Source of the DNA: Gongronella butleri
Lineage: Eukaryota; Mucoromycota; Mucoromycetes; Mucorales; Cunninghamellaceae
Assembly (NCBI GenBank): GCA_025201375.1
Contig: JAIWZP010000049.1
Coordinates: 1 to 64,000, forward strand
Reading direction: 5' to 3'
Length of the DNA: 64,000 nucleotides
Within the stretch, counting starts at the first letter, position 1; every line of letters starts with the position of its first letter. Shown piece after piece: positions 1 to 64,000 of the stretch. A model generated the notes under the pieces. The model searched no databases. It saw only the letters and a program-made list of their open reading frames with translations, and had not been told where the DNA came from. The translations under genes were made by a program, and so were the position numbers.

Positions 1-18
1 TGGCCGTGAGGATCTTAC

Positions 19-1485
19 TTTATAAAGTAGCCATCAATGTCAAAGTGCTTGTTCCAAAGGGCAAGTGTGTTGGTCTGGTTCAGGGCAGTTTTGTTGTTCG
101 TGGCCTGCAGGCGCTCGTCAATGAACTTGGTCAGCGCAATCAGGTCGCCCAATTCGGCAGCAGGGTCCTTTTTTTTCTTGTCGTCGGCCTTGTCACCCGC
201 GGCAGCCTGGTTGTCCTTGTTCTTTTTGTCTTTGTTGCCCTTTTTGTCCTTTTTATGCTTTTTGTGCTTGTTGTTCGCATCATTGTCGTCCTTATCGTCT
301 TGCTTGGGCTCGACTTCGACCGAGTAGGAGGTTTGCTCATAGGGTGCCGTGGCGTTGCCATGATAACTCAGGTCGGCCTTGTACTTTTTCGTCTTGATGT
401 TGCCGTCACCCTTGTACAGGATGCCATTGGCGTAGTGCTTATCGCCTGCGGCAAATTCATTACGGAGCCAGTGGTCGTCGTAGCGCTCAATCAGCAGAAA
501 GAGTCCGATCGCGCGATCGTTGATGATCAGCCTGAAACCAATTCATGCATGAGCCACGTGAAAAATAAAGCTTACAAAAAAAAAAAAAAAAAAAAAAAAC
601 GAGATCGGGCACTTGCCTAACATAGCTGCTGCGCGAGCCAGGGCGGCCCGCGGCCGCAAGCATGTCGTATGCCAGTTTTTCACGGATAAAGGATGGGTCG
701 GCACCGCACGCACGCAGCTTGAGCTTCTTGTACCCGTCCAATTTGCCGCCTTTTGGAAGATTCAAATTATAGGAAAGCTTGCTAAAGTAGCGTGTTGATC
801 GGCCCGACAGTGAAATCTTGACATCCTGGAACGGCATCGTGTGCTTGGCCCTGAAAAAAAATAAATTAAAAAAAAAACGAGGGTCCAGGAAGTTGGGGAC
901 CCATGATCAGTCGCTGTGTTTGGTTTTTTTTTCCTATTTTTCGCGCGGCGCCCAATGTATTTACGTGATGTAAGTGGCATTGGCCTCAATGCTGATGTCC
1001 TGGAGATAGTAGCCGTGCAGATTGTCGATATCGCGCGCGGATGCCTGCAGATGCAGCGTTGGGATTTCATTTTGCGGGTGCAGATGGTCCACGTCGCGCC
1101 GATCGTACGCTTGCGGCAGGCTTTTCAGAGTGGGCAGCGTCTTGACGCGGCGATACACCCATTGGCGGCCATAGAATTCGTGCAGCCCCGCCTGGCGCGG
1201 TGCACGTACAAATGCCTCGGTGGTTTCATTCTTTTGGGTCGCGTGGTTCAGCTGCGTGTACCGATAGCCATGCGCCGCCGCGGGCGCGGACACCGCGTAC
1301 AGCACGCTGTCATTGGATACGCGTGTCATCCGATACATGTGCACGTCGTCAATCACCACGGCCAGATCCATGTTGCCCTTGGGCGTCGCAATCACCTTGT
1401 ATTGCACCAAAGCTTGATCATCCGTGGCCCTGCCCTGGCACGGACTGCTGAACAGAAGCAGTAAAAGCACAATGGCTATCATCAA
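19..1485 (-). CDS. CotH-family secreted protein, partial at left edge
   Basis: Spliced exons are 1485-965, 850-617 and 531-19. The last exon ends at a donor (GTAAGA), so the C-terminus lies outside the window. Residues 1-18 form a signal peptide (MMIAIVLLLLLFSSPCQG). The middle matches the CotH protein-kinase-like fold: MPFQDVKISLSGRSTRY, then LKLRACGADPSFIREKLAYD, then LIINDRAIGLFLLIERYDD. A Lys/Asn/Asp-rich low-complexity insert (HKKHKKDKKGNKDKKN) follows. CotH proteins in Mucorales are cell-surface or secreted, and some bind host receptors; in bacteria CotH is a spore-coat kinase. Which role applies here cannot be told. The start gives the signal peptide. The second intron (532-616) has a GC donor, AG|GCAAGT. 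Family call is firm; function is inferred. Confidence 0.8.
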
Positions 1486-1670
1486 AATAAAAATAAAAAC
1501 GCATCAGATCAATTGGGATCCATCCATGACCGCGTCTTGACAAGCTGGATCGCCTCAAGATGAGCCTACCTTGACAAACAAACACGCTTGAGCGACAAGG
1601 AAGCATGATAAAGTTGATGAATCAAAGGAAATGAAAGAAATGAACAGTTAGCAGCAAAAAAGCACATGCC

Positions 1671-1677
1671 TTTTATA
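1671..1677 (-). promoter_or_regulatory. TATA box upstream of the CotH-like gene
   Basis: On the minus strand the sequence reads GGGTATAAAAGGCATG, about 186 bp upstream of the CotH-like start codon. It sits in the 393-bp gap between that gene and the ARL5-type gene, both on the minus strand. I saw no other feature in that gap. This is a sequence match only. Confidence 0.4.
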
Positions 1678-1878
1678 CCCAATTTGCGGTCGGCGACGCA
1701 CGCGACATCACATTTTCGGCGCTGAGCCAAAAACAGTAATAGCCTGATCGGCAGTGCATAAGGAGTCGAGCAGCGTGCGCCTTTTAAAAAAATGGAAATT
1801 GCAAAAGATCCTGGTATCATATCCTGTCATTTTATTAGAGGGTCGATTCTAGTCTATAAAAATGCACACCAAGATGCT

Positions 1879-3077
1879 TTACGACCCCGAGATTTGCAAC
1901 ACGACCCAATCCAAGCCTTCAAAGAGCCTATCAAATCAGAGATGCGCGACGTCAATGTCTGTCGTTTGTCATTTGTCGCGCGGAAACGACGCCTCTTTGC
2001 GCCTGTTTTCCCTCTCTTGCTCCCTAGCGACGCGTCGCATGGTTCTTTCCCACCCCCTCACTCCCCGTTGCCATCGTTGCCACTTACCCATCTCCTGTCA
2101 ATGCAGAGCATGCCTATTTTTAAAAAAAGAAAATGGGTAAAAATAGCAAGGTTAGATCGCAACGTGTGGATCATTTTTTCTATGGTCTGTCGCGTCTGAG
2201 CATCTCCCCCCCTGCATGCGCATCGCCGTGTCACGGCAAACCCCTTAATGCCTGTCGCGTTGCCATACCTGGATGTGCCATTGCCGTTCCTTCAAACTGG
2301 TTAAACTCAAGGTGTCGGAGATCTTGGCCGCCGACAATGCCCCCTTGACATCTTGCTTGTTGGCAAAGACGAGCAAACTGGCGTTTTGCAGTTGCTAAAA
2401 AAGAGAAAAAAAGAATGACACGGTTTCCCCGTGAGAATGTCGCAAACTTTTCAAAACTCCCTAGCAACGCATTGTCCACCTCCCCTTGAGCTCAACTCCC
2501 TATTCTTTTTTTTTTAATATCCACGCATCTTACGTCGCTTTCCATCATCTGGTGCAGTTCTTGCTTGGCTATGTGTAACCGATTGACATCGGTGCTATCA
2601 ATGACCATGATCACCGCCTGTTTTTAAAAAAAGAGATGGTTGGTCCTTTATCGCTTTTTATTTCTTCTCCCCCCTTTTTGCTTTGCTCACCTTGGTATCG
2701 ATGTAATACGTCTTCCATGACGTGCGCAGGGACTCTTGGCCGCCAATGTCCTGCACAATGACCGAGAAAAAAGAAGAAGAAATGAGCCCTTTTCGCGCGT
2801 GACCAGGGATTTCTGTGACTTACCCACATGATAAACTTGATATTTTTATATTCAATTTGCTCGACGTTGCTTCCAATGGTTGGTGTCGTGGTGACAACCT
2901 GGTCCATCAGCCTAAATAGCGAGTCAAAAACGAGAAACGAGCTAAAAAAGGACAGGGGTCGCCTTACAACTTGTACAAGATGGTCGTTTTGCCGGCGTTG
3001 TCCAGCCCTACAATGATGATCTTGACCTCCGCCTTTGAAAAGAGTCTATTCCACAAGTTGCTAAACAGGACGCCCAT
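1879..3077 (-). CDS. ARL5: ARL5-type Arf-like small GTPase
   Basis: Seven exons: 3077-2968, 2911-2824, 2750-2691, 2617-2534, 2394-2269, 2113-2088 and 1927-1879. All phases agree and give 180 aa, the usual ARL5 length. Visible motifs: N-terminal MGVLFSNLW with Gly2 (myristoylation/acetylation position), P-loop GLDNAGKTT, switch [12 protein letters not shown], switch [16 protein letters not shown] base-specificity loop and the C-terminal [16 protein letters not shown] box. ARL5 proteins act at the trans-Golgi, recruiting GARP for endosome-to-Golgi retrieval; this is family knowledge. Exon 6 is only 26 nt, and it and exon 7 were found only by motif-guided splicing. ARL1 is the alternative, but TPTIGSNVE and LFEGLDW favour ARL5. 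Confidence 0.9.
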
Positions 3078-3628
3078 GGGATGAAACGGAGGGTGAAAAT
3101 AGTGAAAAATGAAAAAGAAAAAGGGAAAGCTTTCATTTTTCTGCGCGTGGCACCTTGCGGGTTGCACGGCGGCCGCTGAATTCATCATGTGCTGAAAAAG
3201 GGAAAATCAGACGCTGCACTGGTTGGCCAAAAATGGACAAAAAAAGTGCAATCATGCCAATGGCGCAATGGGAGTCTCACTTTGCCCTCCTCCCAACTTT
3301 TTCATCGAGCCTCCTGTTCCCGTCCATGGGTGCGTTTTCTTCCAAAATAAAATGATGCAGAGGAACGTCAAGGTTGAAGGGAAGGGGGCCGCGGGGCCCA
3401 TTGGGTCGCTGCTTGTCACCATGGCCCCAAAGGTGAAACACTGCAAGGGCGGCGCGCGCAGAGACAAGGGCCAAGGGCCAATTCTGCATGAATCAAGCGC
3501 TCTGCGTATTTTTGGGCCCGACTCGCACCAATTCTTTCTCTCGTTTTCTTTTTTCTCTCTTTTTGTCTCCTTTTTTTTCCCTTTTCACACACACACACAC
3601 ACCGTTCTTTTCCATTTTGTTGCTCGCC
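3078..3628. other. Divergent intergenic region
   Basis: This region separates the ARL5-type gene (minus) from a small plus-strand gene. Open frames here are short and low-complexity, and I see no coding signal. It holds the CA microsatellite at 3586-3602 and pyrimidine-rich runs (3535-3580) just upstream of the plus-strand start, consistent with a fungal promoter or 5' UTR. Confidence 0.5.
3586..3602. repeat. (CA)n microsatellite
   Basis: About 8.5 perfect CA units, ending 26 bp before the ATG of the gene at 3629. It probably lies in that gene's 5' UTR. Confidence 0.9.
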
Positions 3629-4245
3629 ATGGCCCACGTCGAATCCGCCCCACAAGACTCGTTCACGCCGTCACTTGGGCTGCGGTGGTGGATGAACAAG
3701 ATGAGGAAGAGCAAGCCGCCAAAAGCAGAGCCTACGTGTCAAATTGACGACGACGTGCACGACGCCGCGGGCGACTCCGTCATGGACGATGATGTGTACC
3801 TGAATTTTGTCCGCATTGGCCAAAACGACAGCGTCAGCAATTTGAGTGCGTCGGAAAAGGCAAGCGCGTCCAATCTGGGCGTCAGCCAGGATCTCGCCTC
3901 ATCCTTACGCGTGCTTTATCCGTACGCTTCGTCAGAGACTGAAAGCTGCATCAGCGAGGATATAAAAAGCAATGCGTCCATCAAGAGCAAACCATGGGTT
4001 AGCAAACCCGTCGATCATCCCGCACAACAAGAATTCATCGAACCACCGTCCCCTTCCAATGTAAGCGACCACTCATCGGCGGATATCAGCCCAGCACAGC
4101 GAATTGTCAAGCTAAAGGTAAGAAAAAAAAATGACCCATGCACTACTAGCAACCGCACACTCATCCCTTTTTCCCGCTTTTTTTTTTCTTTTTTCGATTT
4201 TTCGCCCCAATTTAGGGTGGCATTGGCAAGTGGATCGGCTCGTGA
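3629..4245 (+). CDS. Small Ser/Asp-rich protein of unknown function
   Basis: Two exons, 3629-4117 and 4216-4245, joined at AAAG|GTAAG and TTTAG|GG in frame, give 205 aa. The product starts MAHVESAPQDSFTPSLGLRW, has a basic patch (NKMRKSKPPK), then a long Ser/Asp/Glu-rich region likely to be disordered, and ends KGGIGKWIGS. I do not recognise a family. The last exon is only nine codons plus stop and is supported by phase and splice signals alone. It is tail-to-tail with the thiamin pyrophosphokinase gene (about 200 bp between stops), so their 3' UTRs may overlap. Regular codon use, start context after a pyrimidine-rich leader and a spliced end argue for a real gene. Confidence 0.6.
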
Positions 4246-4452
4246 TGCCATTCAAGTTTGTCGCTTTCTCTTTCTGCGCACGCGCTCGTGGGATGGTGCG
4301 CCCTTATTCCCCCCTCCCCCTTTTTTTTTTTTCTCTTTTCTTCAATGTCATTTCGCTCTCTCCCCCCCTCCGTATAATATATCATTCATTTACGTACAAT
4401 GCCTTTTATCCTTTATTTATTATATTAAAAAAAGACGCTTTCCATCAACGAT

Positions 4453-5746
4453 CTACGCTTCGTGCTCCATGTCCTTGACCTCGGTCGTCCATACAAGTGG
4501 ATTATCCGTTTCGACTTGAATCAGATCAGAATCCAATACATTGCATGTGCTGACCATGCCGCCAAATTGACACAAGTGGTTCTCTATGCGCATCGAAAAG
4601 CGATCATCAGGAATTCATGCGCTGGTCGCTTCTCCATTTTGCTTCCACGCGCTTTTTTTCATCTTTTACCTAAATTCCATTTGAGGCCCTTGGTCGTCAG
4701 GGTTGCCGGCATACCAATGGGCATGATACCGCAATGTGGACCTTCAGCGTCCGTCAGACAGTGGATATGATGCGTGCCCTATACCCCCAAAAAAGCAAAA
4801 GAGCAAAAAAAAAAAAAAAAAAAAAAGAAAAAGAGGTTTGTATGTGTCCATCCCGCGTCGCATTTAAAAAATGGCGTCGTTTTACCTTGTCCAGCAAGAT
4901 GGTCAGGTTCTGATCGCTGACGAGAATCACGCGGCGGTCAATCTGATCCTTCATCACGTACAAATAGTTGACATTGGCAATGGTGTGGTCAAACCGGCCG
5001 CCCAGTGCAGGCATCGCCACAATATCGAGCTAAAAAAAATAAATAATGGAGCATCATGACGCGTCAGTGGCACTCCGAGCCATTGGACGCATGCAATCGC
5101 GCGTTTTGGCCATGGATGACTCGCTTTGCCTTTGTTTTTCTTCTTTTTTTTTTGCTTTACCTTGGGATGCGTCTTGCTGAATTCCTTATCGTCGAGGAGC
5201 AGGACACACTTCATAAAGTCGGTGCTGTCCTGCTCGCTGACCTCCGAGATCTTGACCCCCTGCCAAAAAAAAGAGCCATTTTCATGAGCTGTGTGCCCAT
5301 TTGACACCTCCATGACCCGATTTCAATCCTTTTACTGACCTTGGATTCGTAATATGTCCTGACATCGTCGCGGATCGAGTCCATATCGCCGGCAATCTCA
5401 TGTGGAAGAAACCTGAAACACACAGAATGTCAATTGTGTGGCATTTTGCGCGCAAATCGCTTTTTACTTTTCAAGCAAGCTTTGCTCGTGCTTGAACGCG
5501 TCGTAGAGTCGGTTAGCACCCCCGTCGGCGGCAAACCTATACGTGGCTGAAAAGGGCAAAAAAAAAAAAACGAAAAAAGGGTCAAAACAGGCGTTTGCAC
5601 GGCTCGTTTCTGTTACCTCGTTCCCACAACCGCTCAAACATCTTGACCTTGACCAAAGGCTGGTCCAACAGGATGAGACAAAACGGATTGGGCTTGGCGC
5701 CTGGGGACAGGATATTGGCAGGACACCAGTGTGTGACAATACTCAT
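4453..5746 (-). CDS. THI80: Thiamin pyrophosphokinase
   Basis: Seven exons: 5746-5617, 5546-5468, 5412-5340, 5259-5161, 5029-4886, 4778-4670 and 4583-4453, all in phase, encoding 254 aa. It transfers pyrophosphate from ATP to thiamin, the last step to thiamin diphosphate, in the cytosol. Diagnostic motifs appear in order: RFAADGGANRLYD, AGDMDSIR (catalytic Asp pair), DSTDFMKC, ALGGRFDHTIANV, then TTKGLKWNL and the C-terminal FGGMVSTCN. Length fits fungal Thi80. The last acceptor (CATAG|AGAAC) was chosen because it alone joins GLKWNL to the FGG block in frame. The start at 5746 is the most downstream ATG that leaves the N-terminal strand intact. Confidence 0.93.
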
Positions 5747-6148
5747 GGCGGTGCGCGAGAAAAGCGAAAAAGAACGACGAAACATTGGGAGGCGTTGGGC
5801 GGAAAGGGAAAAAAAAGGGCGTCGTCGTACTCCGTCGCTCAAAAAAAGTGCGGAGCTCTGCTTTCCGGGGGTCCATGCGCAAAAAGATGCGCAAAAAGAA
5901 TCGCTAAAATCAAAAAAAAAATCGATGACATAGTGCTTTACTTTATTATGATATTTCTTTCAAATAGATGGAAAAAGAGATGCATAAAGACGAAAAACGT
6001 TGAAAAAAAAAACACAGAGATGCTAAAAGGGCTTGTACACTTGAAGTGGAGGGGCGAACAATAGAAATAAAACAAGAGAAAACATCGATTTTTCTAAATC
6101 AATGAAAAAGATGCAATTCGGAGAAAGAGATATAAAAAATAAAAGAGA
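5747..6148. other. Intergenic, A-rich
   Basis: Upstream of thiamin pyrophosphokinase and downstream of the Q/H-rich gene, both on the minus strand. A-rich on the plus strand, with several ATAAA-type motifs on either strand that could be polyadenylation signals. No gene seen. Confidence 0.5.
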
Positions 6149-8892
6149 TCATCGGTAGCGCCTTGAGGGTGAATTGGAAGCGATGGGCGCAAGGTTGGCA
6201 CTGGATGTGGAGGCGGATCTCCGAACGGCGGGATTCCACTGTTGCTGTGTGGTGCGTGAGGGCTGCCACATGCGAGGGTTTGTGCCTGCCGTGCCATTGA
6301 TGCCTCCGGCAGCCGCCGACGGTGACTGTTTGCTACTGGGCCCGGCCTCGAGCATGGATGTGGACGCGGACGGCGATAATTGCATGGCTAAATGATGCTG
6401 ATGAGCGCGTGTGGAGGCGGACGACGACGGCGACGCGGTCAGAGGCTGTTGTTGCGAGCTGACGCGTGCCGAGTGATGACGTGTCGGGCGTGCGCGTGGT
6501 CCACCGCCAGCCGACGGGCCCAATTGAGGCGAAAGATGCGAATTCCGCGCACGATCATAATCCATATAATAGCCCGTCGATCTTGGGCGCGGTGCATACT
6601 CGTCGTCGTGCCTCTGGTCGCCTTCCAGTGCGTCGTCATGCTCCAATTCGTGCTGTCCGTGGCTTTCGTCGTCGTCTTGGTCGTCGTAGCCTTGTTGGTA
6701 ATAATAATCGCGATACCGTGGATCGTCTTGCTGCTCATACTCGTCATTGTACCTGCGCCATTGCGATGGAGACCCACGCATGTCGTCCAATTGGTCGTGG
6801 TGCTGCTGGTGCTGCTGGTGCTGCTGCTGTTGTTGGTAGTAATGCTGATGCTGCGGAAGTGGAGGATGGCGCGCGGCGATTCTTTGGGCATAATACGGAT
6901 GTCTGTGGCGATAGACGGGGGGCAATTGGTGATGGTGGTGATAATATTGGTCCATGTAGTACCGCTGCTCATAATCCGACTCGTCATACTGGTCGTACGC
7001 CGTGCCCCGCTGCAAAACATCGTCCAATTCCTCGTCATAATAATCATCCTCCTCATTTTCGTAATATTCTTGCTGTGCATGATGCTGATGTTGCTGGGAA
7101 AGACGCGCTTGGGGGTGGTGGTGGTGCCTAGGGTCGTATGCATCATCCATTTCGTCCAATTCGTCATCTTGCTCGTCTTGTTCGTCTTCCCAATACGCAT
7201 CGGGCTCAAATTCGTAGACAACATCGGTGCTCTTGAATTGGACCTTGCGTTTGGGCTTTTTCATCATCTGCTGGCTGGGGCTCGGCGTGTTCCGAGGCAT
7301 CATTTTGCGTTTTTCGGCCGATTGCGATGCTGTTGGCGTGGGTGTGGACAAGTGTGTCTGATGAAGCATGTGTGTGAGTGCATGGACCGGCTTTCTTTGA
7401 GTGTAGGACGACGACGATGGCGAGGTCGGGGTTGGTGCAGGCGACGGCACGACTTGCTGGTGCAATTGGGGCTGTTGTTGGATCATTTGCTGGATCATTG
7501 GCTGCTGGATGGGTTGTGTAGCCACCGCTGATGAATTGGGCAATAATGGGGGTGTTGGTGTTGGCAGCGGCATGGGCTGGCTGTGGAGCAGGGCCTGGAG
7601 CTGCTGCTGGTATAATAAAAGCTGCTGCTGCTGCTGTAAAATGGACAGATTGTTCCAATTGTTCATGGCCATGAGTGGCGATGGGGTCATCATGAATGGC
7701 GGCGCCGCATTGCCATAGGCAAACATGGGATTCATGCCCGTGCCAAGCATCGCCGCCGCGGGATTCATGGCGGCCATGGATGCCGCCGATGTGCCTGGTG
7801 TCATGGCCGATGGCATGCTCGAAGCGGCATTGGCCTGTGCTTTGTTGCCATCCGGGTGGAAAGGGAAGCTGCTGACAAGCTGGATCCATTGACGCGCCTG
7901 GTCGGGCGGCAAAGGAAGTGGATACGTGCCCGCCTTGGCGAAAAACGAGGGCAGCCACCCGGGTGGGTCGCCCGACGTCGTGCGACGGTCAAGCGTGATG
8001 ATCGGCTGCGACTTGTCCCGCCGCATATCTTTGATCGATGGCTCCAGCGTCCCATGCACCGGGCCCGTGACTATAGAGCATCAAAAAAAAAAACACAATG
8101 AGAATTCATAAAACAAGATGAAACGGCATGAAAAATAAAAAAAAAACATAGATGAAAAAGCCAATTGGGGGCTCATAAAAGACAAAATGAATTACCGAGA
8201 ACCACGGGTGGGCAGCCTGTAAGAGTGGTCTCGCGCTTGATTTCCACATTGTGGCGCGGCTGGTTGGGCTGGCATACGAGATGAAGGAGAAGCGGCGTGT
8301 TCTTGTCAAACCGGACGCTGCTAAAGTCGTTGGAGGCCAGTTTGTCGTCAGGGTGAGAGAGAAAAAGAGAGCAAGTGGGCACGAGTCAAGAAAAAAAAAA
8401 AAGCGCGATGGTATCGTAAAAAAGCGAAAAAACGAGCGCCTAGAGTGAGCGAAAAGAACGACGTAGGGGGTATGTCCAGGCGAGAAGCGTGAAAAAAGGG
8501 CGGGTGGTATCGTGGCAAAGAAGGGTAAAAGAAGGGGGTGAAGGGTGCAATGGCAAGACAAGGAACAAGAAAGAAAGAAAAAGAAGACAAACGGCCAAAA
8601 AAAGGGGAGGGGGGGCGACAAAAAAAGCGATCGTTTTTCAAAAATGGGCTTGCTTTTGCCTTTTTTGGTCCACCCCCGCTTTCCCCCTCCCTTTTTTTTC
8701 TTTTTCTTTGATCCAGCCACTTTTTTTGTTCCCAATGGACTCAAACCGACGAGCATGGAGGCCATTGGACGTACACAAATGGATGGTTGTAGGCGCAACG
8801 TCGACGGAATTGTCGACGTGTTTTCTGGACAGAAACGACAAAAACTCCCCTGAAGAGCCAATTTTCGAAAAATGATTGGCGGAAAATTCCAT
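6149..8892 (-). CDS. Large Gln/His/acid-rich protein of unknown function
   Basis: Main exon 8070-6149 and an upstream exon 8320-8196 join in phase across GTAATT...CTATAG. A proposed first exon 8892-8733 needs a weak donor (GTTTGA) and a 412-nt intron, so the N-terminus is uncertain. The ordered part (about 200 aa) reads VRFDKNTPLLLHLVCQ, then QPIITLDRRTTSG, then PPGWLPSFFAKAGTYPLPLP. The rest is low complexity: Met/Ala-rich, poly-Gln, a basic KKPKRKVQF patch that could be a nuclear signal, then long Asp/Glu/Tyr/His/Gln-rich and Ser-rich tracts. That layout suits a nuclear transcription or chromatin cofactor, but I recognise no domain and assign no function. The three bodies of trinucleotide-like repeats (CTG/CAG) encode the Q and H runs. 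Confidence 0.6.
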
Positions 8893-9297
8893 CTCCGCTG
8901 TGACTGGTCTCTTTTACCACTTCAAAAAAAACATCTTCGCGATTGCCTTTATTGGGTCAAGAGAGAATTGATTGGGTGACTTTCTTGGGAGTGCTATTGT
9001 GACAAAAAAATCGACGCGTCTTCGCCGTTGTTTCTCCGTTTCAACAGGCGTGGCGCAGTAAGGGGATTCTCTGAATTGTTTTGTTCGTGCACTGCCCTCC
9101 TATAATAGCCAACAAGAAGGCCATGAGGGTAGAAAACCATTATTGGTATGGGTGAGAGTCATGGGTATGAGGATATAAAAAAGAAAAAAAAATGGGCAGG
9201 GGGACAAAAAAATTAGGGATCATAAAAGTTGAGTGAGCGGGGATACGTGTTCTTTTGCTCTTCTTCCCTCTTTCTTTCTTTTCCCACACGGTCCAAC
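8893..9297. other. Divergent promoter region (Q/H-rich gene and Fanzor)
   Basis: A 405-bp spacer between the minus-strand Q/H-rich gene and the plus-strand Fanzor gene. It contains GACGCGTC at 9013-9020, an MluI cell-cycle-box-like core, and a GATATAAAAAAG TATA-like stretch near 9171, about 125 bp before the Fanzor ATG. No terminal inverted repeat or target duplication was visible at the Fanzor side. Confidence 0.4.
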
Positions 9298-12200
9298 ATG
9301 CCCTATTTTTCTTTGGTGAAGCAGAAGCTCGATGCCAAGGCACGTGCTACCGAAGAACAAGAGCAAGGCGGAGGGGAGTCTGCCGCGACGTCGGATCGCG
9401 TCGATCAGCAAAGCGAGACGACGGGTGGACAAGGCGATAGCGAGACCAGTGGTAAACAAAGCGTGAAAGGGCTCATTTCCGCTGATCACTCCTTCTCATT
9501 TGTTGTCTTTTTTTTTTTTTTATGATCATAGACAAGCGCTCAAAAAAGGGCAAAAGTCGCATGACAACCAAGAGAAAGCAAAAGAGCGACGAGAAGAAGA
9601 CCAAGATCAGCGCCAAGGAAGATTTTGCGGCGGCGACCAAGGCAAGCTCTGCGGCTGTGAAGAATCCTTGCCCTCGCTGCAAGAGCGCGGCTGACCGGCT
9701 GGATGGCGAGGCGACTGCGATGATCGAGGGACATGCAGACCCCGCTGCTGCTCAGGACGATCCCGAGGTGGAGCGCCTACGCGCCGAGGCCAAGGCGCGT
9801 CTCGAATTAGCCTATACCCACTCAAGACCTACGAATCAGCTCTGCCCGGATTACATCAAGTGCAAGTCGGTGAAAACAAAGGAGCGACTTGGCAAGACGC
9901 GTGCGTCAACCATCAAGCACGGATTGCGTACGCTTCTGCGCGACGACATCCCGGAAGACGACAAGGACGCGTTCATGGACGGCATCCAGGACATTGTCAA
10001 GTTCAATCGCCACCTCACCATCCACGCCATGCTATTTACCCGCCAATATGTCATTGACCTCCTTGACACGGGTACCCACGTCCCACGTGCGCTCTTTTCG
10101 CAAGAATTTTTCCATGCCGTGTTCCAATTGCTTCTTGGCGACTCTGTGACCAACAAAGCGCTATTTGCTGACAACGAGACTCGCACCAGCTTCCTAGAGG
10201 CCTTTACCCGCTTCAAAAGCGACCATCCAGCGATCAGCATCTCCAAGCCCCGCGGTGTCAATGGCAAGCCCAATGCGTTTACAGGTGTTACGGTATACAC
10301 GGCGAAAGAATTGGCCGTCATGATGAAGAACATGGTCGTGGAGAACTTTGAGGTGTTGTATATGCGCTACCTTGCAGCCAAGTTTGCCATTGAGCACCCA
10401 GTAAGCACAAAGGGGGAAGAAAAATGTTCATGGTGGGCCCCTTCTCATTGTTTTCGTTTTTTTTTTTTTTTTTGTTTCAGGACCTCAAGCCGTATCAGTG
10501 CCGTGCGTACGCCATGTATGCTTATGACAAAGCCGCCAAGGACGCGATGTTTCCGCCTGAGCTCCCTGACTACAAAACGTTGAAGGCGGCGCAAAAGGAG
10601 AAGCTGAAGGAAGACGCCGACGACTTGGCCCAGCACGCAGAGTCGCAATGGGCCCGCGTCTATGATTTTGTCGTCGAAGAAAAGGCTCAGATTGCCGAAG
10701 CCTCGCGCAAGCGGCAAGAAGCCAATGATCGGGCGCGCGAAATGTCCCTGGCCAACCGCAATGCGATTATTGCCGCTTTGACCTTTGGCTCACCCGCTCC
10801 CCAGACGTCGCCTGCGCCAGAGATGGTCGTCGCCGAGTCATCTGCCGGCGCACAAGCTGCTGCTGCCATTGCCGCACAAGAAGCTACCATTGCCGCCCAA
10901 GATGCTGCCATTGCCGCCCTAGAAGCTGCCATCTTTCAAGGTGATGCCCTGCAAGCCGCCGCATTGCAATCCGCACGCGATCGAGCGGCCGAATTGCATG
11001 CTGCCGCCGCCGAGGCACAAGTCGCCGCGATGGCTCAAGCACAACAAACAGAATTTGCTGGCAACGTGGCCGCGACGATGCATGTTGCCGCGCGGAACGC
11101 GTACGCGGCATACAATGCATGTGCGCATGCCGCAAACATCCATCATACAACCGTGATCCCAGTTTTGGCCGATGCAGCACGTGCTGCACGTGCAGCCTTG
11201 GAACAAGCACACGTCGCAATGGCCGCCATCGAGCAAGAGTCGTTTCGGCAAGCAGACCAAGCACATCGTGACGCATTGGGCTATTCAGCAATGCTTGTGG
11301 CCACCGTTGAAAATGCACAGCGTAACGCAGACGCATCTCACCGATTTGCCCAGCAAGCTGCGCAAGACCACGCCGCATCGATCGCATTGTCCACAGCCAA
11401 GAACGCCACCGCCGAGGCAGCTGCCACAGACGCAGCAGATGCAGACGCCCATGTCGCAACCATCATGGCCGCCATTGCCGCCGCCAACGACGACGACCAC
11501 GAGGACGACGAGGACCATCCAATGGAAATCGAGCCTTTGGACGAGGACGAGGACGAGGACGTTTCCATGACGCATGCATCGGACGCCATGTCCACGAGCA
11601 CCATCGGCACCACAGCCATGGCAGGTCTCCAAGTCGCCGACCGCTTGGCCGTCACAACCGCCACACTGACACGATACCCGCACTTTTTCATGGAAATCCT
11701 GTTTGATGCCCTCAAGCAGATGGAGGCTTGGAATGACGAGGATGCGGCCAAACCCGCAGAGGTCGCCACCGAGGCCACGTACGCCTGGACCAAGCATCAG
11801 CTCGAAAAAAAGGTGCCTGCCTGGATCAATCTCAACTTTCGCCGCCGATCGCGCCTCACACGCGTCATCACAAAGATCATCAATGGCAACGACGACACGC
11901 TGGACATCACACGTCTCCCATACCAAAACCAATTGGTCGGCCAGCCGTCCAAAGACGCCATCCACGCCATTGTCACCGAAACCAAGCAAAAAATCAAAAA
12001 CAAGACCTTTAAGCCAGAAATCTACATTGCCCGCCGTGCCATCCGCCTCTTTGCCATCGTCCCAGCCCCTTCATTCCGATGGCGGTACATCCATTTGTCG
12101 CATCAATCTCTTTTTGCTCTTTTGCGATTTGTGGGCCTCACCAGGTACAAACAAGGCAATGAAAAAGCTCCAGACGATGGTTCTATGCATCCTGTGTTCG

Positions 12201-13803
12201 AGCGACTGTTCAATTGGACGAAAATTCAAAAGTAAAAGATGGACAACAGCACAAAAAACAAAAACAAAAAACAAAAAAAGCGATTTACATTTTTTTTTAT
12301 TTTTTTTATTTTTTTTTCCCTTCAGGCCCAAGACAGCTGTCTTTGACAATGCACTGGCCACGGATGGCATGGTGACATCGGTGTATTATCGCATTCCAGT
12401 CACCGGCAAGGCTTTCCCCGAGCTTACATTGGACGATATCCATCCCGAGGATCTCAAGCGGTGCCACGTTTGGGGCGTTGACCCCGGTGTCAATGAGGTC
12501 TTTGTCGCAGTAGATGGATCCAGCCACCAGGACGGCATTTATGGCGCCACACGCCCAAGATTGCCGCGACTTCCCCGCTCCGCTGGCATCCGAGTGCGTT
12601 CATCGTCTGTTGCACCAGACATGCGAGGCCGTGAGCGTGATCCGCAAGCGACAAGGAAGAGATCAGCCTCTTTGCCACCCAATCGGTCTCGCCCCACGAC
12701 GGAGATGGCGCAAGCACATCAAGTTAGAAGCTTTTCGACTCGAGAGTTCTTCCATGTCGCTGGCATCACGCGGACCAACCAAAGGCTCAAGGCGCTCAAG
12801 GCAAATGCTACAGACCAAGAAGAGATGACGATCGCACAGCTCGAGTCGAATTTGGCAAGCGCCAAAACCACCATCCCAGCGAGAATGGCCATGCACGTCC
12901 AAAGTGTGTTGGCTGCCCTGCCACGGCTCTTTGCCTTTTATGGACAAGCCCATCAAGGACTAAGATTCCTCAATTTCCAAGGACGTCAACGCGCTCTCCA
13001 AGAGATGGTGGCTATTCTTTGCCACGGTGGACAAAAGTACAAGCCCAAAGACACCACAGGGCCCCGGCCTGCAGACCAACAAGATGGTCCAAGGTAAGGG
13101 CGAGAGCACGAGTGAACCAGCTGCCCCGAAAATCTTGCCATTGACTCTTTTTCTTTCTCTTTTTTCTTTCTTCTTTTTTTTTTTTTTTTCTCTTTTTGCT
13201 TTTTTGACGCATAGCGAGCAGGCGCCAGGCACTACACAAGGAGATTTGAAGTAAGAGAGCACGAGCAAGCGGGTTGGCACGAGAGACATTGAATTGAACT
13301 TTTTTTTTTTGACTTGCAGGTGGCGCAAGGAGCCCAATCGTCGAGATTTTGCCGCTTGCCCGCTCATCTGCATCGGCGACGCGCAGCTCAAGCGGCTCAA
13401 TTGGCGCGGCAAGCCGAGCAGCCGTGTTGCCCTCCTCCGCCGTGGATTGGCGCTCGCCCAGCGCGCATGTCGCCTGATCGTCGTCCAGGTGCCAGAGGGA
13501 TACACCAGCAAGACCTGTTCGTCCTGCGGTCGCCGTTCCGTGATAAACATGACAAAGCGCGACAGTGGCATAGACACATTCAAGCTGCACAGTGTGCTTA
13601 CCTGTGAATGGTGCGCACGCAAGTGGCAGCGGGATGTGAACGCTGCGCGCAACATCCGCTCGATCGCCATCATGCGCATTGCCAGCCGCGGTGTCCCTGC
13701 TTTGGATGCCAAAAACAACCCCGAGTCGCGCCCACACGTCTTTACAAAGGCATTTGTCGACCCCGACTCACAGCACCCACCTTACTGGCTACAACAAAAG
13801 TAG
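9298..13803 (+). CDS. Fanzor nuclease (eukaryotic TnpB-like, RNA-guided DNA endonuclease family)
   Basis: Six exons join in phase: 9298-9451, 9532-10400, 10481-12231, 12326-13093, 13215-13250 and 13320-13803, encoding 1353 aa. The C-terminal RuvC/zinc-ribbon module is clear: CHVWGVDPGVNEVF (RuvC-I, Asp977), VPEGYTSKTCSSCG (Glu1252; Cys1259/Cys1262), LTCEWCARKW (Cys1288/Cys1291) and QRDVNAARNIRSI (RuvC-III, Asp1298). Conserved Fanzor blocks also include TDGMVTSVYYR, SFSTREFFHVAGITRTNQR and ALPRLFAFYG before a GRQRA motif. Fanzors are guided by a noncoding RNA and cut DNA; here that is inferred from family. Oddities: extra N-terminal cysteines (C98PRC101, C156/C162), an Ala-rich helix-like insertion of roughly residues 445-680 followed by an acidic tract, and a 36-nt exon 5. 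Residues about 990-1050 are Arg/Pro/Ser-rich and may be mis-spliced or an insertion. Host-like composition and introns suggest long residence. Confidence 0.88.
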
Positions 13804-14071
13804 CCACGTTTTATTGACTTCCGCCAGGTCGTCTAGTAAGTTGACAAAAAAAAAAAAACAAGAGCATTGCCTAGTCGGGAAAGTGGGGACCTTAGAGCCT
13901 GTTTTGTAAACATATGATTGGTCGCTAACTTTTTGCATTTTTTGCAGGTCAGAAGATACACGCGCACTTCAATAAATATTTACTCTAAGTCACACTCTCT
14001 ACGTTTTGACAGGTTTGCCCCTTTCTTTCTCTCTCTTTTCTTTTTCATCTTTCTACTTCTTTTTCTTCACA
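13804..14071 (+). other. Fanzor 3' flank, candidate guide-RNA region
   Basis: In known Fanzor and TnpB loci the guide RNA is transcribed from the 3' end of the gene and the flank beyond it. This 268-bp spacer before CCT2 is where such an RNA would be sought. I see GC-containing stem-prone sequence (13804-13850, 13866-13895) but did not derive a fold. It also contains the CCT2 promoter. The assignment is by position only. Confidence 0.25.
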
Positions 14072-16067
14072 ATGGTAAAAAACGTGTTGTTTTCTCGGTC
14101 ATGGCAATGAATACTTATGCTTCTTTGTATGTATTGTCTAGTCGCTTGCGCCTGTGCAGATTTTCCAAGATCAAGCTACCGAAGAACGAGCTGAGAACGC
14201 CCGTCTCGTAAGCAAAAAGCGGCCATCCATCGTCTTTTTTTTTTTTTTATGTTGTTATTCTGACGCTTCTTTCTAGTCGTCTTTTATTGGCGCGATTGCC
14301 GTTGGCGATCTTGTCAAGAGCACGCTTGGCCCCAAGGGCATGGTAAGGAGACAAAGGGGCGGTGTTTTATTGAACTTTTTGTTTTTGCTTTCATCTTGGC
14401 CACACTTTTCTAATACTTTTTTTTTTATTTCATTAGGACAAGATCCTCCAGTCGGCGTCGACAGGCGAGATCCTGGTGACCAACGACGGTGCGACGATCC
14501 TAAAGTCTATTGCGCTCGATAATGCGGCTGCCAAGGTGCTTGTGAACATCTCCAAAGTGCAAGATGATGAGGTTGGCGATGGCACGACGTCTGTGTGTGT
14601 GCTTGCCGCGGAACTGTTGCGCGAGGCCGAGCGCCTGGTGAACCAGCGCATTCACCCTCAAACCATCATTGAGGGCTTCCGTATCGCGTCAAAGGCCGCG
14701 TACGACGTGCTCGAGGCGAGCGCCGTCGACCACAGCGCCGACCCCGCCCTCTTCCGTGAGGACCTGATCAACATTGCCAAGACTACCTTGAGCTCAAAGG
14801 TCCTGTCGCAAGACAAGGAATACTTTTCCAAGCTCGCCGTCGATGCCGTGCTTCGTCTCAAGGGTTCCACCAATTTGGAGAACATCCAGATCATCAAGAA
14901 GCCCGGCGGCAAGCTGCGCGACTCGTACCTCGACGAGGGCTTCATCCTCGATAAGAAGATCGGCGTCAATTGCCCAAAGCGTGTCGAAAACGCCAAAATC
15001 CTGATTGCCAATACCCGTAAGTCAAATTGGTGCGATTTCGAGAGCGACTAGAGAGATGCAGAGGACCAATTGGAACAAAAATGGAGGAATGGACGCGTTT
15101 TTTTTATTCATTTTTCTCATTTTTCATTCTTTTCTCTCTTTTTCTCTCTTTTTCTCTCTTTTTCTCTCTCTTTTTTTTTTTTTTTTCTCTTTTCTCCTCA
15201 GCCATGGACACCGACAAGATCAAAATCTTTGGTGCGCGTGTGCGCGTGGACTCGACGGGCAAGCTGGCCGAGTTGGAGCGTGCTGAGCGCGACAAGATGA
15301 AGGAGAAAGTGGAAAAGATCAAGTCGCACGGGATCAATTGCTTTGTCAACCGCCAATTGATCTACAACTGGCCCGAGCAGCTGTTTGCCGATGCTGGCAT
15401 CACGAGCATCGAGCATGCCGACTTTGAGGGTGTCGAGCGCCTTGCGCTTGTGACCGGCGGCGAGATTGCGTCGACGTTTGACCATCCTGAGCTTGTGCAG
15501 CTTGGCCATTGTGATTTGATCGAGGAGGTGATCATTGGCGAGGACAAGCTGATCAAATTCTCGGGCGTGGCTGCCGGCGAGGCGTGCACCGTTGTTTTGC
15601 GCGGCGCCACGCAGCAGATCTTGGACGAGGCCGAGCGATCGCTGCACGACGCGCTGTCCGTGCTCTCACAGACCGTCAAGGAGCCCCGCACCACCCTCGG
15701 CGGCGGCTGCGCGGAAATGCTCATGTCCAAGGCCGTCGACGACGTCGCCACAAAGATTGCAGGCAAACAGGCCATTGCCGCCGAATCCTTTGCAAAGGCC
15801 CTGCGCCAAATGCCCACCATCCTCGCAGACAATGCCGGCTTTGACTCGTCCGACCTCGTCGCTCGCTTGCGCGCCGCCCACTACAAGGGCGATAAGACTG
15901 CAGGCCTCGACATGGTCTTGGGTGAGGTCGCCAACGTCAAGGACCTCGGCATCACCGAATCCTTCAAGCTCAAGAAACAGGTCCTCCTCTCGGCCTCCGA
16001 GGCCGCGGAAATGATCCTCCGCGTCGACGACATCATCCGCTGTGCACCAAGACAGCGACAGGGCTAA
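14072..16067 (+). CDS. CCT2: T-complex protein 1 subunit beta (CCT2)
   Basis: Exons are 14072-14074 (just ATG), 14142-14207, 14277-14342, 14437-15016 and 15202-16067; phases agree and give 526 aa, near the usual 525-535. It is one of eight subunits of the cytosolic chaperonin that folds actin and tubulin. The protein begins [20 protein letters not shown], which fixes the ATG-only first exon. ATPase motifs: [18 protein letters not shown] (60-67) and GDGTTS (92-97). Beta-type signatures: [56 protein letters not shown] and [11 protein letters not shown]. The C-terminal tail is short (RCAPRQRQG). Identification is firm. Confidence 0.96.
14075..14141 (+). other. Intron directly after the CCT2 initiator ATG
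   Basis: A 67-nt intron, ATG|GTAAAA...GTCTAG|TCG. Only this junction yields the conserved MSLAPVQIF start. The first coding exon is therefore three nucleotides of coding sequence. The same arrangement occurs in the Rab GDI gene of this window. Confidence 0.8.
15131..15170 (+). repeat. 10-bp pyrimidine tandem repeat in a CCT2 intron
   Basis: Four near-perfect copies of TTTCTCTCTT lie in the last intron, ahead of a T run and the acceptor. They probably serve as, or drift from, the polypyrimidine tract. Confidence 0.85.
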
Positions 16068-16471
16068 AAACGCCAAAAAAAAAAGCTCTAAAAATCATGT
16101 AATAGTTTGGGATTTTCTTTTTTCTTCTTCTTCTTTCGTTGCATCCTTGGATATCTACACCACACAAAAATTGCCGTACATAGCTCTCATTTTGCGAAAT
16201 AAAATACTCAAAAAAATAAAAGACGGAAAAAAAAGAGGAATGCGCAATAGTCAAAATCATACAAAACGCGCCATCGCAGGATTCGGCCCTCACCCCTCGT
16301 CCGTGGCAACCAAGGCTGCCGTCTTGGCATCCGAATCCAAGGTGAAAAGAGCGGATATGGATGATATGATAAAATCGTGTTTTTGCCAAAATACTAACGG
16401 ATGGAATTAGGCTAAAATGTCAAAGCTGACAATAGGCAAAGGCAGAAAAACAAAAGGCAATAAGACAAGGC

Positions 16472-16528
16472 AAAAGGACACGAAAGAAATTGAACAAAAG
16501 GGCACGAAAGAAATTGAACAAAAGGTGT
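16472..16528. repeat. 24-bp direct repeat, 2.3 copies
   Basis: Unit AAAAGGACACGAAAGAAATT plus GAAC; the second copy differs by one base, and a third begins and breaks off. It sits just upstream of the dispersed repeat that starts near 16585, within otherwise gene-free sequence after CCT2. Confidence 0.85.
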
Positions 16529-16584
16529 CTAAGCAATCAGATTTTAATTTTTATGCGCAACCGGCGCGCAAACACATAGAATGG

Positions 16585-17480
16585 CGCGCTATATACTGCG
16601 CTTTTTGTTTCCGAGTGAAAGAAAATGCAGGCTTTCATTTGAGCCCCTTCTTGGGGCTCTGGGTGCACTGTTGAGGGAACGATGCCTCTTTGAATTTTGT
16701 GGCGGTGGCTGCGACGCTTTTTGCAAAAAAAGTGCCAGATCCTCAGATCATTCTCAAATTCAGAGGGACGGTGGACGCCAATGGGCAGCAACAGCGAGGC
16801 TAGTTTCACGAGATTCTACTTTGTGGATCTTGAGAAAATCGTGATATAGTGAGCTGGAGGCCATGGTTTCAAATGCTCGTTCTTGGATGGCGAGACGTAC
16901 TAGAGCCGGTCAGTCGACATGTCCTCAAAGAACATCATTCAATGTTCCACGTATATGCATTACGCAGTGTGATCATTTGCACAATCCAGAGTATCGACGC
17001 GTCCAAAATCACCTTTAAAAAACACGGTTTCGACGCGTCGCCATTCACGCGCTTTGCGCGTGTTCTTGTACCCGCCGGCGTCCACGTGTGCACACGATTC
17101 ATATGCGCGAGATGTATTCGTTTTAGACCGCTAAAAGCGCGTCGTGAAGCCATGGCATTGAATTGAAAATCTTGTTTTCCATGCATCTTTGTCAATTTTC
17201 TCGCCAACTAGCTTCTCACCCCCGGACATTGCCCACACAAGAAATGATGAAGACAGTGCGTTCCTGCTACCCTCCAAGTTTCGTAGCGATCCATCCATCT
17301 ATTCTGATTTTCGAAAATTGGCCAGGGGAAGCATCCACGGATATTGGCCATTTTCATTCCGGCGGCTCGCTCGCCATCTACGCGATCTAGAGACTTCTGC
17401 GTGGGCTCAAATGAAAGCTTGTCGCGGTCTTGAGAGCGTGGCACGAGAAATCAGCCAATAGGCTTTGAGGATGATCCACA
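16585..17480. repeat. Dispersed 0.9-kb repeat, copy A
   Basis: Collinear with 45425-46325 in the same orientation, with repeated identical blocks: CTTTCATTTGAGCCCCT, the GACGCGTCGCCATTCACGCG block, CATTGAATTGAAAATCTTGT, TTTGTCAATTTTCTCGCCAA, GAAAATTGGCCAGGG and AATCAGCCAATAGGCTTTGA. Substitutions and small indels separate the blocks, so the copies are old. No long open frame is conserved between them, and no terminal repeats or target duplication was seen. Class is unknown. The remainder of 16068-17824 holds nothing else I can support. Confidence 0.8.
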
Positions 17481-17824
17481 AAAATCGGCAATGGTCATTT
17501 GATCGCTTTTACGCATTTTGCTCGTGTTTCATCATGAGCGTGCTCGATTAAAATTGATACTACCCAAGAAAAGAAGCGCTTTGAACTGCAAGTAACAAGA
17601 GCAGGCGCGAAGAACATTACAATCCCCGATTAAAAAAAGATTGCATTGCGTGATTGAAAAGATCAACCGACAGGGTCCAATTGCAAGGCCGCTCAAAGGG
17701 CGGATGTTGAATGCCCTACGTCAAATGACTCACTCGTCTTTTTGGCATTTGACTCGTTCTTTTCTTCTCCCTCTTTTTTGTCCCTCTTTTTTTTTCATTT
17801 TTTTTTTTTTTTCATTTCTTTACT

Positions 17825-20033
17825 ATGCCTCTTATCCCCACGCCGCCAATTGAAGTCGGGTCGGCTATTCCGTCGCATACGCCGCACGCCGTGTCGGTGA
17901 CATTGCCCACGTGGGCCGCCAACATCGGGTACGAGGAAGGCGATCCCAAGGTCACTGGAAAAATGGAGTGTGGCTACCCTCGCTTCTTTATTCACCCGCA
18001 CATCCAATCGGTAAGGGGAAAGAATCAAATGACAGGAAATGGGGGAGGGCATGAAAATTTGTATAAAAAGGAAATCCAGGCGACTGGGAGCAAAGCCATG
18101 GCGCCAAATATGGGGGATTGCTGCGTCCGTGCGTTTTTTTTTCATTTTTAATGAAAATCTCACTTTTTTAATTTTTTTTTATTAGCTTTGTGCACGTCTT
18201 GTTGAAAAGTTTGGCAAGGCGAGCGAGCAAGGGATGCTGTTTCCATCGCGCAAGATTGCCGAGCAGTGTCGTTCGTTTATGAAGCAATACTACACGCCTG
18301 CACATGAGCGCACGGGCCTTGTGCGCATTGCCGAGTGCGACATTGCGCCTTTGGACGCGACGTCGGAATTGCAGACGGTGCACATCTTCATTGTGCTGTT
18401 CCCTGCGGACGCGTTTTCCGTGGCCAAGCAGTTCTGGCAGCATGCCGGCGACATTGTTTCGTCGCGCCTTGCCGAGTATGGCTTGCGCATCCTCGACCAA
18501 AACGCCGCTGCCGCCTCGGCCGCCGCCCAACAGGAAATCACGGCATCGCCACCCAAAAAACACGGTGCAGGCCGCTATGGTCGCCGACCCAGCGGCAATC
18601 AGGCCAATTCGTCGCCTAAAACACACTCCCCGCCGGCCGCCGCCACCACCACACCCGCAAAAATGGCCAATGTCCCAGAGGACGACGACCGCGACCAGGA
18701 ATTCTACGTCGAGGAGCGCTATGGCCGCAATTTGCCCGTCGCCTTTGCCGCACAGGCTAAACGCGCCGTCCGCCGCCGCATTGCCGGTGTCCTGACCGAA
18801 GCAGAGGAAATGCACAATGCCCTGTCCTCCGAAAAGACCACAGATGCACTTCTCGACCAGCAGCGCAAGCGTACAGGCAGCCGTGGTATTAAGGGACTCT
18901 CTGAAAATGACGTCTACCTCTACCCAACGGGTATGAGCGCCATCTACCACGCACACCAAATCGCTATGCAGGTCGGAGACGCCTCACGGCATAGTGTCTG
19001 CTTTGGGTAAATCCACAAATCCACATCTATCATCGCGTCGGAATCACTCATTTATTGTTTCCCCCCCCCCTTTTTTTTTCTTTTCTCTCCTTTTTTCGAC
19101 AGTTTCCCGTACACCGACACGCTCAAGATCCTGCAGAAATTCGGCCCTGGATGCCATTTCTTTGGTCTTGGCGACGATTCGAGCATTGACGAGCTGGAGC
19201 TGCTGCTGGCGTCCGGCGAAAAGATCCTCAGCTTGTTTGTCGAAATGCCGTCCAATCCTCTGCTAAAGACTGCCGACCTGCCCCGTCTGCGCCAGCTCGC
19301 TGACAAGCATGACTTCATCATCGTCGTCGACGAGACAATTGGCAACTTCTGCAACGTCAATGTCCTCGAGTGGTCTGACGTCGTCGTCAGCTCCCTCACA
19401 AAGGTCTTTTCTGGCGACTCCAACGTCATGGGCGGCAGGTAGGCCTTTGAGAAAACAAGAAGGTACAAAAAGCGATGCATGCTGACTTTTTTTCCCCCCT
19501 TTACCAGCATGGTGCTCAACCCCAACCGCCAAAAGTACAGCGCGCTTGTCAAGGCGCTCGAAACGGATTACGAGGATGTGATTTGGAGCGAGGATGCCGT
19601 GTTTTTGGAGCGCAATTCGCGTGATTTCCGTGCACGTTCCAAGCGGATCAATGAGAATGCCGAGGCACTGTGTGACATGCTGGCGGCCCACCCCAAGGTC
19701 GACCATGTGTACTACCCGAAATTCACCACCACCGAGCACTACCTCAAGGTCAAGAACCATCAGGGCGGCTTTGGCGGTCTTTTCTCTGTCATGCTCAAGG
19801 GCGAGACACAGGCATCCCAATTCTTCGACAGCTTGCGGTGCGCCAAGGGCCCCTCCCTCGGCACAAACTTTACGCTCGCCTGCCCCTATACCATTCTGGC
19901 CCATTACACCGAATTGGACTGGGCAAAGCAATTTGGCGTGGAACGCTATCTTGTCCGCGTCAGCGTCGGCCTCGAGGACCGCGACAAGCTGCTCGCTATG
20001 TTCAACGACGCATTGGACGCCGTCATAGAATAA
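17825..20033 (+). CDS. STR2: Cystathionine gamma-synthase
   Basis: Exons 17825-18010, 18186-19006, 19103-19438 and 19508-20033 join in phase to 622 aa, typical of fungal Str2/MetB-like proteins, which are longer than bacterial MetB. It makes cystathionine from cysteine and an O-acyl-homoserine, using pyridoxal phosphate. Evidence: N-terminal fungal-specific part ([26 protein letters not shown]), a [12 protein letters not shown] block, [11 protein letters not shown] (PLP Asp), [16 protein letters not shown] (PLP Lys in the LTK motif) and the C-terminal [15 protein letters not shown] roughly 60-residue Ala/Pro/Thr-rich insert ([11 protein letters not shown] to [10 protein letters not shown]) lies in the non-catalytic N-terminal half and varies in this family. 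Confidence 0.93.
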
Positions 20034-23000
20034 AAAGAAAAAAACAACTGTTTTTTTTCTCAGCAACGATCATAAAACTTAATAAAATCGTATCTACTGT
20101 ATTTTCTTGACTCTTTTGCGTCTTCTATTGCGACTCTTTGGCATTAGGCAATGGTCAGCGGCCATGGTCGCGCGCATCTCCCCCATATGGAGCAGCGCCA
20201 CATTTGCAGGCGCGGGCGAATAAATGGTCAAAACGTTAGTTGATGCAGGCCATTGCTCGTTTTCTCCTCCAAGAGCAGCCTTTGAGAGATTACCTCAATG
20301 TTGTGCGATACGTCCAGATTCCCATAGAGACAACTGGTCCAAATTTGACTGGGATCAGATCACTGTAACGCCAGCAATACAGTGACGAATTTGCGTATTT
20401 TACAGCCTTTGTATGCCTTTTTTCAGCGTTGCTTCATACTTGTGAATCATCTCCACCGCAGATGAAATGTAATTCTCTTACTGTAGCTACCCTTTGGACA
20501 GTGCAGGAAAGATGTCGATTGAACATATGGCACGCGGGATTTTTGCAATAAAGGAATTATTAGATGCATTTTGCTCGTTTCTCGATAAATGTAGAATTTA
20601 CAGGGCATTTTTATTGCTAAATAGTTTGTCCCAAGCCTTTCTCGTTCGAATGAGCCCACTCTGGCGGCTCTGTGGCAACTGGATGACGCGCAATGACCAT
20701 TTTCAAAAATTACGAATTTTCCAAGGGGTGCAGTCGACCATCGGAAAATCGAGAAAATCAAGTCGCCAGATCGCTACGCCATTCAACCCCATGGTAAACA
20801 CTCCCTGATAATCGACAGAAATGCAATAAAAGAGGTGCGTCCATTGACTGGGTTTCGCGCAAAATGCATTTTGCTTCTTTTTTTCGCGTCAAGATAAAGT
20901 CGACGAAAATTGACCACAGAGCCATGAAATGAGACCGCGAGAAAGAGCGCAGGCTGTTACGTACGTGGATATCGATGATCACTTCAAAAAACGAGTTTCA
21001 GGCAGAATTAACTCAACCAGCATGTTTGCGGGGAAACTTTGGCGCGAGATAGACCGCGTCAGACGTCCTTTGCCACGCGCCTGTTCCATACCAAATCCAT
21101 ACATCTAGGGTTGCTTGTGCTTATGGACGCGTCGGCGCGGCTCTATGGACGAGCTTTCGTGACGAAAATTGCATTTAAAATTTAAACTAAAATTGCCCAT
21201 TGCTCGTTATTGACCAGATGGATCGCACTCCTTTTTCGCATTTCCGTAGTTTCTCCATGGAAGGTTTCTCATGTCCAAGTTTGGTGCATTTCTGAGGACC
21301 CAAGTTTCCAATTTTTGTTTTGGAGGCGCGCCATGGCGAAATCATGATTTGTGCGTAGCGCGCCTTCCTTTACTTTCAGCATCTTTCAAATCGCACCCCC
21401 TTGTCTTTTCTGACTTGTCGCTTCACGCTAGGACGCGTTTCGGAGCTCTGTATTAGCCAAGATGGCGCGTCACTACGTGATGGACGGTTAAAACCGATCG
21501 TGTATATCTCATTTCCTATAAACGTGTCCAAATGGCCCCAAATCTTAACGGGGTAATTAGGAGGGCAGAAAATCAGTGGTGTCAAGCGTTCGTGACGATC
21601 CGTTAATATGAAGACCAGAAAATTAAAAATCGAGGGACAAACTGAACTTTGTGGGCTTTTGCCGTTGAATGTACCAGCCGACAGTGCTGAAAGCAGCATC
21701 AAAGAAGAGCGACGTCGTTTCTGCAACTTTTGTTACGCCCATGCGTTCCTGAAGCACCGAGCCCACTGCAAAGAAAATCAGCAATTGTGCAAGTTGCGCG
21801 CGCTTTTTGACGTTTAAACTGTGATTTGCGCTTTATGTCACCCATGGATAGCCGAGACGAAAAACACGCCTTGGCAGCTGCATTCGAGCAGACCGAGTTG
21901 CATGCCTTGATGACGTGCTCTGAAATTTTTGAGGGAATTGATGAAATTTATCTGATTTTGTTTTATTTGAAGGTTTGGCTCGTTTCGCACTTTGACTTTA
22001 TGCTGCTATTTCAATGGAAGGTGCACTTCATCTTAGCACCACAAGTCAACGTAGCAACGTCTTGTTTAAAACGGCCAATCGATTTTTTATCACTTTATCA
22101 CTGTTTCAGGTGCAAAATTGCTTGGTTCTTGGCTTTTATGCCGCATAAAAAATTGTCCATTTCCAGGTCTCGCGAGTGCCAATTGCATTGGGTTCGCTGG
22201 AGCCTTATCGCGAGAGTGTAACGCATCAATGGGCCCAGCCGCATTCACATGCCTATCTGCAGCGTGCTTAGTTCGATGGCTCCCCGCAATGCCTGATGAC
22301 GTGACGCCCTAGTGCTAGCGCTGTTTGCATCTCAGCATTGTCCCAGAAAAAAAAAACGGCAGGGGCCACCACGACGCCGCGCAAAAATGCGCTTTTTGTT
22401 CTTTTTTAGACCACCTGCCACGCCAATCGCGCAATCTCTACCATGAGAGCATTTTGACCCATGGATGGTTGCCGATGGACGATTGTTATCATAATGAGTG
22501 GCAATGGGATCGATTCGGGTCCATTGGCTTGGTCAAACCGCAGCCAATCACCTGCAACGGCTAAATGACACCCAGGACGGGCCACCGCCCCGTCCACTTT
22601 TTATGTGGAGGCGAAAATGGAGATGAAGCATTGATGCGTGGTTTCAATTGGCCAAGTTCTGAGCTACTTCAAGCGTTGCTTGAGCTGGTGCAACGTGCGC
22701 GCAGAAAATTTGTCCACTTTTGTCGCTTTGTCGGGCGTTGCCAGGCAAACAAGGTTTGACAGGTCATGGGTGCACAAAAAGCTTACGCGGCGGGCGTGCC
22801 TTGGGGACCCAAACGCTGCAAAAAGCAACAGGCATAAAAGGGGGGAAAATTGGAGCGCTAGAGGCGGTCTTTTGTTTTTGAGCAATTAAGCTGGCAAGTC
22901 TCCAAGACCTCCTTTTTCACTGGCCTTGAAGCTGATCGATTTGAGGAGTTTCATTCTAGCCAACCAGAGCATGTGCCTCTTTTCAGCCGGGTTGCTTTTG

Positions 23001-23192
23001 GCAATGGCCCATTGACAAAGTGTCGTCATATCATGGTCGTCTTGAAGCTCAGACGCCCAATGGAAAACTTTTCAAGATCTAACACCCGCTTCCGGGGCGT
23101 CCCTTTTTTTTTTTATCTTTTTTTGTTCTCTATCTCTTGTTTCGTTTCTTTCTTTTCCTCCTTTTTCCCAATTCTTGTCTTTTTTTTTACGC
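20034..23192. other. Gene-free stretch, 3.2 kb
   Basis: AT-richer than its neighbours, with only short, unpatterned open frames on both strands. I see no splice-consistent gene, no tRNA and no clear match to the repeats described elsewhere in the window. GACGCGTC occurs near 21122. The last 100 bp (23100-23190) are T-rich and form the likely leader of the kinase gene. Confidence 0.5.
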
Positions 23193-25023
23193 ATGGATAT
23201 CATTACAAAGGGTGTAAATAGCCTGCTTTTATCAACAGGCGATTCAGAGCGCACGCCACCATTGACTCGCACGCCCAGTGTCACTAGCAGCGTCCACACA
23301 GACGACGGTAGGTGGAAAAAAAAGAAAGCGATTATTTTACACCATTTGTGAGAGACTTGCATATTGATTTTGGTTTTTTTTTTCCATTTTCAGGCGGATT
23401 ATCTGCACTTTCGACCATGACGGCCATGACCCCCATGGTTGCTGCCGACAAGCAGGCCACCGAATCGATACCCATTGCCACCAAGGCCAACAGCAGCCGG
23501 ATACCCCCCGTTTTGGACAATTTGCCATCGCCGCAGGCCATTCCCGTGCATTCCGTGTCCACGCCGCACTTTCTCGGGTGCTCTGTCGACATTGCACCTC
23601 TGTCGCCGGTCCCGCGCCACTTGTTGCACAACAAATCGCCCGGCGCGCGCCCCACCTCGTCCCTGTCGTCGCCCAATGCATACCCCAATATGCTTCCGCC
23701 GTCCGAGGAAGACGATGAGCCCGGCAACGATTATTTCTCCATGCAACACAACCTGATCAAGACCACAACCGTGCACGAGCACCCCGATACCACGCATGGC
23801 GCCTCAGCTGGGCCGTCGTCGCCATTGGCCAGCGAATCGCCGCGCATTTCCTTGCCACCCTTGATCAATTCGGCGAAAAAGACGCCACACTTTGCAAAGG
23901 GGCTGTCCAAGCGCCGCCTCGTGTCGTTCTTCTCGCGCCGCAAGCAGCACAAAAAGCACCGCAAGCTGTGCCTGAATGATTTCGTCCTCAAGCGCACCGT
24001 TGGCATGGGCGCGTGCGGCCGCGTCCACCTCGCACAGAGCAAGCACAACAAGAAACATTATGCCGTCAAAACCCTCGATAAATACCACGTTGTCCGCAAG
24101 AATCAGGTCAAACACATCAACAACGAGTTCAGCATCCTGCGCGATCTGTCCCATCCCTTCCTCGTCAACCTCTGGGACGCGTTCCAGGACCCAAATCATC
24201 TTTACATGGTCATGGACTATGTCCCTGGCGGCGAACTCTTCCGCATCCTGCGCAAAAACAAGGTAAATATCGAAGAAAAAGTGAAAAATGAGAAAAAAAA
24301 ACAATAGCGCGTCGCAACCCGCGACTCATTATTTAGTCCGCGTATCTCACTCTTTATTTTCCCGCTTTTGTTTAGCATTTTACCGAGGCCAACACGCGAT
24401 TTTACGCGGCCGAGGTGATTTTGGCGCTCGAATACTTGCATGAATACGATATCATTTACCGAGACCTCAAGCCCGAGAACATTTTGCTGGACAGCAAGGG
24501 CCACATCAAGCTGACGGATTTTGGATTTGCCAAGCATGTCGAATCGCACACGTACACGGTGGTGGGCACGCCAGATTACATTGCACCCGAGGTGATCAAG
24601 TCCAATGGCTATACAAAGTCGGTCGACTGGTGGTGCCTGGGCATTTTAATCTACGAGATGTACGTGGGCAAGACCCCGTTTGCCGATAAGAATCCCGTCA
24701 AGATGTACGAAAAGATTTTGACATGCGATGTGCCATGGCCCGCCGACATGAATCCCGTCCTCAAGGACTTGCTCATGGGCCTGCTGACCCCGGAGCCCGC
24801 AGACCGCTACGGCCTCCACAAGGACATCAAATCCCACCCATGGTTCGCTTCCATCGACTTTGATCTCATCTACCAGCGCAAGTACATCCCGCCCCATATA
24901 CCCAGACTTAAAAAAGACGGCGACGCGACCAATTTTGCCACTTACAAGGAACCCGAGCACCCCTACGGCAAGCACTATGTGGCCGCCGCTGATCCATACA
25001 AGTCCATGTTCCCAGCATTTTAG
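23193..25023 (+). CDS. AGC-family protein kinase, PKA catalytic-subunit type
   Basis: Exons 23193-23307, 23394-24262 and 24376-25023 give 543 aa. The first 230 residues are Ser/Pro/Thr-rich and likely disordered. The kinase domain is complete: glycine loop GMGACGRV, HYAVKTLDK (ATP Lys264), NNEFSILR, YRDLKPEN (catalytic Asp358), LTDFGFAKHV (Mg Asp376), activation segment TVVGTPDYIAPEV and SVDWWCLGILIYEM. The tail EPEHPYGK...DPYKSMFPAF ends in an FxxF hydrophobic motif at the extreme C-terminus, as in PKA, which docks on the kinase's own PIF pocket. An aromatic before RDLKPEN, long N-terminus and C-terminal FxxF suit fungal PKA catalytic subunits; a PRKX-like kinase is the alternative. The short first exon was recognised by phase and an open reading frame. 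Confidence 0.88.
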
Positions 25024-26773
25024 ATGGTCGCCATAGAAAGAATATAAAATAAAATAAATAAAATAAAATACGCGTGCATTGTCTCATGAGAATCTACCAT
25101 TGGTCCCCACCCGTGCCTATGCCAGAGTAGGAAAAGCGCGTCCATGAACCCCATTCACTGCGGCAAGGCTTACAATAAAAAAAAGGGCACAAACATGGCC
25201 TCTGGCGCGGGGCAAGGCGCTTTATTTTTCTTTGTCAGCAGAGCATTTTGATGTACCGATATCCGACCTGCCATGGTTTTGCTTTATCAACATCAATGCT
25301 GCTTTGAGCACACCTCTGCAAGAGGAAAAAAAGAAAAAAAGAAAACAACACCGTCATTGGTGCCGGCGCATTACCTTTTTTTTTCTCCTTGTTTTGTATA
25401 TGGGGAGCGCGCCGGCCGTCACCCAACTGAATCTGCGATTGTCGCGCAGGCTGCATGAACCTTGATCAAACTTTATTGCGCTGCGGACGCCATCTGTGGT
25501 TGCACACATAAGGGATCATGCATTGCAAATCCGTAAAAACGGACAACACAGCCGGTTCATGATTCTAGGCGCGTTGTTCGTCAAGTTGTGCCTGATTTGG
25601 TGCGTTCCAATGACCAAATGCACCTCGGCCAATCCCCCGTGCTCATGAATGGCAAAAAAAAAGTCATCTTTCGTCCATTGACCCAGAAAAAAAAAAAAAG
25701 AAAACGACGCTCGCGATAAGCATCGGCTCGCACGCGCTCATTTGGTCGCCAATGCTTTCCTGAGCATCCATCGTGATGTCATTTGTAAGTAAGAGATGGG
25801 ACAGACAACATGATCATCGTGACGGAGCGGCGCACGCCGCCGTCAGACGGCATTGTCCCAAAGTGGTGCCAGCCTGATATGTGGGTTTTGCCGGATCGGA
25901 GCAATTTCCCTCCCCCTCCCCATTGTTGTTGTTTCATCAGCCGGTCAAACGTGATTTGCTCCCTCGAAATCGGCCCACTGGAAAACAAAGAAAAAAAAAA
26001 AAGAGAAAAAAAAAGCACGGCAGTGCATTAAAGCGGGCCAACCCCCTTGTTCCGGGTCCCTGTGCGCGCCAGGGATGGGCAGCGTGCACCATCACGCAAC
26101 TGTTTCACCCACAATGGAAAACACCCCTAGCAGTCCAAGCGCGGCGTCGGGCAGGGGAGACTTTTTTTTTTGTTTGCTGTGTGGGGAACTCGTGGGGAGG
26201 CAGCATGGGGGTGCACGGTTGTGAGAAAATGGTGCATCTTTTTTGCATTTTTTATTCTCATTCTCTCTCTCGCTTTTGATCATCTGCATAGCACGCCAAG
26301 CGATCAACCCAGCAAATTATGTAAGCTCAGGGCCTGTTTTGCAGAATTGTGTGCCACACCCGCATCCGCTTCACTTTTCATCATGCGAGATGAGTGGACA
26401 AGAAAAAAAAAATTTTTTTCCAGAGTCAGCCGGGATCGTCAGGTCTTTCAATTCTGCCATACAGAGCCCGCCATTAAGCATGCCACTTCTTCCCGCGTAC
26501 GCGGAGGTTAAACCACCATTCCTTCCGAACCTGGATCTCGCCATGCGCAACACGAAAAAAAAAAAAAAATCGGGCACATAAATAGTTTCCGTGCATGTCC
26601 TTTTTTTTTTTATTTCTTCTCTTCATCTAAACACTTGATATTCTCATACACATCCACTTTTTTTTTTCATTTTAATTATTCACATCCTCCTCTGTCTCCT
26701 TTTCAATTCCCCTTTGAAACCCTCCCCCAACCTCTCTATCTCTCCTGTATCCCTTTTTTTTTTTTGACTTGCA
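25024..26773. other. Intergenic region with weak exon-like pieces
   Basis: Follows the kinase and precedes the sugar transporter. On the minus strand, 25452-25376 and 25325-25247 could be two exons of a short basic protein ending GYRYIKMLC, but I could not find a start codon joined in phase, so no gene is called. The last 200 bp (26590-26770) are pyrimidine-rich and look like the transporter leader. Confidence 0.35.
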
Positions 26774-28560
26774 ATGGACTCGCGAGATAGTAACTTAAAG
26801 TCATTTGTACTGTTTGGCGCCATTGTCGCCTCGCTTGGTGCCATGAACAGTGGTTTTAACACCAGTGCCCTCAACATCCCGGGCAACAACGTCCGCTATT
26901 GTCCCGATGTGCCTCCGGGCACGGTCACTTATTACCCAGGCTCGCCATTACCAGAGTGTATTCCAATGTCGGACTGGATTTGGTAAGTCCGAGAAGTGGG
27001 GATTTCTTCATGCAAAAGAAAAAGACAGCTTGGCTCATCATCCCAACCACGATTTTTTTATCTGCTTTTTCTTTTCTTTTTTATTTTTGGCCTTCCATGG
27101 ATATAGGGGTAAGTGGATCAAATGAAGAAAAAGGAGCAGGGGGCGTCAAGGGTTCGCGATGGAGAAGAAAATGGCTGACGAATTCCTCTTTTTTTATTTT
27201 ATTTTATTTTATTTTATTTTATTTTTTACCAGGTGTTGCCACTGGTATGTTTGCTGTTGGTGGTCTGATTGGCGCGATGCTGTGTGGCCCCATGGCCAAC
27301 AAGCTTGGCCGTCGTGACTCGATGATTGCCATTGACGTGACGTTCTTCATCGGTGCGATTTTGCTGTCGTTGGCGACGTCAAGCGCGCAATTCGCCATTG
27401 GGCGCATCTTTGTTGGCATTGGTTCTGGCTTCATGACCACGGTCATTGGCATGTACATTGCCGAGACCACGCCTCCCAAGTGGCGCGGCACTGTCGGCTC
27501 GTTGCTGCAGCTGTTCACGACCATTGGTATCTTTTTGATTGAAGTGATTGGCCTTGGTACCTCCAGCGCCATTGGCTGGCGCATTGTGGTCATGATCACC
27601 ATTGTGCCGACCATTGCCCAGATGATCCTGCTGCCCATGTGTTCGCGCTCCCCACGCTGGCTCATCACCAAGGGCCGCATCGACGAGGCGCGCGAGGCCA
27701 TGTTGCGCCTGCGCAATGGCGACATTGAAGAGGAATTCGCAGACATGGTCGTCACCCTGACCCGCAGCGGCAACAAAGAGGCCAACAAGGAACAGACGGC
27801 CACCGCCGACCAAGATTCCGCGGCTGGCTTCCAGGCTGCGGCCACCGCCGACGCTGAAGAGACCGATTTCACCCTCAATTTCTTCCAAATCGTGCGCATC
27901 CCCGTGTTGCTCAATTTGTCCATCAAGGTCATGATCATCCACGCCGTGTCGCAATTCACCGGTATCAATGCCATCATGTACTACAGCACAAGCATCTTTG
28001 AGACATCCTTTGGCGAGGATGCACGCTACGCCACCGTCGGCGTCGGCGCGCTCAACATGCTCATGACTTTTGTCGCCCTTGCCCTCGTCGATCGACTTGG
28101 CCGCAAGCTTCTCATGGTCATCTCCGCCGCGGGCATGTGCATCTTTGGCGTCCTTGAGATGATTGGCCTCCTGTACAACCTCGGACCCCTCCAAGTCGTC
28201 TGCGTCATGCTCTTTGTCGCCTCTTTTGCCATCGGCCTTGGTATCATCCCCTTCATCTACACCGCAGAGGTGTACCCAAGCTACGCCGTCGGTGGCGCGT
28301 CATCCGCGGCCCTTGCCATCAACTGGCTTTGCAACTTCATCATCGGTCTCATCTTCCCCACCCTGCAAAAGGCATGTGGTCCCTATGTCTTTTTGATCTT
28401 TGCCGGCATCGCCTTCTTAACCTTCTTCTTCTTGTTGGCCTTTGTCTTGGAAACCAAGAACCAATCCATCGAAGACATTGGCCGCACCCTTGGCTGGTTC
28501 GACGTCGATCCCACCACTGTCATGTCCAAGAAACAGCTCAAAGAAGTCGGCGAATTGTAA
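26774..28560 (+). CDS. MFS sugar transporter (sugar porter family)
   Basis: Exons 26774-26982, 27107-27108 and 27233-28560 give 512 aa with about 12 hydrophobic segments. It should move hexose across the plasma membrane; the substrate cannot be told. Sugar-porter motifs: FGAIVASLGAMNSGFNTSA (helix 1), NKLGRRDSM (loop 2-3), AIGRIFVGIGSGFMTTVIGM with YIAETTPPKWRG, QFTGINAIMYYST (helix 7), VDRLGRKLLM and YTAEVYPS, then FVLETKNQSIEDI at the C-terminus. The loop between helices 6 and 7 is long and Ala/Glu/Asp-rich. The frame between SDWIW and GVATGMF is restored only by the 2-nt exon. Alternatives are GLUT-like or inositol transporters of the same family. Confidence 0.9.
27107..27108 (+). other. 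Two-nucleotide microexon (GG) in the sugar transporter
   Basis: Exon 1 ends in phase TG and exon 3 begins GT GTT GCC, so two further nucleotides are required. ATATAG|GG|GTAAGT supplies exactly that, giving Trp-Gly-Val (SDWIWGVATG). The two flanking introns are each 124 nt. Recursive splicing at the same site is the alternative mechanism. Confidence 0.65.
27195..27226. repeat. (ATTTT)n microsatellite in a transporter intron
   Basis: About six ATTTT units directly upstream of the acceptor TTACCAG of exon 3. Confidence 0.85.
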
Positions 28561-28920
28561 ATTACAACATCCACTCTTCCCGCTCCCCTCGCGCATCTCC
28601 TCCATATCTATCATTTGTCATTATCCCCCCACCATCCTACTTTTGCATCTAAGCTTGAATTACACTTAATAAAAATATCCTGGCTTTTACAAAATGTCAA
28701 ATTGTAATCAAAAAAAAAAAAAAAAAAAGAGGAAAGCAGCACGCCACTGGACCTGTTGTGGTGCGTCATAAATTGATGAAGCCGCAGACCGGATATTGTC
28801 ATGAAAGCACCAAATTGTGCTTGTTTCTCGAGAACCACTCCATTGATCGCTGTTTTGAGCACATTTTTTATATTTGAGATTGAGGATGCTCAACACAAAG
28901 CCCACAATGTCAAGATTTTT

Positions 28921-30240
28921 CAAAGATCGGATCACTCAGTCCCGAGAAAATGCATTTTGCATAAAACCAAGGCCAAATCAGAGTCAAAACGACCCTTGAA
29001 GGCTAACTCGCCGAGAACGCGACGCGATGTTTCCAAACCACAAGCGCTTTTACCGCGTTTGCCCGCCGATTCATTTGAGGCGTCTCACGTGTCGGAGCAC
29101 TCAGCTGTTGCCGCGGTACGAGACAAAATGCTTTTGATCTTACCCCATTTATGCCTATGAAACTGGCGCTTCATCAGAAACTTGCTCGATTGGTCCCAAA
29201 TTTGGACTTGTTGATGGTCGACCCAATTCTCCAACGACGTTACTTTTTTCCGCGAATCAGATCACGCAGTCCCGAGAAATTTCGAGATTCGTGTTTGCTA
29301 GTGAAAACCCAGCGTCAAACAATACTTTACGCGTTTCTCCCGATGAGGCTGACCATCTGGCGCCAAATTTAGACCAGTGGATAGTCGACTCAAAACTTCG
29401 ACGATTCCAAGTTTTTTTTTCGCAAAACGGATCATTCAGTCTTGACAAAATGCAATTTTCATAAAAGCAAGGCCAAATCAGGATCTAAACGAACCATTAA
29501 GGCTAATTCGCCAAGAACCCGAAGCGATATTCCCAAACCACAAGCGCTTTTACCCCGTTTGCCCGCTAATTCATTTGAGGTGACTGACGCGTCGGGGCGC
29601 TCAGCTGTTGCCACCGTACGAGACCAAATAGCGTTGATTTTACCCCCTTTACGCCTAAGACACTGGCGCTTCGTCAGAAACGTGCTCATCTGGTCTCAAA
29701 TCTGGACCAGTTGATGGTAGCCCCAGTTCTTCAGCAGTGTTGATTTTTTTCGCGAAACTGACCACTCAGATCCGAGAAATCTCGAGTTTCGTGTTTACTT
29801 GTGAAACCCCAGCGCAAAACAATATTTTACGTGTCCCTCCCGATGAGCCTGACTATCAGGTCCCAAATTTTGAACAATGGATACTCGACCCAAAACTTCG
29901 ATGGTTTCAAGTTTGTTCGCAAATCGGACAACTCAGTCCTGAGAAAATGTATTTTTCGTATATTCAGGGCCAAATCAGAGTCAAAACGACCCATGAAAGC
30001 TAACTCGCTGAAAATTCGAAGCCATGACCCCAAATCACAAGCGCTTTTATTGCGTTTGGCTGCTGATTCATTTGATGTGTTTTCCACATCGGGGCGTTCA
30101 GCTGTTGCCGTGGTACGTGACCAAACGGTGGTTATTTTACCCCATTTACGCCTATGAAACTGGTGTTTTCTCAAAAACTTGCTCATTTGGTCCCAATGTT
30201 GTACACGTTTTTCGTGTTTCGGGATACTGTAAGAGGATGC
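28921..30240. repeat. Tandem array, period about 496 bp, 2.6 copies
   Basis: Copies begin near 28921, 29420 and 29917 with CGGATCA-type starts followed by CTCAGTCCCGAGAAAATG, GGCCAAATCAGAGTCAAAACG, CCACAAGCGCTTTTACC and CAGCTGTTGCC blocks. Each full unit holds an internal half-repeat: the CAGTCCCGAGAAA motif recurs about 340 bp in (29271, 29770). Copies differ by scattered substitutions. In each copy a stretch of roughly 65 codons stays open on both strands. No known family is recognised. The region 28561-28920 holds nothing else supported. Confidence 0.85.
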
Positions 30241-30713
30241 AACGTGTTGATGACTGGCAACTGCGAATGGAAAAGCAAAAATTGAATAAAAAATGGAGCT
30301 CTTTCATGCATTGGACGCATTGGGCTCAACTGCGTCCTTTAGTATGCAACCCGGAAAAGGGTGCCATAGTGCATGATTACAGTAGAATGTCTTTTCCGTT
30401 AATACCAATTTAGGGCTGCTATCATATCTTGTGCAAACTTCAAAACAAGAAAATAAACAAAATATGGTGCAGACCCACGATTTTCAGGGCAAATTCTGTC
30501 TCCAACAGCGGCAGATGTGCTGTAATAAGGTGCCAAACAGCTTGTAAAATTGAAGTTTGATTGAGATGTACCGGCACTGTGTTAAAATTGTCTTTTGTGT
30601 AAAGCTTCCACACCATGTTATAGAAGTTCAGCACTTCAATCTTCCTCCAAGTGCTTGATTACGCTCAACGAGGAACCCGCAGACACTACAATTGATTTGC
30701 TTTGCCTGGCTTC

Positions 30714-30887
30714 ATGCCACCCGCGCTCTACAGGTATCCAAATCGTAGAGAAAGCTTGCAGCTCGTCAAATCGCGCCTCAAAAAGGCAAAAGCGAATCCA
30801 AACCCCGACAACAGACTTCAATTGGCGTTTCCCAAGCAACAAAACACCATTGCAACGTACTTCACGCACTCCGATTCTCAGCCATGA
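30714..30887 (+). other. Short ORF ending in a PIP-box-like peptide
   Basis: A 57-codon ORF reads MPPALYRYPNRRESLQLVKS and ends KQQNTIATYFTHSDSQP. QNTIATYF fits the PCNA-interacting pattern Qxx(I/L/M)xx(F/Y)(F/Y), which usually sits at a protein terminus. No upstream exons were found, so this may be a gene fragment or chance. The rest of 30241-32436 shows no gene; it includes A- and T-rich low-complexity DNA and a possible TATA-like stretch near 32330. Confidence 0.2.
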
Positions 30888-32436
30888 CATTTTATCCCAA
30901 CATTGATCTTTTTTTCCCTTTTTATTCAAAATTGTAAGCTAGTCAAGATCCAATGGTCTTGGTGTCTGTGAAGCAATGGAAGCATTTGCAGCCTTCAGCA
31001 CCAGAGAAACCTAAAAAAACAATCATGTCAATGATCAGCCACATGAATTCACGTCCATTGGGTGCTCGGCGAGCAGCCTGGCAGCCTTGCACGCGACAAA
31101 AAGATCAAGATGATGTATCAGGGATGTGCCTGCGTATTGGCCATCCAGGTTAAACTAATCCTTCACGCAGTAATCGGACTGGTGCCAGCTAAAGTCTCAT
31201 CATTTCACCATTCATCATGATCTTTTTGACACGCCAATGGCCAACCACGCCAGAGTCTCGCCATGCATCGCCTCACTGATAAAATAAAAAGCGGTCAGAC
31301 GCCGCACTTACCAAGAAAAAAAGATCCAACAGCGCCACAAAAAAAAAAGTAAGCAAAAGGTAAGGAAAAGAAAGAAAAACACGATAACGAACCTTTTATA
31401 GCGGGCAGCAAAAAATTTTTCGGGGGCGTGTGAGGGTGACTTGCACTGGAAAAGCAGCGCCGCTAGGCTGCGCACCCAATGGGCACCCAAGATTTGGCTC
31501 ACAGCACGACCTCGTGACCCCCGCCATGGCAAAACGATGTTTGGTGCTGCCCTTGGCGCTCTTTTTTTTTTTTTGTGATCCTTGCCAACCCTTCAAACAA
31601 TGCAGAGCCCCCGGGAAAAAAAAAAAGGAGGCCACGCGCACTCGCACAAACGCAAACATAAACAAAAAAAATAAAAAGGGCGCGCGCTGTTTGACCATGG
31701 GGGACCGCAACATTGCTTTCTATTTATTTGCAAACACGCGTGTTTTTTCTTCCCCACACACTTTGCCAAAGCAAGTCAGTGACATGAAAGGCAATGTCAA
31801 GAGGCTGCGTTTAAGCGTGTCATGGCCTGGCCCATGTCACGGCTGATCTCGGCGCAAAACGTTTCACTCCGCTTTTTGAGACGCTTTCTGGTGCCAATTG
31901 CCCCTCGCGCGTGCTGACAAGACAATGCGAATTAAAGTTTACGCGCTTTTTTGATTGGCAAAAGTCGCTCACACTTGGAGATGTCGTGATTTTTTTTAGA
32001 ACGGCGCATGCGGGTTGTCGGTGTCCGCGTCCAAAGTCAACGAAAATGCCTCGTTGTACGAGGGAGCACGATCAAAGACTCAATGGAAGTGGCATTGACA
32101 TGATGGACAGGCGATGATCATGACACTGAATATTTCCGAGGGATGGCTGATAGATGAGTTGCGAGCTTCCGCATTTTATTTTTAAGTTGCACGTCGACAT
32201 ATCAACAAGAAAGAAAATAAAATCGTGCCTGAAATGGGTGTAATTGCACTCAAGTCTGTTACACACAGCCTTGTAAAAAAACCACAAGACCAACATCCGT
32301 CTCCATAGCGACGAAAAAAAAAAAGGGCGAAACCCTCTTTATTTTTGAATTTTCCCTCTTCTTTTTCTTCTTTTTTTCCTCACGCTCTTTTTTTTTTCCT
32401 TGTTTTTGTCTGTTGTCCTTTTTGCTTGTGCCACCA

Positions 32437-34375
32437 ATGACTTTGACAAGCCCTTCTTTTAAATTCTTCGCGTATTTGCCGTTTGCGAGCAAGCAACACC
32501 ATGGCCAGGGCCGCCATGGTGCCGCGGCGGAGGGTCAATCGGCACGCGCCAATGGACGCAGCAATGGCAATCATACCCATGGTCGTCGCTCCAGCAGCAG
32601 CAGCAGTAATGGGCCAAAATCATCCGACCCTCATACCAAGCCTGCGTGCATTGCCATTGTGATTGGCAAGGATGGTATACCCGTGGCCAAATGCATCACA
32701 CCTGCCGTTAGAAAAAGACCTGAAGGGGTCACAGATCATGTCAAGAAGCAGCGCCGCCTCTCCACCCTCTTACTGCCTGCAAAATTCCGAACCCGTGTGC
32801 CAACATCCAAGGTCACCCCTTTCCATAGTAAGCAATCCCAAAAAAAAAAAAAATCTCCCACGTGGCGCCTACAAAGTCGTTTCGACCTTTTTGTGTCATT
32901 GTTTATCACGATGGCCAAGGGGAACCGCGCCTCCTCACACATTGCGACCCCCCCTTTTTTTTCTGTGTCGGATCTTTGCCATTATTTTGTGTGTTTTATT
33001 CCTGGGTTTGCTGATCTTTTTTTCCTTTTGATAGATCGATTGCATCAACTGCCATCGGAGCTTCTTATTCAAATCGCGTCGTTCCTCGATCTCGAGAGCA
33101 TGGCGTGCCTCTCGCGGGCATCGCGGCATTGTTATCATCTGTTTGGGCGGCACAGCAATTACCTGTGGCATCAGCTGTATCAGCAGCACCTCGGTTACGT
33201 GGCTCTCAAGCAGGAAATATCATATTATGACGCGTATCGTGACCAGCATCAGCTGGTTCGGCGGTGGCAGTACGGACAGGCAAAGACACATTATTTGACG
33301 GGCCATGATGATAGTGTTTATTGCCTTGTGTGGGTGAACAAGCAGCAAATCATCAGCGGCAGCCGAGATCGGTCCATCAAACTATGGGATGTGGATGCAA
33401 AAAGGTGCCTTGTCACGCGTCACCATCATCAAGGCAGTGTTTTGTGCTTGGCCATGGATCCCCACGGCCAATTCTTCATTTCAGGCAGCTCCGATGCGAC
33501 TTTGATCTATTGGACATTGCCGGACATGGTGCCGCAGATGCGCATGGAGGGCCATCTCAATGGCGTGCTGGATGTGTGCCTCGTCAATCATTTTGTCGTC
33601 AGCTCATCACGCGACACCACTGTCCGCGTCTGGAACAAACAGGGCAGGCAGCTGCACCGCCTGACAGGGCACAATGGCCCCGTCAATGCATTGGAACACG
33701 TCAAAGGGTCGAACCACGTCATCTCCGCATCAGGTGACGCCACTCTCAAGCTGTGGGACGTCCAAAGCGGCCAATGCCTCCGCACATTTGTTGGCCACCA
33801 GCGCGGCCTCGCCTGTGTCCGCTACGACCCGCACACAGATTGTATCATCAGCGGCGGCCAAGATGGAAAAATCAAGGTCTGGGATGTCAAAACCGCCAAT
33901 TGCCTCCAAACAATGACTGGCCATTCGGATCTCATCAGGACCATTGATGCATACAAGGTACAAAAAAAAAAGGAATGAATTGGAAAAAGGAACACATTCG
34001 CTGATGTTTCTTTTTTTTTTTACGCGCTCATTCTTTTGCCCCCCCCTTTTTTTCTTTCTAAGGGCATGGTCGTGAGTGGCAGCTATGACCGTACGCTACG
34101 CGTCTGGAATGAAGAGACAGGCGATTGTCTGCTCAGCTTCCATAGCGGGCACACGAGCTGGATCTTTAATGTCCTGATCAATAATACGAAGATCATCAGG
34201 TAAAAGAAAAAAAAAGAGCCAAGCATATTGCCATTTTAGTCACAAAGAAGGGGGTGGGCCTGGAATCTTTTTTTTTTTTGCTGATGACATCATCCTTTTT
34301 TTTTCTTGCAGTGCTGGTCAGGACAAGAAGATCATGATTTTAGATTTCGGGCATGGGCTGTCCACATTGCTGTGA
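32437..34375 (+). CDS. F-box/WD40-repeat protein (SCF substrate receptor type)
   Basis: Exons 32437-32827, 33035-33957, 34063-34199 and 34312-34375, in phase, give 504 aa. Residues 1-130 are Ser/Gly/Asn-rich and basic. An F-box follows (DRLHQLPSELLIQIASFLD, then MACLSRASRHCYHLF), then about seven WD40 repeats with GH...WD spacing: LTGHDDSVYCL, ISGSRDRSIKLWDV, GHLNGVLDVCL, LTGHNGPVNAL, SASGDATLKLWDV, FVGHQRGLACV, SGGQDGKIKVWDV, SGSYDRTLRVWNE and a C-terminal SAGQDKKIMIL closing blade. Such proteins bind Skp1 through the F-box and present phosphorylated targets to the SCF ubiquitin ligase (family knowledge). It resembles the Fbw7/Met30/Pop class but the ortholog is not clear. The first exon start is the first in-frame ATG; a shorter N-terminus is possible. 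Confidence 0.88.
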
Positions 34376-34717
34376 ACGTCGACTTTTTGCCCCCTGTCAT
34401 CTACATTATACATTAAAATCTTGAAAAATGCAGTTGAATGGGATGGTGACGCAAGGGATGGCTGCATTTTTTTTTTTTTTTTTTTTTTGCGCTTTTTTGT
34501 GTGAGAGAAAAAAAAGCCCGCTTGTGTCACCTGCATTGGGGGCCGCGGCGGCAATGGAGCATCAATGGCACCGCTTGCTGCTCGTTCTTTTTTTGTTTCT
34601 CCTTGTTTTTTCCTTTCTCAACCTTTTGTTTTTCTTCTGACCCACACTCTTTCTTCTTCTTTTTCTTCCTTGTCTTTTCTTTTTCCTTTTTTCATATTCA
34701 TATCCCTTTTACACACC

Positions 34718-36003
34718 ATGCAGCTAAAGAAATTTCTTTTGAGCGCGTTGCTCTTTGGCCTTGGTAAGTCATTGTTGCGAAAAGGGCGGATTTTGCCGGG
34801 TTTTATTTGCTTATCTCGGCCGTTTTGTCTTGGCAAAAACATGAAACAGTGTCGACGACGCTCGCGGCCCCCTTGCAGGACGTCTCGGTGACATCGGTCG
34901 ACCTTGCCGAGGAGAGCATCAACAACAAGGGCGACGAACATCTTTACGTGACGGTTACCCGTGTGGACGACCTCGTCGATGACGATGGCGCGGTTCTTGC
35001 CGAGCGGGTCATGGCGGTGCGCGTGACCTTTGACGTCGAGAACAATCAGGTAAAAAGGAAAAAAAAAAAAAAAAAGCCCAGCACAGCCCCCCCCCCTCGT
35101 CTCCTTTTTTTTTTTGTTTTGATGAAGGAGGCCGGGCCAATCCTGCGTGCCAATGGCTCAAAGGAGGGCCCATCCATACCTCCTTTGGCGCTTTTTTTTT
35201 TTTGCATGGTTGCCTTTTTTAATCTCATTTTGTTGGTATTTCTCGTGCTAAAATAGCTGCGCTGCAATGGCGTGCCCGTGTCGATTGGCGTTTCCAACAT
35301 TGAGGTGCAAGTGCAGATGGCGTCGGATCCATCCAAATTGACCATTGAGTCGGCCGAGGAGCTTGCCGTTCTCGAGGACAGCTTTGATGTTGGTTTGGCC
35401 ACAGTCGAGGTGACGGCGACCTTGATGGATGAGATGGTGACCGAGGAGGGCGTCACTTTCCGCCGCATTGCCGTTGAGGAAAAAATCACCGAGATCAACC
35501 ATGAGAAGGTGGTGCAGACCCAAGCCGGTCAGCAGATTCTGGACATCTTTGAGACGGGCGCTTTGAACAAGTGGACGGTTGACCCCTTGACAGGCTTCAT
35601 GTACCCTGAGGAACAGCAACTCACCGGACAGGCCGAACAACAACAACAGCAACAACAGCGCGTCGACGCCTCGGCCGATGAGCAGCCGCTTTTCAATGGC
35701 GTCGTCTCGTCCAATGGCTGCGCAGACTTGTTTGCCCCTGTTGTCCAATGGTGGAACGACCAATCCAGCCTTGTGCGTGGCGCCATCTCCGGTGCTTTTT
35801 GCGCTCTCTTCTTCGGCATTGCCCTCTTTGTTCGCCACCTCATCGTGTCCGCCAATGCTGCCTATGACATGCTCCCCACCACAAACGACCAATTGCACGA
35901 AATCATCTATGAAAAGGATGACGAAATCACCTTGGCCCCCCCAGCCTACGAAGACCAAGACGCAGACGACATTGTCGACGAAAAGCAACCCATGCTGCAT
36001 TAA
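34718..36003 (+). CDS. Type I membrane protein with cytosolic PPxY tail, unknown function
   Basis: Exons 34718-34763, 34850-35049 and 35257-36003 give 330 aa. The N-terminus MQLKKFLLSALLFGLVSTTLA is a signal peptide with a likely cleavage after an Ala-x-Ala-like site. The outer part is beta-rich and acidic (SVTSVDLAEESINNKGDEHL, VTRVDDLVDDDGAVLAERV), with one poly-Gln run (EQQQQQQQR). One membrane helix near residues 273-298 (GAISGAFCALFFGIALFVRH) precedes a 45-residue acidic tail with LAPPAYEDQD. The PPxY fits binding by WW domains of Nedd4/Rsp5 ubiquitin ligases, suggesting ubiquitin-driven sorting, as for fungal Rsp5 adaptors; this is inference. I recognise no known family for the outer domain. 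Confidence 0.8.
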
Positions 36004-36273
36004 AAACAAAAAAAAAAATAGTCCATTTCTTCTTCATCCCATCTCTATCCTTCCCCCCCCCCACCCTCATGATGTTGCAACCCCCATTGCCACCTCACCC
36101 CTCTCCCCGATATCATTGCCCAGTAAATAAGAATACCTTTCGTCTTTTTTTTTTTATTTTTTTTGGCTCAAAACAAGGCCAATCGCAATTTTTAATCATC
36201 ATATTTGGAAGGACAAGAACAAAAAGGAGGTGGGAACGCGGGGGTATCATGGTGCATGAGTATGATGCCATCA

Positions 36274-36585
36274 TCAGTGATGACCAGGCTTGCCATTTGG
36301 TTGCTGTGAATGCTTTTTGCGCAGCAATTGAAGCTGATGTTGGAGTTGCAGGCTGATTTTCTTGAAAATATCGTTGGAATGGCTAAATGACGGCGGTGAC
36401 GAGGCCGCGGACGAGCTCTCCTCGTCATTAGACGCCATGTCCACGTGTGGTGGGTGTTCATTGGCTTTAAAATTCGTATCGATGCGCTTCAAACCAAGGT
36501 TCTTGGCATCGACCAAGGTGGTCTCGGACCCAGAGCCAGAATGGCATATTGAGCGGCAGGTAAAGTGTTCTTTGAATCGTGACAT
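36274..36585 (-). CDS. Small Ser/Gln-rich protein, hypothetical
   Basis: A single open frame of 103 aa starting MSRFKEHFTCRSICHSGSGS and ending LQHQLQLLRKKH...NGKPGHH. It contains an acidic Ser run (MASNDEESSSAASS) and a Gln/Leu helix-like end. It lies between the tail of the membrane-protein gene and the tail of urease. A plus-strand frame over the same stretch is also open, so the strand is not certain. No family recognised. Confidence 0.4.
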   Translation of the reverse strand: MSRFKEHFTCRSICHSGSGSETTLVDAKNLGLKRIDTNFKANEHPPHVDMASNDEESSSAASSPPSFSHSNDIFKKISLQLQHQLQLLRKKHSQQPNGKPGHH

Positions 36586-36950
36586 TACAATTGTTGGAAA
36601 AGAGGATGGATGGAAAAATAAGGGGAAAAAGAAGAAAACGTCGCAGAAGTTTAAATCTTCTGGCATGGATGAATCTCATCAAATGGGAAGACGGCGGAAG
36701 AATCTCCCCACCGACATCACGCATTAAATTGTTTCCTCGGTGCGCCGCAGCCATTGATTGGCTTTTGCAGAATTCCCAAACAACCGCAGACAGTGGGGCA
36801 ATAAAAATAATGAGCGGGGGTCAGGCCATTTTTTTCTTTCGAGTTTTAGCTTTTTTGATGGTCAAAATGGTGTTGTCTTTATGATATTTCATGCTATTTT
36901 GGAGAATTGAGACGCGTGGTCTTTTGGCTTTCAACAAGAGACGCCTTGTT

Positions 36951-39900
36951 TTAAAATAGGTATACGGTTTGGGTGAGAGGCAAGGTGTCGATGGGATCGC
37001 AAGTGCATTCCTCGCCATCGGCCGTGACCTTGTACGATTCCGGGTCGACGCGGATCTGTGGCATGGCATTGTTCAAATGCATGTTCTTCTTGCCAATATC
37101 GCGGCAGTGCTTGACGGCCTCGACGCGCTTCTTTAGGCCATACTTGTCGATGGTCTTTGTCGCAATGGACAATTGCGATACAAATGCAATGCTTGTCATG
37201 CCGACCGACGATGGCGACGCTGCGTACATGGGACGCATCACCACGGGCTGCGTCGTCGGGATCGACGCGTTCGCGTCGCCCATCATGCCGTAAACAATCA
37301 TGCCGCCTTTGATCACAAGCTGCGGCTTGGTGCCAAAGAATGCCGGCTCAAAGCACGTCAAATCGGCCATCTTGCCAACCTCAATGGAGCCCACGACATG
37401 GCTGATGCCGTGCGCAATTGCCCTATAAAATAAAAACAAAAAAAGTATTGAGAAAATGGGCTCTTGTTGCAATTTTTTTTCTCTTTTTTTTTTGGCGACT
37501 TACACGTTGATGGTGTACTTTGCAACGTAGCGGCGAATACGATAATTGTCACCACCCATTTCATCCTCTGGAAGCGGGCCGCGCTGGAGCTTCATTTTGC
37601 TTGCCGTCTTCCATGTGCGCAGCACGACCTCGCCAATGCGGCCCATGGCTTGGGAATCAGAACTGATGATGCTGATGGCGCCAATGTCATGCAACACGTC
37701 CTCGGCGGCAATGGTTTCGGCGCGAATGCGGCTCTCTGCAAAGGCCACATCCTCGGGGATCTGTTTGGACAAATGGTGGCACACCATCAACATATCGACG
37801 TGCTCGTCCAGCGTGTTGGCTGTGAAAGGACGTGTCGGGTTCGTCGACGATGGAATCACATTGGGCTCACTGCAAACTTGGATGACTACAAATAGAAAAA
37901 AAATAAGAAAAACGAAAAAATGCGTGAGTGCCACGAAAATCGCGCGAATTGACGCGTCCAAAGCGCCAATTGGGCATCAAGGCGTATCAGGGCGCATCAA
38001 GGCGCATCAAGATGCACGATAGACGCGTCCAAGATGCGTCAAAATACGCGATTTGTTGGATTTTCACTCAAAAGCAAACTAATAATAATAATAATAATAA
38101 AGGTCTTACTATCAGGTGCGTGGCCGCCACCGGCGCCCTCGCTGTGGTACGTGTGGATGGTGCGGCCCTTGAAAGAGGCAATAGTGGACTCGACAAAGCC
38201 AGCCTCATTGAGTGTGTCTGTGTGAATGTTGCATTGGACGTCTTGCTCGTCGCACACGGTCAAACAGGCGTCAATGGCGCTGGGCGTGGTGCCCCAGTCC
38301 TCATGCAGCTTCATGCCAACGCAGCCGGCGCGGATGTGCTCCTCAATCTCGTGTTTGCTCGAACAATTGCCTTTTCCGGTGAAACCAAAGTTCATGGGCA
38401 TATCATCTGTGGCCTTGAGCATGAATTCGATGTGGTGCGCGCCTGGTGTGCATGTTGTAGCGTTTGTGCCGGTGTTGGGGCCAGTGCCGCCGCCAATGAT
38501 GGTGGTTATGCCGCTGGCAAGCGCCTCGGGAATCAATTGTGGGCAAATAAAGTGGACGTGGGCGTCAATGGCGCCGGCCGTGAAGATTTTGCCCTCGCCT
38601 GCAAGCGCCTCGGTGCACGCGCCCACAATCATGCCGGGCGTCACATCGTCCATCACGTCGGGATTGCCTGCCTTGCCAATTCCAGCAATCAGGCCGTTTT
38701 TGATACCAATGTCGGCCTTGTAGATGCCCGTATAGTCGATGATCAAGGCATTTGTAATCACGAGGTCGAGCGCTTCGCCCGCAGGCACATTCGTCGCCTG
38801 CCCCATACCTTCGCGCAACACCTTGCCACCGCCAAATTTGCACTCATCGCCATAATGCGTCAAATCGCGCTCAACACGCGCCCACAAGTCTGTGTTGCCA
38901 AGTCGTACAAGGTCGCCCGTCGTCGGACCAAAGTGGTCAATGTAAGATTCGCGATCCAGCGAAAACGCACCAGGATTCGGCAGCATTGGCGTGCGCGCGT
39001 CGTGCAAAAACCCACGCGCTTCGAGATTCTTCATAATCGCAGGCAATTTGGCAAAATCAAGCACCCCGGACGCCAAATTGTTGCCGCCCGTGATCACTTG
39101 CTTGCCGCCAATCTCCACCAACGTCACCGTCTTAAAGTCGCCAGGCTCAAATCGCACAGCAGACCCTGCAGGGATGTCCAATCGCATGCCATACGACAAG
39201 GCTCGGTTGAATTGAAGCTTGGCATTCACCTCGATAAAGTGGTAATGCGAGCCAACCTGGGCGAAAAGAAAAAAAGGGAAAAAGACGCGTCAAGAACACA
39301 AAAAAAAACGCGACAATTTTTATATTTTGTTTTCTGTTTTTTTGTTTCTTTTTTCTTCTTCTTGTACGCACCTGAATAGGTCGATCGCCTTGGTTGGTGA
39401 CGGTCAAGGCAATGCGCTTGCGTCCAGGGCACAGGGTAATCTTGTCGTCGACTTGAATGCGCTTTCCAAGGGGAATAATGGCACCTGGCGCGGGCTGCGC
39501 GCAATCTTTTGGTTCGATAGGAGGGAATTTATCGTCGGCAGGAATGGGCAAGAAGCTGCCATAGAGAGCAAGTTCTAGGTTGCCATTGTCGCTGCAAAGA
39601 GGGTCATGCACGGTGACCAAATATGTACCGTCGGGAAAAGTGCCTTCCACTTGCACCTCATCAAGTGTATCCCACACGTCAGGCTGCACATGGCGCCGGC
39701 CGAGCATCTGCTTGCCGAGATCCATCAGCTGCGCAACAGAATACACGCCGTCACGCATCAATTCCAACAATTGCGCCGCAATCAGCCCCGTCGCCTCCGT
39801 GTGATTCAGACGCACGCCGCGCGCAAGGCGTCGCTGCGCTAGAGCACCCACTACAAATAAAAAAAAATCTTGTCAGGAACGCGTTTTTTATAATTTTTAT

Positions 39901-40008
39901 TTGGCTTGTGGATCACTCGTGTCCTTGCCGCCTTTTTTTTCTATTTTCTTTTTTTTTTTTACCTTGGTGCAGCAGCAATTTATCCAACTCTCGTGGTATC
40001 AGACGCAT
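36951..40008 (-). CDS. URE1: Urease, single-chain eukaryotic type
   Basis: Exons 40008-39963, 39850-39372, 39256-38110, 37885-37504 and 37422-36951 join in phase to 841 aa, the size of plant/fungal urease. It splits urea into ammonia and carbamate with a nickel centre in the cytosol. Order is gamma-like ([40 protein letters not shown]), beta-like ([18 protein letters not shown]) and alpha-like. Nickel and catalytic residues are intact: [13 protein letters not shown] (HxH), GMKLHEDWG (carbamylated Lys, His), [25 protein letters not shown], flap MVCHHL and SSDSQAMGR (Asp). No accessory ureD/F/G genes are nearby. The intron at 37886-38109 carries many GACGCGTC and GGCGCATCAA repeats. Confidence 0.97.
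37950..38100. repeat. Short repeats inside a urease intron
   Basis: Two GACGCGTCCAA copies (37954, 38023) bracket imperfect GGCGCATCAA units (about 37975-38010). An (AAT)n microsatellite (38081-38100) follows within the same 224-nt intron. Confidence 0.75.
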
Positions 40009-40299
40009 TTAAAAAAAAGGTGGGGTAAAAATGTGAAAGAGAGGGAAAAAGAAAACAAGAGGAGAGCGACGGGGTGGAGAAATGAAAAAAAACCAAGAAG
40101 CAGGGCCAACCTCCTGATATCTCCAAAAAGATAAGCGAATTTGGCATTTCGCTAAATCAGGTGCCTGGTGTGTAACCTCAGCTGCTGATAAAAGCTCAAT
40201 TCGGCACATGCATTGGCCGATAAACAAGAAGGTTATCGCCTTGGTTGCCAAAAAGGTGCTTTTCGGAGGGAAGCTCCTCGGATTGTCGAATTTGGCAAG

Positions 40300-40500
40300 G
40301 ATAGGCCCCGATCAATGGATCGCTACAAAATATACCTCCCCTTTCCCCGCGGCCAGTCGCGCTCACTGGGACGTGTTGCAAGAGAAAAAAAGTGGAAAAA
40401 CGCGCGATCGGTCGAGAATAGAAGCGGCTGATCACATCCCATCTGCAATTGCCCCTGCCTCATCTGCTGGACAACATGCTCCCACGCACCCTTGACCCAT
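40300..40500. repeat. Flanking repeat of the F-box cluster, copy 1
   Basis: Matches 44985-45175 in the same orientation: TTTCCCGCGGCCA, TCACTGGGACGTGT, GGCAAGAG-like, GATCGGTCGAGAATRGAAGC, GGCTGATCACATCC and CATCTGCTGGACA. It lies 400 bp upstream of the intact F-box gene. The rest of 40009-40915 shows no gene. Confidence 0.8.
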
Positions 40501-40915
40501 GGGTCATGCAAGTAAATAAAAAAATAAAAACGTGCCACCTAGGATCGTCCAAAAAAAGAGTGACTCATTTTGCTATTTTAATGGGAACCCGCTCGTGTAC
40601 ACAAGAAAGAAGTGTAGAAATGGCTTTATTTGTATTTATTTACTAGTTTGGTAGTGCGCGATTTTCCTGCTCTATGGACCATCATAGCCCTCGTGAGGAG
40701 AGAGGGCGTGACCCAGTCACTTCTTGGCAGCGCACAAGAAAAACGGAGTTGTTAAAAGGGATGAAAATTGCGCCTTATTGTTGGCAATCCACCTTGGTTT
40801 GGGCATTCCGTTTTGGGTAGTTTTGACAGTCGGGATCTGGAGATTCGTCTCAAAAATACCGCAGGGGCGTTTCACGTTTCATTTTTCTTCACTTTCTTCC
40901 TCGCTTCCTCGCTTC

Positions 40916-42598
40916 ATGCGCGATCTGCCACCCGAGCTTGTCGAACGTGTTATCAAGTATCTGTCAGACAAGGATAGAGGTTATTTGCTATGCCACGCGC
41001 CCAACAGGCAGTGGTTTTACGCCGTGGTGACCTTGGAATATCGCTCATTCACTTTCAAAGACGGAAAAGAGGTGCTTTGGCTTCACGACCTGCTCCATAT
41101 CAATGAGCTCAAGCGCAAGCGCTCGGAATTGGACGACTCGTCCGCTTCGCCAATATATAAAAGTTTTAAATACGCGACATTTATTCGAAATCTCGATTTT
41201 TCGCTCGCCTGGAAGTCTATTACGCGCTACGCAACGCTGGAGGGCCCGATCACGCGCCTTGTGATGAAATGTACGCATCTGCGCAGCCTCGACCTGTACC
41301 AGCGCTTCGATGTGACCAACAGCGATTTAAAATCCATCCTCGAGCACTGTCCGCAGCTCGAGCGTCTCTCCCTCGTCGGATGCACGGAATTGAATACTAC
41401 ATTTCTGTTTTCTTGGACTGGCGGCAGAAAAAAATCACTTGTGCCTGTGGCACGCTCACTACGATACCTAAATGTCGATCGCATTCCCATGTTTTTCATG
41501 ACGGTGCCGGCCATCCGTCGGAAACATCCTCCATTGCTGCTTCCAGCCCTTGAATCACTTGTTCTCGGCCACAGGTCGGACATGGGCGTCGACGAGATTG
41601 CCATGGCAGCCCGCTTTTTTAAACAATGTCCGAATCTCGTCAGTTTGAAAGGCTACAATACGGATGGACGATTCATCGCGGACATTCTCTTGACAGCCAA
41701 AAAAATCACCTCTGTGGTGCTCTTTGGCGTGCTCAATAATCAGCTTGAGACGATGGAAGCGCTCGCTCACGTGGGTCCATTGAGGCAATTTGAATTCCGG
41801 GGCACTCGTCATTTTGACGGCGATTTTGGATCGGAGAATGCCGATGATTTCAGCGCGTTTGTCGACCGTCCCAGGGATATCAACAAGCACAACATTGGCG
41901 CACTGTTTTCTAAATTGCAGTTCCAGTGCCCGACGCGCGTGGAAGCGCTTTTTCCGGTCAACATTGTACACGCACTGCAACGGCGCAATGCCCTTGGCCC
42001 ATGGCTCACGAGTTTCCGCACGGCGTGTACATTGAGCAATGCCGACCTCCAAACACTTGCCACGCAATGCCCCCAGATGATTGAATTCCATCTCCATTAC
42101 AAAGCCAAAAATCCAGTTCCCAGCGCGCTCTTTGACACGCTAGAAGCATGGAAATCGACACTCACTCATCTCACGCTCACACACATCGAGAAGACAAGCT
42201 GGATCCTGGCACAATTCGAACAACGACCGCAATTGAGCCGAAATATCGTCTTCTTCAATGATCCGACCCTTGTTGCAGATATCAATACAATTCCTCAGGT
42301 TCACCGCGCCTTCCCCGCGCTCCAGTACCTCGGCGTTGCCCATTTGAGCATGCTAGACTGGCGCGATTATTCGGAGCGGATAGATCAAGTCGATCTCGTT
42401 GGCGAGTGGCACACATTCTTTGCCGCTCTCAAGACCCTCGGTTTGCGCGGCTTCTACAGCGGTGATTTAGCACGACTAGAGGGCAATCCTGCGGATTGGG
42501 ATATACCCGGCAATGACATTGACCGCCGTGAATACCAAGACATTGAAGATCATCTAATTACACCATTTCGCGATTATTTCTACAAAACTAAAGAGTAA
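40916..42598 (+). CDS. F-box/LRR-type protein, intact copy
   Basis: A single exon of 560 aa. The F-box is at the very N-terminus (MRDLPPELVERVIKYLSDKD, then LLCHAPNRQWFYAVVTLEYR). Irregular leucine-rich repeats follow: CTHLRSLDLYQRFDVTNSDL, HCPQLERLSLVGCTELN, CPNLVSLKGYNTD and CPQMIEFHLHY. Such proteins usually link Skp1 of SCF ligases to a substrate. It is intronless, unlike almost all its neighbours, which suggests a lineage-expanded family, perhaps spread by retroposition or rapid duplication. The start was chosen because an F-box begins there; the open frame continues upstream without homology. About 40 percent identical by eye to the copy at 43234-44961. Confidence 0.85.
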   Translation: MRDLPPELVERVIKYLSDKDRGYLLCHAPNRQWFYAVVTLEYRSFTFKDGKEVLWLHDLLHINELKRKRSELDDSSASPIYKSFKYATFIRNLDFSLAWKSITRYATLEGPITRLVMKCTHLRSLDLYQRFDVTNSDLKSILEHCPQLERLSLVGCTELNTTFLFSWTGGRKKSLVPVARSLRYLNVDRIPMFFMTVPAIRRKHPPLLLPALESLVLGHRSDMGVDEIAMAARFFKQCPNLVSLKGYNTDGRFIADILLTAKKITSVVLFGVLNNQLETMEALAHVGPLRQFEFRGTRHFDGDFGSENADDFSAFVDRPRDINKHNIGALFSKLQFQCPTRVEALFPVNIVHALQRRNALGPWLTSFRTACTLSNADLQTLATQCPQMIEFHLHYKAKNPVPSALFDTLEAWKSTLTHLTLTHIEKTSWILAQFEQRPQLSRNIVFFNDPTLVADINTIPQVHRAFPALQYLGVAHLSMLDWRDYSERIDQVDLVGEWHTFFAALKTLGLRGFYSGDLARLEGNPADWDIPGNDIDRREYQDIEDHLITPFRDYFYKTKE

Positions 42599-43233
42599 AC
42601 ACCCATTTTTTACGTGTTCACGTGTGCAAATCATGATTGGTGCGCGCCATTGGGTCTCCCCTTGTTTTAAACGCGTCATCCGCGTCAATTGGTCCTTTTT
42701 CTACGAAAAAGAACGGGTTCACGCCTTTACACACCATTTTTAACTCACTTTCTCGCGTACAGATTCTTTCAGCAGCTCTCAGTTGGAGTGAAAATTGTGA
42801 AGCGTAAAAAAAAAATCAGCAGGATTTTTGCAGAATTTTGGTAGAAAATGGGGCAAAACGCGACTTTTAATAGCCATGTTTGTGAGATTGTCTCTCAAAA
42901 CACAGACCTTGTACGTACTTTCTCGACTCACTCATTTATTGGAGGGCCATGTCAAGGCACCATGAACAGTATTACGCCCGAATAAACTCCAAAGCACGGT
43001 TTTGTAGTACTTTTTTTACATATTCCCGATTGATTTTTGCTGTTAAAACATTTTCAACCTTGGGCGAAAGATTTCAATAACCTTGAGGAACAACGGGTTC
43101 AAATCGGAGACAGATCGGATCAGAGAAATTGCCAACAATCCCGAAATTGGTGCCTGGCGCGGCAACCCCCTTTTGTGTATTTGAGTTGTCAGGAGACAAA
43201 ACCCGTGCTCCTTTCTCTTTACTATTTTTTTTT
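42599..43233. other. Spacer between F-box copies
   Basis: No ORF or RNA gene supported. AT-rich, with one GCGTCA/CGCGTC-rich patch near 42670. Confidence 0.5.
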
Positions 43234-44961
43234 ATGGCCGATCTACCTTTTGAGCTTGTTGAAAAGATCGTCTGCTGCCTCTCAGAGAAGGAAAGACAGC
43301 ATTTGTTGCACAACGCGCCCAATTGGCAGTAGTTTGTCACCGTCGTGGCAGTGCACTACCGCTCACTCACGTTTTTAAACGAAAAACACGCCCTTTGGCT
43401 CCACGACCTGCTCAACAGCCACAAGCGTAAGCGCCCATTCTTCGACAAGGCGTCTAAAAAGTCCCTGCGCCGTTATTTCAAACTTGCCCGCTACATCAAA
43501 AAGCTCGATTTCTCGAGGGCTACGAACCTGGACACCGGACATGTGACGCGCATCGTGGATAAATGCAATCAGCTGCGGAGCATTGACCTGGACGACTGCG
43601 TCAATATCTCAAACCGCGACGTTTCAGGCATTTTACGGTGCTGCCCACAGCTCGAGAGCCTTTCTCTCGCCAGATGTACGCGCCTGACGGCCGGCCTCTT
43701 TTTCCACCAACACCGAGATGGCGTGCCAATTGCAGCATCGCTGTACGCGCTGAATCTGGGAAATAATCCTGATTTTTTTACCAGCATCGAGCAGGCGATT
43801 ATCCGGCAGCTGCCCCGCCCTGACTCTTTAATGCTCCCATCGCTCAAGTCTTTTGTTCTTGGCCATATGCGCTCAATCTCAGACGAAGATATCGCAGAGG
43901 CGTCCTTGTTTTTCCAAGAATGCCCGGCTCTCACGACTTTGACATGTTTCAATACCAATCCACCTTTTATCGAGGACATATTGTCGCTCTGCAAAGACAT
44001 CTCGTCGTTGACCTTTGTTGGCGCCACACGTATAACGCGGGGCTTACTGGAGGAACTTGCCACTGTACGCCCCCTCATCCATCTCGACATAAGGATGTTT
44101 TGCGACTTTGAGTGTGTTGATCATCGGTCCTCCAAGGAATTGCACCACGTCGGCTACTTTGATGCGCTTGATACGCTTGAGTACGCAATTGATGATGACT
44201 CTACGAAGGAGAAGGAGAACATCGGCGGGGTCTTTGCTGACGTGCAGCTTCATCAGCCGACCTGCGTGAGCGTGCTTTTGCCCATCAACATGGTAAATGC
44301 GCTGCAGCAACGCCAAGCCCTTGGCCCGTGGCTCACATGCTTCCGAACGTCGACTGCTTTGACTGAAATCGACCTCCAAACACTCTCCGAGCATTGCCCC
44401 TCTATGATCGACTTTCATGTTAGCTACAACCACCGTGACCGCGCGCCTGACGCGATTTTAGATGCCCTGGACGCGTGGAAAAACACATTGACGCATCTCT
44501 CGCTCGACCACTGCAGGGGCCAGGACTGGCTGTTGAGAAATTTCGAAAGTCGGCCGCAATTGAGCCGCAATCTTGTCTTTTACAGCGATGAAGTCCTTGA
44601 ACTCGATATCGAGACCCTGGAACGTGTCAAGCGTGTGCTACCTTCCCTTCAGTACCTTGGTTTTGGTTTCATCCGTGTCCTTTCCGAATTGGAAGAGGCT
44701 GGCGAGGACGAGCACATGTACGCGGAATTTGGGGAACCCGGATTCGACTACGAAAACGATTGGTACGTCTTTGTGGATGCCGTGCATGCCATGAATCTCC
44801 GAGGATTCTACAGCCATAGGCTCTTGGATACGTTTTATTCGACCGATTTACCTCAATGGGAGATCCACAGGAATATTATGGACGGTGGCACCGTTGATGC
44901 TTTCAATGACTTGGTGTATGCATTTATCAGCTATTTTTATGGTGACAATTACAAGTATTAA
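43234..44961 (+). pseudogene. F-box/LRR-type copy 2 with an in-frame stop after the F-box
   Basis: Reads MADLPFELVEKIVCCLSEKE to HNAPNWQ, then TAG at 43330-43332 where the intact copy has Trp (APNRQW), then continues open for 543 codons to a normal stop. The LRR part is undamaged (CNQLRSIDLDDCVNISNRDV, CCPQLESLSLARCTRL, FRTSTALTEIDLQTLSEHCP) and ends YGDNYKY. The stop splits the F-box from the LRRs. Either the allele is dead, the stop is read through, or translation of the LRR part starts downstream. The undamaged LRR frame suggests a recent mutation or residual use. Confidence 0.75.
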
Positions 44962-44984
44962 TCTCTCTTTTTTTTTAATAAACA

Positions 44985-45175
44985 TGACCACTACAAAACA
45001 GACCTCCTTTCCCGCGGCCAAGCACGTTCACTGGGACGTGTGGCAAGAGTAAAAAGTGAACAAAGCGCCGATCGGCCGAGAATGGAAGCGGCTGATCACA
45101 TCCAGTCTGCAATTGCCCTTACTCATCTGCTGGACAGCATGCTCATACGCACGTTCGACCGTCTAAAGCTGCCGT
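44985..45175. repeat. Flanking repeat of the F-box cluster, copy 2
   Basis: Counterpart of 40300-40500, here just downstream of F-box copy 2 and about 1.2 kb upstream of the F-box relic. This shows that the cluster grew by segmental duplication with flanks included. Confidence 0.8.
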
Positions 45176-45424
45176 CATAACATGCGTATTGCAGGTATTA
45201 GAGTCGCAAGTCACAAACTTGAGAGAAACGTATGTGTTTTTGCATACTGCTTGCGGACGAAATTAGGCAAATGTGCAAAAATTTGACGATACGCAACGAT
45301 AGTCTAGCACATGCAAAGAAAAGAAAAAAGGAGAAGAAAGAAAACGACAAAAGAGACCGAAAAAACCAGATTTTCATGTTTTACGCATAATCAATGCACA
45401 ATCGTGAAACAGCACAACTTTTTG

Positions 45425-45552
45425 GCGCGCTGCTTGCTACATATGAAAGAAGAAGGGGCAAGCTTTCATTTGAGCCCCTCTTTATATCTCTGGGTGCGCT
45501 ATTTGAGAAGCTACACCTGTTTATAGTTTGGCTCGCTGTTACGCCGCTTTTT

Positions 45553-45587
<35 letters not shown>

Positions 45588-46325
45588 TCAACTCCTCACG
45601 GCCCCAAACGTAAAGGGAAGCTGGGTCCCAAAGAATAGTAACATCGAGGCAAGTCTCACAAGATTCTACTTTGCGGATTTTGAGAAAATGGAGTTTGAAA
45701 GGGCCAGAGAGCTTCATTTCAAATGCCCATCCTTCGACGACAAATCAAACTGGAGCCGATCGGTCGACTTGGCCTCGGAGAGCATCGTTTAACGTTCCAT
45801 GTGTATACATTGAATGGAACGAAGATTACACACTATCCAGAGTATTGACGCTCCGAAAATCGCTTTCAAAAAACGCGATTTTGACGCGTCGCCATTCACG
45901 CGTAAAGCGCGCTTTTTTTGCAATTTCCAGCATCCACGTGTGCGCACGATCCATAGGCGCGAGATATATTTATTTTGACTCCCTGAAAGCACGTCGTCGA
46001 TCCATGGTATTGAATTGAAAATCTTGTGTTTTTCGTGCTTCTTTGTCAATTTTCTCGCCAACCAGTTTAACAACCCATAACCTTTCCAACACAAGAGTGG
46101 ATGAGTGAAGCATGATCTTGCTATCCTCCAAGTTTCGTGGAGGTCCAACGAAGTTTTTCGATTTTTGAAAATTGGCCAGGGGGTCATCCATGAAATTTTG
46201 ACATTTTCATTTTGGTTGTTGCTTGCCATCTAACGGCCATAGTGTTGCCTGGGTGGGCTCAAATGAAAGCCTGGCGCGAGCTTTATGTCACGACGCGAGA
46301 ATCAGCCAATAGGCTTTGAGTGCGT
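45425..46325. repeat. Dispersed 0.9-kb repeat, copy B
   Basis: Collinear with 16585-17480, same orientation. Copy B carries a 30-A run (45555-45584) absent from copy A. It sits between the F-box flanking repeat and the F-box relic, so it may have taken part in cluster rearrangement. Confidence 0.8.
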
Positions 46326-46404
46326 GCTTGAAAAGGCCAAAATTGATGCTTTATCGCGTTGACGCATCTGTCGCTGAAGCATGTCCGGGGTGGGGATTGA
46401 CCGA

Positions 46405-46804
46405 TGGAGAATTTTACAAACCGGCCGCAATTGAGCTGCAACATCGTCTTTTATAACGAATCTTCCCTTGACGTCAATGGCGCGGTCTTGAATCGCCTCC
46501 GCGGTGCGCTGCCTTCTCTTTAGTACCTTGGTGTTGGTCGCATCGACCCCACTCTTGAATCAGATTATGTGAAAGAGGCCGAGCGAGAATATATGCAAAG
46601 AGATAACTTACACAAGTTGACGATTGCTTTGCATGCCATGTCTCTGCGAGGCTTCTATAGTCATACAGTATACTAGCGGATGTCTTTACTTCCAGTGATG
46701 CATGGCACAGTGACACAAGTATAAAGAACGATGCGTATTTTAAATGCAAACGTTTGGTGCAGGCATTCATCGACTACTTCCATCGTGGCGAGTACAGACG
46801 TTAA
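46405..46804 (+). pseudogene. F-box/LRR C-terminal relic
   Basis: Plus-strand frames read RPQLSCNIVFYN, then ALPSL-stop-YLGVGR, then LHAMSLRGFYSH, then out of frame, and finally LVQAFIDYFHRGEYRR-stop. These match the last 130 residues of the two F-box copies (RPQLSRN, LPSLQYLG, MNLRGFYSH, FISYFYG). It has internal stops and frame changes, so it is a decayed third member. No F-box or 5' part remains. Confidence 0.8.
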
Positions 46805-47022
46805 ATTATTATTTTAGAAATTATAAAATAATAAGCTTGGCCCGATTCGCTTTTTTTCACGCGTTTGGTGTGCCACAAGTAGATATGCTGCAGCATTTGC
46901 CTCTCTTTTCTCCTGGAAATGCCTGGAAATGCCTACAAACGTCGGTTTGTAGTTTTGTCGTTTTGTCGCATGTGTCTGTTTCTGTTTTTACGCGCTATTC
47001 GCAATTCAATTGGTATATTTAT

Positions 47023-48284
47023 TTATGAAAAAATTGATTCGTTCTTCTGAATCTTCTCTAGCTTGCTTGCTCGCATATGGTACACCTTGCGCAGCTCTCT
47101 AAATTGCTTTACAAAGCTGTCGTGGTCCAAGCTGCCGTCAATAAAAGACTGTGCGACCGACTCGGACAAATCCTCGGATTCATACACACCAGCTTTGAGT
47201 CGCGTCATCACCGTCGATGATGAAAAGCGCTAGATACGTGTAATAAAAAAAAAGAAAAAAATGATAAAAAAAAACGCGTGAATAACGCGCTTGCGAAGCG
47301 AAACTGTGCCGACCCTCGTCGTTTTACCTTGAATGCATCTTGCTGCTGGCGCTCCTTTTCTGATATCCGCGAGCGCAGTTCCTGGAAGGATTGATTCAGC
47401 TCATCAACTTGGGTTCGCAGGCGCACAAGCTCATCCTCGTAGCTGAGATTCTTGCCTAGGAACAGAACGAAGCAATTGAGATCAAAAACAAACTTTTCGA
47501 GCTATTGAGGGGTCCAATGGACACGGTGCTTACGCGCTAGATTCTCATTTCCATTGTAAAGCTCGCCCTTCACAGTTTTCATGTTCCTGACGCGATCCAG
47601 GCTGTGGAAAAAGATATCAAATGCCTTGTCGTTCGTCAGCAGCTCGTCAATCTCCTCGGGGCTGTGCAGAAATAATATAAAAAATCAGCATGAAACACAA
47701 AAAAGAGCCATTTGCTCACCTTTTGTTCATGATGGTCATGTACTCGGCACTGAGCGACGGCTGGCTGGCCGCGGGCGTATTTGTCGGGATAGGAGGAGGT
47801 GGGCGATGGCCGTACCTGATCAAAAAAAAAAAAAAAAAAAAATGAGCCACTGTTTCATGGCTATTTTCACAAAAAAGATCAAAAACCACTTACATCTCGT
47901 CGGTGGTGGCGCGCTTGGAGGGCGGATGCGATTTGAAATTGTCGAAAATGTCGTGAACGAGCATGCCGAGGCTGGATTGAGAGTGCCAAGACAAGAGGGC
48001 ATCGCACACAATGACGTCGGAATCAATCCATGGGTGGCGCATCCCCGTCGGTGACACTGTCAGCACTGGCGCCTCGTCAGGGAATGTCGGTGGCAAGTTG
48101 ACAAGCACTTGGATGTCGCCCTCGGTCCCAACCTCGTATTGCTGGCCCTCGATAATGACGGTCACCGCGCTATTGTGCGAAAACAACGACGCGATCTGCT
48201 GTTGTCGCCTAAAAGGCAGCAAAAAAGAGGTTAGCAGCCGCGCAACGTGGCCAATTTGTCTCTCACGTACTCTTCCTGGCTCAT
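47023..48284 (-). CDS. VPS37: VPS37-type ESCRT-I subunit
   Basis: Exons 48284-48271, 48208-47894, 47815-47720, 47661-47534, 47455-47328 and 47229-47023 give 295 aa. The N-terminal half is a UEV-like fold without catalytic Cys (VIIEGQQYEVGTEGDIQVLV, LPPTFPDEAPVLTVSPTGMR, HPWIDSDVIV), as in VPS37A. A Pro-rich linker follows (YGHRPPPPIPTNTP), then the Mod(r)/Vps37 coiled-coil domain (SPEEIDELLTNDKAFDIFF, then LRTQVDELNQSFQELRSRI) and the C-terminal SFIDGSLDHDSFVKQFRELR block. ESCRT-I sorts ubiquitylated cargo into multivesicular endosomes. The first exon has only 14 coding nt with donor GTACGT; that junction was chosen because only it keeps phase into RQQQIASLF. Confidence 0.9.
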
Positions 48285-48577
48285 GATGAAGGTCTGGGGG
48301 GGGGAAGGGGAAAAAGGTACAAAAAAGACGGAAAATGTACAACAAAGCGAAAGAAAGGCGTCCCCTTCTTTGGTGACGTCCTCCACTGGGAAAAAAAAAA
48401 GGTCAGTGGCCAATGAAAATGCAAGAATCCAATTGCTATGCTCCCCCCTCTCTTTCCCCCTCTCTTGCTTACATTTTTATTTTTATATAAAAGCGGAGGC
48501 GTGTCCGGCTTTTGCGGCCGGCATCAAGTAACATTATATGATATGGTAAACACTATTGGACGGGACGCCGGATTTGT

Positions 48578-48733
48578 CTAGGGGTTGACATGGCTGAGGC
48601 TGTTGCCCAGGATGGCGAGCTTGGCGAGCGCCCGGATATTTCGGGCGGGATTCACGTCGCGTTGCCAAAATCGGGCGCAGCGTTCGCAGGCTACAACCGA
48701 GTTTGCGACAAGCAACGGAATTATTGTAGGTGA
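48578..48733 (-). pseudogene. Fanzor C-terminal relic (second lineage)
   Basis: An open stretch of 51 codons plus stop, not led by ATG, reads PLLVANSVVACERCARFWQR then DVNPARNIRALAKLAILGNS. It matches the zinc-ribbon second CxxC and RuvC-III block of the intact Fanzor at 9298 (LTCEWCARKWQRDVNAARNI). The catalytic Asp is retained. The preceding in-frame codon is TAG and the first CxxC and RuvC-I/II parts are missing, so it is truncated. The two copies differ strongly at both DNA and protein level, so this is not a recent copy. Stop at 48578-48580. Confidence 0.75.
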
Positions 48734-49695
48734 CTACACGATCTTCTAGGCGATGATGACCCAGTTGAAAAGTAATACCGAGGACTGAAATAATGAGCAC
48801 AAAACGTGATCGATCAAAATATTTAATTTTTTTTTACTGCAAAAGAGCATCTTGTTACAAGAGACAGATTAAAAGTACAAGCCGATTCGGTTCGATTTAA
48901 AAACCCTGAGGCGGATGCATGGCACCGCGGGATGTCAAATAAAATAAGTGATTTTAATTGTAAACCATGAATGTACAGTACAAAGAAAAAACACCGCATT
49001 TTGCACCGTGGTCACACCGCGCCCGAATTGCAAGACCGCGTGCATCCTGCAGATCATTTCATTTTGTGGACATTGCCCTTGGCCATCGTCGTAAAAAAAA
49101 ATGTGTACGGCATGAATAAACCTATGATAGTGGCGAGATCAACGACGTCATTATTCAAACACCGGCCGAGCACAAGAGGGGTTCCATTGCCCCGTTTGGC
49201 TTCATGGAGCGAACCTCTTTCGTTTACCAGCGGATCAATTCTATTTTGGGATACTTTATTGACGTCAGGCATGAATCCCAGGAATTACCGAGAGAACAGT
49301 AATGCGAAAAAGGCATTGCCCTCTGCCAATGTAAAGGAAAAATGTTCTGTGATTTACTCAAGTGTGCGTCGCTTTCAGCTCATATTTATGCGTTTTCGAA
49401 TGGATCTCTCGAAATAAACGCATCAGGCTGGAATGCGCGACGTCCTTGTAGCGCGTGGAGCTGAATTATTCCTGCGAAATGAAAACAAGTACGCGTGATT
49501 TTACATAAAAAATAAGTCATTGACACGTGGCAGAGCAATGCAATGATACAATGAATCGCAGAAAATGTAAGGAATGACCCCACATGGATTGGAATACCCT
49601 GATTTTTATGATTCAATCCACATTTCCAGTGAGATTACAGTATCAAAATTCAATGTGTCCTGCGACTTAATTGGTAAAATGCACAATATCTAACC
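48734..49695. other. Gene-free stretch beside the Fanzor relic
   Basis: No recognisable further Fanzor blocks or other genes. Short open frames on both strands near 49000-49400 have no motif I recognise. Confidence 0.4.
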
Positions 49696-50939
49696 CTAGT
49701 CGTATTCCTTTTCATCGAAAATGTTGTTGGGCGCGCCAAACATCTTGAGTGGGGAACTAAAAAGGCAAATAAAATGAGATGACAGCCAGGGAATACGTAA
49801 GTGTTGTCGTTTGCTTACTTGACACGGCGCAGCTCTTCGGCGCCAATGGCGGTGATCTTGTCGATATCTTCCTTATCCAGATTGACGTACTTGATGTTTT
49901 GCTCAATGCGCGATGGCGTTGCGGATTTGGGGATGACAGCATAGCCGCGATTCAGGCCCCAATTGAGGATAAGTTGTCCTGCGGAAATATCGTACTTGTT
50001 GGAAATTTCAATGGTCTACGCAAAAAACGATGAGAACCCCCCAAAAAAAAAAGCGCGTCATGAGCACCTACGCGAGGATCTTGCAAGACATTCAGCTTGC
50101 CATACATGGCCGGGTTGCCCAATGGACAGTATGCCGACACAGCGATGCCCTCCTTTTGGCAAAACCTTGGAAAAAATGCGTCAATAAACAAAAAAAATTC
50201 TTGGTGGGGTCACTTACTCAACGACCTCGGTATTGGGGAACGACGGGTGGACCTCGATCTCATTGATGGCGGGGCGGATAGTACAGTCAGCCAATAGGTG
50301 CTTGAGCATGGGCACGGTAAAGTTGGAAACGCCGATGGTCTTGACACGACCGTCCTTGACGAGCTCTTCCATGGCACGCCACGTGTCCACGACATCGATA
50401 TCGATGGTCGGCACCACATCGCCCTCGCGCACAATCAAATCCTCGCGCTCGAAGCCACGGAATTTCCAGGCCATGGGAAAATGCATTAGATAAACGTCCA
50501 AATAGTCAAGTCCCAGGTTCTTGAGCGAGCGATCCAGTGCTTCCGAGACATGTTGTGGGTCGTGAAAGGTCTGCCACAGCTTGGACACCACCGTCACCTC
50601 TTCACGCGGAATCGTCGGGTGCTCGCGCACGGCTTTGCCGACAGCAGGCTCGGTACCATCTAAAACGAGAGTGAGCGACGCGTCCATTTTTTTTTCACGA
50701 ATCGAGCGAACTTACAAGCATACGCGGTGTCAATGTGGCGATAGCCGGCGTCCAGCGCGATCGTCACTGCTTTGGCCAGCTCCTCGTCCGTGGATTCGCC
50801 TTTCCAAGTCCCAAGTCCAACAGCTGGAAAAGATTGTCCGTTGTTCATCTAAAGATACGTGTCATGGGCATGTGAATGGGGTCGCATGCGGCGGTGTTAG
50901 TTTTTATCTTACCTTGATAGCAGGGGCTTGATGCGACAT
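49696..50939 (-). CDS. Aldo-keto reductase
   Basis: Exons 50939-50913, 50848-50716, 50659-50218, 50165-50072, 50015-49819 and 49756-49696 give 317 aa, the normal AKR length. It is an NAD(P)H-dependent reductase of aldehydes and ketones in the cytosol. The catalytic tetrad is visible: Asp in [10 protein letters not shown], Tyr in the next residues YGTEPAVG, Lys in VVSKLW and His in LMHFPMAW. Cofactor elements are [14 protein letters not shown] and [14 protein letters not shown], the last contacting the NADPH 2'-phosphate. The end ([11 protein letters not shown]) is typical of fungal glycerol/xylose-reductase-like AKRs. Substrate cannot be inferred. A second ATG opens exon 2, so initiation there is possible. 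Confidence 0.92.
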
Positions 50940-51628
50940 CTTTTTTGGTTGATCGTAAATTTGAGTGGATATTAAAAGTAAAGAAGAAAAAAAAATTATG
51001 CGTCGTGATCTGACCCTTTTTATACCCAATACCCCGCGCACTGCTTACCAAGACCTCGGAAGTAGCCCGGTATTCCAGACTTATGGGAGGTTGCACAGGG
51101 CAAGGCCAAATCCAGGGGTCTGCTTCAAACTTCCAAAAGTGGTGCTTAGCCCTTTGCTGCTTTGCTGCTCAGCTCTTGATTATTCAGCCGGCATGTCGCG
51201 ATTATTTTGTCAGTATCCCCCGAAACTTCTGGTATTGAGCGAGATCGGTAGATCTATATTTTCCAGAAGGGGTCATTTGCAGAAAATAAATATGATCTGT
51301 GGCCCTCAACGCCCCATTTTATTTCAATTTCACCGCATCCATCGCTGTCCCCACCTTGTTTTCACACACAATACGAAAATATCGTGATGTGAGTCGTTGG
51401 ATGACTGCACAATACCCTGTGATTCACTGGTAGTTTCTCAACATTTTTGATTTTGTGATTGGAAACCAGCTCAGATCAATCCCCAGGATTAAAAAAATTC
51501 GGATCATCTTCTACTCTCCTTGGTGTGAGTGTCAAAACGAATAAAGAGGGCCACGTCAGCATCCATCACGATGCGCATGGGCTTTTGCTTCGGCTTGCTC
51601 GACAAAAAGTGATTGCGTCCGCGCTTAC

Positions 51629-51721
51629 GAGCTCTTCTTCTTGCTCCTTCTTTTCCTTCTTGTCGTTCGTCGCCTTGTTGTCAACAGGCTCCTTGGGCGT
51701 GTCCTTTTTCTGGTAAACCAT
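51629..51721 (-). pseudogene. Orphan first exon, possibly proteasome RPN1-like
   Basis: An ATG-led 31-codon exon (MVYQKKDTPKEPVDNKATND, then KKEKKEQEEEL) ends at a good donor (CTC|GTAAGC). It resembles the charged N-terminus of proteasome subunit Rpn1, which continues with an acidic SEEDxxLKxELE block. No continuation exists downstream: the AKR gene starts 690 bp away and the space between holds no coding pattern. It could be a gene remnant, a rearrangement breakpoint or chance. Confidence 0.3.
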
Positions 51722-51873
51722 GATAGAATCGAAGGAAAAGATTGGAATAAAAAAAAAAGAAAAAAAAGTCAGAGGGCCATTGCGCAAATCGGCTGTTCTC
51801 CGACCAAGAAATTTGTGATCGGATGATATCTGCCTCACCTGCCTAGCCTGCGCCAAGCGGAAATGCCATGACC

Positions 51874-51904
<31 letters not shown>

Positions 51905-52000
51905 AAGCGCATTTTTCTGCGAAAAACAAAGAAAGTCTACTGTATTATAAAAAAAATTGAGCAAAAAGCATGGAAATTGAATCAAAATAAGGAACAAATA

Positions 52001-52030
52001 CAGTAGGAGGAAGGGGGTGGGGAGGGGGGG
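52001..52030. other. G-rich tract next to the Rab GDI stop codon
   Basis: Plus strand GGGGGTGGGGAGGGGGGG, preceded by GGAGGAA, satisfies a G-quadruplex pattern (four runs of three or more G with short loops). It lies in the first 35 nt past the stop of the minus-strand GDI gene, so its mRNA would carry the C-rich strand. Confidence 0.5.
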
Positions 52031-52034
52031 TCAT

Positions 52035-53665
52035 TTAAACTTGGGGATCCTTCTTCTTCAACACCAGGGGCTCGCCGGTGATGCGCTTCCAGAGATCATG
52101 GACGTCATCACACACGGTCTCAAAGTGAGACGTCGCGTCGTACGAGCGCGAGATGAACACTTGGTCGTTGGTACCATCCTCAATAGGCACCTCCAAGGGT
52201 GAGACGGACACGAACCTGGGTAAAATGAAAGAAAGATGAGTGGATCGGTTCTTCGATTTTTTTGTTTCGCTCTTACTTTTCTTTGATGGGACCCAGCAGC
52301 TTGAGACCCTCAATGATTTCCATCTCGGCAGGCTTATCGGTCTCGACAATGGTGGAGACAATGGCCAAGTAGCTGTCCTTGGGGCAGACCATATGATCGG
52401 CGCTAACACACGCGATGTAGACATCGTGTTGGCGGCCAATTTGTTTCTGGGGAATGACGATTTGGACGGAATCGATGTCGCCGATGTTGGGGATAGGATG
52501 GTCAAGCAAGCAGATGGCGCGCACGACGGAGCCGACCTTCTTGACCTTGGCAGGCGCGTACGAGGGGTCGCAAATGACCTGCTTGGCGCGCGCCGTGCCC
52601 TCGGCGGTCTTGATGCCGACAATCTTGCCCTGGTCGTCGTACAGGAACTCCTGCGCGTCCGTGTTGAGCATGTAGGTGCCACCATAGACGGCGCTGAGGC
52701 GCGCAAACGCCTGGGGAAGGTCACCAAGGCCATAAAGGGGGTAAATGTAGGGGCTCTTGCCGTAGCGGAGCACGGAGCCCGCGTACAGGCGCACCTTTTC
52801 GACCGTGTCGCGCGCAGTCTGGTCCAGGTAGCCGTCGTCCAGATGCAGGGCCATGGCGTGGCCAATGAACTCCTGGGTCGACTCGCTCAGACCAAAGCTC
52901 TTGAACGCGTCGCGCATGCTGACCCGGTTGATATCAATGCCTTGGTGCGTGCTGGGATCAGCCACGTTGTACTTTTGCACCCACTCCAAGAACTTCTTCA
53001 TGCGGCGCTTCTCAAAGATGCCCATCAATGGCGACGAAAGCGCCTCCAATTCATTCGCAGGCACCTTGGAAATGCGCTTGTTCGAGTACACAAACGAGCC
53101 CGCAATTTGCTTGAACTCAAGGTAGCGCGTCACGTCCGTGTGCGTCAAAAACTTGACAATCTCGCCATTGGCCATCATAAACTTGGGAATCAAGTCAATG
53201 TTCCAATCACGATCACGGCCAAGACCCTCGGGAGGCGTCTGGCCATTGCGGAAACGCTCATACACCTAGCAGAATAAAAGGAGCCAAGATGAGCAAACAA
53301 GGAACCGACAAGAAAAAGTTGAAAAAAAGGCTGCCTTTTTTTTTTCTTTTTTTACCTGAGTCAAGTTCAACGAGGCAGACTCGGCGCCATAGTAGCTGTT
53401 GCGGTCCAGATGGAGCACTTTTTTGCCGTCTACAGAGAGCAGGCCGGAGAGGATACATTCGGTCAAGCCGGTGCCGAGCACAATAACGTCATATTCTTCA
53501 TCCTGTCGTCGAGGTGAACACAAAAAAGGCGCCAAAAAGTGAGTTCACACAAGATGACAATTATCAACCACCGCATCCACACCACACATTGCGCACACTC
53601 TCGTTGTAGTGCCAACTTGACGCTACCACGCCCTGTCCTCGCGCTCACTCTATATCACATACCAT
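52035..53665 (-). CDS. GDI1: Rab GDP-dissociation inhibitor
   Basis: Exons 53665-53663 (ATG only), 53502-53356, 53265-52277 and 52215-52035 give 439 aa, near yeast Gdi1 (451). It extracts prenylated GDP-bound Rab GTPases from membranes and recycles them. Signatures: [20 protein letters not shown] (dinucleotide-fold start), [20 protein letters not shown] (Rab-binding SCR1), [59 protein letters not shown] and the C-terminal [13 protein letters not shown]. The short length and absence of an extra REP-type insertion favour GDI over Rab escort protein. Its first intron follows the start codon directly (ATG|GTATGT). Confidence 0.95.
53503..53662 (-). other. Intron directly after the Rab GDI initiator ATG
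   Basis: A 160-nt intron, ATG|GTATGT...GACAG|GAT. Joining gives [11 protein letters not shown], the universally conserved GDI start. The region after it is devoid of any other in-frame ATG in a good context. Confidence 0.75.
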
Positions 53666-55263
53666 CTTGATTCAGTAAAACACGTGTAGAAACGTAGACA
53701 AGAGGGAAAAGAAAGGAGTCAATTGCAGATTGGCTCCCATACCCTTTGTAGTTTCAATCTCAGCACATGGCGCCACGCTGGCCAATCATCTCTGACTGCC
53801 CACACATGCATGAATACGCAAACATGTAATCAGATCATCTGTCATTTTTTGCGAATTGCGCAACAGTCAGGGCAACGCGATGCGACGCGACAAGGAAAAA
53901 ATACATGAAGTACATGCTTTAATCCACGATTTACTGTAATGTACAGTAGTGCGCATGCTGTCATCACAGACCTTTGCCAACGTATCGCACGACACCATCA
54001 CACACCAGCCAAAAAAAAAAAAAAAAAAACGCAGATTGGCACTGGCACCAAGCAAAATTGTGTCCATGTATTGACCGACATCACTTTTGGGTCGCCCCAG
54101 CCCTCTGCCCCTCTCTTCTCAGAAAAAAAAATAAGAAGAAACCAAAGATCGATTAAGTGCTTCGTCCAGACGCTCGACATTTCTCTGTATTTGGCTTGAC
54201 GCTTGAGTTTGCAAAATCATGCTAAAGTTGCCAGTTTACCACCAAATTTACCACTCGGGCATTTCAACGCCTCTCTTTTCTAGAAAATTTACAGTAAAAA
54301 CCAGACGCCGATGTGGTCGTTGTTGTGCAGATGAATCCAAAAATTCGTTACTGTATTTTCACAAATACAGTATCATACTGTATCATCATCATGGCTACAT
54401 GGCATTGGTGGTGGCTCTCGAATTTTTTTGTGGATCGCGGTGAACTGCTGGTGGTACAGTATGTACAACAGTACCGAATACCGATTGAAATGGCGCACTC
54501 AGTTGTCAGTTTACGAGTGTCCGTTTGCCCGATGATGATGGATGAACTTTGCACGCTTGCAAAAGTCGGTCAAACATCTCATCAATTTTACTGTAAACTT
54601 AATTTTCTCGACAAAGAAAAGAACACTCTAATCGCTACACTTTTAAGGTGTGGAAAGGAGCTACGGTATTGAATCTCTTTCGAATGAGACAACCAGTTTC
54701 ATCGAGAGACGACGGCTAAAACTCGCAGAGAAAATCCACTACTTTTTCATAAAACTCTTTCATCGTCTGATTTGTTCGACAACGGCCTAGTAAACCAGTG
54801 ATTTTTATTACAGTATTACTAACAAACAGAGGTGCAAAGCACCTAATGGGATAACATGCGGCGCGCTAGCTTTAGTTTTAACTTTTTGCATCGGTCATTT
54901 CACCAGCCTGCAGCCCACCACCACTCAATGCACGGAAATGTGCAAAATAAAAAAATAAAAAAAATTCCATGCAATCCACCACCACCTTAATTTGGAAGTC
55001 TCAAATCTTAAATTTTTGCAAAAAATCTTGCCCTAAGTAAGCAATTTTCTCAGTCGATCGCCGTTCATGCGTCACGCTTTGCGCTTTTTTCTTACTTTTT
55101 TGGCGCGATTTGCCATTTTGTCTGCCAATAGCAAATCTTCGGAGTTACCTGGTTGGGATGCATTATTGATCACTCGGGGTTCGGAATTTTCCAAATTCGG
55201 CATTTTCTGAGATTGAAATGTGTGACCCCTGAGTGACCCCTGAATTTTTCAAAAGTGGTCGTA
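53666..55263. other. Gene-free region upstream of GDI, rich in TACAGTA/TACTGTA
   Basis: No gene supported. Heptamers TACAGTA or TACTGTA recur: 53942, 54351, 54367, 54375, 54459 and 54812, with several near-matches. AT-rich with an A run at 54010-54028. Confidence 0.5.
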
Positions 55264-56273
55264 CAGTACCGTACCCTCCAAAAAAAACGCAACAACACCC
55301 GCTTGCGCCTGCTTTAATTGACTTTTCTATTTACTTTAATCTGTTGTGTATTGATCAATAATGATGCTAGCATCATGAAACTTGGTGGAGACAATGATAT
55401 ACAAGTAAAATAAAAGCTATAAAAATATGAAATGGATAGACAAAGGATGGGCATACCTATGTTAAAAAGAATGAGTGAGACGCGTCACGCGACGCGACGC
55501 GTACCCAAGCGCATACAGTGGCCCGTGAAGATGAATTGACATTATGAACACCATCTCCAATTTTTTTGAGACAATTGTGGTGGTGTCTGATTATTTCTGT
55601 CAATTCATTTTGTGGTACATGTGTCATGCCAAAGATCAGTGCGCCAATTGGTTAAATTATAGCTGTGACGCGTCAGACGCGTCTAAGCTGCGAGGTCCTT
55701 AATGTGACCGTGGTGCCCGAACTGTATGATATAATCACAGCACCTCAATAGCATACACTTTTGGACTTTCAAATGAAATAATTATCATAGTTTCAAATCG
55801 ACAATGAGATTAAAATGATTTGATAGAGATAAAAATAATTTTCCATACATGTTTGGCGCGTAACGCGTCACAGCGGTAATTTGACCAATTGTCATACTGG
55901 TCTCTGGCATGACACATGTACCACAAAATGAATTGACAGAAATAATCAGACACCACCACAATTGTCTCAAAAAAATTGGAGATGGTGTTCATAATGTCAA
56001 TTCATCTTCACGGGCCATTGTATGCGCTTGGGTACGCGTCGCGTCGCGTGACGCGTCTCACTCATTCTTTTTAACATAGGTATGCCCATCCTTTGTCTAT
56101 CCATTTCATATTTTTATAGCTTTTATTTTACTTGTATATCATTGTCTCCACCAAGTTTCATGATGCTAGCATCATTATTGATCAATACACAACAGATTAA
56201 AGTAAATAGAAAAGTCAATTAAAGCAGGCGCAAGCGGGTGTTGTTGCGTTTTTTTTTGGAGGGTACGGTACTG
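55264..56273. mobile_element. Tc1/mariner-type foldback element (non-autonomous)
   Basis: Left end CAGTACCGTACCCTCC and right end GGAGGGTACGGTACTG are inverted copies flanked by TA on both sides, the Tc1/mariner insertion signature. The arms are very long: about 55264-55690 and 55850-56273 are near-perfect reverse complements for the outer 340 bp and diverge inward. The loop is about 160 bp. No transposase frame is present, so it would need a transposase in trans. Arms carry several ACGCGTC motifs, which themselves form small palindromes. Confidence 0.85.
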
Positions 56274-56919
56274 TACAGTACAGTAGCACTTTGGGGGTTT
56301 AAGCTTTTTTGTTGCAAATTTTGTGCTGAATGGGACGCAGGTACGTACTGTATTTTTGAGCGTGGTCGACCATGCAGATGGACAGATGAATGCAAAATAG
56401 TTCAAATGCGAGGTTTTTGGCATTTTCGAGTCCAAAAAAAATCGGGTGGTGAACAACAACGAGAACAATGATGAGCTCAATCAGCCAGGCACGCCAATTG
56501 TTTGTTGTGGGATGCTTGGCGCGTCAATGCACATCGTGTGCATTGTAGACAGGAGTGCGCCGCACCAACGTGCCTAGCGCTTGAGCTCAGACCGAGGCAC
56601 CGAGCTGAGAGTCCAGTGTCGACCGGTGAATCTGCCACACTCATTTTTTCGCCTTTAAAACCCCACCTTGCTTGCTTGTTTAGATTTCGCCTTTTCCTTT
56701 TTCTTTTTCACTCTATTTTCAGATTAAAAAACCCCCTGTGTCTCACTTATTTACCAAAGTCTACGCACCTTGAGCACAGGAGGGTCAGAGTTTATGTTGT
56801 ACTGTAGAACTGTACCGTACTGTAACGCGTTTTTCATTGGCGGGCAACAAGTACAGTACGTAGGCTGTAAAAAAAATTCTGGATGCACATCAGGTAGGGA
56901 TGTTAAATCGAGAATCTCG

Positions 56920-57195
56920 CTCGAAAATACCGACTTCCCGAGGGTTCCACGAGACGAGATCGAGACGATCGAGACGACCTGAATCTCGCTCGTCGTCTTC
57001 TCGATCGACAAGAATTAGGGTTGTCTATCATATCGAGAGTCTCGCTCGAAATCTCGATTGTCTCGATTGAAATCAATTTGGATCTCGCTCGAAATCTTGA
57101 TAAATCTCGAAAAAATATCGAGAGGATCGAGCGAGACAATCGAGAATCTCGATCGCTCGCTCGATTGATCTCGATTGATCTCGATAAGCTGATAC
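56920..57195. repeat. CGAGAT/ATCTCG degenerate minisatellite
   Basis: Interleaved TCTCGCTCGAAATC, TCTCGATTG and GATCGAGCGAGAC units on both strand senses, so the stretch is highly self-complementary. A small outlier (CTCGCTCGCTCGATGGATCT) lies at 57535-57562. No reading frame of interest. Confidence 0.8.
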
Positions 57196-57320
57196 AGTAT
57201 CTTACAGTAATATGTTTTTAGGCTTATGATACAGTAGCTAGGTTGGCTGTAGTGTTGCTGCTGTAAACTTTGTGCAAGCCACTTTTTTTACGAGCGTGCA
57301 GCAGCGTGGCGCCATGTCAT

Positions 57321-57348
57321 CTTTTTTTTTTTTTTTTTTTTTTTTTTT
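57321..57348. repeat. Poly-T tract, 28 nt
   Basis: Uninterrupted T run about 50 bp before the tRNA-like sequence. On the minus strand it is a poly-A run that could be the tail of a retroposed sequence. Confidence 0.9.
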
Positions 57349-57399
57349 ACTAAAAAATGATTGAATTCACATGACAACAACGTAAGAAATAAAAAAATA

Positions 57400-57472
57400 A
57401 TCATGATGGCTCAGTGGTATTGAAGATGTGGTTTTGGTATGTGACCCAGGTTCCAATCCTGACGGGTGTACA
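57400..57472 (+). other. tRNA-like sequence with pol III A and B boxes
   Basis: TGGCTCAGTGG (57407-57417) fits an A box and GGTTCCAATCC (57449-57459) a B box with one mismatch; their starts are 42 nt apart, as in a tRNA. A T-arm can form (CAGG/CCTG around a 7-nt loop), but the acceptor and anticodon stems do not pair. It is best read as a tRNA-derived relic or SINE head rather than a working tRNA. Confidence 0.4.
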
Positions 57473-58154
57473 GTATGTAATTTTTTTTTTGCTACTGTAT
57501 CCTAATTACAGTACGTACGTCATCTTGAGGGCGTCTCGCTCGCTCGATGGATCTCGATGGATCTCGAACTGGGAATGCAATTGAAAGGATTCTACAGCAG
57601 GAAGGGAAAGTAAAATGCCAACACGCGAAAAAATTGGATCAGTCCATATCATAAGCATTATGAACATTGAAAGCATGCATAAATTATGATACGTATGATA
57701 TGCTGTGCTCAGCACTGTTGTTCACGGTCCGGAGGAGAATGATTCACCAGGAGACTCATGCGAAATGCAAATGCAAAATACCAATACGACGAAGTCCAGT
57801 TGGCGGCCGAATGTGCTTTCTTGAAATAACCCCAGCAGTAAAAATGGTGCACTCGCTCGTTGGCATAATGCTACTTGCTTCTGTAGCTGCGCCTGCGATG
57901 CATCGCAGCAAATCCCCTGTTGGCAGAAAATGACCGACGGATCTGCCATTTGTGCAGAATGTCGGAGCAAGTGGAGCCCGATTCCTATCTTTGGGTCTGA
58001 TCAGCAAGCTGAGCTCTGATTCAGGGCGAGGTTCAAAAAAGGGCAAGAAAAAAAAAGTTGCCAGCTTTAGCTCTTTTTCTTTGTTTCTTGCCTTTCTTTC
58101 CATTTTACCTTCTTCTTTTCACAATACCTTTTTGTTTTTCTCCCCCTTGCGTCA
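57473..58154. other. Spacer before the universal stress protein gene
   Basis: No gene supported. Further TACAGTA-type heptamers occur at 57469, 57496 and 57509. The last 100 bp are pyrimidine-rich, a likely leader. Confidence 0.45.
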
Positions 58155-59310
58155 ATGTCAAACGTGGTACACAGCAAGGATTCACGGGTGGTGAGCTTTG
58201 ACACTATGAGCAATGTAGATTTGCCAAGCTACTGCTTCACACTGCGACGCAAAACACCTGGATTTGCTCGTACGCGCCGATCAAGGACTTTTATGGTAGC
58301 GACCGACCTTGAGAGCTACAGCGAGTATGCGCTGAATTGGACTGTCTCTGTACGTGAGGGGAGTGGCAAAGGGAGCGGGGCGTGCCCGTGGGAAAGTTGG
58401 TCGTGCGCGACTCATTTTTGGCTCTGATTTAGGAAATCATGGACGACGGCGACGAACTTGTCGTGCTCCGTGTGGTGACGCTGGAAATGAGCGGTAAGCG
58501 AAAGAAAAAAGCGAGCCATCTCGAGTAGGTAGCATACTAAGCACCTAATTTTTTGTAGAAAAACGCAATGTGATCCAGGCGCAGCTGGCGTACGAGGCCA
58601 AGCAGGCCAAAGAAAAGGCGATGCAGGTCGTTGAGCGCGTCCTGACAGCCGGTGGGCCGGAAGTCAAAGTAAAAAAGTCCCTGCGTTCCATCGATCTTGG
58701 CAACAATGGCATAACTCATGTCCCTTTTCCCCCTTTTTTCGTTTTTTAGTTCAGTGTGGTGATTGAATTCGTGATTGGCAAGGTGCACGAGACCATCCAA
58801 CAGATGGTGGGTCTAATTTTCACGCAAATTGTAGCAAGGCTGACCTTTTTTTTTTTTTTTCCCTCTTTTTGTGCTTAGATTTCACTTTACCAGCCATCTT
58901 TGCTTATTGTCGGCACGCGCGGTATTTCCGAGTTTAAGGGGATGTTCATCAACAGCATTTCCAAGTATTGTTTGCAGCACTCGCCCGTGCCAGTGACGGT
59001 GGTGCGGCCAGAGGGCGCCAAACAGGCTGCGGCGGCCAAAAAGGCTAAAAAGAGCAACCGGCTGAGCGCGATCATGATGCGGCGCGGCGGCGGCAAGGAT
59101 GAAGCAGCAGCAGCAGCATCATCGTCGTCGTCATTGTCGTCGTCGTCGACCATTGCACCCAGCCCAAGCTCGTCGTCGCCATCGACGCCCACGCCACCGG
59201 CTCGCCCAAGCTTGCAAAAGCGATTCAGCCATCTGACACTGCTCAATCGTTCTCGATCGCCGTCGCCCGCCAAGCATGCAAAGCAAGCCAACAAAAAAGT
59301 AGATGCCTAA
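58155..59310 (+). CDS. Universal stress protein (UspA-fold) with Ser-rich tail
   Basis: Exons 58155-58349, 58433-58493, 58559-58668, 58750-58806 and 58879-59310 give 284 aa. The UspA domain spans about residues 45-180: TFMVATDLESYSEYALNWTV (nucleotide-binding Asp), ELVVLRVVTL, a helix AQLAYEAKQAKEKAMQVVER, FSVVIEFVIGKVHETI, SLLIVGTRGISEFKGMF and SPVPVTVVRPEG. The family ATP loop G-x-x-G with following small residues is only partly kept (GTRGISEFKGMFINSIS), so ATP binding is uncertain. A basic and Ala/Ser/Pro-rich tail of about 100 residues (AAAAASSSSSLSSSSTI and similar) follows, as in fungal Usp-like proteins. Role is inferred as stress-linked; the partner is unknown. Confidence 0.88.
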
Positions 59311-59590
59311 ATAATAGATTCCCCCCTCCTTGTAGCCTCTGTCGTCCTTTTTACCATTTTCTACAACATTAAAAAGTAATTCCTGTCATTTTTTTACTGT
59401 TCCTTGTGGCCAGGCCAATCAGAGGCTAGACCTGAACAAGTCGCACTTTCAAATTGAAAAAAAAAATCGGCGCGCCGACGCGCATCCATCACTTTCTTCC
59501 CCGTACTTTGTTTTTTTTCTTTGCCTGCGCCCCCTTGCCCCTTGTTCTTCTCTCGTTTTTTTTTTTTTTTGTACGATTTTTTCCCTATAA

Positions 59591-61495
59591 ATGCTCTCTT
59601 CGCAAGCGGTGTCGACGGCGACCAGGGCGACAAACCTCTCGAATGGCGCGAGTCTCACACTTTCCAGCGGCAAAAGGCGGCGGATCGACGGCCCACCTAT
59701 GCACCCGTCGGTCCTGGTGCGACAAGATCACCTGGTGCCCTTCCAACGTGTGCCGGCGCGCCTGATACGCGGTCCTCTCTCGCGATACCAGTTTATACAA
59801 TACAGATCCATGTATGGCACACAATTATATGGACGAACAGTCAACCGTACGTGGCCAGGGCAGCAAAAACAAAAGCAATTGCGCGTGCTTGGCTTCTCAC
59901 TTTTTCTTTATTTAGACGGGCTCCGCTCCTTGCCCCTGTATAATCGATACCAATGCCCTGACAACCAAGTGTACTATTTTTACTTTGAGGACTACTCGCC
60001 ATGCTTGCCCTACTCGATCGATTACGCCCATCGTACGCCCCCAATTCCTTCCCTTGCATTGCAAATGGGCGACATTGACTCACATGTTTTTTTTTGTTTC
60101 TTGCCTTCTAGACGCGATGAGCGGTGATCTTTTGGCGGTGTCGGATGAGGAGGGACGCGTGTCGTTGATCCGCACCGACAAGACCAACTCGCCGGCGGAC
60201 AGCGAGTTCCATTGCACATTTTACGCGCACGCGGACGCGACGACGGACGTGAAATGGAGCCCAGACGACCTGATGCTGCTGACATCCGGCGGCGATTACA
60301 TGGTGCGCCTTTTTGATGTCGAGACGCAAAAGTGCCATGCCGCATTTGCTGGCCACATGGGTGTCATTCGCAATGCCAATTGGCACCCCACCAACCGACG
60401 TAAGCTAAAAAAAAAAAAGGTATGAACGCTCACCTTTTTCTTTTAAATTCGTTCAATTCGTAGATTTGATCGTGTCCGCGAGTCGATCAGGCGAGTTTAA
60501 CCTGTGGGACACGCGTTGTCGCCAACTTGGACAGAGCACGGATGGTAAGACACCAGGCGTGAGACGTGTATGACGGCAATTTTTGACTTCTTCATTTTTT
60601 CATAGAACAATACCAGAACCATGCTGTCAACTTTCAGGAATTTGGCGAATACCCGGTGTATGGTGCTGTGCGCTCGGTGAGCGATGCACACGTGGAAAAA
60701 CCCAAGGGCGGGCAAGGCAGGGCAAAGGGCAAGAACAAGGAAAAGATTGGCGCACCACGCACGGTGACGTGCGCGCTATTTTTCGGCCAGGACGAGGACA
60801 AGGTGTTGACGTCCGGCAGCCTGGACGGGTAAGGACATTGGCCGTTTTTTCGGGCTGACAACTCATCCCCATGTTTGATCCTTTTTTTTTGCCAGGATGA
60901 TCAAGCTTTGGGATTGCAGAATGGGCCGCTCGCCCCACATGATCGAATACATTGAATTCAAGGACGCCAAGGGCACGCCAAAAGGCATCTCGAACATGAA
61001 GCTGGATCATTCAGGCTCGAGACTCTTTAGCGTGTGCAGGGATGACACGTAAGAACGCGTGCTTGGCCACAAAAAAAAAAAAGGTTATCTCACCTTTTTG
61101 TTCTTATTTTTAGTATTTACATGCATTACTTGGTGGATTTGACGCGTCCTAGGCGAAAATTCACGTCTTGGAATTTCCGCTCGGCTTTCTCGAGCGAGTT
61201 GTCACTGTCTCACGACGATCAATACTTGATTGCCGGCTCGGCTGACAACCGAATCTTTTGCTGGGAGGTCGAGGGCGCCCAAAACAACAGGGCGGTCTCG
61301 TTTGACGGCCACACCGACAATGTCATGAGCGTCGCGTGGCACAATCAATCTAATAATCAGGTAAAATCGTGCTTTTTTTATATTTTTGCCAATAGGCCAT
61401 TCCTCACCCTTTTATTTTTTTTTTAGTTTGCCTCGTGCAGCAGAGACTTCAAGGTGCGCATTTGGAACGCGAAAAGCGAAGTGCTTCGAGAATAA
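59591..61495 (+). CDS. CDT2: CDT2/DTL-type WD40 protein (CRL4 substrate receptor)
   Basis: Eight exons: 59591-59846, 59916-60032, 60112-60399, 60464-60544, 60606-60828, 60896-61048, 61114-61360 and 61427-61495, in phase, 477 aa. It carries seven WD-type repeats: SGDLLAVSDEEGRVSLI, LLTSGGDYMVRLFDV, HLIVSASRSGEFNLWDTRC, VLTSGSLDGMIKLWDCR, LFSVCRDDTIYMHYL, LIAGSADNRIFCWEV and ASCSSRDFKVRIWN. The WDTRC block, the Lys/Gly-rich insertion between blades (KGGQGRAKGKNKEKIGAP) and the IKLWDCR step are CDT2/DTL features. CRL4-Cdt2 ubiquitylates PCNA-bound targets such as Cdt1 in S phase. The first two exons are less certain. The C-terminal extension of vertebrate DTL is absent. Confidence 0.85.
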
Positions 61496-61734
61496 AATGA
61501 GCAATTGCATTTTTTTTCTTTGTCTTTTTTTTTTTGTCGTTTTTTACGCGTTACCCCATATGCTAGAAAGTTCTCACCGTGACTCATACAGGGCATGGAC
61601 GCGCGAGGGTGGGCTTTGGCAGCGGCATGGCGCAGCTTTCCTAATTTGGCCACGCCAGGAAGCTTTTTTTTTGTCTCGACCCCGCTTTTGCCTTTTTGCA
61701 ACTTTTCCACACCTCCCTTTTTTTTATTTTTACA

Positions 61735-63371
61735 ATGGATCCCGACGATATTGATCTCGATGAAGCATCTCTTGTCGCGTCTGTAAAAGACCTCCGGCAG
61801 CAGTGCCAGCAAATTGTCGACTATTGCGATGCGCGCGAGCAGGAAAAGCCACTAGAAGGCATGTATCGCTTTAGACAGTCTCTCGTTGCCGAGGCACACT
61901 TTTTTGATCGTGTAGGTCACCACTTTTTCTCCCACAAACCCGCTCTCTACAAGCACTCAATGGCACTCAATGGCACATTATGGGCGTTTTTTTTTTTTTT
62001 TTTTGGCTAAATTTGCTCTTTTTTCTTTTTTTCCTGGAATAGTTACTAGCGAGCCCGTCGACGATCAAGCCGAATTACATCAAGAGCACGAATCTGGGGT
62101 ATTTGGAGGCGGTGCACGAAGCGATGATGCAGGTGAGCCCGTTGACGGAGCTGATGCGGTCGGTGGGCGTGCCACCCAAGGATGGGAGCTGGATTGGTCA
62201 GGCCGCCATGCTGCGGCAACACAGCGTCAAGGTGGATCTCGTCGCGGAACACGAACGCGTGTGGATCAAGATCATTGCGCGCAATGCAAAGGCGTTTCGG
62301 CACGAAATGGCCGGATTGGAACTATGGGGCGATGATGACAGTGACAAAGAAAATGATGAGACTGGGCTATTAGGCGATGACGACGACAGTAGCAGCAACA
62401 GCGACAGTAGCGACAATGAGGAAGATGGTCATCGACATGGGTTGCGTGCGGCCAAGACCCCGAGTATGGAAGATTTGCCGATTTTCAAAAGGGCGCGACA
62501 CTATTTACGTGCGGCACATGCGCATCGCGTTCACTTCAAGGAGCCAATTGTGATGTTTGCTTTCTTGCGCATCCGACGAGACGAGGATCCGTTTGTTCAG
62601 CGGATTATGCCGAAATTAGAGGAAATGGGGATCTGTGTGTACATGCAGGGCGATCCAGGTGGCATACAAGGCGCGTACAAGGCACCCATCCAGCGCATTT
62701 TCCCCCTGGACGACACCCGATCAACAACGCCGCATCTGAATTTGGACGTCAGCACGGTTTTGGCCATGATTTCCGAATTGTCCCATCATGTATGCAGTCC
62801 GGATCACATCCAGGGCGAGCCCCTCAAGAACCAGGCCATTGCCGAAGCCTCGGCCCCCGTCCTTGCCCCGCTCGCGCGCATCTTGCAAGGAAAGAAGCTT
62901 TTCATGACCCAATGCGCGTTTGAACGATTGCGCGATATCATGAGCCTTGTTGCAGGGCCGCGCGAAAGGCAGCGATACCAGCAATTATTCCCCAATCCCG
63001 GACAAAAGATCTACAACACCACAGACACACGCGACGCGCCAATCAAGGGCCTGGACGACAATGACGACATGTGGACTCGCCTCGGTCACCCACCCACCAT
63101 CACCATCATTCCCAACGACCCCACCCCGCGCTTCCTCGGCCTCCTCGAGGGCGCTGGAAACTCAAAATACGTCAATAGTGGCAGAAAAATACGCACGCGC
63201 TTCACAGACTACCACGCCACCATCTTTGGCACAGGCGACAAACTCCAAATGACAACGGTCACTGCCATCCAATGGATGGACCACGCACTCACAAAGGCAG
63301 GCATCACAGACACATTGCTCGTTGTCCACGACGCACGTTCATTAGCCGAAGAAAAGATGAACGCCGCATGA
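61735..63371 (+). CDS. DUF1308 / UPF0415 (C7orf25-like) protein
   Basis: Exons 61735-61911 and 62043-63371 give 501 aa. The N-terminal helical part (DLRQQCQQIVDYCDAREQ) leads to the conserved family stretch IKPNYIKSTNLGYLEAVHEA, then VDLVAEHERVWIKIIARNAK and IVMFAFLRIRRDEDPFVQRI. A disordered Asp/Ser/Asn-rich loop (about 125-150) interrupts it. The C-terminal half has LNLDVSTVLAMISELSHH, LFMTQCAFERLRDIMSLVAG and PRFLGLLEG, the DUF1308 core. Human C7orf25 shares LQSTNLTHL and the FAFYNSV and LKEMGI steps. Function is not established; cytosolic location is likely, since no signal or membrane helix is seen. Confidence 0.85.
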
Positions 63372-63648
63372 TTTTTTTTTATTTTTTTCATTGTTGTACA
63401 TAGAGTGCCATGTTGACAAAGAAAAATCATAGAAAGCGAGCATTTTTGTCCTTTTTTTGTTTGTTGCAATGAAGGGGTAGGGGCGCGGGGCGGGAGTACA
63501 AGCGAGTCCCATGACAATTGATTAAGTGTGGAATGAAATGGATGAGATGGGGCTTCTCAAATAAACGTGGTAAGGGGGGAAAAAGAGGCGCGGGGATAAA
63601 TCAACGCGGCCCCTTTCACCGTTTTTCGCGCGCTTTGATCTGGTTTCT
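63372..63648. other. 3' flank of the DUF1308 gene
   Basis: T-rich with no gene seen; it includes GGGGTAGGGGCGCGGGGCGGG at 63474, a second G-run tract (plus strand). The two genes around it converge. Confidence 0.4.
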
Positions 63649-63897
63649 TTATATGATAATCGCCCATCCCTTTATCAATGGCACCTCAGTCGCAGGACAA
63701 TGGACGTCCAAAACGATGGATGTGCTCGGTTGCGAGGACAATGGCTCTGTAAAAAAAAAAAAAAAACAAGAAAAAAAAAGAAAATGAGAGTGAACAAAAA
63801 AAAGGGGTATTTATCGCCCTACCGTGTGCTGCGCGTGCCATTGCTCGCAGAATTCGCAAGCCGCATGCACACTGGCAGATTGGATGGCAACGTTCAT
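63649..63897 (-). CDS. Possible small two-exon protein, hypothetical
   Basis: Exons 63897-63823 and 63744-63649 could be joined (ACG|GTAGGG to CAGAG|CC) to a 56-residue protein: MNVAIQSASVHAACEFCEQW, then HAQHTPLSSQPSTSIVLDVH, then CPATEVPLIKGWAIII. Coding-like composition on both sides of a T-rich intron supports it; there is no homology I recognise. It may instead be the 3' end of a larger gene reaching beyond the window. Confidence 0.35.
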
Positions 63898-64000
63898 GAC
63901 GTGAAATGAGTTAAATGAATAGAAATAAAATGAAAAAAAGAAGAAAAGGCAAAAGAAAAAAGAAAAAAGAAAAAAAATCCATTGGCAGGTCCTTGGGTGC

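What the first reader, a model, noticed from the sequence alone, without database searches (positions are those of the whole stretch)
9298..13803. Apparently intact intron-bearing Fanzor nuclease with a full RuvC triad
Seen: in-phase six-exon gene, no internal stop, Asp977, Glu1252 and Asp1298 in the expected motifs and two CxxC pairs. Known: Fanzors are eukaryotic relatives of TnpB, RNA-guided DNA endonucleases, in which the RuvC glutamate lies just ahead of the zinc ribbon, as VPEGYTSK does here. Inference: the gene is a candidate active nuclease, and with no terminal repeats visible it may be immobile and host-retained rather than a current transposon.
Basis: partly seen in the sequence, partly recalled or inferred. 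Interest (0 to 1): 0.9.

Follow-up and report, generated by a model that had tools for sequence, protein, structure and literature searches.

The report
Fungal Fanzor transposon, possible terminal intron
This is an intact gene for a Fanzor, an RNA-guided DNA-cutting enzyme, carried by a multi-copy jumping gene of the fungus Gongronella butleri; the stretch where its guide RNA should lie carries the signals of an intron that ends at the jumping gene's edge, so splicing might switch the guide off.

Summary
The six-exon, 1353-aa gene is real. It has both published Fanzor fingerprints (DPG; a glutamate six residues before the zinc ribbon), an intact D977/E1252/D1298 triad, profile matches to GtFz1 and SpuFz1, and dN/dS of 0.12-0.46 in the 8 computable paralogue pairs. 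The "immobile, host-retained" inference is not supported: the gene lies in a 5.03-kb terminal-inverted-repeat element (8918-13947) with at least 15 other Fanzor loci in the same genome, identified as Gongronella butleri.

The unexpected finding is the right end, where other Fanzor1 elements encode the ωRNA. It reads like a 3'UTR spliceosomal intron whose acceptor is the transposon terminus. In the 9 copies whose right end was delimited by copy comparison: GTAAG donor 8 of 9, CTNAY branch motif 9 of 9, terminal YAG 9 of 9. Nine left ends: 0, 1 and 1. A scan of the whole window finds the full signature at 13 places, two being its two Fanzor right ends. Splicing would cut the ωRNA scaffold from its flank-derived guide, as in bacterial IStrons. 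No RNA data were available, no conserved RNA structure was found, and both AlphaFold models were unusable.

The parts
8918..13947 (+). Fanzor-only TIR transposon (5030 bp in this copy)
   Evidence: Homology to copy C39a (90%) runs 8918-13947 and stops at both ends; the left border at 8918 is also reached by C75.
8918..8935 (+). Left terminal inverted repeat, CACTTCAAAAAAAACATC
   Evidence: Aligned with CACTGCAAAAAAAAA / CACAGCAAAAAAAAA of C75, C71, C1.
13938..13947 (+). Right terminal inverted repeat, TTTTTTGCAG (the TG present in the other copies of this group is missing here)
9298..9451 (+). Exon 1
   Evidence: the ATG is shared by five aligned copies.
9532..10400 (+). Exon 2
10481..12231 (+). 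Exon 3, including the alanine-rich and acidic region
10715..11617 (+). Ala-rich/acidic insertion, residues about 420-720, mosaic between copies
   Evidence: Identity windows; the C16 and C100 families lack most of it.
12326..13093 (+). Exon 4, RuvC-I with D977 (DPG motif) at 12480-12482
12534..12731 (+). Proline- and arginine-rich insertion after RuvC-I (residues about 995-1060)
   Evidence: Seen in six G. butleri rows of alignment A3, absent in the Hesseltinella relative P0005.
13215..13250 (+). Exon 5, 36-nt micro-exon
   Evidence: also readable in C39a, C71, C75, C1, and not in C39b, C68, C16, C100, C15, which have one intron there.
13320..13803 (+). Exon 6: E1252 (13495-13497), C4 zinc ribbon, D1298 (13633-13635), stop TAG 13801-13803
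13836..13947 (+). Candidate 3'UTR intron (112 nt): donor GTAAGT 32 nt after the stop, branch-like CTAAC 13925-13929, acceptor GCAG at the element end
   Evidence: Inferred; no RNA evidence.
13877..13947 (+). Candidate ωRNA scaffold (conserved non-coding block); guide would be the flank just beyond
   Evidence: Block conservation in 13 right ends and position as in known Fanzor1 loci. No consensus fold.
48384..48780 (-). Second, decayed Fanzor remnant: C-terminal piece with an in-frame stop near 48578-48580, right end with donor GTAAGC at 48472 and acceptor ending 48386
   Evidence: Pattern hit, read; protein search did not list it. Upper limit approximate.

Best explanation
The gene encodes a Fanzor1 nuclease carried as the only gene of a TIR transposon family in Gongronella butleri. 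Most likely it works like other Fanzor1s: it binds an ωRNA made from the element's right end plus about 15 nt of flanking sequence, cuts the matching empty site with its RuvC domain, and so helps the element to be copied back after excision by a transposase supplied from elsewhere. In this family the ωRNA region sits inside a 3'UTR intron whose 3' splice site is the transposon's right terminus. A spliced transcript is a stable Fanzor mRNA that has lost the scaffold and its link to the guide; an unspliced one is an ωRNA precursor, so splicing and guide making would be alternative fates. Shown here: gene, triad, family, TIRs, purifying selection, intron signals. Inferred: ωRNA, cleavage, splicing, antagonism. 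Rough odds: Fanzor1 nuclease 0.95; mobile family 0.95; right end holds the ωRNA scaffold 0.75; the intron is really spliced 0.65; the antagonism matters biologically 0.4.
For: Gene and triad: (D, P, G, E, D kept in nearly all aligned copies; C1b has Q for E1252, C24 has D for the G). Family: profile of 7 C-terminal halves hits GtFz1 at 7.9e-6 and SpuFz1 at 2.5e-4, with DPG and VPE...TS aligned to GtFz1; DPG and the glutamate six residues before the zinc ribbon are the published fingerprint. Mobility. Selection: dN/dS 0.32 C55-C39a, 0.20 C55-C71, 0.12 C55-C39b; on the C55 branch alone 41 synonymous and 37 non-synonymous changes, ratio 0.27. Intron: of 16 right ends all have GTAAG (14) or GTAAA (2), all have CTNAY 20-37 nt before the end, and 14 have YAG at the end as the first AG after the branch motif; in the 9 right ends delimited by copy comparison YAG is 9 of 9, while nine left ends read outward give GTAAG 0, CTNAY 1, YAG 1. 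Ten lineages: GTAAG 10 of 10, 1.33 expected by dinucleotide shuffling, 0 of 10 antisense. Scan of the window on both strands: 13 of 2348 YAG positions carry the full signature; two are the two Fanzor right ends, four others coincide with introns readable in the Fanzor gene and neighbouring genes, seven were not examined. Stop-to-donor distance 17-42 nt in 9 of 10 measured copies, 68 in one, which would fit avoidance of nonsense-mediated decay (general knowledge).
Against: No RNA data: neither splicing nor an ωRNA was observed. RNAalifold finds no consensus structure and single folds are no more stable than shuffles (z between -1.97 and +1.70). Part of the acceptor is set by the inverted repeat itself. 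Seven of the 16 right ends (C16, C24, C100, C15, C1b, C47, C55g) were placed by resemblance to the others, so their terminal YAG is not independent; C1b and C47 lack it; the signature limits were chosen after seeing the right ends; the lineages share descent. The more distant pair C2/C32b (PF07282 only) does not end in YAG. The best PDB profile hit is LaTranC (1.6e-6), matched in the zinc-ribbon part only, and the RuvC-I segment alone is weak against GtFz1. No transposase with the same termini was found.
Confidence: 0.55

Rival explanations
1. An ordinary Fanzor1 transposon: right-end conservation reflects only the ωRNA and transposase binding sites; the intron-like signals are by-products of the T-rich inverted repeat and are not spliced.
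For: TIR alone gives T-run and C-A-G-T-G; a GATTGG-type motif lies near both ends in several copies (ATTGG in the first 110 nt of 8 of 9 left ends), as expected of subterminal protein sites; known Fanzor1 loci place the ωRNA here without an intron being reported.
Against: The left inverted repeat does not keep YAG (1 of 9) while the right does (9 of 9); the GTAAG hexamer context stands alone between unconserved stretches; branch motif at the right distance in 16 of 16.
Confidence: 0.3
2. The right-end GTAAG is a U1 site that blocks early polyadenylation so that transcription runs into the flank and makes the guide; no splicing is needed.
For: AATAAA- or AATAAAA-like strings lie directly upstream of the donor in C100, C16, C18, C23 and C55g.
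Against: Does not explain the branch motif and YAG at the terminus; C55, C71, C75, C1, C15, C47 and C68 lack an adjacent AATAAA.
Confidence: 0.12
3. The right end has become a promoter or 5'UTR intron of the downstream host gene (here a TCP-1 chaperonin gene, probable ATG 14072).
For: In 4 of 16 right flanks an ORF on the same strand starts within about 150 bp (C55, C55g, C16, C24); C55 flank is TCP-1/cpn60.
Against: 12 of 16 right flanks show no such ORF by eye; the signals are as strong in those.
Confidence: 0.1
4. Host-retained, immobile Fanzor with a cellular job.
For: C55 lacks an exact target-site duplication and two terminal bases, yet keeps an open, selected frame.
Against: Fifteen further loci, several nearly identical pairs, TIRs and target-site duplications. 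No other species could be compared.
Confidence: 0.05

Closest known systems
SpuFz1 and the Spu-1 element of Spizellomyces punctatus (PMC10432273: outline, sections 5, 7, 11 and passages seen)
   Same: Fanzor1 as the only gene of a TIR element, multi-copy, no transposase in the element, non-coding right end next to the guide, RuvC triad with the glutamate before the zinc ribbon.
   Different: SpuFz1 is one uninterrupted ORF of 633 aa with TA duplications; this protein is 1353 aa in six exons with 3-bp duplications and intron signals over the right end.
GtFz1 of Guillardia theta (best Fanzor chain by profile)
   Same: DPG and VPE...TS motifs align.
   Different: GtFz1 has N for the third catalytic residue; here it is D1298.
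PpFz1 of Parasitella parasitica, also Mucorales (PMC11423790, passages seen)
   Same: An extra segment inside RuvC; here proline-rich, after RuvC-I.
   Different: PpFz1 did not appear in the profile search of the PDB at E up to 1, so equivalence of the insertions is untested.
Fanzor1 elements of Mucor, Rhizopus and Phycomyces (PMC3627910: outline, section 12 and passages seen)
   Same: Fanzor1 in Mucorales DNA transposons, several families per genome.
   Different: Those described are MuDr-like with 9-bp duplications, or unclassified with 11-12- or 6-bp duplications; here CAC... termini and 3-bp duplications.
Bacterial IStrons (group I intron plus IS607/IS605-type element; Zedaveinyte et al. 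2024, seen only as a reference-list entry, content recalled; PMC4227781 listing only)
   Same: A transposon whose guide-RNA region overlaps an intron ending at the element's right border, so splicing and guide RNA compete (recalled).
   Different: Self-splicing group I intron and TnpB there; spliceosomal signals and Fanzor here; here the intron covers the 3'UTR, not the whole element.

Membership tests
Fanzor | RuvC-I motif DPG | tested here: met
   D977-P978-G979; definition from PMC10711439 section 23.
Fanzor | RuvC-II glutamate six residues before the zinc ribbon | tested here: met
   E1252, first Cys 1259.
Fanzor | TnpB-like C4 zinc ribbon followed by RD | tested here: met
   PF07282 1.3e-10; C1259, C1262, C1288, C1291, R1297-D1298.
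Fanzor | Triad clusters in a RuvC fold | tested here: inconclusive
   AlphaFold of relative P0005 gave mean pLDDT 37.6 alone and 45.2 with 19 rows; no fold search was run.
Fanzor1 | Closest solved relatives are Fanzor1s | tested here: met
   Among Fanzor chains GtFz1 7.9e-6 and SpuFz1 2.5e-4; overall best is LaTranC 1.6e-6 in the zinc ribbon only. No tree was built.
Fanzor1 | Carried by a eukaryotic transposon, not IS607 | tested here: met
   TIRs, and 3-bp duplications in 4 of 9 copies.
Fanzor1 | ωRNA from the right end with flank-derived guide, RNA-guided cleavage | not testable with these tools
   Only a conserved non-coding block is shown.
CACTA/EnSpm transposons | TIR starting CACT(A/G) and 3-bp target-site duplication (definition recalled) | tested here: inconclusive
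   Right termini read CACTG or CACTA inwards in most copies, left ones CACTT, CACAG, CACTG, CACAT; 3-bp duplications exact in 4 of 9.
CACTA/EnSpm transposons | Matching transposase | tested here: inconclusive
   PF02992 has 10 matches in the genome, 8 over the cut-off; the one pair whose ends were read ends in CACCGGGG, not this TIR. PF18759: none, control rang nowhere.
IStron-like (intron overlapping the guide-RNA region at the element border) | Splice signals bordering the right terminus | tested here: met
IStron-like (intron overlapping the guide-RNA region at the element border) | Splicing restores the interrupted host transcript | tested here: not met
   No donor near the left end (GTAAG 0 of 9); the intron would remove only the right end, so this is not an IStron proper.

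The most novel reading that the evidence does not exclude
A eukaryotic, spliceosome-based counterpart of the IStron conflict: a Fanzor transposon family keeps its ωRNA scaffold inside a 3'UTR intron whose 3' splice site is its own right terminus, so each transcript becomes either mRNA or guide RNA, and the host's splicing machinery sets nuclease activity. The element would also join its mRNA to whatever host sequence lies downstream.
Probability: 0.4. Interest if true: 0.85.

Novelty: new variant of a known kind. Interest (0 to 1): 0.6.

Why it matters
The biological role and regulation of Fanzors are stated to be unknown in the founding paper. A conserved splice site at the very edge of the element gives a concrete, testable switch between nuclease mRNA and guide RNA, and an independent parallel to the bacterial intron-versus-guide conflict. 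It also shows that public gene models of this family lose the catalytic half at intron 3, so surveys that rely on annotated proteins will miss or misjudge such large, intron-bearing Fanzors.

Tried and rejected
Single-copy, domesticated gene: rejected. Terminal repeats by a repeat finder on this copy alone: only T-run noise; copy comparison was needed. First right-end alignment: two rows (C39a, C71) had wrong coordinates, replaced. Conserved RNA fold: none; one 7-sequence subset gave -5.86 kcal/mol with no favourable covariation. Structure: two AlphaFold jobs unusable, so no fold search. Transposase partner: not found. Introner-like reading (element splices itself out whole): rejected, no donor at left ends. 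Rows dropped: C28, C17, C32, C23b, C12 (right end not delimited or gene truncated) and C2/C32b (distant; right border without YAG) are not in the 16 right ends. Residues 1287 and 1290 tabulated are one off the cysteines; the second CxxC pair rests. Literature: 82 papers, 40 listed; 0 papers; 19 papers, 18 listed; 0; 7 papers, 6 listed; 10 papers; from the lists only PMC12633428 was opened (passages), so the absence of a report of a Fanzor 3'UTR intron holds for what I saw, not for all papers.
Full report
Gene. Pfam finds only the Cas12f1-like TNB domain PF07282 (1.3e-10). The single sequence finds in the PDB only GtFz1 at E=0.8, but a profile of seven C-terminal halves finds LaTranC (1.6e-6, zinc ribbon), GtFz1 (7.9e-6) and SpuFz1 (2.5e-4), with DPG, VPE...TS and the terminal D/N of GtFz1 in register; the RuvC-I segment alone is weak there. 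The two published Fanzor fingerprints, DPG and a glutamate six residues before the zinc ribbon, are both met. Structure prediction of a relative failed.

Organism. Two homologues with 71% identity are hypothetical proteins of Gongronella butleri. Their longest contigs, 1,600,514 and 138,756 bases, equal contigs C1 and C75 of the window's own genome, so the genome is that of G. butleri (Mucorales). Both models stop at the TAA that overlaps the intron-3 donor. Intron 3 is placed at the same position in 11 of 13 copies, and the RuvC half is open in 9 of 10 modelled copies, so that truncation is most likely an annotation error.

A mobile family. The protein matches 16 loci in the genome including this one (the tool calls its counts lower bounds), and PF07282 has 27 matches, 19 marked over the cut-off. 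C55 and C39a are 90% identical from 8918 to 13947 and unrelated outside. Ends read CAC[AT][GT]C plus an A-run on the left and a T-run plus GCAGTG on the right; C18/C23, C16 and C39b have related termini. Three-base duplications are exact in 4 of 9 copies and not in C55, C71, C75, C16, C39b. No transposase is encoded in the elements looked at, and the CACTA-type transposase elements of the genome whose ends were read have different termini.

Selection. dN/dS over the whole alignable gene is 0.32 (C55-C39a), 0.29, 0.33, 0.32 (C71, C75, C1 among themselves), 0.28 (C39b-C68), 0.20 (C55-C71), 0.12 (C55-C39b) and 0.46 (C16-C24); C16-C100 is saturated. Some short segments are higher (C75-C1 zinc-ribbon part 1.30 and C71-C1 residues 721-922 0.78, from very few changes). 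On the C55 branch the ratio is 0.27, on the frameshifted C39a's branch 0.34. C55 is thus a selected, probably functional copy.

Right end. In characterised Fanzor1 loci the ωRNA is encoded between stop codon and right terminus, with the guide taken from the flank, and TIR and duplication can be part of the scaffold. Here this stretch holds a conserved block and, around it, splice signals: GTAAG 63-128 nt from the end in 14 of 16 copies (GTAAA in two), CTNAY 20-37 nt from the end in 16 of 16, and a terminal YAG that is the first AG after the branch motif in 14 of 16. Nine right ends were delimited by comparing copies (C55, C39a, C71, C75, C1, C39b, C68, C18, C23): YAG 9 of 9, GTAAG 8 of 9. The other seven were placed by resemblance, so their YAG is not independent. 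The control is the left end, which shares the inverted repeat: read outward, GTAAG 0 of 9, CTNAY 1 of 9, YAG 1 of 9. The asymmetry, with left termini drifting to CTG, AAG or ATG while right termini vary only between CAG and TAG, suggests selection on the acceptor beyond the inverted repeat. GTAAG is present in 10 of 10 lineages against 1.33 expected by dinucleotide shuffling and 0 of 10 on the other strand. A scan of the 64-kb window, both strands, finds the combined signature at 13 of 2348 YAG positions: the Fanzor right end, the right end of the second remnant, Fanzor intron 2, a chaperonin-gene intron, two introns readable beside the remnant, and seven not examined. The limits of that scan were set after seeing the right ends.

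Mechanism. Splicing from 13836 to 13947 would remove the scaffold and join the 3'UTR to host sequence, so the guide, which lies beyond the terminus, can only stay attached in unspliced RNA. This predicts two exclusive products, Fanzor mRNA and ωRNA precursor. That resembles the conflict between group I introns and guide RNAs in bacterial IStrons (Zedaveinyte et al. 2024, cited, not read here). It differs in that no donor lies at the left end, so the element cannot splice itself out of a host transcript.

Other features. The protein is about twice the usual Fanzor1 size (600-700 aa), through a long N-terminal half and an Ala-rich, acidic region (residues about 420-720) that most divergent copies lack. 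That region is a mosaic: C55 and C71 are 57-82% identical in most other windows but 83-91% there, while C71 and C75, 94-100% elsewhere, fall to 78% at 540-599 where C39a and C71 share 92%. Gene conversion between copies is the simplest reading. A proline-rich insertion after RuvC-I recalls the cyclophilin-binding insertion of PpFz1, untested.

Verdict. A new, large, intron-bearing member of Fanzor1 in a recently mobile family; ordinary in kind, but with a right-end architecture for which I saw no report. Odds: Fanzor1 nuclease 0.95, real splicing at the terminus 0.65, biologically relevant splicing-versus-guide switch 0.4.

Noticed in passing
window 48384-48780, minus strand: A second Fanzor remnant with decayed coding part but well-kept right end (donor, scaffold-like block, branch motif, CCCAG at the terminus), about 100 bp upstream of a UEV-like gene (ATG 48284; Pfam UEV 3.6e-05, below its cut-off). 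A possible ghost ωRNA locus.
   Followed up: partly
window 10715-11617 and matching stretches of C39a, C71, C75, C1: Ala-rich region (and residues 120-179) far more alike between subfamilies than the rest of the gene, and mixed among close copies: gene conversion between transposon copies.
   Followed up: partly
right flanks of C55, C55g, C16, C24: Four of 16 right ends lie within about 150 bp upstream of a same-strand ORF start, here a TCP-1 chaperonin gene (probable ATG 14072).
   Followed up: partly
left flanks of C75, C71, C18, C23: The five bases 5' of the last three flank bases are GCGTC twice and GCTTC twice; a C lies four bases before the element in 6 of 7 copies (all but C55; C16 and C39b, not counted, have T and C). 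Possibly a target preference or target-adjacent motif.
   Followed up: no
C2:489573 and C32:248211 (L039, L041): A 93% identical pair with weak PF07282 matches, not similar to this Fanzor by tblastn, with other termini: perhaps another Fanzor family.
   Followed up: no
public records P0001, P0002: Hypothetical proteins of G. butleri that are Fanzors cut short at intron 3, without the RuvC half.
   Followed up: yes
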